Assembly: GCA_024691125.1 (NCBI GenBank)
Contig: JAILNV010000165.1
Span: 1-36,645 of the forward strand
Direction: 5' to 3'
Length of the DNA: 36,645 nucleotides
Source of the DNA: Lachnospiraceae bacterium
Lineage (GTDB): Bacteria > Bacillota > Clostridia > Lachnospirales > Lachnospiraceae
Below the pieces are notes generated by a model. That model made no database searches. It worked only from the letters and a program-made list of their open reading frames with translations, and was not told the DNA's origin. A program made the translations under genes and the position numbers. Positions 1-36,645 of the stretch are shown piece after piece. The stretch's first letter is position 1; every line of letters starts with the position of its first letter.

Positions 1-602
1 GTTATTGTTGAAGTATGGATACGGCCGCCTGATTCAGTCTCCGGAACACGCTGCACACGATGAACGCCGCTCTCATATTTCATCACAGAATAAGCACCCT
101 GGCCTGTTATCATAAAGGTCACGCTCTTCATTCCGCCGATACCTATTTCTTCGACCTCCATGGTCTCAACCTTCCATCTTCTTCCCTCGGCATAGTGAAC
201 ATACATCCTGTATATTTCCGCTGCAAACAGCGCAGCCTCATCACCACCTGCTCCGGCTCTTATCTCAACGATCACATTCTTTTCATCATTGGGATCCTTG
301 GGAAGCAACAGGATCTTAAGCTTCTCCTCAAGAGTCTCGACATTCTTCTTCGCAGACGCCAGCTCTTCCTTAAGCATCTCCTTCATATCCTCATCGGACT
401 CCTCGGAGAGCATTGCCAGCGAATCCTCTATATCCTGTTTATTCTTTTTATATTCCTTATATGCCTCAACTATGGGAGCCAGATCGCTCTGCTCCTTCAT
501 AAGAGCCCTGAACCGCTTCTGGTCATTAGCCACCCCGGGTTCGTTCAATTCATTCATTATATCCTCATATCTTAATATGATATCTTCAAGCTTATCAAAC
601 AT
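1..602 (-). CDS. prfA: Peptide chain release factor 1 (RF1), N-terminal part, cut by window edge
   Basis: RF1 recognises UAA and UAG stop codons in the ribosomal A site and triggers release of the finished protein. About 200 residues are visible from the ATG at 602. The N-terminal coiled region is followed by the release-factor core start [10 protein letters not shown] (about residues 117-126) and the segment [19 protein letters not shown] (about 181-199). Within that, PET at 187-189 occupies the PxT stop-codon recognition position of RF1. The catalytic GGQ loop lies beyond the window, so the gene is incomplete here because of the edge, not because it is broken. Its ribosome site GAGGTAG lies over the last codons of prmC, with only a few bases between the genes, so the two are translationally coupled. 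PrmC is the enzyme that methylates the GGQ glutamine of RF1, which fits the pairing. Confidence 0.96.
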
Positions 603-606
603 TTCA

Positions 607-1467
607 CTACCTCATATTTATCGGCCGTCTTGCCTTAACCACCCTGTCATTTCCCGAATAATCCTTTACTGTCTCAATATCCCTGTATCCGTTTTTCTTA
701 AAAAGATCTGTCACAGCCTCGGCCTGGTCGTAACCAATCTCAAATAAGATACAGCCGCCCGGGATCAGATGCTCATTCGCCCCGTCGATTATCCTTCTGT
801 AAAAATCGAGCCCGTCCGTTCCTCCATCGAGCGCTTTTAATGGTTCATGATCCCTGACCTCTTCCATAAGCGTCGGGATCACATCGCTTCTTATGTATGG
901 CGGATTGGATACTATGGCATCAAACTTCGTCTCATACTCATTAATATTATGTAAACCTTCGTACAGGTCACCCTTACAAAATCTCACATACACCTTATTC
1001 AGGTCTGCATTTCTGCCGGCTACCTCAAGTGCTTCTTCCGAAATATCGGTTCCCACTGCGTCGATATCATTCTTATACCCTGCGATGCTGATCATCACAC
1101 AGCCGCTTCCCGTACACAGATCAAGAACCTTCATTCCGTCATTTATCTCTGTAAGAGCTTCTTCAACAAGGCATTCGGTATCCTGACGGGGTATCAGGAC
1201 ACTATCGTTAACAATAAAATCAAACCCCATAAACTCCTGATGGCCGGTAATATGCTGAAGAGGGATATGTTTCTTTCTTTTCTCTATCAGACTTCTGTAA
1301 GCATCAATACTGTCATTGTCAACAGTTCTGTCTCCATTAAGAAGAATATAGCTTCTGTCAGCCTTAAGTACATGCTCAAGTATCAGCACTGAATCAATAT
1401 CCGCATCTCTTATTCCGCTTTCCGTCAGTTCATTCTTTCCTTCGCGTCTTAAATCATTTACTGTCAT
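607..1467 (-). CDS. prmC: Release factor glutamine methyltransferase PrmC
   Basis: PrmC (HemK) uses S-adenosylmethionine to methylate the glutamine of the GGQ motif in release factors, which raises termination efficiency. The protein has 286 residues from ATG 1467, the usual family length. It has an N-terminal helical domain with PLQHITG (about 69-75), the SAM-binding loop DLCTGSGC (about 116-123) and the catalytic NPPY at about 188-191. Longer starts exist: ATG at 1485 and TTG at 1509. The TTG lies in the T-tract of the terminator of the upstream small gene, and family N-termini start near MTVNDL, so 1467 is preferred. The ribosome site there is weak (GGTAGG). It precedes prfA with almost no gap. 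The gap to the upstream terminator is only about 40 bases, so its own promoter is not obvious. Confidence 0.95.
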
Positions 1468-1507
1468 TATGCCTACCGGTGCCATTACATATATACCAAC
1501 AAAATAC

Positions 1508-1547
1508 AAAAATCACCCCGGTTACACCCATTGTGCCAAACCGAGGT
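1508..1547 (-). terminator. Intrinsic terminator of the small GG-leader peptide gene
   Basis: On the minus strand ACCTCGGTT pairs with AACCGGGGT (9 bp with one G-T pair) around a 15-base loop, followed by G-A-TTTTT at 1508-1512. It starts 23 bases after the peptide stop codon, so the peptide is probably made from its own short transcript. Confidence 0.7.
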
Positions 1548-1569
1548 ATTTAATGCTTATTATTTACAG

Positions 1570-1788
1570 CTATTTTGCAAGTCTTCTTGATCTCAGCCAT
1601 TCTTCCTGCTGTTTTCTTGCATATTCATCAGCTTCCTGCTTCTTTCTTGCTTCCTCTTCCCACTGACGCTGCAGCTGCTCCTGCAGCTTCTTCTGGTATT
1701 CAATAGACCAATTATTTGATGCACCGCCGTTTACATCTTTAAGCTCTTCCTCTGTCAGCTTAGCCGTACTCATTTCTTTGTTATCCAT
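1570..1788 (-). CDS. Small peptide precursor with double-glycine leader and charged helical core
   Basis: No named family is recognised. The 72-residue product starts with a typical double-glycine leader: residues 11-22 read LTEEELKDVNGG. This matches the LxxEELxxVxGG pattern that C39-peptidase ABC transporters cleave in class II bacteriocins, pheromones and some RiPP precursors. The predicted core is residues 23-72. It has no cysteine, three tryptophans (27, 43, 64), many Glu, Gln, Lys and Arg, and looks like one long amphipathic or coiled-coil helix. The start is well supported by AAAGGAG eight bases before the ATG. It has its own terminator (1508-1547) and sits between DUF1385 and prmC, which are commonly close neighbours in related bacteria. 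No transporter, immunity protein or modifying enzyme lies nearby. Secretion as a signalling or antimicrobial peptide is inferred from the leader only. Confidence 0.75.
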   Translation of the reverse strand: MDNKEMSTAKLTEEELKDVNGGASNNWSIEYQKKLQEQLQRQWEEEARKKQEADEYARKQQEEWLRSRRLAK

Positions 1789-1918
1789 GACTCTGTCTCC
1801 TTTCGCTATATATCATGAGTTTCTTTTATTTTCTATTTATTTATACGCTATACTTTCTTTTCTGGCATATATAATTATTCAGAGCAGCGCATTTATCCTG
1901 AAATCCTACTCGCCGGGC

Positions 1919-2875
1919 TTAATATTCCATGCCGAACTCTCGCTGAAGATATTCTCTCCAGTCAAATACCGCATCTACAGCTACGATCGCAACCTCTATC
2001 ATATCATCATCCGGTTCCCTTGTAGTCAGCTTCTGAAGCATAAGTCCCGGAGCCGACAAAATCCTGATGAAAATATTATCGGTTTTTCCGGCCAATCTTA
2101 TAATCTCATATGATATTCCGGCTATCACAGGTATAAGAAGCACTCTGGCAACTACCCTCATTACAGGATCATCGACCCTGATGAAGACAAACAGAACCAC
2201 TGAAACAAATACGACAAAGAAAAGGAAGCTTGTTCCGCATCTCTTATGCTGTCGTGAACTCATAGCCACATTATCTATCGTCAGCGGCAGGCCGCTTTCC
2301 AGACAGTTAATGCATTTATGCTCTGCTCCGTGATACATAAACACACGCTTTATATCGTTCATACACGATATGGCAACAAGATACAGTACAAAAATCGCTA
2401 TTCTGATAACACCCTCCAGAATTGCTATTATTGTATCCGATACTATCCATCTTCTGATAAACTGTGATAAAAAATACGGCAGAAGCATGAACAGCCCCAC
2501 TGCGAACACGATGGAAATAATAACCGTAATGGCCGACACAATGTTGGACGCCGCACCGCTTACTTCCTTTTTCTGTCCTTCATCTGTACCGGAAGAACCC
2601 ACCGGCTCATCTTCTTCGTAAAAACGGGCCGAGTAATTAAGCGTCCTTGTTCCCAGTATCAGCGAATCAATGAAATTGAACACTCCTCTTACAAAAGGTA
2701 TATTATTAAGGCTCTTCACCGGTGCAAAAGAATCATACTCCTCAAGAGCAACATTGATCTGACCGTCAGGTTGTCTTACTGCTACGGAATATCTGTCCTT
2801 ATTCTTCATCATTATTCCTTCAATTACAGCCTGTCCTCCTATACCGGAATAATGATCCTTCCTTCTTTTCTTCAT
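1919..2875 (-). CDS. DUF1385 family membrane protein (YqhQ-like)
   Basis: A conserved membrane protein of unknown biochemical role. It has 318 residues with the family signatures GGQAVIEGIMM (13-23), YHGAEHKC (181-188) and HKRCGTSF (210-217). About four hydrophobic segments are seen, near 112-138, 148-172, 214-233 and 239-259. Conserved His and Cys residues around 182-213 could bind a metal, but that is inference. In many Clostridia it stands between rpmE and prmC, as here. The ATG at 2875 follows GAGGT at five bases. The rpmE terminator ends only about 17 bases upstream, so it is likely expressed by read-through or from a promoter inside rpmE. Confidence 0.92.
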   Translation of the reverse strand: MKKRRKDHYSGIGGQAVIEGIMMKNKDRYSVAVRQPDGQINVALEEYDSFAPVKSLNNIPFVRGVFNFIDSLILGTRTLNYSARFYEEDEPVGSSGTDEGQKKEVSGAASNIVSAITVIISIVFAVGLFMLLPYFLSQFIRRWIVSDTIIAILEGVIRIAIFVLYLVAISCMNDIKRVFMYHGAEHKCINCLESGLPLTIDNVAMSSRQHKRCGTSFLFFVVFVSVVLFVFIRVDDPVMRVVARVLLIPVIAGISYEIIRLAGKTDNIFIRILSAPGLMLQKLTTREPDDDMIEVAIVAVDAVFDWREYLQREFGMEY

Positions 2876-2892
2876 TTGATACCTCTATACTC

Positions 2893-2918
2893 AAAAAAGC
2901 CGAGGTATTACCTCGGCT
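2893..2918 (-). terminator. Intrinsic terminator after rpmE
   Basis: On the minus strand AGCCGAGGT and ACCTCGGCT form a perfect 9-bp stem with a three-base loop, followed by six T (2893-2898, the first overlapping the stem). It lies just after the rpmE stop and immediately before the DUF1385 ribosome site, so it also sets how much of the transcript continues into DUF1385. Confidence 0.9.
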
Positions 2919-2931
2919 CTTTAAAACCATG

Positions 2932-3138
2932 CTATTTACTTGTCACGCCGTATTTCTTATTGAACTTCTCAATACGTCCGTCCACTCTTGCGCTCTTCTG
3001 CTGTCCTGTATAGAACGAATGGCACTTGGAACAGATCTCAACGTGAATCTCGGGCTTTGTAGAACCTGTAACAAAAGTATTCCCACAGTTGCATGTTACA
3101 GTTGCCTGCTGATAATTAGGATGTATTCCTTCTCTCAT
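2932..3138 (-). CDS. rpmE: 50S ribosomal protein L31, zinc-binding type
   Basis: Ribosomal protein L31 bridges the large and small subunits. It has 68 residues starting MREGIHPNY, a typical L31 N-terminus. The four cysteines C16, C18, C36 and C39 make this the zinc-containing (C+) form, which zinc-starved cells commonly replace with a cysteine-free paralogue. No paralogue is in this window. The ATG follows AGGTGA four bases away. It is preceded by a clear promoter (3233-3261) and a leader of roughly 90 bases, and followed by a strong terminator, so the main transcript is monocistronic. Confidence 0.97.
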
Positions 3139-3232
3139 GATCTCACCTCGCTTAAATTCCTTGTATACTGTAATCCCGGTTCATATCTCCCCGGAAATCA
3201 ATGCATATCAGTTTTCTCAACGCACGTGTATT

Positions 3233-3261
3233 ATAATATCATGCTCTGAATGTTTGTGCAA
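3233..3261 (-). promoter_or_regulatory. Housekeeping-type promoter of rpmE
   Basis: Minus strand: TTGCAC (3256-3261), 17 bases, TATTAT (3233-3238). A second -10 reading, TATAAT at 3230-3235, overlaps it at 20-base spacing. Initiation is expected near 3226, giving a leader of about 90 bases before the ATG at 3138. Confidence 0.65.
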
Positions 3262-3319
3262 GCATTTTCTTTGTAAAGTTACATCAAACTTATGATAAAT
3301 ATACTCTGTCAATGAATCT

Positions 3320-4816
3320 TTATATAAATCTGATCTTCTTGACCATCTGGACAAACTCACGGTTGCTCCTGGTACGCACGAACATATCCAGAACCTTCTC
3401 CACCGCTTCTTCGGGCTTAAGACCGTTAAATGCCTTACGTATAACATTTATGGCTTCCAGCTCTTCTTCATCAAGAAGCAGATCTTCCCTTCGTGTTCCT
3501 GATTTGGGTATGTCTATTGCAGGGAATACTCTGCGTTCAGAGAGCTTGCGGTCCAGAACCATCTCCATGTTGCCTGTTCCCTTGAATTCCTCATACACCA
3601 CGTCATCCATTTTGCTCCCTGTCTCGATAAGAGCCGTAGCCAATATGGTAAGGCTTCCACCTTCTCTCATATTTCTTGCAGCGCCGAAGAATCTCTTAGG
3701 CATGTGGAGCGCCGCAGGATCAAGGCCTCCCGACAATGTACGTCCGCTTGGCGGAACTGTCATATTATATGCCCGTGTCAGTCTTGTTATGGAATCAAGC
3801 AGGATGATAACATCCTCTCCTGCCTCCACCAGTCTCTTCGCACGCTCTATTACCATCTCGGAGACACGTTTGTGATGGTCCGGAAGTTCATCGAACGTGG
3901 AATAGATAACCTCAACCTTAGGTCCCTCAATAGCCTCCTTTATATCCGTCACTTCTTCCGGGCGTTCATCAATGAGCAGGATAATAAGATGCATCTCCGG
4001 ATTATTCCGCTTAACCGATCTTGCAACATCCTTAAGCAATGTCGTCTTACCGGCTTTGGGAGGTGAAACGATCATACCTCTCTGACCCTTTCCGACCGGT
4101 GACATAAGATCCATTATCCTCATGGCCACCGTACCACCCGGTACTTCAAGCCTGAGTCTCTCATCCGGGAATACAGGAGTCAGATCCTCGAAATTCTTCC
4201 TCTTGGCATGTTCCGCAGGAGTAAGTCCGTTTATGGTCTTAACAAACAAAAGAGCGCCAAACTTGTCAGTCTGTGTCTTTATCCTTGTATTTCCGGTAAT
4301 TATATCTCCTGTTTTAAGAGAGAATCTTCTTATCTGGCTGGGTGCCACATATACATCATTCTCACCGGGAAGATAATTCTCGCTTCTTATAAACCCATAT
4401 CCATCGGACAGTACCTCAAGAATACCGCTGGCTTCTATTCCACTGTCAAGATTCTTCTTCTCCTCGGAAATATCAACATCACCCGCGGTACCCGGTTCAT
4501 CCGGCTGAGCCTCCTTATTCTCAGCTGTCTGGACAGCTTCGGCTTCAGGTTCATTTCTCTTCTTTTCCGGCGCAGGATGTGCGGCTTTTACACTTCCCGT
4601 TTCAGCTTTCGCATTACCGGCTTCTGTTTTTGCACTGACGGCTTCCGCTTCCGATCCTGCTGCTTCTGCGGCAGCGGCATCTTCCTCATCCTTTTTGCAC
4701 ATGGCGTCCACCACATCGGCCTTCTTCATTCCTGTTATACCCTTAATACCACGCGCTTTAGCAAGATCCTTAAGTACAGCCAGTCCAAGCGTTTCGTATT
4801 TTGCTCTGTTGCTCAT
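3320..4816 (-). CDS. rho: Transcription termination factor Rho
   Basis: Rho is a ring-shaped hexameric RNA helicase that ends transcription of untranslated RNA. The product has 498 residues from ATG 4816, which has AGGAG six bases upstream; an open frame back to 4912 lacks such a site and any Rho-like sequence. Domains: N-terminal helix bundle (1-40); a low-complexity Ala/Glu/Lys linker (about 42-125), common in clostridial Rho; cold-shock-like RNA-binding fold (about 128-200, with GYGFIRS); and the RecA-type ATPase with Walker A SPPKAGKT (251-258), Walker B LLIDE (280-284) and the RLTRAYN/PPSGRTLSGG RNA-gripping loops. No intrinsic terminator is visible after the gene before the rpmE promoter. 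The leader carries an inverted-repeat structure (4858-4908). Confidence 0.97.
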   Translation of the reverse strand: MSNRAKYETLGLAVLKDLAKARGIKGITGMKKADVVDAMCKKDEEDAAAAEAAGSEAEAVSAKTEAGNAKAETGSVKAAHPAPEKKRNEPEAEAVQTAENKEAQPDEPGTAGDVDISEEKKNLDSGIEASGILEVLSDGYGFIRSENYLPGENDVYVAPSQIRRFSLKTGDIITGNTRIKTQTDKFGALLFVKTINGLTPAEHAKRKNFEDLTPVFPDERLRLEVPGGTVAMRIMDLMSPVGKGQRGMIVSPPKAGKTTLLKDVARSVKRNNPEMHLIILLIDERPEEVTDIKEAIEGPKVEVIYSTFDELPDHHKRVSEMVIERAKRLVEAGEDVIILLDSITRLTRAYNMTVPPSGRTLSGGLDPAALHMPKRFFGAARNMREGGSLTILATALIETGSKMDDVVYEEFKGTGNMEMVLDRKLSERRVFPAIDIPKSGTRREDLLLDEEELEAINVIRKAFNGLKPEEAVEKVLDMFVRTRSNREFVQMVKKIRFI

Positions 4817-4857
4817 ATATTTCTCCTGTAAACCTGTTAATAGATACTTTTTCATTA

Positions 4858-4908
4858 TCGGGATATAACACGAAGTGTGTCGATGTGCCGATCTGATAAC
4901 AATCCCGA
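4858..4908 (-). other. Nested inverted repeats in the rho leader
   Basis: TCGGGAT (4858-4864) is the exact inverse complement of ATCCCGA (4902-4908). Inside lies a small hairpin, ACAC-GAA-GTGT (4868-4878). The element ends about 40 bases before the rho start codon and could fold in the 5' leader. rho genes are often autoregulated, but a role here is inference. Confidence 0.4.
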
Positions 4909-4992
4909 ACAATATACAGTCTGTTCTGATTCCTGCTCCTGATTGTTACGTCATAATTTAACCATATTACATCCCAAAAAGCAAGTAAAACA

Positions 4993-7452
4993 TTATATCT
5001 TCTTAAGTTTGGCAAATCCGGCAAACATTTTCTTTATGCCAAAGCCTTTAAAATCCACCGTTACCTCATAATCACGCGGGGCTTTTTCAATCTTCTTAAC
5101 TACCCCTTCGCCGAACTTAACATGTCTTACAGTATCACCGACCCCATAATCAGGCTCATCATGGGCACCGATATCCTTGCCGAGAGCAACTGCCGGCCTG
5201 CTGCCGGATCTGACAAAACCATTGTTAAGCCTGATGCCGCCGGTACCCTTTCTGCTGTTCTGCCTCTCTCCCGCCAATACCGAAACCTCATTGGCGGTTT
5301 TATTGGCCGATGCGATATACGGTTTGGCATACGCATTTCTGTTGGCAGGCGATGTGGCGGACGGTCTTGCAGATATTCCTGCCTTCGAGCTAATATCTGA
5401 CATATCAGAAAATGAGCCTTCGGAACCGGAGCCTGCATATGATTTCCTTACAAATACTTCCTTCGTATACCCGTCATCTTCCGGCAGAGACTTTCTGCCG
5501 AAGCTGCCCGAACCCCTCATCTCAAGAAGTTCGGCGGGAATTTCCCTTACAAACCTTGACGGGGCATTAAACTGTGTTTCCCCTCTTACCATCCTCTGTC
5601 TTGCACAGGTTATGGTAAGCTCATCCATCGCTCTTGTAATGCCGACATAACACAGCCTTCTCTCCTCCTCAAGATCGGACGGATCGTCGGATGTCATGCT
5701 CATGTATGAAGGGAACAGCCCCTCCTCAAGACCCGTAAGATAAACATGAGGGAACTCAAGGCCCTTCGCACTGTGAAGAGTCATAAGCAGCACACGGTTG
5801 CTGTCTGCCGATACACTGTCAATATCGGCCACAAGCGCCACCTCTTCAAGGAAGCCGGAAAGAGTGATGTCCTCATCATTGTCCTGTTCCTCTTCATAGG
5901 CAACCACCTTGTTTATAAGCTCATCGATGTTTTCCTTTCTCTGCTCGGCATCCTCTTTGTCGGCCGCCTCCATCTTCTCTATGTATTCCGTTGTATCAAG
6001 CACATCCTTGACAAGCTCTTCAAGTGAAAGAAACTCCTGCTTGCTTCTGAATACCCTTATCATGTTTACGAAGGCTTCAAGCTTTCCTGTGCCTCTTCCT
6101 ATCGACGGGATCTTATCCGCTTTCTTAAGCGCCTCATAGAAGGTTATATCGTTTTCATTGGCATATTCCTGTACACGGTTTATCGTGGTCGCTCCGATCC
6201 CGCGTGCGGGTACATTGATTATACGTTTAACCGCAACATCATCCCTGGCGTTGTCGATCGTCTTAAGATATGCCAGTATATCCTTGATCTCACGTCTTGA
6301 ATAGAAGTTAACGCCACCCACCACATCATAGGGTATGCCGCTCATTATGAGCTGTTCTTCTATAAGACGCGCCTGCGCATTCGTCCTGTACAGCACAGCC
6401 TGTTCGCTGTAATCGTATTTCCCTTCCCTCTTTTCCTTAATTATCGAATCAACAACATATTCCGCTTCTTCATAAGCCGAATTACACTGCCTGAAATGTA
6501 TCCTCTCTCCATCGCCTTTATCCGTCCACAGTGACTTGTCCTTACGGCCTCTGTTATTGCTTATAACGGCATTGGCCGCATCAAGGATTGACTGCGTGGA
6601 ACGGTAATTCTGCTCAAGCTTTATGACTCTTGCTTCCTTATATACTTTCTCAAAATCAAGGATATTCCTTATGTTGGCTCCCCTGAACTTGTAAATGGAC
6701 TGATCGTCGTCACCTACCACACAGATATTTCTGTACTTTGACGCAAGCAGTCTTATGAATTCAAACTGAACCGTATTTGTATCCTGATATTCATCGACCA
6801 TAATATATCTGAACCGTTCCTGATATGACTCAAGTATATCCGGCCATGCGGTAAACAGCTCTACGGTCTTAAGGAGCAGATCGTCGAAATCAAGAGCGTT
6901 GCTTTTCTTAAGCTCCTTCTCATACTCGGCATATACCTTCGCCACCTGAGCGCTGCCGTAATCCCCCATTGCATCCTTCATAAGCTCCGAGGGTGTGATA
7001 AGCTCCTCCTTGGCATGAGATATGGCTGACATAAACGCCCGCTCGGGCATCTGCTTCGTATCGATCTGAAGCCTCTTTAATATCCCCTTCATCACGGTCT
7101 TCTGATCGTCCGTATCATATATGGTGAAATTATTATCATATCCGATCTTATCGATATATCTTCTCAGTATCCTTACGCAGGTGCTGTGAAAGGTGGCCAC
7201 CCAGATGCTGTCCGAACCGTATCCAACCATATCATCAACCCTCTGTCGCATCTCTCCCGCTGCTTTATTGGTAAAGGTAATGGCCAGTATATTCCACGGA
7301 TTAACTCCGCATTCATCTATAAGATAGGCTATCCTGTTGGTGATCACACGGGTCTTTCCCGATCCCGCGCCCGCAAGGATAAGAAGCGGTCCTTCCGTAT
7401 GAAGCGCCGCTTCCTTCTGTCTGTCATTAAGCATTTCGATCACATTACTCAT
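4993..7452 (-). CDS. pcrA: ATP-dependent DNA helicase PcrA (UvrD family)
   Basis: Superfamily 1A 3'-5' helicase used in nucleotide-excision repair, replication of nicked DNA and clearing of RecA or RNA polymerase. It has 819 residues from ATG 7452. It begins MSNVIEMLNDRQ, with Walker A GAGSGKT at 28-34, Walker B VDEYQDTN, the motif GDDDQSIYKFRG, motif IV NYRST and motif VI CYVGITRA. A disordered Ser/Ala-rich linker leads to the C-terminal Tudor-like domain (GVGDTVRHVKFGEGVV) that contacts RNA polymerase in this family. The frame stays open to 7608, but that ATG lies inside the promoter spacer and the extra residues match no helicase, so it was rejected. The ribosome site GGGGAAAG is moderate. 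YerC upstream is a usual neighbour of pcrA in Firmicutes. Confidence 0.97.
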   Translation of the reverse strand: MSNVIEMLNDRQKEAALHTEGPLLILAGAGSGKTRVITNRIAYLIDECGVNPWNILAITFTNKAAGEMRQRVDDMVGYGSDSIWVATFHSTCVRILRRYIDKIGYDNNFTIYDTDDQKTVMKGILKRLQIDTKQMPERAFMSAISHAKEELITPSELMKDAMGDYGSAQVAKVYAEYEKELKKSNALDFDDLLLKTVELFTAWPDILESYQERFRYIMVDEYQDTNTVQFEFIRLLASKYRNICVVGDDDQSIYKFRGANIRNILDFEKVYKEARVIKLEQNYRSTQSILDAANAVISNNRGRKDKSLWTDKGDGERIHFRQCNSAYEEAEYVVDSIIKEKREGKYDYSEQAVLYRTNAQARLIEEQLIMSGIPYDVVGGVNFYSRREIKDILAYLKTIDNARDDVAVKRIINVPARGIGATTINRVQEYANENDITFYEALKKADKIPSIGRGTGKLEAFVNMIRVFRSKQEFLSLEELVKDVLDTTEYIEKMEAADKEDAEQRKENIDELINKVVAYEEEQDNDEDITLSGFLEEVALVADIDSVSADSNRVLLMTLHSAKGLEFPHVYLTGLEEGLFPSYMSMTSDDPSDLEEERRLCYVGITRAMDELTITCARQRMVRGETQFNAPSRFVREIPAELLEMRGSGSFGRKSLPEDDGYTKEVFVRKSYAGSGSEGSFSDMSDISSKAGISARPSATSPANRNAYAKPYIASANKTANEVSVLAGERQNSRKGTGGIRLNNGFVRSGSRPAVALGKDIGAHDEPDYGVGDTVRHVKFGEGVVKKIEKAPRDYEVTVDFKGFGIKKMFAGFAKLKKI

Positions 7453-7485
7453 ATCTTTCCCCGTTCTTCTGATTAATTCTCTACG

Positions 7486-7558
7486 TTCCGAAGATATGCT
7501 TCCGAAAGTAAGACCTCCGAAAGCGGGACTTTGCGAAAAGCGGAATTTAATTTCGCAA
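7486..7558 (-). repeat. Repeated CGAAAG-type motif and hairpin in the pcrA leader
   Basis: Three near copies of YTCCGAA(A)G at 7486-7493, 7500-7508 and 7515-7523, plus TTGCGAAAAG at 7531, are spaced 14, 15 and 16 bases apart. The last one also pairs with TTTCGCAA (7551-7558) to give a perfect 8-bp inverted repeat with a 12-base loop. All lie within the predicted 5' leader of pcrA, which is roughly 125 bases long. Confidence 0.5.
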
Positions 7559-7583
7559 TCCGGGCAGCGAAACGAGCTATGTA

Positions 7584-7613
7584 AGTATATCATAATTTCT
7601 GCGCCCATGTAAA
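7584..7613 (-). promoter_or_regulatory. Promoter of pcrA
   Basis: Minus strand: TTTACA (7608-7613), 18 bases, TATACT (7584-7589), with start expected near 7577. Its presence downstream of the more distal ATG at 7608 supports the pcrA start at 7452. No Gram-positive LexA box was recognised near it. Confidence 0.65.
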
Positions 7614-7645
7614 GAACAAATGTTTGCCATTTCGTCCGTACAGTA

Positions 7646-7670
7646 AAAGCAGGTGCTATGCACCTGCTTT
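7646..7670 (-). terminator. Terminator of the cheC-yerC transcript
   Basis: AAAGCAGGTGC and GCACCTGCTTT form a perfect 11-bp stem with a three-base loop. On the minus strand it continues into a short T-run (TTTTA). It stands between the yerC stop and the pcrA promoter. Confidence 0.8.
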
Positions 7671-7693
7671 ATTTATACTTATCATTCTTACTT

Positions 7694-7987
7694 TTATTCC
7701 TGTTCCTTCATTCTTTCAAGGACCATATCATATCCGTCATTTCCGTAATTAAGCGATCTGTTTACACGGCTTATGGTTGCTGTGGAAGCTCCCGTCTTCT
7801 CCGCTATCTCCACATAGGTCTTCTTATCCCGCAGCATTGTTGCCACTTCAAAACGCTGTGACAAAGATATGATCTCATTGATCGTACAAATATCTTCAAA
7901 AAAAATGTAACATTCTTCCTTGTCTCGAAGCTGCAGTATCGCATCAAACAGATGATCCACCGCTTCGGTCCTTAACTTCGGATTCAT
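7694..7987 (-). CDS. yerC: YerC/YecD family TrpR-related DNA-binding protein
   Basis: A 97-residue protein of the TrpR-like YerC family, small dimeric helix-turn-helix proteins of poorly known target. The N-terminal helices (LRTEAVDHLFDAILQL) are followed by a helix-turn-helix around residues 56-80 (TYVEIAEKTGASTATISRV). No tryptophan-binding pocket can be judged from sequence alone. It sits between cheC and pcrA, and in Bacillus the same family lies close to pcrA, which supports the name. It follows cheC by 41 bases and shares its terminator. The ribosome site is weak (GAGAGTAG). Its autoregulatory or pcrA-directed role is not known. Confidence 0.88.
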   Translation of the reverse strand: MNPKLRTEAVDHLFDAILQLRDKEECYIFFEDICTINEIISLSQRFEVATMLRDKKTYVEIAEKTGASTATISRVNRSLNYGNDGYDMVLERMKEQE

Positions 7988-8028
7988 TTACCGCTACTCT
8001 CTTTCACGTTAATATTCGGAAAACTGAC

Positions 8029-8646
8029 CTATGATGCTATTCCAAGTTTCGTAAACAGCTTACTTAATGATCCTCCGTCCAATATCAGCAGCATATGATC
8101 CGTAAGCTTTTCCTCACCCATTATGAACTGTTCGTCAATAACAAGGATCTTATCCCCCACCTCTGCATATTCATGAAGCGGTATCTTGAGTATTTCGCCA
8201 ACCGTATTTACATGATACTCCGGTGTCATGATATCAACTTTCATGTTTGACAGCGATGCAAGTGCATTGGCATAAGCACCGGATGTAATATTTCCCATCT
8301 CGGAAAGTACCGAAAGATCCATCTCGTTTAACTCGCTTAACGCATTAAGTTCCTTGGGATAAAATGTATTTATGATCCGGGAAGCAAATTCCTTCTTAAC
8401 AATATGGAACATCATTCCCGTCAGATCCTCTTTAACTCCGATCCTTATTCCGAGTACTTCTACGGAATCACCGCCCAAAAATTCTTTAACGGATTCAAAA
8501 TCAAGAAACCTTACGCTTGGAACAGACATATCAACAAAGGTATTGAGAAGCATCGCCAAAGCGGTACATGCATTGCCGGAACCGATATTTCCAATCTCCT
8601 TAAGAACATCTATCTGCATATCACTGAAGTTGTCGTATGTACCCAT
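8029..8646 (-). CDS. cheC: CheC-type chemotaxis phosphatase of CheY-P
   Basis: CheC proteins dephosphorylate CheY-P and, with CheD, tune receptor adaptation in Firmicutes. The 205-residue product shows both family active-site helices. The first is DVLKEIGNIGSGNA with E17 and N20. The second is the copy LSEMGNITSGAYANALA in the second half. Both keep the E-x-x-N pattern, so it looks like a two-site phosphatase as in CheC. No other chemotaxis operon gene is adjacent; yerC and pcrA follow it. It has its own promoter (8696-8724), of housekeeping rather than flagellar-sigma type. Its ribosome site is AAAGGA. A FliY/FliN role is unlikely because no C-terminal SpoA domain is present. Confidence 0.88.
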   Translation of the reverse strand: MGTYDNFSDMQIDVLKEIGNIGSGNACTALAMLLNTFVDMSVPSVRFLDFESVKEFLGGDSVEVLGIRIGVKEDLTGMMFHIVKKEFASRIINTFYPKELNALSELNEMDLSVLSEMGNITSGAYANALASLSNMKVDIMTPEYHVNTVGEILKIPLHEYAEVGDKILVIDEQFIMGEEKLTDHMLLILDGGSLSKLFTKLGIAS

Positions 8647-8695
8647 TAAGTGTGATCCTTTCTCTTTACTGAAAACGAAATCTTTCGTTTACGAT

Positions 8696-8724
8696 AGTGT
8701 ATCACAAATCGCTCTTCCGTGCAA
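8696..8724 (-). promoter_or_regulatory. Promoter of cheC-yerC
   Basis: Minus strand: TTGCAC (8719-8724), 17 bases, TACACT (8696-8701). A small inverted repeat AACGAAA-GA-TTTCGTT lies just downstream, in the leader. Confidence 0.55.
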
Positions 8725-8798
8725 TTATGTGCGACAACTTTACCGCAAAAAAGCATAATTTTTTTCCTCTGCCGGAAGAAAAATCGTCAATTACGCTA

Positions 8799-8827
8799 TT
8801 GCTACGGGACGTTCAAGGTCATATACT
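8799..8827 (+). promoter_or_regulatory. Promoter of the antiporter gene
   Basis: Plus strand: TTGCTA (8799-8804), 17 bases, TATACT (8822-8827). Initiation is expected near 8834, giving a leader of about 73 bases that consists largely of the ACGGT repeats at 8836-8876. Confidence 0.6.
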
Positions 8828-8835
8828 AAGCTTTA

Positions 8836-8876
8836 ACGGTTATTTACGGTTTGACGGTATCCGCACAGTTACGGTT
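8836..8876 (+). repeat. Four ACGGT(T/A) direct repeats at the antiporter transcription start
   Basis: ACGGTT at 8836-8841, ACGGTT at 8846-8851, ACGGTA at 8854-8859 and ACGGTT at 8871-8876. They sit immediately downstream of the predicted promoter, where a repressor or an RNA-binding protein could act. Confidence 0.55.
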
Positions 8877-8906
8877 TACCTGATATTTTAAAGGAGATGA
8901 AATATA

Positions 8907-10124
8907 ATGGATGAGGTTTCCGTTCAGGCATATGAAATATTCAGAAGTCTTGCGATAATAATCATATTCGCAAAGATATTAGGTATAGCTGCAAGAAAGG
9001 TCAAGGCTCCCCAGGTTGTCGGGGAGATAGTGGCCGGCCTTCTTATCGGTCCGAGCCTCCTCCATCTGTGCGAGCCCACAGCCTTCTTAAACGAGATGGC
9101 TGAAATAGGTGTGGTTCTCCTTATGTTTTCAGCCGGACTGGAAACAGATCTGAAGGAGCTTCTGAAAACAGGTCCCATCGCCGTTCTTATTGCCTGTGCA
9201 GGCGTGTTTGTTCCCTTAGCCGGCGGCTGTATCCTGCATATGTGTTTCTACGGCTTCAATCCTCCCGGAACGTCGGGCTTCGTTGTTTCACTGTTCATAG
9301 GCGTTATAATGACAGCGACCAGTGTCAGCATAACCGTCCAGACCCTGAAGGAGCTCGGATTTCTTAAGAGCAGAGTCGGAACCACCGTGCTTGCCGCAGC
9401 GATCATCGATGATGTCATAGGCATCGTGGTACTCACCTTTGTCATCGGAATGCGCGGTAATACGGGCGGAACCGGAAGCGTACTTATAAAGACCATCCTT
9501 TTCTTTATCTTCTCGGCCGTGATCGGAGTGGTTTCCTATCATGTATTTAAATGGCTCGACAAGAGATGGCCACATACAAGACGTATACCCATACTCGGGC
9601 TTGCCTACTGTTTTGCCTTTGCATATATTGCCGAAAAATATTTCGGCATTGCAGACATCACAGGTGCTTATTTTGCCGGGATAATCCTCTGCAGTATCAA
9701 GGACTCGGACTATATTGCGGAAAAGATGGATATCAATTCCTATATGCTCTTCGGACCGATATTCTTTGCCAGTATAGGTTTAAAAACAGATATTGCCGAT
9801 TTCTCAACAAGTATACTGTGGTTCAGTATAGGATTTGTGATCGTGGCTCTTCTGACAAAGATAATCGCCTGCGGAGCAGTAGCAAAGCTATGCAGGTTCT
9901 CCGCAGGCGACAGCCTCAAGATAGGTGTCGGCATGATGACCCGTGGAGAGGTTGCTCTTATCGTTTCGCAAAAAGGGCTCTCCGTAGGGCTTCTCAAGCC
10001 GGTTTATTTCACAAGTGTTATTCTGCTTATTATTGTTTCTTCCATATTAACACCAATAGTACTCAAGCTGCTTTTCAATCATGATAAGACAAAGGGCACA
10101 CCTGTCAGGGACAAGGCCGGCTGA
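8907..10124 (+). CDS. CPA2 family cation/proton antiporter
   Basis: A membrane antiporter of the KefB/NapA (CPA2) type, expected to exchange Na+ or K+ for protons. It has 405 residues and about 11-13 hydrophobic segments. The conserved parts are GEIVAGLLIGP (39-49), the unwound-helix region TATSVSITVQTL (136-147) and the ion-binding pair D168-D169 in AAIIDDVIGI. A DD (or ND) pair is typical of electrogenic Na+/H+ members. There is no C-terminal TrkA-N/RCK domain, so direct nucleotide or glutathione gating as in Kef is unlikely. The ATG has AAAGGAG in front. It is one of only two plus-strand genes. It ends head-to-head with the sensor gene at 10143, sharing a hairpin. Confidence 0.92.
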   Translation: MDEVSVQAYEIFRSLAIIIIFAKILGIAARKVKAPQVVGEIVAGLLIGPSLLHLCEPTAFLNEMAEIGVVLLMFSAGLETDLKELLKTGPIAVLIACAGVFVPLAGGCILHMCFYGFNPPGTSGFVVSLFIGVIMTATSVSITVQTLKELGFLKSRVGTTVLAAAIIDDVIGIVVLTFVIGMRGNTGGTGSVLIKTILFFIFSAVIGVVSYHVFKWLDKRWPHTRRIPILGLAYCFAFAYIAEKYFGIADITGAYFAGIILCSIKDSDYIAEKMDINSYMLFGPIFFASIGLKTDIADFSTSILWFSIGFVIVALLTKIIACGAVAKLCRFSAGDSLKIGVGMMTRGEVALIVSQKGLSVGLLKPVYFTSVILLIIVSSILTPIVLKLLFNHDKTKGTPVRDKAG

Positions 10125-10159
10125 AACAGTGTCATTACAGTATCATTTCCCACTGTTTC
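10123..10159. terminator. Shared hairpin between convergent genes
   Basis: GAAACAGTG (10123-10131) and CACTGTTTC (10151-10159) are perfect inverted copies with a 19-base loop. They overlap both stop codons. The T-runs after the stem are poor in both directions, so it may be a weak bidirectional terminator or an RNA 3' end stabiliser. Confidence 0.4.
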
Positions 10160-11945
10160 TCTTGCTCAGCATCATGGCGATCTGAAGTGCAAGCAGGGTA
10201 AGGTACATAACGTCATCGGTATCCATACGGCTTACCAGCACACCGTACAGCTTATCCGCATGATAAACATCCACTATACAGTACCTGTTGCTCTTATTCT
10301 GGCCGAATCTCGAAGCATATGTCAGGAGCTTTTCATCGTTGCCGACAGCAGGACGTTTTCCTACAGGATATGTTATTATGCCCTCGGCCGCAGTCTTTGA
10401 CGCAGCAAGTTTGAGTCCGGACGTTGCAAATGCATTAAGACCTTCCTTATATGAAACAGGAACATCATTTACAAATATATAAATATCGGACTTGTCAGAG
10501 AAATCCATCTTACTCAGAGCCACACGGTACATAGCCTGTTCATCCGAATCGGCAGCCAGATCCATGTTTCTTGCTATAAGAGACAGCTGAAGTGCCTCTG
10601 TCTGATGTCTCGTAGCCTCAACAACGGAAACATTAAGTATACAGTTCTGAAGGTATTTCATACCCTCAACCAGAATATTGGACAGGACTGCCATCGCTCT
10701 CTGGTTATCGCTCGCATTTATAAGACTCGAAACATAATCAGAGAAGGCCATCACAAGTGAATGAAGTGATATGTGGTCCCTGTATTCCGAATCAACCAGT
10801 TCCCTCAGCTGTCCTATCACAACATCGGCATTAAGTGTTTCCTGGATCAGGCCGCTAAACATAAGGACGTCTTTATATATAGCCTCATACAGGATATCAT
10901 AGACCCTGTCACCTATTTCTTCCTTAACATTGGAGATGAGTATCTCTTCCCTCATCAGCTCCGCAACCTTGATCGCATAGAACTCAGGATTGGATCTGTC
11001 ACTCTCGCTCATCGGAATATATCTGTGCTGTTGGCCGCTGCTGCATCCGCAGGATGCCCTTTTCTGGATCACGGTAGGTACGATACCGCTGTCTACCATA
11101 CCGTCTCTTATTAATGCAAGCAGCTTCTCAACCGCAGTATAACCCATGTAATAGAAATCCTGCTGCACCGTGGTTATCGGCGGATCCGAGGAAGCAGATC
11201 TCGTATCGTCATCATAGCCGGTCACAGCTATTGCCCCCGGTATCAGCCTGGGATTTCCTATGGGTATTTCCCTCTTTTTCAGAACCCTGTATACCGCATA
11301 TGCCATAAGATCGTTAGCGCATATGATGGCTTCGGGTTTTTTATTCCTGTCAAGAAGCTCCTCGACCACATCATCGCATATTTCCCTGAAGCTTCCGTTT
11401 GCCATCATTTCATTCCTGACGGGAATATCATTCTCAATAAGGACATCCCTGAAGGCCCTTTCTCTCTCAACTGCTTCCCTGTTGTCAGGCTGACCTCCCA
11501 TATACAGAATATTCGTATAACCGTGATAAACCACCATATGCTCCACGATCTTACGCATACTGTAATAGTTGTCATTTATCATGTATCCGGTGCCCGTCTT
11601 GTCGGTAAACTCACCTATCAGCATATATGGAGTATCGCTGTACATTTCAAGCAGTCTTTTCTTAACGTCCGCATCCATGAACACAGAGTAGGAACCGTAA
11701 CAGATGACCATGCCGTCCAGTTCATTCCTTCTTGCATGTTCACGCAGCATTCTATTCATAAAATCATGGTCATTATCTATTTCGCCGCCGTCAAGGAAAT
11801 TGTAGGCCAGCTGTGTTCCGGCAAATACCACTATATCAACACCCAGATCATTGGCTGCCTGATACATACCGTTTATTATCTTCCTCATATATGAAGCTAT
11901 TGCGCTTCCGATGAGTACGCCTATTCTTTTTCTTCGGGTTACCAT
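10143..11945 (-). CDS. LacI-like ligand-binding sensor without DNA-binding domain
   Basis: A 600-residue cytoplasmic protein. It begins directly with the first strand of a LacI/RbsB-type sugar-binding fold (RRKRIGVLIGSAIASYM), so the LacI helix-turn-helix is absent. The binding domain runs to about residue 295 and ends with the cluster RASCGCSSG, typical of LacI-like domains fused to GGDEF or AraC outputs. Next come a helical segment (about 310-450) and a C-terminal GAF-like alpha/beta part (about 455-595). No GGDEF or other output motif is seen. The start is ATG 11945 with AAGGAG at eight bases. It lies 60 bases after a SARP-type regulator gene on the same strand, so it may sense a small molecule for that regulator. 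That link is inference. Confidence 0.8.
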   Translation of the reverse strand: MVTRRKRIGVLIGSAIASYMRKIINGMYQAANDLGVDIVVFAGTQLAYNFLDGGEIDNDHDFMNRMLREHARRNELDGMVICYGSYSVFMDADVKKRLLEMYSDTPYMLIGEFTDKTGTGYMINDNYYSMRKIVEHMVVYHGYTNILYMGGQPDNREAVERERAFRDVLIENDIPVRNEMMANGSFREICDDVVEELLDRNKKPEAIICANDLMAYAVYRVLKKREIPIGNPRLIPGAIAVTGYDDDTRSASSDPPITTVQQDFYYMGYTAVEKLLALIRDGMVDSGIVPTVIQKRASCGCSSGQQHRYIPMSESDRSNPEFYAIKVAELMREEILISNVKEEIGDRVYDILYEAIYKDVLMFSGLIQETLNADVVIGQLRELVDSEYRDHISLHSLVMAFSDYVSSLINASDNQRAMAVLSNILVEGMKYLQNCILNVSVVEATRHQTEALQLSLIARNMDLAADSDEQAMYRVALSKMDFSDKSDIYIFVNDVPVSYKEGLNAFATSGLKLAASKTAAEGIITYPVGKRPAVGNDEKLLTYASRFGQNKSNRYCIVDVYHADKLYGVLVSRMDTDDVMYLTLLALQIAMMLSKRNSGK

Positions 11946-12005
11946 ATATAATTCTCCTTGTATAATATGTATTGCCCCCTCAAAAACAGTCGGCGGCGTC
12001 GGCAA

Positions 12006-13136
12006 CTATTCCTTTGAGTTCTTGAGCGGTGTGATCCTGTATACAAGCATGTACTCATTGAGATTGCTCTTTCTGTAGAAGCTCATACGAACCCTCTCCA
12101 TAACCTTAACGGCATTTTCATAGGAATCAACCGGGAACATTATCGCATACTGATCCTCCGAATATCTGCATATGCTGTCGCCCATCCTGAGCTCATGCTT
12201 GCAGCACTCAAGGAGAGCACTCATCGCACGCTCATTCTTAAGCGGTTCATGTTTGTCCTTATTCTTAGAACGGAGCGTTGCCATGGTAAGGAACATCGTT
12301 TCACCGGTACGCATAAGGAGCCTTCTCTGAAGCCTGTATACCTCTCTGAACATATCATACTCACAGACGAAGGCAGTATTCTCGGACGAATCGGTTTCCA
12401 TTTCCTCTCTGACGCCACCGATCATACGCTTCATATCCTCAGCGGCCTCACGGAAAAGATTATATTCGTTCTTCATGCTTTCCGTCTCGAGCCCCTTCTG
12501 TATCGCAAGGTTCATTTCATTTTCAATATCCAGCGACACAGGTATAAATTCCTGTACCCTGTTACATACGCTGATTATCTCATCATGCTTACCGGCCTTC
12601 TTAAGCAGTTCGATATACGAAAGAGCAGTCTGTATGTATTCGTCTCTTAATATGACTGCCTTTGGAACAACCCAGTGTTCTTCATTGGAATCCGGAAGCA
12701 GATTTCCGGTATACATCTCCATCGCCTGAAGCAGAAGCTTCTCCTTCTCTTTGTCGTCATTGTCACACTCACCCGCTCTGCTTACCGCATCCTCAAAATC
12801 ATATATATCAATGGAAACATCCAGATCCGGATTCCACTGATATGCTCCGCGGCGGCTTAATATAGAATTCTCCAGGTCGCTGATCCCCGATGCTTCCACC
12901 AAAGCCCTGTAACGATACAGCAATGTTCTGAGCGCCGTGCCCGGGTTTGCATAATCCTCTCCCGACCACAGAAGTTCAAACAGCTCCTTATGCGAAATAG
13001 GCTTGTCCTTATTCAGCAGAAGATAACACAGGAACAGCTTTGTCTTTCTGGTGTTTGCCAGACTGTCAAGGATCGGTTTATCATCCATATATATACCGAA
13101 ACCATTAAATAACGTGATTCTAACTTTTTCTGACAT
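12006..13136 (-). CDS. SARP/BTAD transcriptional regulator with degenerate GGDEF-like tail
   Basis: A 376-residue regulator. Residues about 1-95 resemble the OmpR-like winged helix of SARP proteins (KTKLFLCYLLLNKDKPISHKEL, then ALRTLLYRYR). About 100-240 form the helical BTAD/TPR domain. About 255-372 resemble a GGDEF domain: RMGDSICRYSEDQYAIMFP lines up with the usual R-GD-(x)-RYGGDEFaillp. SEDQY replaces GGDEF, so cyclic-di-GMP synthesis is not expected. The start is ATG 13136, with GGAGG five bases upstream; an ATG at 13148 overlaps that ribosome site. It has its own promoter and is followed by the HTH-less LacI-like sensor, probably in one transcript. Targets are unknown. Confidence 0.82.
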   Translation of the reverse strand: MSEKVRITLFNGFGIYMDDKPILDSLANTRKTKLFLCYLLLNKDKPISHKELFELLWSGEDYANPGTALRTLLYRYRALVEASGISDLENSILSRRGAYQWNPDLDVSIDIYDFEDAVSRAGECDNDDKEKEKLLLQAMEMYTGNLLPDSNEEHWVVPKAVILRDEYIQTALSYIELLKKAGKHDEIISVCNRVQEFIPVSLDIENEMNLAIQKGLETESMKNEYNLFREAAEDMKRMIGGVREEMETDSSENTAFVCEYDMFREVYRLQRRLLMRTGETMFLTMATLRSKNKDKHEPLKNERAMSALLECCKHELRMGDSICRYSEDQYAIMFPVDSYENAVKVMERVRMSFYRKSNLNEYMLVYRITPLKNSKE

Positions 13137-13184
13137 AATAACCTCCATATGATTTTCTATCCGTCACAAATTAAATCAATTATG

Positions 13185-13213
13185 ATAATATCACCAAGTG
13201 ATTGAATTTGCAA
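13185..13213 (-). promoter_or_regulatory. Promoter of the SARP-sensor pair
   Basis: Minus strand: TTGCAA (13208-13213), 17 bases, TATTAT (13185-13190), with TG one base before the -10 (extended -10). Initiation is expected near 13178, about 42 bases before the start codon. Confidence 0.7.
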
Positions 13214-13248
13214 GCAACTTTGTAAAATTGACTTAAAAAAAGTGTATT

Positions 13249-14562
13249 TCATAACCTCTTTATATAATCACTGACACTCTCGCCCACAGACAGGGCTCCG
13301 CTGTTTTTCTGTGCCTCTTCTTCGGCAAGCAGGGTATTCACCGCATCGCTGTCCGAGATAATATTGTTGTTGCCCTTAACATAGATTCTGTCTCCCGAAA
13401 TAAGAAGACCCTCTATATTCACTCCTTCTTCAACAAAAATATTCCCCGTGGTAATGACTACTCCTTTATAATCATTTTCTATTGTAACATCATCATCCGA
13501 TAATATTTTTTGTACACTTCCGCTGTAGGTACTGTCATTACTGCTTGAATAAACGGAATTAATGACACTTATCCTTCCTTCAGTCTCATTCATCAGCTCC
13601 ATTATCTCATCATAGCGCTCTTCATTGGTATATACCACACTGCCGTCTCTGAGGAACTGCTTTCCGGTAATGCTGTATTCGGTTTTCTCCGGAAAGCTTT
13701 CAATATCATTAATGGAATTTGCAAACACGGACATGCTTTCTTCCTCACTTCCGATAACTACGAATGATCCTTTAATATTGATGTCCCCCGTAGTTAATAT
13801 TGTATCCCCCTGTATATTGAGCTTTGTGGACAGGATGTTTATGCCGCCGTACGGATCCTTCTCCTCATAGTCTGTCTCTTCCTCACGTCCCTCTTCATAA
13901 TCATGGGTTCCGGCGTATACATTTCCCACTATGGTTGAAGTCTCACCTGTTATATAAATACCTTTCATTCCAAGCATACAGTAATCATTTATATCCACTC
14001 CCGCATCCGCAAAATCTGCCGGTGGTGCGCTCAGCCTCAGCTCAAGGATCTTCTGTCCTTCATTGCTTCCGTTCTTTATATATCCCAAAACGACATCCTT
14101 TATAACACACTGTTTTATTTCTCCTTCGGACTCATCATATTCGATCGCAAACGAAGGCACGGGCGCATCTCCTATAACAAGTGAGGCATCCGGAAGTTCC
14201 GGAAGCAAGCCTCTTAGAATATCCGTAAGAGCATTGCCGTCTCCAAGCTTCTTATTAAGAGTCTTTACACATTTTCCGCCATACTCTGCCTTATATCCCG
14301 TTCCAAGAATCCCGTCTGTTTCCGCACCGTATTTCATGACCATATCCGAATATATATCGGCACAGTATCCGTTTATCAGCTCCTGCATACTGTCCTGAAG
14401 TTCCTTCTCCGCATCCTCCAAAACAGCATCCTTTGACGCAATTCTTCTATTCTGCGACAGTATATCGGTTACATTGATCATTTGTATACAAACAAGTACC
14501 ACCGCAACTGCGGTGATACTTATCAGACTTAATGTAAATATTGCGATCCTGTTTACTCTCAT
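13249..14562 (-). CDS. Membrane-anchored beta-rich surface protein, possibly pilus/secretion associated
   Basis: Not assigned to a named family with certainty. It has 437 residues from ATG 14562 (GAGG six bases upstream; a TTG 12 bases earlier lies over that site). An N-terminal membrane segment (about residues 6-27) is followed by an extracytoplasmic part. The second half shows repeated short strands and glycine turns, for example GVVITTGNIFVEEGVNIEG and GLLISGDRIYVKGNNNI. This looks like a beta-helix and resembles the anchored PilX-like or polymer-forming proteins found beside type IV pilus genes in Clostridia. No prepilin cleavage motif is visible. It lies 85 bases after a GspF/PilC-type gene and probably ends that operon. 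No terminator was found before the SARP promoter. Confidence 0.6.
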   Translation of the reverse strand: MRVNRIAIFTLSLISITAVAVVLVCIQMINVTDILSQNRRIASKDAVLEDAEKELQDSMQELINGYCADIYSDMVMKYGAETDGILGTGYKAEYGGKCVKTLNKKLGDGNALTDILRGLLPELPDASLVIGDAPVPSFAIEYDESEGEIKQCVIKDVVLGYIKNGSNEGQKILELRLSAPPADFADAGVDINDYCMLGMKGIYITGETSTIVGNVYAGTHDYEEGREEETDYEEKDPYGGINILSTKLNIQGDTILTTGDINIKGSFVVIGSEEESMSVFANSINDIESFPEKTEYSITGKQFLRDGSVVYTNEERYDEIMELMNETEGRISVINSVYSSSNDSTYSGSVQKILSDDDVTIENDYKGVVITTGNIFVEEGVNIEGLLISGDRIYVKGNNNIISDSDAVNTLLAEEEAQKNSGALSVGESVSDYIKRL

Positions 14563-14647
14563 AACCTGCCTCAACTATCCGGGAACAGCATATATTAAAA
14601 CAAGCATCATCATGTTTACACATAAGAAGCCTGTTTACAATCTCTGA

Positions 14648-16279
14648 CTACATCCCGCTCACCGCTTTAAACAGCGACAGCATCGGAAGGAGCATCATCA
14701 GAAGAAGGAGAAGGACTGATACAGCCATAACAATAATTGTAACCGTCCCTTTGGCTGCATGCTCCTCAGCTTCTTTTTTATGTGCTTCGGCTTCATAATA
14801 CTCCGCAATATACTGAAGCATTTCAGGCGTGTCCCCCATCTCCTCTCCCACAGATATCATCTGAAGGATCATCATAGGGAAGAAATCCGAAACACAGAGC
14901 GCATTGGAAAGTGTCGAACCTGCCGCAGCTGCATTGGCGGCTTCAAGCAGCATATCCGTCATAAACGGATAATCATAAAATGAATGCGCCGTTACGAACA
15001 GAGCATCCTTGGTTGCGACCCCAACCTTAAGAAGTGCATTCATGTATCTTACGAACTTAACGTAAACGGTCATTCTTTCATAAGAGTTCTCACGTATATT
15101 CTTTTCTTTTCTGCGGGCACCAAACAGATTGTTCTCTCTTGCCACCTTAAACAGAATGCTACCGGCAAAAATAAGTATTACCAGAATAAGGAGCAGCCAC
15201 CATATCCTTTTCACTGTCATGGCTGCCGAAAAAACCACTGCTGTTGCACCCGAACCTTCCAGTCCAAGCTTGCTGAACATATCCATAAATGCGGGAAATA
15301 CAGCCAGACACAATATAAGCATTATCACCATGGCACAGCCTGTTGTAATAAACGGATATAATACCGAGACCTTCCTGTGCTCTTTATCCTTTACCTCGGC
15401 TGCAAATATCTCTCCGAACTTTCCAAACAGCATCGCGATCATATCATTCTTTTCAGCTGCCGAAACCGCAATTGTAAACGCAAACGGAAAGCAGTCGCAC
15501 TTATTCATCGCTTCTGACAGATCATCACCCATCTTTACTCTTTCGTATACCCTGTCGAGCTCTTCCTTTAACTGCTCATCCTCCGTCTGTTCCTTAACAA
15601 TGCGAAGTGCACCCCTTATACTCACACCTGCACTCTGTATCCTCGAAAACTCGTTGCACATATCTCTGAGTGCTTCATATGATATACGCCCTCTGGCTTC
15701 ATCCGGGCTTATGTCGACCTTCTCATATTCAGCCTTCTCAACCACTGTATATGCGTCGACTATTCTGCTTCCGTCAGGCGCAGGATACTGCATTTTGTCT
15801 TCGTCAATATCAATGTCAGCATCAGCATCCCGCTTCCGTTCTTTCTTACGGGGCTTCTTTTTTTCCGTGGGTTCATCCGGAGCAATACTTTCAAATCCGT
15901 CCCAGTCACCTGTAGGCGCTTCTGAATACGGAACATAATCCTCCTCGTCCTTTTCACGGCGTTTCTTTGGCTTATGAGTTGTTTCTTTACCGTTCTTTTT
16001 CTTAACGATCACTTTTTTATGGGGCTTTTGCTCCTCATCCCGGGCTTTGCTTTTAGCCGGAATATCTGCTTCTATATATTCAAGATCGGCAGAGTCATCC
16101 TCTTTTTTTTCTGCGGATCGTCTTTTGCTCCTGCGCTTTTCCGTTTCACCGTCTTTCTTATCAGCACGTGCAGAAGCAGACTCAGGAGTTCTCTGATCCT
16201 GTGTCATAAAATCATCCATCGAGAGTATATCTCTGTCCTGTTCTGCCAGTGGCTGAAAATCGAAATCATCACTCGTCAT
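14648..16279 (-). CDS. GspF/PilC-type inner-membrane platform protein with long charged N-terminus
   Basis: Type II secretion/type IV pilus F-family protein, which forms the membrane platform for the pilus or pseudopilus motor. It has 543 residues. Two T2SF domains cover about 200-325 and 405-535, each starting with a cytoplasmic helical bundle. Membrane spans are near 307-332, 358-378 and 512-535. Residues 1-195 are unusual: highly charged, low complexity, with many Lys/Arg/Glu (KKVIVKKKNGK, KKRREKDEED), far longer than the short N-terminus of PilC. ATG 16279 overlaps the end of the GH25 gene by 11 bases, so translation is coupled. No pilus ATPase, prepilin or peptidase gene is in the window, so the motor must be encoded elsewhere. 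Confidence 0.82.
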   Translation of the reverse strand: MTSDDFDFQPLAEQDRDILSMDDFMTQDQRTPESASARADKKDGETEKRRSKRRSAEKKEDDSADLEYIEADIPAKSKARDEEQKPHKKVIVKKKNGKETTHKPKKRREKDEEDYVPYSEAPTGDWDGFESIAPDEPTEKKKPRKKERKRDADADIDIDEDKMQYPAPDGSRIVDAYTVVEKAEYEKVDISPDEARGRISYEALRDMCNEFSRIQSAGVSIRGALRIVKEQTEDEQLKEELDRVYERVKMGDDLSEAMNKCDCFPFAFTIAVSAAEKNDMIAMLFGKFGEIFAAEVKDKEHRKVSVLYPFITTGCAMVIMLILCLAVFPAFMDMFSKLGLEGSGATAVVFSAAMTVKRIWWLLLILVILIFAGSILFKVARENNLFGARRKEKNIRENSYERMTVYVKFVRYMNALLKVGVATKDALFVTAHSFYDYPFMTDMLLEAANAAAAGSTLSNALCVSDFFPMMILQMISVGEEMGDTPEMLQYIAEYYEAEAHKKEAEEHAAKGTVTIIVMAVSVLLLLLMMLLPMLSLFKAVSGM

Positions 16280-17309
16280 ATATTATCTCACCGCCGTTTA
16301 CTACCGTTTCTCTTAAAGCCGGCACAAACTCTGCATAGTCAACCATGCTTATATCAAGGTCCACCTGCTCGTCAACTCCTTTTATAAAACCCCTTTCCGT
16401 ATACTGCCATATCGTAAAATCATACATGAAATCATTTTCTTCAAGATACTGCGGTGCCCAAAAATCGTAATCCTGCAGAGCTTCATAGTTAAGTTCACGT
16501 CTTATCCAATTCTCGGACGCGTATATCATGGGATAGTAACCTGCTTCCTTTATCTTTTCGCAGAAAGCTATACACATTTCCGTCCTTAAGTCTTCATCTA
16601 TTTCCTCAGTATTTGTCCTTGCTCCCGCATCCGACACATACTCAGTGTCAAATGCAACCGGATAACTTATTTTATAATCCTTTATAAGGTCTATTACGAA
16701 ATCTGCTTCTCTCTCGGCTTCCTCAACACTTATAGCCTGTGTGAAGAAATAAACGCCCATAGGGATATCCCTTGCATTACACTCCGCAGCATATTCGTCA
16801 AACTTCTCATCCTTGACAAGACCGCCCTCCGAGTATCCCCTGTAACCACATCTCAATATAACGAAATCAATACCGGAGTTCTGAAGCTCATCCCAGTTGA
16901 CATTTTCCTGATGATAGGAAAGATCCACTCCCAGCCATGATATCTTTTTCCCGTTTTCATCATGATATGCCATGAATCCGTCTTCCAGGTAAAAGAAATC
17001 AGTATTATACGGATTAACCGGTATCTGGCCCAGAATGCGTTCCCTTGCCGGAATATATATCTTATTCACATCATTCTCAGGCGCATCTACTATAATTTCC
17101 GGTATATTCTCTGAATTTCCGCTCTCTTTCTCACCGGCATCCGTTTCCGGAGCAGTCTCCTCTGTCGGATCATGCTTCTGTGCTGTCTTCCTGCCCATAT
17201 GATTGCCTATGAGAAAACCTATCGTCACACCAAGCAGTAATATCGTAAGTCCAAGAACACCCAACACTATATACAGCTTGGTTATGTTCCTCATCTTCTT
17301 TTTTTTCAA
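16269..17309 (-). CDS. Membrane-anchored GH25 lysozyme (muramidase)
   Basis: Glycoside hydrolase family 25 enzymes cut the N-acetylmuramic acid beta-1,4 bond in peptidoglycan. The 346-residue protein has a lysine-rich start, one membrane span (about 12-35), an acidic Pro/Glu linker (45-80) and a GH25 barrel from about 125. Expected active-site residues are visible: D129 in GVDLSYHQ and D221/E223 in FDTEYV, with a later IWQYT strand and VDLDIS. The start is TTG 17309, with AGGGAG nine bases upstream; the next ATG (17294) is 24 bases from it. The gene heads an operon with the GspF/PilC-type and beta-rich proteins. This suggests local opening of the cell wall for an envelope-spanning structure, an inference from context. 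Confidence 0.88.
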   Translation of the reverse strand: MKKKKMRNITKLYIVLGVLGLTILLLGVTIGFLIGNHMGRKTAQKHDPTEETAPETDAGEKESGNSENIPEIIVDAPENDVNKIYIPARERILGQIPVNPYNTDFFYLEDGFMAYHDENGKKISWLGVDLSYHQENVNWDELQNSGIDFVILRCGYRGYSEGGLVKDEKFDEYAAECNARDIPMGVYFFTQAISVEEAEREADFVIDLIKDYKISYPVAFDTEYVSDAGARTNTEEIDEDLRTEMCIAFCEKIKEAGYYPMIYASENWIRRELNYEALQDYDFWAPQYLEENDFMYDFTIWQYTERGFIKGVDEQVDLDISMVDYAEFVPALRETVVNGGEIIYDE

Positions 17310-17347
17310 AGCTTTATACTCCCTGTCCTGTTAGGTTACAACGATTT

Positions 17348-17376
17348 ATTGTACCTTATATGTCGATTCATTTCAA
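17348..17376 (-). promoter_or_regulatory. Promoter of the GH25-PilC operon
   Basis: Minus strand: TTGAAA (17371-17376), 17 bases, TACAAT (17348-17353). Initiation near 17341 leaves about 31 bases to the TTG start. Confidence 0.65.
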
Positions 17377-17388
17377 TCGAAAGGTAGG

Positions 17389-17424
17389 AAAAAAACAGGG
17401 ATGCCTACGCACCCCTGTTTTTTT
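17389..17424 (-). terminator. Strong terminator downstream of cspA
   Basis: An 11-bp stem (AACAGGGGTGC with GCATCCCTGTT on the minus strand, one G-T pair) with a four-base loop, flanked by A-runs and T-runs so that it works in either direction. It lies about 103 bases beyond the cspA stop codon, leaving a long 3' segment. Confidence 0.88.
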
Positions 17425-17527
17425 AATCTGCTTAATACGACTGCTACTTCCCCTAACATAAACCCATGTAATCTTTAAAAAGCACAATGTATATATCTAA
17501 GAAAAGGCACAAGTTGTAATAACCGGA

Positions 17528-17725
17528 TTATAACTTTGTTACATTTGTTGCCTGAGGTCCCTTCTCGCCCTGCACTACATCGAACTCTACGGATGCGCCC
17601 TCGTCAAGTGACTTGAAGCCTTCCATATTAAGTCCTGAATAGTGAACGAACACGTCCTGTCCCTGCTCGTCAGAGATGAATCCGTATCCCTTCTGGTTGT
17701 TGAACCACTTTACTGTACCCTTCAT
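17528..17725 (-). CDS. Cold-shock family RNA chaperone
   Basis: A 65-residue single-domain CspA/CspB-type protein that binds single-stranded RNA and melts secondary structure. It begins [17 protein letters not shown], with RNP1 (KGYGFI, about 12-17) and RNP2 (VFVHY, about 25-29), and ends in the usual beta-strand PQATNVTKL. The ATG follows GGAGG six bases upstream. It has its own promoter (17781-17809) and a T-rich leader of about 50 bases, much shorter than the long thermosensor leader of Escherichia coli cspA. Which csp paralogue this is cannot be told from one window. Confidence 0.96.
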
Positions 17726-17780
17726 ATAGTACCTCCAAAAAAATTAAATAATATTGACAGATGCAAATAACATCTTAAAG

Positions 17781-17809
17781 ATATTATCATAAATATGTGA
17801 CATTGTAAA
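17781..17809 (-). promoter_or_regulatory. Promoter of the cold-shock gene
   Basis: Minus strand: TTTACA (17804-17809), 17 bases, TAATAT (17781-17786). It begins only seven bases after the stop codon of the HD-GYP gene, so the upstream transcript may run into cspA. Confidence 0.6.
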
Positions 17810-17815
17810 GATATA

Positions 17816-18949
17816 TTATGATGGCGGCATCTGTTTTAAAGCCTGGGCGCTTATCTGCTGTTTTCTGTGCTGAGCTTCAAGCATCTCGAGCTGCCTTGAC
17901 ATCTCATAAATCTCCATATGAGCTCTCTGAAATGCCGAAACAACCGTTGGATCGAACTGCAGACCCGCAGCCTGAGTTATTATATTGTAAGCCTGCTCAT
18001 GTGTTTTAGCCTGCTTGTAAGACCTTGTAGATACCAGAGCGTCATAGGTATCCGCCACAGAAAGGATCCTGGCAAGCAAAGGTATATTGTTGCCCATGAG
18101 ATGATCCGGATAACCCCCACCATCATATCTTTCATGGTGGAATCTTGCCATCTGATATGTGTAGTTCAGAAACTTCGAATTGGGGATGAGATACGAGTAG
18201 CGCTGAATAGCGTTGGCCGCAAGCACAGTATGCTTCTTCATCATCTCGAATTCTTCATCCGTATACTTACCGGTCTTCTGAAGTATCGAATCGGGAATAC
18301 CTATTTTCCCCATATCGTGCAGCTGGGACGACAGTATTATAAGTTCGAAATCCGAAGGATCTATGCCGTAATTTACACCCGACATAAGCATCTCCCTGAG
18401 TATCAGTCCCATATATCTGGACACCGCCAGTGAACTCATGCCCGCATAGGTATCCTTAACTGTTATCAGATCCGTTATTACTCCAATGATGAAATATTCA
18501 AGCTTCAGTGTATTCTGATTGGCTGCAGCCATAGACTGCTGTAGCTGTCCGGAATAATTACCCATCTGCTTCTTACTCTCAAGCAGCTCCGCCTGTGTCT
18601 CTATATGCTTTTTTAATATCTGTGTATTTACGGGCTTTCTCAGGAAATCCGAAGCTCCCATCCTGTATGCTTCGACTTCGGTTGTTGCATCCTTGTCACC
18701 CGAAATAAAGATAACCCTTATATCCTTGGTCTTCTCCGAAGTCTTAAGCCGCGTTAAGACTTCAAAGCCGCTCACACCCTGCAGGACAACATCGATCACC
18801 ATGATATCCGGCATAATGTTTGCCTTGGATAGCCTTGCCAACGCCTGCTTACTGTTGTTCATGGCTATGACATTGTATTCTTTCTCCAATGCCTTTTGCA
18901 TCATGACAAGCTCTACTTCACTGTTATCCAATATCATGATTGAATACAT
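17816..18949 (-). CDS. Response regulator with HD-GYP domain
   Basis: A 377-residue two-domain signalling protein. Receiver domain 1-120: acidic D8, phospho-acceptor D53 (VIDVV) and K105 (FLRKPV). The HD-GYP domain (about 150-345), normally a cyclic-di-GMP phosphodiesterase, has HDMGKIGIPD (211-220) and the HHERYDGGGYP signature (271-281) followed by ILSVADTYDAL. The usual first metal-binding stretch of the family, with a conserved Glu and His in a G-x-H-x-x-R setting, here reads AGMSSLAVSR (about 169-178). The His appears to be lost. The start ATG lies inside hisA (16-base overlap) with GAGGAGG in front, so the two are co-translated. No partner histidine kinase is in the window. The C-terminal tail is a Gln-rich coiled coil. 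Confidence 0.9.
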   Translation of the reverse strand: MYSIMILDNSEVELVMMQKALEKEYNVIAMNNSKQALARLSKANIMPDIMVIDVVLQGVSGFEVLTRLKTSEKTKDIRVIFISGDKDATTEVEAYRMGASDFLRKPVNTQILKKHIETQAELLESKKQMGNYSGQLQQSMAAANQNTLKLEYFIIGVITDLITVKDTYAGMSSLAVSRYMGLILREMLMSGVNYGIDPSDFELIILSSQLHDMGKIGIPDSILQKTGKYTDEEFEMMKKHTVLAANAIQRYSYLIPNSKFLNYTYQMARFHHERYDGGGYPDHLMGNNIPLLARILSVADTYDALVSTRSYKQAKTHEQAYNIITQAAGLQFDPTVVSAFQRAHMEIYEMSRQLEMLEAQHRKQQISAQALKQMPPS

Positions 18950-19734
18950 CCGACAACCTCCTCTATGCCAAGATGACCGCCAAACAGCTTAAGCGCACTT
19001 CCTGCCGTTACATCTATTCTCCCCCTGCCGATGCTCTTTATCTTCTCTATATCCGAAAGAGCCGACACCCCGCCTGCGTAGGTTACAGTATAAGGTATAT
19101 CGGCAAGTATGCCAATTACTTTATCATCCACTCCGGATTTTTTTCCTTCAACATCCACGGCATGGACCAAAAATTCATCACAGTAATCCGCCAGGATATC
19201 AAAAGTTCTGTTCTCAAGCCTTGTGTCACTGAACTTCTGCCACCTGTCGGTAACAATGTAATATGCACCTGCAGTAGTACCTGCTTCATCGGGGATGCTT
19301 CTGAATCTGCAGCTCAGATCAAGAACTATGTGTTCCCTGCCTACAGTCTTTTTAAGCTTATCAAGCCGTTCATAATCAATCCTCCCGTCCCTGAAGACAT
19401 ATGAGGTGACTATGACATGCGACGCTCCCGCTTCTATAAAATCAGCTGCATTATCGGCATTAATCCCTCCACCGGCCTGTAATCCCCCGGGGAAAGCCTT
19501 AAGCGCCTTTATTGCCTGCGCCTTTGTTGCACTGTACTCAGGCGTGCCCCCCGCATTGAGCATCGCTATATGGCCGCCGTGAAGTCCATACCCCCTGTAT
19601 ATATCGGCATAAAAGTCCGCTTCTTTATCTGAAGTAAAGTTCTCGGACAGATTCTCACCCGAATCCCTGAGGCTTCCGCCCACGATCTGTTTAACTTTTC
19701 CGTTGTGAATATCAATACATGGACGAAAACGCAC
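18934..19734 (-). CDS. hisA: Phosphoribosylformimino-AICAR ribotide isomerase, eukaryotic (HIS6) type
   Basis: Fourth step of histidine synthesis: Amadori isomerisation of ProFAR to PRFAR. The 266-residue TIM barrel matches the eukaryotic HIS6 subtype rather than normal bacterial HisA. From memory of yeast HIS6 it shares the start FxxCIDxHNGxVKQIVGG, then AGGGIN, VIVTSYVF, LDLSCR, a WQxxxD segment, NEFLVHAxDVEG-like (here DEFLVHAVDVEG), GVDD and VTYAGG. The GTG start (19734) has TAGGAG six bases upstream, and that site contains the fbp stop codon, so fbp and hisA are coupled. No other his gene is adjacent. This subtype is known in some Clostridia, probably from transfer; that origin is inference. 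Confidence 0.9.
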   Translation of the reverse strand: MRFRPCIDIHNGKVKQIVGGSLRDSGENLSENFTSDKEADFYADIYRGYGLHGGHIAMLNAGGTPEYSATKAQAIKALKAFPGGLQAGGGINADNAADFIEAGASHVIVTSYVFRDGRIDYERLDKLKKTVGREHIVLDLSCRFRSIPDEAGTTAGAYYIVTDRWQKFSDTRLENRTFDILADYCDEFLVHAVDVEGKKSGVDDKVIGILADIPYTVTYAGGVSALSDIEKIKSIGRGRIDVTAGSALKLFGGHLGIEEVVGCIQS

Positions 19735-19743
19735 TGTACACTC

Positions 19744-21711
19744 CTATGAACGCTCCACTATCACACCTTCACGGTATGCATCAAGCAGATCCTCGAGCTC
19801 GCATATCTGCTCCCTTATATCATATCCCGTATCCGTATCGGCAACTCTGAGCCTTATAGTTGAACTCTCCACCACAAAGGAATCCGAGACTATATCCGTT
19901 TCCTTAAGGATCGCCGCATCCTTGCTTTCGAAGGGTTCATGCGCCGCGATCCACATTCCGTGTGAGTTATATACGAGCGTATATCCAGCTATGCCCGTCT
20001 TGCTCTGATAAGCCTTGGAGAATCCCCCGTCTATGACAAGAAGCTTGCCACGGCATTTTATCGGACTCTCACCCTTCTTCTGCTCCACCGGTACGTGACC
20101 GTTTACTATATGCGAGAATCTCTCGTCAAGACCGAACTCCCTTAATATCTTATTGACCGTTTCCTCATCATCAAGAAGATCGTAATACTTATTCTTCTTC
20201 TCGGTATGGGTAGCCTTATCCTCTATGAAATAGCGCTCAAAGGTAGCCATCTTCTCCTTGCCGAACACCGGTGAATTGGGATTGGTCCATATATACCACA
20301 GAATATCCTTTCCCTTTATACATTCCTCATCGGTATCCGAACCGTAATATCCCTTCCTTGCATACGCTTCGAGAATGTCATACAGGCTCTTGCCGCTGTA
20401 GGTTTTTCCAAACAGTGTCACCTTCTTGAAATCACCGTTCTCATCAAGAGGTACACAGCCGTGATAGAGAAGGTTGGAATTATATATCTTATACATGCTT
20501 CCCTTGCTGTAGAGGAACCGCACATGCTTCTGAAGCTTCTCACTCCTCATGAACGCATGGATCAGCCTTTCCATCATATCCGCCTCTGCATCGGACAATT
20601 TATACGGATCCTCCGGATCGATCGTAGGGAAGTCCGTATCCTTAAGCGGATATTCTTTTCCGTCTATACACACCGTTCCCTTTTCAAGATCCATCCTGTC
20701 AAGGAGCAGGCGATCCTGCATCTGCCATTCGGGATACTTCCTTATCACCTGTCCTTCCAGCTTGAACTGGATGATGGTCATGGCCTTATGCATCATATTG
20801 TTAAGCTCTACATTTCTTGCATCGTAATCATTATTGACAGGTGTCTTGAAAACATCGCAGTTAACATCCCTGTAGGTATTAAGACAGAAGGTCACAAGCG
20901 GTACAAGATTGATACCGTAGCCTTCTTCAAGAGTATCAAGATTACCGTACCTTATGGCAAGCCTTAAAACAGTAGCCACACAGGCGGGCTGCCCTGCTGC
21001 CGCACCCATCCAGACCACATCATGATTACCCCATTGGATATCCACCGAATGATAATTCCTGAGCGTATCCATAACAACGTGCGGACCCGGTCCTCTGTCA
21101 AATATATCGCCTACTATATGAAGATGGTCTATGACCAGACGCTGAATAAGATTACTGAGGGCTATTATGAAATCCTGAGCCCTACCGATCCTTATTATCG
21201 TATGTATGATCTCGTTATAATATGCTTCCTTGTCCTGAACCTCTGCTTTTTCCGTTATAAGCTCCTCTATAACGTAGGAGAAATCCTCCGGCAGAGCCTT
21301 CCTGACCTTCGATCTTGTATATTTACTGGCAACACGCTTTGTGATCTGTACAAGCCTGTGGAGAGTTATCTTATACCAGTCCTCAATATTATCTTCCTGC
21401 TTGAGGATGATATCCAGCTTCTCCTTGGGATAATAGATCAGAGTCGCAAGGCTCTTCTTATCCCTCACGCTTAAGGTATTACCGAATTCCTCATCTATCT
21501 TTCTCTTGATCGAACCGGAACCGTTCTTGAGCACATGGTTGAACTGCTCATACTCTCCATGTATATCTGTCATAAAGTGTTCGGTTCCCTTGGGAAGATT
21601 AAGTATGGACTGCAGATTGATTATCTCCGTTGAAGCCGCAGCTATCGTGGGATATTTATCCGCAAGTATCTTAAGATAATTGATCTCTGTTCTGTTGATC
21701 TCTTTTCTCAC
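19744..21711 (-). CDS. fbp: Class 3 fructose-1,6-bisphosphatase
   Basis: Converts fructose-1,6-bisphosphate to fructose-6-phosphate in gluconeogenesis. The Firmicutes-type enzyme carries metallophosphatase motifs, seen here as HFMTDIHGEYEQF, VGDIFDRGPGPH and QWGNHDVVWMG. The chosen start is GTG 21711, with GGGAG six bases upstream, giving 655 residues, the usual length. The frame runs open to 21822 with an ATG at 21810, but that stretch has no ribosome site, no family similarity, and holds the inverted-repeat RNA element 21730-21790. It is followed directly by hisA (stop codon inside the hisA ribosome site) and preceded by dapB on the same strand. It is probably the fourth gene of a run starting at the PBP gene. 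Confidence 0.95.
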   Translation of the reverse strand: MRKEINRTEINYLKILADKYPTIAAASTEIINLQSILNLPKGTEHFMTDIHGEYEQFNHVLKNGSGSIKRKIDEEFGNTLSVRDKKSLATLIYYPKEKLDIILKQEDNIEDWYKITLHRLVQITKRVASKYTRSKVRKALPEDFSYVIEELITEKAEVQDKEAYYNEIIHTIIRIGRAQDFIIALSNLIQRLVIDHLHIVGDIFDRGPGPHVVMDTLRNYHSVDIQWGNHDVVWMGAAAGQPACVATVLRLAIRYGNLDTLEEGYGINLVPLVTFCLNTYRDVNCDVFKTPVNNDYDARNVELNNMMHKAMTIIQFKLEGQVIRKYPEWQMQDRLLLDRMDLEKGTVCIDGKEYPLKDTDFPTIDPEDPYKLSDAEADMMERLIHAFMRSEKLQKHVRFLYSKGSMYKIYNSNLLYHGCVPLDENGDFKKVTLFGKTYSGKSLYDILEAYARKGYYGSDTDEECIKGKDILWYIWTNPNSPVFGKEKMATFERYFIEDKATHTEKKNKYYDLLDDEETVNKILREFGLDERFSHIVNGHVPVEQKKGESPIKCRGKLLVIDGGFSKAYQSKTGIAGYTLVYNSHGMWIAAHEPFESKDAAILKETDIVSDSFVVESSTIRLRVADTDTGYDIREQICELEDLLDAYREGVIVERS

Positions 21712-21729
21712 TTTACTCTCCCAAATACC

Positions 21730-21790
21730 GGAGCCTGTGTTTATCTCACAGTTCCCTTTCTGTAAACACCTTTTAACAGCTAAAGGCTCC
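21730..21790 (-). ncRNA. Candidate three-stem structured leader of fbp
   Basis: On the RNA of the minus strand, an outer stem (21784-21790 with 21730-21736, GGAGCCT/AGGCTCC) encloses a short T/A stem (21782-21784 with 21771-21773). It also encloses a perfect 7-bp stem GTGTTTA/TAAACAC (21763-21769 with 21737-21743) containing a CAG...CTG inner pair. The element ends about eight bases before the fbp ribosome site and has no T-run, so it would act on translation or stability. It matches no riboswitch class I recognise. Confidence 0.45.
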
Positions 21791-21818
21791 CTGTCCTGCT
21801 GTCCGGCCATGCAGAAAA

Positions 21819-22574
21819 TCAACCGATAACCTCCTGCATTGTATACAGACCTGCCGGCTTACCTTTTATAAACTTCGCCGCCTGGATTGCTCCCTTACCG
21901 AATACAGCCCTTGAATAAGCACGATGCGAAAATGTTACAACCTCATCCTGTCCTGCGAAAATGACATCATGGTCGCCCACTATCGTTCCGCCGCGGACAG
22001 CAGAGATCCCCAGTTCCCTGCTTCCTCTCTTCTGCCTTACCTGACTCCTGTCATATACATAATCGTATTCGTTGTCCATAGCTTCGTTGATCGAATCAGC
22101 CAGTGCAAGTGCCGTTCCGCTCGGGGCATCCACCTTCATCCTGTGATGTTTCTCCACTATTTCAACATCAAACCCGGCATCGGCAAATACCTTTGCGGAT
22201 TCCTTAAGCAGCTTCATAAGTACATTAACACCGACTGACATATTTGCGGATTTAAGCACTGCCACCTTTTTGCTGCACTCCATAAGATGCGCCGTCTGCT
22301 CATCGCTAAGCCCCGTCGTACATTCAACACAGGGGATCTGACCGGAAACACACCAGTCAAGCAGTCCGTCCACTGCCGAAGCTGCTCCGAAATCAATCAC
22401 CACATCAGCCTTTACATCGCAGTCGTTAACCGAAGTAAAAACAGGATAATCATTCTTCTGTCCGCCTGCCACATCAATGCCCGCAACTATCCTGACATCA
22501 GGATCCTCAGCCACGAGCCCCGTTATCATCTGTCCCATACGGCCGTTGCAGCCGTGCATGATTATGTCAACCAT
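21819..22574 (-). CDS. dapB: 4-hydroxy-tetrahydrodipicolinate reductase
   Basis: Reduces hydroxy-tetrahydrodipicolinate with NAD(P)H in the lysine/diaminopimelate pathway. It has 251 residues. The nucleotide-binding start is MVDIIMHGCNGRMGQ. The catalytic and substrate region is VEKHHRMKVDAPSGTA. The C-terminal HRAYSRAVFGKGAIQAA is typical. The family length is normal. The ATG has GGGAG eight bases upstream. It follows dapA by 93 bases holding two hairpins (22620-22675). The product diaminopimelate feeds peptidoglycan, and a PBP gene stands just before dapA. Confidence 0.97.
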   Translation of the reverse strand: MVDIIMHGCNGRMGQMITGLVAEDPDVRIVAGIDVAGGQKNDYPVFTSVNDCDVKADVVIDFGAASAVDGLLDWCVSGQIPCVECTTGLSDEQTAHLMECSKKVAVLKSANMSVGVNVLMKLLKESAKVFADAGFDVEIVEKHHRMKVDAPSGTALALADSINEAMDNEYDYVYDRSQVRQKRGSRELGISAVRGGTIVGDHDVIFAGQDEVVTFSHRAYSRAVFGKGAIQAAKFIKGKPAGLYTMQEVIG

Positions 22575-22667
22575 TTTGTTTTCTCCCTAAACATCTGTCA
22601 TATCCTTTTATGCCGGCACAGGCATTTCAATATGCATATACCGGTCAAAAGACCTGTATATCCGGAA

Positions 22668-23552
22668 TTACAATATACCGTAATCCTTCATTGCCTTTTC
22701 AAGCTTTTCTACATTCTCAGGCTCCATTTCCGTAAGGGGACGTCTTAAGATACCGCTGTCCCTTCCCTGAAGCTCAAGCCCCTTCTTAACCGGAATAGGA
22801 TTAACCTCACAGAACAAAGCATTACAGATAGGAATAGCCTTAAGCTGAAGCTCACAGCTTTTCTTAACATCCCCGTCCAAATATGACGCAACGATCTCAT
22901 GTGTCTGTCTTGGCGCTACATTGGACAGTACGGAAATAACTCCGAGACCGCCAAGCGAAAGAAGCGGCACTATCTGATCATCATTTCCCGAATAAAGATC
23001 TATACATCCTTCTGCCAGTGACATAAGCTTTGCCACCTGTGATATGTTACCCGTTGCCTCCTTGATAGCAACAATATTCTCAACATTCTTCGCAAGGTAT
23101 ACAGCTGTCTCAGGCAGTATGTTGCAGCCTGTCCTTCCCGGAATATTATACATGATAAGAGGGATTTTAACGCTGTTTGCTACCATCGTAAAATGATCTA
23201 TGAGTCCCTTCTGGGTAGCCTTATTGTAATACGGCGTAACTACCAGAATTCCGTCTACTCCGGCCGCTTCTGCCTCTTTTGACAGATATACGGCCGTTTC
23301 GGTACAGTTGGATCCCGTACCGGCGATAACCGGTATTCTCTTATTCACAACCTCTGCACAGAATTTTATTACATTAATATGCTCTTCATGGGTAAGCGTT
23401 GAAGCTTCTCCCGTCGTACCGCATACGATGATGGCATCAGTTCCGCTCGCTATCTGATACTCTATCTGCTCCCTGAAAGCATCATAATCCACTTCTTTGT
23501 TTTCTTTAAAGGGTGTTGTTATCGCAACACCGGCTCCTTTGAAAATTGCCAT
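22668..23552 (-). CDS. dapA: 4-hydroxy-tetrahydrodipicolinate synthase
   Basis: Condenses pyruvate with aspartate semialdehyde, the first committed step to diaminopimelate and lysine. A 294-residue TIM barrel with GTTGEASTLTHEEH (pyruvate-binding loop), YNIPGRTG with the catalytic tyrosine, and the Schiff-base lysine in VAIKEATGN. The ATG is preceded by AAGGAGG. It lies 63 bases after the class A PBP gene, with no terminator between them, so co-transcription is likely. No lysine riboswitch (a long leader) is present in front of it. Confidence 0.97.
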   Translation of the reverse strand: MAIFKGAGVAITTPFKENKEVDYDAFREQIEYQIASGTDAIIVCGTTGEASTLTHEEHINVIKFCAEVVNKRIPVIAGTGSNCTETAVYLSKEAEAAGVDGILVVTPYYNKATQKGLIDHFTMVANSVKIPLIMYNIPGRTGCNILPETAVYLAKNVENIVAIKEATGNISQVAKLMSLAEGCIDLYSGNDDQIVPLLSLGGLGVISVLSNVAPRQTHEIVASYLDGDVKKSCELQLKAIPICNALFCEVNPIPVKKGLELQGRDSGILRRPLTEMEPENVEKLEKAMKDYGIL

Positions 23553-23615
23553 TGCCTTTTCCTCCTTGTTAAGTCATTTTTTATCTGATTTACAGTGTCT
23601 GCTTCTGTAAGCTGC

Positions 23616-26255
23616 TTATTGTCCCGGCAACGGAAGCGCCGTCTGCGGGAATATGGATTGTGTGACATCTCCCGGAATAGGCGCAGCTGCAGCAGGCTGC
23701 TCAGCGCCTTCTGCGCCCTCAGCACCTGCCGGAGGTACTGCTGCGGGTGCCATAGGTATTCCGTTTGCATATTTATTTACATCAAACAACGGAATCCCGT
23801 TAAGATAACTGTGTGGACAATACTCCTCTGTATTCACCACTCCCGGCACACCGAAAGGACAGGTATCATATGCCTTAAGGCCTGTGATCGAGCATACTCT
23901 TCCGACAGCATGTCCGTCACAGGTTTCCTTTGGTAACTTGGACTCATCAAAATACTCCGTAACTGCCGTTCCGGCCGCCGTACACATCGAAGAAGCCAGC
24001 TTGCCCGACTGACGGCAGATGGTAGCCGTAACAACACCGTCGGGTTTAACGAATTCCTTATACTCAAGATTCTCATGGATCCTTCCCATTATCGACTTCC
24101 ACAGAAGCTTGGCAGTATTGGTCTCCACACCGCTCATGTGTACGTTATTGTCATAACCGGACCAGGTTGCACAGGTATAATACGGGGTGAAGCCTGCGAA
24201 CCATACGTCTACGTTGCTGGTCGTGGTACCGGTCTTTCCGGCTATGGCCATATTTCCGAAATTCACCTTGGCTCCTGTTCCCTTAGTAACAACATCCTCC
24301 ATTGCGGACGTCAGAAGCCATGCTGTTGTATCCTTAAGCACCTGTCTGCTTCTCGGAGTATTGTCTATCAGCACGTTACCGTCATGATCTATTATCTTTG
24401 TATAGAAAGACGGCTTATTATATACTCCCTTATCTGCTATTGTTGCATATGCCGCTGTAAGTTCAAGATTGGTAACACCGTCAGTAAGTCCACCGAGAGC
24501 AAGCGCCTGCGTGATATCTGATGCCACCGTTCCGTCGGCATAGGTTCTCCTGCTTACAAGAGTCGTGAATCCGAAATTGAGCAGATAATCATAACCCAGC
24601 TGAGGCGTTATATCCGTGATCGTCTTAACCGCAACTATATTAAGAGACTGCTCGATACCGTATCTTACCGTACAGGTTCCCTTATATCCCTTATACCAGT
24701 TCTTAACCGGACGCCCGTTTGCGTAATTATACGGCTCGTCAACCTGAGTTGATGCCAAAGTAAAACCTGCGCTGTCAAGGGCAGGTGCATAAGCTGCCAA
24801 TACCTTGAAGCAGGATCCGGGCTGTCTCTTAGTATCTGTCGCACGGTTAAGCGTAAGACTTGCAGCCTTGGTTCCCCGTCCGCCGACTATTGCCTTAACC
24901 GCACCTGTGGACTGATCCATTACGGTTACCGATGCCTGCGGCTGGGGAGTCAGCGAGATATTCTCTGCAACAAAGGTATATCCCGGCTCCGTCTTGGCTG
25001 CTTTAAATTCATCCACTGCTTCCTGTGCGGCTTCTTCAGAGCTGAATATACTGTTAAAGCTCTTATTCTGCTGTTTGAAATATGCCTCAAACTGCTGAGT
25101 GGAAAAGTTAACCTTCTCTCCGTCCGGATCCTCAAGTGTAAGCTCATAGGTAAGATAATACTTCACGCTTTCCGGAAAGTTGTCCGGATTGAGGAATTCC
25201 TCATCACAGATCTTCTGTATCTCGGGGTCCTGGGTCGTAAATATACTTAATCCGCCGCTATACAGTGCATTATATGCCTGTGTATACGAATAACCCTTGA
25301 TTTCTTGAAGATCTGTAATGACCTGTTCGGTCAATTCATCAACAAAATACGTATATATTGACTGTTTCTCAACCGTCTCATCTACAACCTTAATCCTTGA
25401 ATACACATCATCCGCCATCGCGCTGTCATATTCGCTCTGATCAATATATCCCTGATCACGCATTTTTCTCAGCACTTCAGCCCGGCGCTCTGCATTCTTA
25501 TCAGGATGTGAGATGGGGTTCCACTTCGTCGGGTTCTGTGTTATTGATGCAATAACCGCGGACTCGGATATGGTAAGTTCCGATGCCGGCTTACCGAAAT
25601 ATCTGTTTGCCGCGGCCTGAACTCCCAGCGTTCCCTGTCCTAAGTTGATCGTGTTAAGATAATTCTCAAGGATGGTATCCTTATCCATTATTTTTTCCAG
25701 CTGGATAGCGCAGTACTGCTCCTGGAACTTACGTCTGAACTTCTCTATCTTGCTTGATTCCGATGTCCATGAAGTAAACACGTTGTTCTTAAGCAGCTGC
25801 TGGGTAATGGTCGAAGCACCCTGCGACAGATCTCCCGAAGTCAGTGCCTTGACCCCCGCACGCATAATACCTTTGATGTCGATACCGTTATGCTGTCTGA
25901 AACGCTCATCCTCTATTGCAATAAATGCATTCTGCAGATGAAGCGGAATCTTATCTATGGTAACATATATTCTGTTTGAATTCTCAGCGATCAGCTTCGT
26001 TGTCTGATTGCCCTTGGAATCATAGATCGAAGTCGAATAGCCTGCCGGCGAAACATCTATTCCGGTAACATCGGGGGCTGTGTCAATGACACCCATGTAC
26101 AGTCCGACCCCTGCACAGATCCCGGCCGCTCCCGCACATACTGCCGCAAAAACAGCGCCTTTGAACATAAGGGTTGCAAACAGATTTGCAAACCTCGGTC
26201 CTACGGCCTTTAAAGCTTTACGTCTTCTTACTACTCCTCGTCTTCCGTAATTCAA
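23616..26255 (-). CDS. Class A penicillin-binding protein (PBP1A-type)
   Basis: Bifunctional peptidoglycan synthase. It has 879 residues. A cytoplasmic Arg-rich start is followed by one membrane span (about 27-52). The glycosyltransferase domain carries IAIEDERFRQHNGID and GASTITQQLLKN. The transpeptidase domain carries the active-site serine in RQPGSCFK, the SxN motif in EQSLN and KTG in GKTGTTTS. The C-terminal part has paired cysteines (CRQSGKLASSMC and later), and the last 50 residues are Ala/Pro/Gly rich, probably disordered in the wall. The start is TTG 26255, with GGAGG seven bases upstream and no competing ATG nearby. Its own promoter lies at 26303-26331. The gene heads the run PBP-dapA-dapB-fbp-hisA-HD-GYP. 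Confidence 0.95.
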   Translation of the reverse strand: MNYGRRGVVRRRKALKAVGPRFANLFATLMFKGAVFAAVCAGAAGICAGVGLYMGVIDTAPDVTGIDVSPAGYSTSIYDSKGNQTTKLIAENSNRIYVTIDKIPLHLQNAFIAIEDERFRQHNGIDIKGIMRAGVKALTSGDLSQGASTITQQLLKNNVFTSWTSESSKIEKFRRKFQEQYCAIQLEKIMDKDTILENYLNTINLGQGTLGVQAAANRYFGKPASELTISESAVIASITQNPTKWNPISHPDKNAERRAEVLRKMRDQGYIDQSEYDSAMADDVYSRIKVVDETVEKQSIYTYFVDELTEQVITDLQEIKGYSYTQAYNALYSGGLSIFTTQDPEIQKICDEEFLNPDNFPESVKYYLTYELTLEDPDGEKVNFSTQQFEAYFKQQNKSFNSIFSSEEAAQEAVDEFKAAKTEPGYTFVAENISLTPQPQASVTVMDQSTGAVKAIVGGRGTKAASLTLNRATDTKRQPGSCFKVLAAYAPALDSAGFTLASTQVDEPYNYANGRPVKNWYKGYKGTCTVRYGIEQSLNIVAVKTITDITPQLGYDYLLNFGFTTLVSRRTYADGTVASDITQALALGGLTDGVTNLELTAAYATIADKGVYNKPSFYTKIIDHDGNVLIDNTPRSRQVLKDTTAWLLTSAMEDVVTKGTGAKVNFGNMAIAGKTGTTTSNVDVWFAGFTPYYTCATWSGYDNNVHMSGVETNTAKLLWKSIMGRIHENLEYKEFVKPDGVVTATICRQSGKLASSMCTAAGTAVTEYFDESKLPKETCDGHAVGRVCSITGLKAYDTCPFGVPGVVNTEEYCPHSYLNGIPLFDVNKYANGIPMAPAAVPPAGAEGAEGAEQPAAAAPIPGDVTQSIFPQTALPLPGQ

Positions 26256-26302
26256 TTAACCGCCTCCGTAAACTCCGGTAAATTTGCTTACAAAATCAAT
26301 CT

Positions 26303-26331
26303 ATTATATCAAATAATTCCCATAATGAAAA
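26303..26331 (-). promoter_or_regulatory. Promoter of the PBP-dapA-dapB run
   Basis: Minus strand: TTTTCA (26326-26331), 17 bases, TATAAT (26303-26308) with TG one base before the -10. It sits a few bases beyond the htpG terminator. Confidence 0.72.
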
Positions 26332-26336
26332 GCCCC

Positions 26337-26364
26337 AATAAAATACGCCCCGGAAACCGGGGCG
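26337..26364 (-). terminator. Terminator of htpG
   Basis: Minus strand: CGCCCCGG-TTT-CCGGGGCG, a perfect 8-bp GC stem with a three-base loop, followed by TATTTTATT. It lies 16 bases after the htpG stop codon. Confidence 0.92.
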
Positions 26365-26379
26365 CCACATAGATTTCTG

Positions 26380-28515
26380 TCACTTAGCCAAAGCAGCCAA
26401 TATTCTGTTACTGCGTTCAACAAATTTACTCATTGCTTCAGGCTCAAGAGGCTGATTTGCGATCTTTGCAAGGTCATAGAGCTGCTCAACGATAAGCGGC
26501 GTATTGTCACCATCCTTATTATCAAGTATGTACTGAACCAGCTTATTGTTCGAATTGAGGATAAGTGTCTCACCCATATCGCCCATCGGTCCCATGCCCA
26601 TTCCGTTCATGGAGTACATCTTCATCATATCCTGCATTCTTCTGGTCTCTTCGGACACAGTCAGCATTGACGATGTATTCTCATTCTTAAGCTTCTCAAC
26701 CTTTACCTCAAGATGTTCCTTATTAAGCACCTTCTTAAAGAGTTCTGAAAGAGTTGTGGTCTGCTCCTCGATAGTCTTTTTGTCATCCTCGCTCACCTCT
26801 TCCTTGAATTCATCGGTAAGGTCTGCGTCTATCCTCATGAACTTAACATCCTGATTCTTGCTCTCAAGCTGCTGAACAAAAGGCTGGTCGATATTATGGG
26901 TAAGGATTACGGCATCCTTTCCCTGATCCTTAAACATCTTTATATACTGGCTCTGCTGCTGCTCATCGGTCACATAGTAGATGGTCTTTCTGACTTCGTC
27001 CTTTCCGTCGCCGTCCTCAGCATCCTCTTTGCCGGCTTCGTCTTCATTCTTCTTATCGTCTACGACCTCAGCCTCTATCTTTTCGCCGTTTTCTCCGGTT
27101 GCTTCCGTTTTCTCAGCTTCCTCTGTATCGATCGGTTTAACCTCAAGGCACTCGGGCAGTGTCACATACTTGCCGTCAAGGTTCTTGAACAGGATATAAT
27201 CTGTCATCTTCTCGCAGAACTTATCATCCTTAAGGCAGCCGAACTTGATGAACGGGCTTATATCATCCCAGTACTTCTCGTAATCCTCTTTCTCCGTCTT
27301 GCACATTCCCGCAAGCTTGTCAGCCACCTTCTTGCTGATATAATCGGATATCTTCTTAACAAAGCCGTCATTCTGAAGCGCCGAACGAGAAACATTAAGA
27401 GGAAGATCCGGGCAGTCTATAACACCCTTTAAAAGCATCAGGAACTCAGGGATCACTTCCTTTATGTTGTCGGCTATGAATACCTGATTGTTATAAAGCT
27501 TGATCGTTCCCTCAATGGACTCATATTCCATGTTGATCTTCGGGAAGTACAGTATACCCTTTAAGTTAAACGGATAGTCCATGTTAAGATGGATCCAGAA
27601 CAGCGGCTCCTTGTAATCAAGGAATACCTTGCGGTAGAAATCCTGATATTCTTCCTTCGTGCAGTCATTGGGATGCTTTGTCCAGAGAGGCTTGGTATCA
27701 TTAAGCGGAACCGGACGCTTAACTATCTTAAGCTTCTCCTTTGCGGGAGATATTTCTACCTTTTCCTTAGTTCCGTCCTCCTTTTCCTTCTCTTCGTACT
27801 TAGCCTCCTCATGTATCTCTTCTACCACAACATCCTTATCCGTTTTATCGGCTGCATCGATCGTCTCGTATTCGGTCTCTGCACCTGCCTTCTCAAGGAA
27901 GATGGGAACAGGCATGAATGAGCAGTATTTCTTTATTATCTCGCGGATCCTGTACTCATTGCAGAATTCAAGACAGTCCTCATTCAGGAACAGGGTTATC
28001 TCGGTACCCACTTCGGTTCTGTCGCCCTCATCTATGGAATACTCTGTGCCGCCGTCGCACTCCCAGTGTACCGGCTTGGCTCCTTCCTTATATGAAAGCG
28101 TATCGATATGGACCTCATCCGCTACCATGAATGCAGAATAGAAGCCCAGTCCGAAATGGCCGATGATCTGATCGTCATTTGCCTTATCCTTATACTTTTC
28201 AATGAAATCGGTTGCACCCGAGAAGGCTATCTGCGTAATATACTCTTCAACCTCCTGTGCATCCATACCTATACCGGTATCAATGAACTTAAGGGTCTTC
28301 TTTTCCGGATCGGCTATGACCGTGATCTTATTCTCGAAATCATCGGGATACGTATACTCACCTATCATATCAAGCTTCTTAAGCTTGGTTATGGCATCGC
28401 AGCCGTTCGATATCATCTCTCTTGCGAAGATATCATGATCCGAATAAACCCATTTCTTGATAATTGTAAAAATATTTTCATTATTGATCGATAGATTACC
28501 CTTTTTTACTGCCAT
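26380..28515 (-). CDS. htpG: Molecular chaperone HtpG (Hsp90)
   Basis: Cytosolic ATP-dependent chaperone. It has 711 residues from ATG 28515, which has AAGGAG six bases upstream; an open frame upstream to 28599 has no support. The GHKL ATPase signatures are seen: EMISNGCDAI, FIDTGIGMD and GHFGLGFYSAFMVA. A long acidic Glu/Lys linker follows in the middle (about residues 230-260), and a second acidic stretch rich in Glu, Asp and Lys lies near 470-520. The promoter at 28553-28581 and the perfect CIRCE just upstream imply control by the HrcA repressor. In Bacillus subtilis htpG is not a CIRCE gene, so this is a different wiring. Confidence 0.96.
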   Translation of the reverse strand: MAVKKGNLSINNENIFTIIKKWVYSDHDIFAREMISNGCDAITKLKKLDMIGEYTYPDDFENKITVIADPEKKTLKFIDTGIGMDAQEVEEYITQIAFSGATDFIEKYKDKANDDQIIGHFGLGFYSAFMVADEVHIDTLSYKEGAKPVHWECDGGTEYSIDEGDRTEVGTEITLFLNEDCLEFCNEYRIREIIKKYCSFMPVPIFLEKAGAETEYETIDAADKTDKDVVVEEIHEEAKYEEKEKEDGTKEKVEISPAKEKLKIVKRPVPLNDTKPLWTKHPNDCTKEEYQDFYRKVFLDYKEPLFWIHLNMDYPFNLKGILYFPKINMEYESIEGTIKLYNNQVFIADNIKEVIPEFLMLLKGVIDCPDLPLNVSRSALQNDGFVKKISDYISKKVADKLAGMCKTEKEDYEKYWDDISPFIKFGCLKDDKFCEKMTDYILFKNLDGKYVTLPECLEVKPIDTEEAEKTEATGENGEKIEAEVVDDKKNEDEAGKEDAEDGDGKDEVRKTIYYVTDEQQQSQYIKMFKDQGKDAVILTHNIDQPFVQQLESKNQDVKFMRIDADLTDEFKEEVSEDDKKTIEEQTTTLSELFKKVLNKEHLEVKVEKLKNENTSSMLTVSEETRRMQDMMKMYSMNGMGMGPMGDMGETLILNSNNKLVQYILDNKDGDNTPLIVEQLYDLAKIANQPLEPEAMSKFVERSNRILAALAK

Positions 28516-28552
28516 ATTGCACTCCTTCTTTCTATAAACATCTTTAAAACAT

Positions 28553-28581
28553 ATTCTATAACCCAAATATACAAAAGTCAA
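28553..28581 (-). promoter_or_regulatory. Promoter of htpG
   Basis: Minus strand: TTGACT (28576-28581), 17 bases, TAGAAT (28553-28558). Initiation near 28546 leaves about 30 bases to the start codon. Confidence 0.75.
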
Positions 28582-28588
28582 GAAAAAA

Positions 28589-28615
28589 TTAGCACTCATT
28601 TTAGATGAGTGCTAA
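28589..28615 (-). promoter_or_regulatory. CIRCE operator (HrcA binding site)
   Basis: TTAGCACTC, nine bases, GAGTGCTAA: an exact match to the CIRCE consensus. It ends seven bases upstream of the htpG -35 box. HrcA binds CIRCE and represses heat-shock genes until it is inactivated. On the minus-strand RNA it also folds into an 11-bp stem followed by TTTTTT (28583-28588), so it may terminate the upstream lipoprotein transcript. Confidence 0.95.
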
Positions 28616-28647
28616 CAACCGTGTCTGTCTTGATTTTCTAAGGATTT

Positions 28648-29736
28648 CTACTGCTGAATTCCGTAGGAAGCTCCGGTTACGGGTACGAAATACGTATCAT
28701 ATATATCGAAGAAGCTTGTGGTCGTTACCGCAGGATTTCTCAGATACCGGACACTTTTCCACAGGTCTGCGTTCAGATTAGAGTTAAGCTCCGAAATATA
28801 TCCGTCATAAATAACATTGAAGGCTTCCTGCTTCTTAACCTTGATCATGGCCTCCCTGTTCTTATCAGCTTCCTCCGGATCATAGGCACTTACACATTTT
28901 AAGATATGATATCCGTACTCCGTCTCAACAATATCACTCACCTGGCCTACCACAAGATTGAATGCGGCATCCTCATAAGCAGCAGGCATCACTCCTCTTC
29001 CGAAGGTATATTCAATCTTCGTATCCTCATTTTCAACGCCTTCTGCTATGATATCAAAATCCGCACCGTCATCTATCTTCTGTTTGATCTTTTGTATCCT
29101 CTCATATGCTTCCTGCTTTTCTGCCGCATTATAGGATACCGTTCCTCTTGCAGACGGTTTATATGTTTTTATCAGGATATCCCTTACGGTAACTATCCTT
29201 GCCTCATCATCGCTTATCTCCGGCTTGATCTTGTCGGTAATGTCATGATACAGCTTATCAGCCGTTGCGAACTCGTAATACAGCTTATAGATAATCTCCT
29301 CGTCCACGCCCATGATTTCTTTTTCCTTGTCATTGAGTGAACCGAAATAATCCCTTGCTGCCGACTTGACGCGCAGCTCATCATCCTCATTTATGGAAAA
29401 ATCCTGATCGCGCGCCATCAGGTTCATCACCTTGATCTGCGCAAGACGCGCCAATATGGTCTCCTTATACTTATCCTCAAGGGTTACTCCGTCCATGGGG
29501 ATCTGCCATATCTGGCCTCCAAAAATATTGTCGTATTGATTCTCGCTGTTCACAAGATATACCATCACCTCAGGTACATAGCATGAAATATCCTCTATAC
29601 GGAATACCTCATTCGCTTCAAAATCGGTGGTGAGTATTATCTCCGTCTTCTTTCCCTTTCCGCATCCCGTGATGGTTGAAAGGATCAGGGAAAGCACCAG
29701 CAATATGGATATTTCTTTTTTTAACATATAAGACAT
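28648..29736 (-). CDS. Foldase lipoprotein, SurA/PrsA-like peptidyl-prolyl isomerase
   Basis: Extracytoplasmic folding catalyst. It has 362 residues. The N-terminal signal peptide ends in the lipobox ITGC, with the lipidated cysteine at about 25. A SurA-like helical chaperone region follows (about 45-180). A parvulin domain (about 180-292) contains ILIKTYK, FDIIAEGVE, GRGVMPAAYEDAAF and the typical ETEYGYHILK. The C-terminal tail is about 70 residues. The ATG at 29736 follows GGAGG at six bases. No separate terminator is seen; the CIRCE hairpin lies 32 bases past the stop codon. It stands next to htpG, another folding factor. Confidence 0.88.
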   Translation of the reverse strand: MSYMLKKEISILLVLSLILSTITGCGKGKKTEIILTTDFEANEVFRIEDISCYVPEVMVYLVNSENQYDNIFGGQIWQIPMDGVTLEDKYKETILARLAQIKVMNLMARDQDFSINEDDELRVKSAARDYFGSLNDKEKEIMGVDEEIIYKLYYEFATADKLYHDITDKIKPEISDDEARIVTVRDILIKTYKPSARGTVSYNAAEKQEAYERIQKIKQKIDDGADFDIIAEGVENEDTKIEYTFGRGVMPAAYEDAAFNLVVGQVSDIVETEYGYHILKCVSAYDPEEADKNREAMIKVKKQEAFNVIYDGYISELNSNLNADLWKSVRYLRNPAVTTTSFFDIYDTYFVPVTGASYGIQQ

Positions 29737-29841
29737 CCGCTTCCTCCGAAAGCCCGGTCTGCTCCCGATATTCTACAGACTTAACCTACCACATTTAGAG
29801 CACTTAGTCCATCCTATTTCAATATTTGGTAAAATATACTC

Positions 29842-29870
29842 TTTTCAACACGGATTTTTTGAATTATACT
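29842..29870 (+). promoter_or_regulatory. Promoter of the small membrane-anchored protein
   Basis: Plus strand: TTTTCA (29842-29847), 17 bases, TATACT (29865-29870). The -35 is the same hexamer as in the PBP promoter. Initiation near 29877 leaves about 40 bases to the start codon. Confidence 0.5.
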
Positions 29871-29917
29871 GTTATGCGGTAGTTTACACAAAAAGCAACA
29901 GCGAAAGGGGTAAAAAA

Positions 29918-30319
29918 ATGGCTAAGAAATTTGGTAAATTCCTGGCATTTACGGCTGTGGTAGGAGCAGCCTGCGGTGCTGTATACTACATTTTGGGCAA
30001 AAAAGATAATGAAGCCGTTTCTTCTGCCGATGACGACAGCAGCGATTTCTTTGTAAACAATAACGACAGGGAATATGTGTCGCTTAACAGCGGCGATGCA
30101 GGTGAGACTGCCGAATCAGTAAAGGAAGCCGGCGAAGAGATCAGTGAAGCAGCATCCGAAACCAAGGAAGCGATCATGAATAAGCTTAACGAAGCTGCCG
30201 AAGAGCTTAAGGAGAAGGCTAAGGAGGCTGCTGACGGAGTAGGACTTGTCAGGGATGCAGAGGATAAGGATACCGTTCAGTTTGAGTTCGAGAACCTCGC
30301 AACGGAGGAAGATCAATAA
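29918..30319 (+). CDS. Small membrane-anchored protein with amphipathic helix (YtxH-like)
   Basis: Function unknown. It has 133 residues: one N-terminal membrane span (about 8-27, AFTAVVGAACGAVYYILG), a Ser/Asp-rich stretch (35-60) and a long Ala/Glu/Lys amphipathic helix (about 60-105), then an acidic tail. The layout recalls YtxH/general-stress membrane proteins of Firmicutes, but the match is by shape only. The ribosome site AAAGGGG lies six bases before the ATG. It is monocistronic, between its own promoter and a 14-bp terminator. It diverges from the foldase gene. Confidence 0.72.
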   Translation: MAKKFGKFLAFTAVVGAACGAVYYILGKKDNEAVSSADDDSSDFFVNNNDREYVSLNSGDAGETAESVKEAGEEISEAASETKEAIMNKLNEAAEELKEKAKEAADGVGLVRDAEDKDTVQFEFENLATEEDQ

Positions 30320-30355
30320 TTTATCAGGGGAATCATTTCTCACACATAAAGTAGA

Positions 30356-30388
30356 AAATAGAGGTCTGCAATGCAGACCTCTATTTTT
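30356..30388. terminator. Bidirectional terminator between convergent genes
   Basis: AAATAGAGGTCTGC (30356-30369) and GCAGACCTCTATTT (30373-30386) form a perfect 14-bp stem with a three-base loop, with T-runs on both sides. It serves the plus-strand small gene and the minus-strand glnS-cstA transcript. Confidence 0.92.
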
Positions 30389-30418
30389 ACACCCTTTCAG
30401 AAGATGAGTTATGTTAAC

Positions 30419-32122
30419 TTACGCCTTCTTTCCTGCTGCCTGCTGTTTGAAGGTCTGAACACCTTCAACAACCAGTATAATTGCAAGAACAGCCATTGCG
30501 AGTGCAAATACCAGCTGGAAGTAATCACCCCATTCTGCAGTGCCGCCTCCTATAGCCGCAAACTTCTTGAATATGGTGAGCACAAGGCTTGTAAGCGTAG
30601 CGCAGAGCATGAAGCACATTGGGAAGAAGAACATCTTATTGTTCTTACCCACTTCACCGAGCCATGCACATACAGCAAGAAGCGCAATACCCGCAAGCAG
30701 CTGGTTTGCAGCTCCGAACAGTGCCCAGATAGCTGACAGCTTAAGACCTCCGAGAACACATCCTATAACAACCATGAAGATCGTACCGAACAGAGGATGT
30801 GCAAACAGCTTTCGCATACCTTTGGCATCCTTCCATGTTGCTTCATCTTCTGCGAGGAAGAGCTCTGAGAACATGAAACGTGAAAGCCTTGTCCCGGTAT
30901 CAAGGGAGGTAAGGGCGAATACGGAAACAGCAAGAGTAAGAAGCGCTGAGATCGTATTGTAGATTCCCGAACCCTCGGGACCGAACATGATCGCGATACC
31001 GCCGCCGAATGCAGCCGAAGGTGAGCCGAAGCCGCCATCCGTATACTTCTGGAATACCATACCTACGGCAATAAGTGATACGATACCGAGAGCCGACTCT
31101 ATAAGCATCGAGCCGTAGCCTATAGGCTTTGCATCCTTCTCATTACGCAGCTGCTTGCTGGATGTACCTGTAGATATAAGGCTGTGGAAGCCCGAGCAGG
31201 CACCACAGGCAACCGTTATGAACAGTGCCGGGAACATCGTTCCTATACCTGTCTTCCATCCCGTAAACGCGGGAATCGTAAATGCTGCATTGCCGGTAAA
31301 AGCATTAAGGAGAATACCGATAACAGCAACACCCATCATGGCATAAAGCAGGAAGCTTGAAAGGTAATCACGAGGCTGGAGCAGTATCCATACGGGGACC
31401 AGAGAAGCGATCACTATATAAATACCTATGAAGAAGATCCATGCCGTTCGTCCCATAACAAATCCACAGTTAAGACCTATAACCGTGATGATGATAATAC
31501 CTATGATACCACCTATGGACGCGGGAAGCGTCTTAACATTCATCCTGTTCGTGATATAGCCGTAGCCTATCGCTAGAACAATGAACAGAAGTGATATCAT
31601 CGCTGTCGTCTGGTTATTGGTAGGACTTGACGTGAAGCCGAATCCTCCCTCCTCTGTAAAGAAGGTACCCGCAACAACGTTGACAAATGAAGCGATAACA
31701 AGGATAAGAACCAGAAGCGCAAATATAAGGAACAGCCTCTTTGCCCTCTTACCCATGGTATCATGGATGATCTCTCCGAGTGATTTTCCGTCGTGACGTA
31801 TCGAAGCAAACAGGGAACCGAAGTCCTGTAAACCGCCAAAGAAAATTCCTCCGAGTACGCACCACAAAAAGACGGGAAGCCATCCAAAAACAGAAGCTTG
31901 AATCGGTCCGTTTATGGGACCTGCACCAGCGATAGATGAGAAATGATGTCCCATAAGGACTGCAGGCGGAGCAGCAACATAGTCAACACCGTCCTCTCTC
32001 TCGGTCGCAGGAGTCTTTCTTGAAGGGTCAATGCCCCACTGCTTTGCAAGCCATGAACCATAAGTTACGTAACCTACGATAAGGCAGGCGATAGCAGCTA
32101 AAATGATGAACAAAGCCAACAT
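30419..32122 (-). CDS. cstA: CstA family carbon-starvation transporter
   Basis: Membrane transporter for peptides and/or pyruvate of the CstA/BtsT family. It has 567 residues with about 15 hydrophobic segments, shorter than the roughly 700-residue Escherichia coli protein, as is usual for clostridial members. Signature stretches: GHHFSSIAGAGPINGPI near residue 60-75 and CGACSGFHSLISTGTSSKQL in the middle. The ATG follows AAGGAG. It is the last gene of a run glnS, two unknown genes, cstA, with gaps of 25 to 40 bases and a shared terminator. No LytTR regulator, which controls BtsT in enterobacteria, is adjacent. Confidence 0.93.
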   Translation of the reverse strand: MLALFIILAAIACLIVGYVTYGSWLAKQWGIDPSRKTPATEREDGVDYVAAPPAVLMGHHFSSIAGAGPINGPIQASVFGWLPVFLWCVLGGIFFGGLQDFGSLFASIRHDGKSLGEIIHDTMGKRAKRLFLIFALLVLILVIASFVNVVAGTFFTEEGGFGFTSSPTNNQTTAMISLLFIVLAIGYGYITNRMNVKTLPASIGGIIGIIIITVIGLNCGFVMGRTAWIFFIGIYIVIASLVPVWILLQPRDYLSSFLLYAMMGVAVIGILLNAFTGNAAFTIPAFTGWKTGIGTMFPALFITVACGACSGFHSLISTGTSSKQLRNEKDAKPIGYGSMLIESALGIVSLIAVGMVFQKYTDGGFGSPSAAFGGGIAIMFGPEGSGIYNTISALLTLAVSVFALTSLDTGTRLSRFMFSELFLAEDEATWKDAKGMRKLFAHPLFGTIFMVVIGCVLGGLKLSAIWALFGAANQLLAGIALLAVCAWLGEVGKNNKMFFFPMCFMLCATLTSLVLTIFKKFAAIGGGTAEWGDYFQLVFALAMAVLAIILVVEGVQTFKQQAAGKKA

Positions 32123-32147
32123 TTTATCACTCTCCTTTTCCCACTTT

Positions 32148-32672
32148 TTATTTATTTGTTATATGTGTAACGAAGTCCCTTAAATCCTCTCCCCGGCGGT
32201 TTGTGAGGATAAGACCGCTGCGGGCTTCGATTACAACCAGTCTGTAGTTGGAGAATCCGTACAAACCCAGTTTATAATTTCTGGAATGCTTATAAGTCGG
32301 AACCGCCTCCCTGACACCTGAAGTCAGTTCATCTGCTGTTACTATAAGGGCAACATCGGTATTCTTGTGGCCGGAATATGGCTTTACCCTTGATACCCCG
32401 TCTTCCCATGCTGTCCTGTCAAGCTCTTGCAGCATATCCGGATCGAGGCTGCTGCATTTTTTGAAATAAACATACTCATAGGAATTAACATTTGCTATCC
32501 TGGCAGCCTTAACCAGGAAATACTGCTGTGCCTCATTTGCAAGAAACCCCAATGCGTCGAAGGGCTCAGGCACCTTATCCCTGCATTCCCCTGCCTTACC
32601 CCGGGCCCTTTCAATATTATAATAGCCTGCATAGGCATCTATCAGCTTTTCAAATATCTCTTCCTTATCCAT
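32148..32672 (-). CDS. Conserved hypothetical protein upstream of cstA
   Basis: Not recognised. From ATG 32672 it has 174 residues (MDKEEIFEKLIDAYAGYYN). A TTG at 32693 would add seven residues and has a fair AGGGA site, so the start is uncertain. No signal peptide or membrane segment. The N-terminal half is helical; the C-terminal half is predicted alpha/beta, with KNTDVALIVTADELT and a strand-rich YRLVVIEARSGLILTNR. No catalytic motif is obvious. It is tightly packed between another unknown gene and cstA, so a cytoplasmic accessory role linked to that operon is possible but unproven. Confidence 0.65.
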   Translation of the reverse strand: MDKEEIFEKLIDAYAGYYNIERARGKAGECRDKVPEPFDALGFLANEAQQYFLVKAARIANVNSYEYVYFKKCSSLDPDMLQELDRTAWEDGVSRVKPYSGHKNTDVALIVTADELTSGVREAVPTYKHSRNYKLGLYGFSNYRLVVIEARSGLILTNRRGEDLRDFVTHITNK

Positions 32673-32713
32673 TACCGGTTCGTACCTGTGCAAAGAACTT
32701 CCCTGAACTCTCT

Positions 32714-33079
32714 TTATCCGTTCACCGGAGCTGTAAACTCCACTCCTCCAACCGAGCCCTTCAGCTCCTCCATCATCATCCTCGCCGCCTTCTGTCCCGG
32801 AAGCTGTATTTCTATAAGCTCACGTCCTTCAGCGCTTACTACAAGATACTCTATCTCCAGCTCTCCGTTCTCGCAGCACATCATGGCATTGACCCGTCTG
32901 ACACGCCTGAATATCCTGTCAGCATCCTTATAGCTTATGTAATAAATCTTCAGTCCCTTCTTCACAAAAAGATTCTCATTCCCGACAACAGTAACCCCGT
33001 AACTGTGGCTGCTCCTGTACTCCCTTGCAAGCTCTGAGGAATCTGACTTTACACCGTCCGTAAGATTAATGAACTTCAT
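32714..33079 (-). CDS. Small hypothetical protein downstream of glnS
   Basis: Not recognised. It has 121 residues, no signal peptide or membrane span. The middle is beta-rich (SYGVTVVGNENLFVKKGLKIYYISY) with a basic cluster RIFRRVRRV, then CENGELEIEYLVV and a final helix; overall it could be a PH-like or small ligand-binding fold, by shape only. It follows glnS by 38 bases and precedes a second unknown gene by 20-40 bases, so it is in that operon. Its ribosome site (AAAGG) is rather distant from the ATG. Confidence 0.62.
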   Translation of the reverse strand: MKFINLTDGVKSDSSELAREYRSSHSYGVTVVGNENLFVKKGLKIYYISYKDADRIFRRVRRVNAMMCCENGELEIEYLVVSAEGRELIEIQLPGQKAARMMMEELKGSVGGVEFTAPVNG

Positions 33080-33117
33080 ATGAGCGATTCGCCTTTCATA
33101 TATGAATTTATACTGCC

Positions 33118-34833
33118 TTAAGACGGAAGCTTAAAGGAGCTCTTCAGAGAAACAATACGGTTAAACACGAGCGCATCATCCCTTGAATCCTTCGAATCCA
33201 CGCAGAAATACCCCTGCCTTACGAACTGGAAACTGTCATATGCCTTTGCTCCCTTAATGTTCTCCTCTATGCGGCAATCCTTAAGTATTCTCCTTGAGTC
33301 GGGGTTCAGGTTAAGGGAACCATCCTCCTTATTGTACACCCCTTTTTCCTCATCAACAAGGTTCTCGTACAGACGGACCTCTGCGTTAACGCTGTGTGCT
33401 GCGCTCACCCAGTGGATCGTACCCTTGACCTTTCTGGTGGAACACTCTCCGTTCCTTGTCTCCGGATCATAGGTACAGTGCACAGCAGTAACCCTGCCGT
33501 CAGCATCGGTCTCATAGCTTACGCACTTAACAAAATATGCGTTCATAAGACGAACCTCATTGCCCGGGAAGAGCCTGAAATATTTCTTCGGAGGCTCTAT
33601 CATAAAGTCCTCCCTGTCGATATACAGCTCCCTTGAGAAGGCCACCTTCCTGCTGCCGAGCCCTTCATTCTCAAGATTATTGGCCACCTCGAAATACTCG
33701 GTTTTATCCTCAGGGTAGTTATCTATTATGAGCTTTACCGGTTCAAGTACTGCCATGATACGGCTTCGTTTACACTTAAGATCCTCTCTGATACAGTACT
33801 CAAGCATCGCATAATCCGTGCTTGAATTGCTCTTGCTGACGCCGCACAGATCAACAAACATCCTGATCGATTCAGGAGTGAAACCTCGTCTTCTGAGCGC
33901 TGCGATCGATACAAGCCTCGGATCGTCCCAACCGTCCACGATACCATCCTCAACAAGCTTCTTAATATATCTCTTTCCCGTTACCACATTGGTAAGATAC
34001 AGCTTGGCGAACTCGATCTGCCTTGGAGGATATTCATATCCGACCTCCTTGACCACCCAGTCATAAAGGGGTCTGTGATCCTCGAACTCAAGAGTACATA
34101 TTGAATGTGTGATTCCCTCTATCGCATCCTCAATGGGATGGGCAAAATCATACATCGGATAAATACACCACTTATCTCCCGTGTTATGGTGACTCATATG
34201 AGCCACGCGGTAAATAACGGGATCACGCATATTAATATTGGGGCTTGCCATATCGATCTTAGCCCTGAGAACCTTCTCCCCATCCTTATACATGCCGTTC
34301 TTCATATTCTCAAAGAGTTCAAGGTTCTCCTCTATGCTCCTGTCCCTGTACGGACTGTTCTTTCCCGGCGTTTCGAAGCTTCCACGGTATTCCTTTATCT
34401 CATCCGCACTCAGGTCGCAGACAAAGGCCTTACCCTTCTTTATAAGCTTGACAGCCGCCTCGTACATCTGGTCAAAGTAGTCTGAGGCAAAGAACAGCCT
34501 GTCTTCAAAATCGGCACCGAGCCACTCTACGTCAGCCTTTATGGATTCGACGAACTCCGTCTTCTCCTTTGTAGGATTGGTATCATCAAATCTTAAGTTG
34601 AACTTTCCGCCGTATTCCTGCGCCAGACCATAATTAAGAAGTATTGATTTAGCATGACCGATATGCAGATACCCGTTGGGTTCCGGCGGGAACCTCGTAT
34701 GGACAGTCTTATAATGACCCTCCGCCAGATCCTTATCGATCTCATTCTCTATAAAATTACGGGAAACCACCTCTTTCTCTTCCCCTCCGGCTGCTTCCGC
34801 ACCGTTTTCCTTTATATTATTCTCATCTGCCAT
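33118..34833 (-). CDS. glnS: Glutaminyl-tRNA synthetase
   Basis: Charges tRNA-Gln with glutamine; class I synthetase. It has 571 residues. The HIGH motif is in [17 protein letters not shown] (about residues 46-62). The GlnRS-specific [19 protein letters not shown] is present. The second class I signature, VMSKR in Escherichia coli GlnRS, reads VTGKR here, keeping the lysine but not MS. The anticodon-binding beta-barrels follow normally, with [20 protein letters not shown]. Many Firmicutes lack GlnRS and use GatCAB instead, so its presence is a lineage trait. The ATG has GGGAGAG five bases upstream. It heads the operon with two unknown genes and cstA. The leader carries a 10-bp inverted repeat and no T-box. 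Confidence 0.96.
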
Positions 34834-34867
34834 TTCTTCTCTCCCTATGTTGTTTTCTGATACTGTC

Positions 34868-34910
34868 CGGAACAGAAATCCTGTTTAATTCTGTTGTATG
34901 TTCTGTTCCG
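34868..34910 (-). other. Inverted repeat in the glnS leader
   Basis: CGGAACAGAA (34868-34877) and TTCTGTTCCG (34901-34910) are perfect 10-bp inverted copies 23 bases apart, beginning within a few bases of the predicted transcription start. It could be an operator or a 5' hairpin. Confidence 0.5.
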
Positions 34911-34920
34911 AATAGATACC

Positions 34921-34949
34921 ATTCTATCAGATTAGTTAATTTTCAACAA
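34921..34949 (-). promoter_or_regulatory. Promoter of the glnS operon
   Basis: Minus strand: TTGTTG (34944-34949), 17 bases, TAGAAT (34921-34926), with TG one base before the -10. The -35 is weak and the extended -10 compensates. Initiation is expected near 34914. Confidence 0.55.
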
Positions 34950-34959
34950 GTGTTTAGCT

Positions 34960-34995
34960 AAAAGGGCATCCCGTTCTCCAAAAACGGAATGCCCT
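34960..34995 (-). terminator. Terminator of the chemoreceptor gene
   Basis: A 13-bp stem (AGGGCATTCCGTT with AACGGGATGCCCT on the minus strand, one T-G pair) with a seven-base loop, followed by TTTTA. It begins 36 bases after the stop codon. Confidence 0.85.
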
Positions 34996-35031
34996 GAATT
35001 ACCATTACATATTTCCGGAATCGAAATCTTC

Positions 35032-36645
35032 TTATCCGAAATAGCTTATCAGCTCCTGGAGCTCCTTTGCAAGCTCCTGAAGATTAGATGCTGAATCATT
35101 GATTATACTGAATGTAGCATTAAGCTCCTGCATGGATGCATTGGTTTCCTGTGTTGAAGCCGCATTCTCTTCCGATATTGCAGACAGATCGCTGACTATT
35201 CCAACCAGAGTATCCTTTGCTCCGGTAAGGCCTTCTATCTTGGAGGCTATTGCTTCCGCACTCTCCGCAACCGCAATAACGCCCTTGGCCATGGATTCCA
35301 TGTTATCCCTTGTTGCTTCCATCTGGATCGACTGGTTCTCGAAGCTCTCATTCAGCTTGGCCATAACATCGACCGATGCAGATGCATCATACATAAGCTG
35401 GTCTACGATGCGGCCGATCTCCTGCGCACTCTGGTTGGACTGCTCTGCAAGTGCTGCGATCTCTTCGGCAACAACTGCAAAGCCGCGGCCTGCTTCCCCG
35501 GCTCTTGCAGCCTCTATCGAAGCATTCAGTGACAGCAGATTTGTCTGGCTGGCTATTGAAGTGATGGCAGTTACGAATCCGTGTATTCCGTTCGCCGACT
35601 CATTGGTCGAATCGATCGTCTGGCCTATGTTGCGTACCGATTCCTGAACATCCCTGCTCTGATCAAGCAGCTTGTTAAGAGCTTCCATAGCCTCATCACA
35701 GGTAACCTTCATGCTCTCGGCATATCCGTCGAGCTGCTCTACATTGGTAGCTATTACTTCTATATTATTTCCTATATCATTGGTATTGCCTGCTGCATGT
35801 TCAACACTCTCTGCCTGTGATACAGCACCCTGGCTTATTTCGTCTACCGCTATCGTAACCTGTCCGGAAGCCTGTGAAGCCTGATCCGATGACAACGCAA
35901 GATCGCTTCCCGCGCTTGAAAGATCCCTTGCCATCTCATTACTTCTGCTCATTATATCGCGAAGCTTAAGTGTTAGCTGGCTGGTAGCCTTCTGCATCTG
36001 ACCGATTTCATCATTGCCAAGCTTCTTCTCATCCGGAAGCCTGATGCCCAGCTTACCTGCAGCGAGCTGGTTAAGATTGGCCGTAGCTGAATTAACACCC
36101 TGTGTTATTCCCTTTATAACAGTCATTGCAATAAATAAAAGGAGTATAATTAGTATACCGAATATCACTGACAGCATCACGATCTTTGTTGTTATACTCT
36201 TCTGAAGCACTTCATGCTCTTCTACAGCCCACTGCTCAGTAATGGTTATCATCTCATCGAGTGCTTCTCTTGCAAGATCGAATTCTGCCGCATAATTAAC
36301 ATCATTTCCGTTGGTACCCTGCTGCAGTGCATTGACATAATGCTCGTCAAACACGCTCACCAAAGATGCAATGCTTGAACTCGAACCGGCCATAACCTCG
36401 TTATACAGCGAAGGAACAGCCGACGCGATCGTAACGCCCTCATGTACTCCGTCATAAGCCTGCTGCATGTTCTCCTGGAAATCATCCTGATTAGCCTTAT
36501 AATCGGCATCCGTTTTACTCAGGTTCTTCGCAGTCTGGGCAACACGTGCCTGATAGAAATCCCTGTCCGCGCTTATAAATGCTTCCGAAGCTTTAAACAG
36601 GGTATCATAATATATACCCGTCACTTCTTCGGATGTACCGGACAT
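35032..36645 (-). CDS. Methyl-accepting chemotaxis protein, N-terminus cut by window edge
   Basis: Membrane chemoreceptor that controls the CheA kinase. 537 residues are visible, running to the last base of the window. The first ATG there is probably internal, because the first membrane span and the beginning of the sensor are missing. Order: part of a four-helix-bundle type sensor (1-150), second membrane span (about 153-177), HAMP-like linker (178-230), then the long coiled-coil signalling domain. The highly conserved hairpin tip lies at about 361-400 ([20 protein letters not shown]). No ligand can be named. It is consistent with the CheC gene at 8029-8646 and suggests a motile organism. 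Confidence 0.92.

What the first reader, a model, noticed from the sequence alone, without database searches (positions are those of the whole stretch)
1508..1788. Solo double-glycine-leader peptide with a charged helical core inside a housekeeping cluster
The leader LTEEELKDVNGG is close to the pattern cut by C39-peptidase exporters. The 50-residue core has no Cys, no GxxxG, and is almost all Glu/Gln/Lys/Arg with three Trp. That does not resemble class II bacteriocins or known pheromones. The gene has a strong ribosome site and its own terminator and is wedged between DUF1385 and prmC, with no exporter nearby. It may be a secreted peptide of a new type that uses an exporter encoded elsewhere.
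Basis: partly seen in the sequence, partly recalled or inferred. Interest (0 to 1): 0.72.

Follow-up and report, generated by a model that had tools for sequence, protein, structure and literature searches.

The report
Scattered co-regulated secreted double-glycine peptides
A small gene that looked like a lone oddity in a gut bacterium is most likely one of many scattered genes for exported peptides, which share an export tag and a dedicated on-switch but carry very different payloads.

Summary
Window 1570-1788 (-) encodes a 72-residue precursor with a double-glycine leader and a charged core predicted to be one long helix. It has a good ribosome site and a terminator conserved in its one known relative; dN/dS is about 0.14. 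It sits between two genes that abut or overlap in all 28 other congeneric genomes whose locus was fetched.

The guess of an exporter elsewhere is supported. The assembly holds two C39 domains, both in NHLP-type exporters on other contigs; one is followed by two more double-glycine genes.

The gene is not solo. This genome has at least eight such genes. The leader is expanded in the genus: 33 of 37 genomes, against 6 of 149 from other genera of the family. Many carry a shared promoter, TTGCCA-N15-CGTATAAA. Searching the genus for its -10 part alone leads to a double-glycine gene at 32 of 44 distinct sites, against 21 of 6000 random positions.

Best reading: a dispersed, co-regulated, NHLP-exported peptide repertoire with diversified cores; this gene carries the most charged core of those compared. 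Secretion, cleavage and function are inferred, not shown.

The parts
1570..1788 (-). double-glycine precursor gene, 72 aa (leader 1-22, core 23-72)
   Evidence: helix 23-71 predicted
1723..1788 (-). 22-residue leader MDNKEMSTAKLTEEELKDVNGG, presumed cut after GG
   Evidence: leader model (E 1.1e-9; it is one of the model's training rows); cleavage inferred
1573..1722 (-). 50-residue charged core, predicted single helix
1797..1803 (-). ribosome site AAAGGAG, 8 bases before ATG
   Evidence: read directly; conserved in G009
1831..1847 (-). class A -10 element CGTATAAATAAATAGAA
1863..1868 (-). class A -35 element ATGCCA (TTGCCA in G009 and in the consensus)
1500..1548 (-). intrinsic terminator: hairpin 1514-1548, then a T-rich tract
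1919..2875 (-). DUF1385 protein, upstream neighbour
607..1509 (-). prmC, downstream neighbour (ORF as listed; the true start is probably the ATG that ends at 1468-1470)

Best explanation
The gene makes a 72-residue precursor. Its 22-residue leader is recognised and cut after GG by a C39-type NHLP exporter encoded elsewhere, most likely the one on contig C107, and the 50-residue, mostly helical, near-neutral core leaves the cell, probably unmodified. The gene belongs to a dispersed, co-regulated set: at least eight double-glycine genes on seven contigs of this genome. Six have a class A promoter (TTGCCA-N15-CGTATAAA or close), one has another element (class B, TGTGAC direct repeats), and one lies directly behind a class A gene. 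Cores differ greatly while leader, presumed export route and promoter are shared. The core is too polar to be a usual pore-forming bacteriocin; I favour an extracellular signal or a peptide acting on surface or matrix, as BriC and VP1 do in pneumococci. Shown here: gene, leader, exporters, promoter class, conservation. Inferred: export, cleavage site, choice of exporter, co-expression, function. The confidence given is for 'exported double-glycine peptide belonging to a dispersed, co-regulated set'; the signalling or surface role alone I put at about 0.4.
For: Leader and core conserved in the relative, dN/dS 0.14. Two NHLP exporters: TIGR03796 at 915.3 and 891.0 bits over a cut-off of 853.3; partners match TIGR03797 at 718.8 (over 709.4) and 707.9 (just under). 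Two double-glycine genes directly follow the C107 exporter; a like pair follows an exporter fragment in G012, and near-identical ones lie about 4 kb from a C39 domain in G009, so C107 is unlikely to be a foreign contig. Leader model: 55 places at E<=0.001 in 37 genus genomes, 10 of them its training rows, where chance gives about 0.04; 33 of 37 genus genomes at E<=0.01 against 6 of 149 from other genera. Class A: CGTATAA before 39 of 95 double-glycine genes against 1.0 expected. Reverse test: 46 sites in 37 genomes, 44 distinct, 32 followed by a double-glycine gene against 21 of 6000 random positions; one more of the 44 is such a gene when read in a copy not cut by a contig end. Of the 27 distinct sites not used to find the motif, 15; of the 11 of these with GCCA at -35, 9, the other two being that cut gene and a degraded one. 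In four exporter loci (G000 C107, G009 C53, G022 C3, G036 C239) a site lies 4.0-4.5 kb downstream of the C39 domain on the same strand.
Against: 12 of 44 promoter sites have no double-glycine gene by the regex, several of them inside open frames. The genus-wide site count (46) is hardly above that of the reversed pattern (43); the reversed pattern has GC for CG and is a poor control, but the -10 pattern alone is not enriched by that measure. 36 of 95 double-glycine genes have neither promoter class. G003 has a good leader match (2.8e-4) but no NHLP exporter that I could see. No double-glycine gene met the regex in the 19 kb read around the second exporter. The leader model was trained on genus sequences, so its rarity elsewhere is partly built in. 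The factor that reads class A was not identified. Nothing shows that the core leaves the cell or what it does.
Confidence: 0.8

Rival explanations
1. It is a bacteriocin or other antagonistic peptide: exported by the same route, it kills or inhibits relatives, perhaps through a receptor, and immunity is encoded elsewhere.
For: The leader scores just below the class IIb model (20.0 against 21.5 bits); double-glycine leaders are typical of class II bacteriocins; presence in few species fits arms-race turnover.
Against: The core has no GxxxG, no Cys, GRAVY -1.99 and near-zero net charge; no partner or immunity gene between DUF1385 and prmC; PF10439 11.8 against 27.1 bits; core under purifying selection between the two species.
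Confidence: 0.3
2. The core is a modified RiPP: a maturation enzyme elsewhere in the genome modifies it before export.
For: NHLP exporters often go with modifying enzymes (PMC2887384, passages seen); an NRPS-like adenylation protein lies in the C107 exporter locus.
Against: No maturation enzyme seen among the ORFs read in window 1-8000 or the eight exporter-locus proteins scanned; the core has no Cys and few Ser/Thr. Not searched genome-wide.
Confidence: 0.08
3. It is not exported: the GG is incidental and the gene makes an intracellular coiled-coil peptide that binds a partner, perhaps linked to translation through its neighbours.
For: A charged helix is a common coiled-coil form; neighbours are housekeeping genes.
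Against: The leader belongs to a genus-wide set; the promoter is shared with double-glycine genes at other loci; the neighbour pair does without it in 28 of 28 other genomes.
Confidence: 0.07
4. The shared upstream element is only a strong housekeeping promoter and not the mark of a regulon.
For: TTGCCA-N17-TATAAA is close to the ordinary sigma-70 form; some sites precede other genes, such as C211 in this genome; the site count hardly exceeds the reversed control.
Against: In the own genome 4 of 5 matches of the -10 pattern precede double-glycine genes; genus-wide 32 of 44 do, against 0.35% at random positions, and 9 of 11 held-out sites with GCCA at -35.
Confidence: 0.12

Closest known systems
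Pneumococcal double-glycine peptides BriC and VP1 (PMC7595303, passages seen)
   Same: Double-glycine precursors; BriC is induced through a regulator shared with other double-glycine genes and uses the ComAB exporter, which also serves others; linked to biofilm rather than killing.
   Different: The exporter here is the NHLP type with two ABC proteins; the set here has many core families across a rumen Lachnospiraceae genus and another promoter; no sequence relation of the core was found.
NHLP/Nif11 precursors and their three-gene export system (TIGR03793, TIGR03798; TIGR03794, TIGR03796, TIGR03797; PMC2887384, passages seen)
   Same: The exporters of this genome are of that kind.
   Different: The peptide has a short double-glycine leader and matches neither the NHLP nor the Nif11 precursor model; no TOMM or LanM enzyme among the exporter-locus proteins scanned.
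Class IIb bacteriocins, lactobin A/cerein 7B family (TIGR03949)
   Same: The leader resembles theirs (20.0 bits over residues 10-25).
   Different: Below the cut-off of 21.5; no GxxxG; no partner peptide beside it; polar core.
Bacteriocins of the Hungate1000 rumen collection (PMC13289728, passages seen)
   Same: Rumen bacteria with double-glycine class II candidates.
   Different: The passages seen deal with biosynthetic gene clusters; scattered single genes with a shared promoter are not mentioned in them.

Membership tests
C39-exported double-glycine peptides | short N-terminal leader with hydrophobic residues near -12, -7, -4 and GG at -2/-1 | tested here: met
C39-exported double-glycine peptides | C39-peptidase ABC exporter in the same genome | tested here: met
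   two
C39-exported double-glycine peptides | cleavage after GG and secretion | not testable with these tools
   needs biochemistry
NHLP/Nif11 precursor peptides (TIGR03793, TIGR03798) | match to the precursor models | tested here: not met
   not among the 11 NCBIfam matches at E<=10
NHLP/Nif11 precursor peptides (TIGR03793, TIGR03798) | NHLP-type exporter in the genome | tested here: met
Class IIb bacteriocin (TIGR03949) | score over the curated cut-off | tested here: not met
   20.0 against 21.5 bits, leader only
Class IIb bacteriocin (TIGR03949) | GxxxG in the core and an adjacent partner peptide | tested here: not met
   no GxxxG in the core (read directly); no second leader peptide between DUF1385 and prmC
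Class IIc bacteriocin (PF10439) | score over the gathering cut-off | tested here: not met
   11.8 against 27.1 bits
Modified RiPP | maturation enzyme encoded nearby or in the exporter locus | tested here: inconclusive
   none among the ORFs of window 1-8000 or eight exporter-locus proteins; not searched genome-wide
BriC/VP1-like co-regulated double-glycine set | several unlinked double-glycine genes with a shared promoter element | tested here: met
   on separate contigs, so true distances are not known
BriC/VP1-like co-regulated double-glycine set | effect on neighbouring cells or on biofilm | not testable with these tools
   needs experiment

The most novel reading that the evidence does not exclude
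In this rumen Lachnospiraceae genus the NHLP exporter is a general outlet for a dispersed peptide secretome: dozens of unmodified double-glycine peptides with unrelated cores (polar helix, zinc-ribbon-like, 'FTDKTG' and 'PWEVID' families), gained and lost gene by gene also at housekeeping loci, switched on together through one of two dedicated promoter elements, and serving communication or surface roles rather than classical killing.
Probability: 0.45. Interest if true: 0.78.

Novelty: new variant of a known kind. Interest (0 to 1): 0.62.

Why it matters
Usual mining for bacteriocins and RiPPs looks for clusters, with precursor, enzyme and exporter side by side. Here the precursors are mostly scattered single genes that such mining would pass over: ten representative double-glycine peptides gave no Pfam match over a cut-off, and of eight scanned against NCBIfam one passed, on a leader model only. 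A shared promoter gives a way to find them without knowing their cores; it led here to further double-glycine genes that were not among those I had translated. If secretion is confirmed, a common group of rumen bacteria exports a large set of undescribed peptides under common control, and the question of what NHLP exporters carry in Lachnospiraceae becomes directly testable.

Tried and rejected
Class II bacteriocin: not filed as such, on TIGR03949 and PF10439 scores, lack of GxxxG and the polar core. Mobile cargo: no relative in viral contigs (9 pattern hits, 0 confirmed) or plasmids (E<=0.01); the phage collection was not searched. Wide spread of the core: the scan of the 84,980-species collection confirmed only the goat-rumen MAG RGIG3585 (52 pattern hits, 1 confirmed; its contig has the same length, 149370, as G009:C69, so I take it to be the same record). 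Of 117 relatives only G009, besides the own genome, gave a credible match; the other 20 genomes with matches had E 0.03-0.76. Seven of these weak hits (six from other genomes, one second hit in the own) were read: none had the core, three had double-glycine leaders. Helix fold search: not done, since a lone helix has no informative neighbours.

Weak points of my own counts. The leader model was trained on genus sequences, so its rarity in other genera is partly built in. Of the list I translated 96 places: the printed rows down to E 0.0086 except G030:C15 (stop inside) and G030:C4 (31-residue frame), plus five weaker ones from G000, G009 and G008 (E 0.039-0.069); further rows were not taken. 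One of the 96 (G008_C3_11142) was mis-mapped by my script and dropped, leaving 95; for G008_C114 the chosen start is probably too far upstream. To these, eight peptides from later calls were added for the clustering of 103 cores. Two of the 46 promoter sites have near-identical contexts to two others and were collapsed, leaving 44. The first form of the leader test missed known genes and gave 25 of 44; I loosened it at one position, required GG itself and a ribosome site, and got 32 of 44, with the random rate measured again for the new form (21 of 6000; 57 of 4000 with the first form). The random positions came from DUF1385 and exporter loci, not from whole genomes. The first look at weak hits read one strand only and was repeated on both. 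In one search the gap is measured from the DUF1385 stop to the first aligned prmC residue, not to an annotated start. Expected motif counts come from first-order Markov shuffles, 30 and 50.

Not in print, as far as searched: in the open PMC library listed no paper, by title and abstract start, on a dispersed double-glycine set or this promoter in Lachnospiraceae; subscription papers are not held, so this is weak evidence. The names BriC, VP1 and rpmE-like labels are as given in the paper or recalled where marked; the likeness of class A to ECF-type promoters is recalled, not tested.

Full report
The gene. Window 1570-1788 (-) reads MDNKEMSTAKLTEEELKDVNGG|ASNNWSIEYQKKLQEQLQRQWEEEARKKQEADEYARKQQEEWLRSRRLAK. 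It has AAAGGAG eight bases before the ATG, and a hairpin followed by a T-rich tract before prmC: -20.6 kcal/mol, z -3.9, 0 of 200 shuffles as good; the relative has the same hairpin at -23.8, 2 of 200 as good. AlphaFold2 on the single sequence gives one helix from 23 to 71, with block mean pLDDT 91-96 over residues 31-70 and about 64 over 21-30. The core is near neutral (K+R 12, D+E 10), has GRAVY -1.99, no Cys and three Trp. Its mean hydrophobic moment is higher than in most shuffles of the same residues (5 of 500 as high for the own core, 29 of 500 for the relative), but its maximum is not remarkable (88 and 107 of 500).

Relative and insertion. One relative is known, in G009, 79% identical and in the same place; I take it to be the goat-rumen Lachnospiraceae MAG RGIG3585, since the contig lengths agree. 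dN is 0.113 and dS 0.818 over the gene, 0.091 and 0.706 over the core. DUF1385 was found in 36 of 37 genus genomes and 30 loci were fetched. In the 28 of these that are neither the own genome nor G009, the first aligned prmC residue lies between overlapping the DUF1385 stop and 35 bases after it. The peptide gene with its own promoter and terminator is thus an insertion into an otherwise tight pair, or was lost from all the others; gain in the ancestor of these two species is simpler.

Exporters. The assembly (89% complete, 4% contaminated, 300 contigs) has two C39 domains, both in NHLP-type exporters: TIGR03796 at 915.3 and 891.0 bits over a cut-off of 853.3, beside partners matching TIGR03797 at 718.8 and 707.9 with a cut-off of 709.4. 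PF03412 is found in 32 of 37 genus genomes. Of the other five, G012, G021 and G028 have exporter-like pieces that start at a contig end (for G012 read), while G003 and G015 show none. G015 also lacks a good leader match (best E 0.70), but G003 has one at 2.8e-4, the one clear exception.

The set. Directly behind the C107 exporter lie two double-glycine genes, one with a CPCG...CPNC core; a like pair stands behind the G012 exporter piece. A leader model of ten sequences finds 55 places at E<=0.001 in 37 genus genomes, ten of them training rows, and 33 of 37 genomes have a match at E<=0.01. Among 150 genomes drawn from as many genera of the family, 7 have one, the own included. At least eight double-glycine genes are in this genome: C266 (this one), C107 (two), C46, C207, C165, C102 and C236. 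103 cores fall into 33 clusters, 24 of them single; the largest are an FTDKTG...WAYTGNPEYY family (21), a DPxxPWEVID family (20) and a CxxC family (19). The window core forms a cluster of two. Ten representatives gave nothing over a Pfam cut-off, and eight gave one NCBIfam match over its cut-off, a leader model.

Promoter. Upstream of 95 such genes CGTATAA occurs in 39, against 1.0 expected. Aligned on it, a TTGCCA-like hexamer ends 15 bases before, and an AT-rich stretch ending in AGAA or the like follows. In the own genome the pattern CGTATAAWNWWWYRKAA has five exact matches: four before double-glycine genes, this gene among them, and one (C211) before a 485-residue protein. The pattern TTGCCAN{14,16}CGTATAA has four (reversed control 2): three before double-glycine genes, two of them not among those I had translated, and one before a 432-residue frame without such a leader. 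Over the genus the first pattern has 46 sites in 17 genomes; of 44 distinct, 32 have a double-glycine gene within 220 bases, against 21 of 6000 random positions; one more (L212) is such a gene when read in its uncut copy L235. Leaving out the 17 sites from which the motif came, 15 of 27 do; with GCCA at -35, 9 of 11, the other two being that cut gene and a degraded one (L221). The reversed-pattern count over the genus, 43, is hardly below 46; it has GC for CG and is a weak control, and the test that matters is what follows the site. A second element, a direct repeat TGTGAC-N5-TGTGAC or close before a -10, is found in 20 of 95 (0.06 expected), never together with class A; 36 of 95 have neither. 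In the own genome the eight genes are accounted for: six class A, one class B (C46), and one second cistron 85 bases behind a class A gene. The CG before the -10 recalls ECF-type promoters (recalled, not tested); the factor is not known.

How it works. The most likely course is transcription from the class A promoter, translation to the precursor, cutting after GG22 by an NHLP exporter (C107 is preferred because its own neighbours have similar leaders, while none was found by regex in 19 kb around C9), and release of an unmodified helix. Steps after transcription are inferred. Function: the polar, near-neutral helix without a partner or immunity gene speaks against a pore former. The nearest working model is the pneumococcal BriC/VP1 kind, double-glycine peptides that share regulators and exporters and act on biofilm (PMC7595303, passages seen). 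I put a signalling or surface role at about 0.4, antagonism at 0.3, the rest open.

Known or new. Double-glycine peptides and NHLP exporters are known. The dispersed, genus-wide set with its own promoters and many core families was not found in print. I call it a new variant of a known kind.

Noticed in passing
upstream of L155 gene (G000:C46:26760) and of genes in G001, G008, G009, G026, G027, G030: A second shared element, TGTGAC direct repeats with an 11-base period before the -10, in 20 of 95 double-glycine genes and never with class A; it suggests a response regulator.
   Followed up: partly
L028:2786-4612 (+) and L029:3486-5597 (-): Both NHLP exporter loci carry a phosphatase resembling SiaA/SpoIIE, the L029 one with an RsbW-like stretch, which suggests a partner-switching control of export or expression.
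   Followed up: no
L028:160-2781 (+): An NRPS-like adenylation protein (TIGR01733, 351.8 bits over 317.4) lies directly before the phosphatase and exporter of C107.
   Followed up: no
L047:738-971 (+) (G008:C38): Another double-glycine gene, with a class B element, sits in the same housekeeping neighbourhood in another species, just before a gene like the window's 68-residue ORF at 2932-3138 (rpmE by recall) and DUF1385.
   Followed up: partly
FTDKTG family, e.g. L119 (G035_C193) and L167 (G036_C400): Several members have a charged E/R/K stretch of varying length directly after GG, in some begun by W-S; the window core could be such a stretch grown long without the following domain.
   Followed up: no
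L221:1500 (G017:C21:23218): A class A promoter before what looks like a degraded double-glycine gene whose start resembles that of G017_C75_8395, a sign of gene turnover.
   Followed up: no
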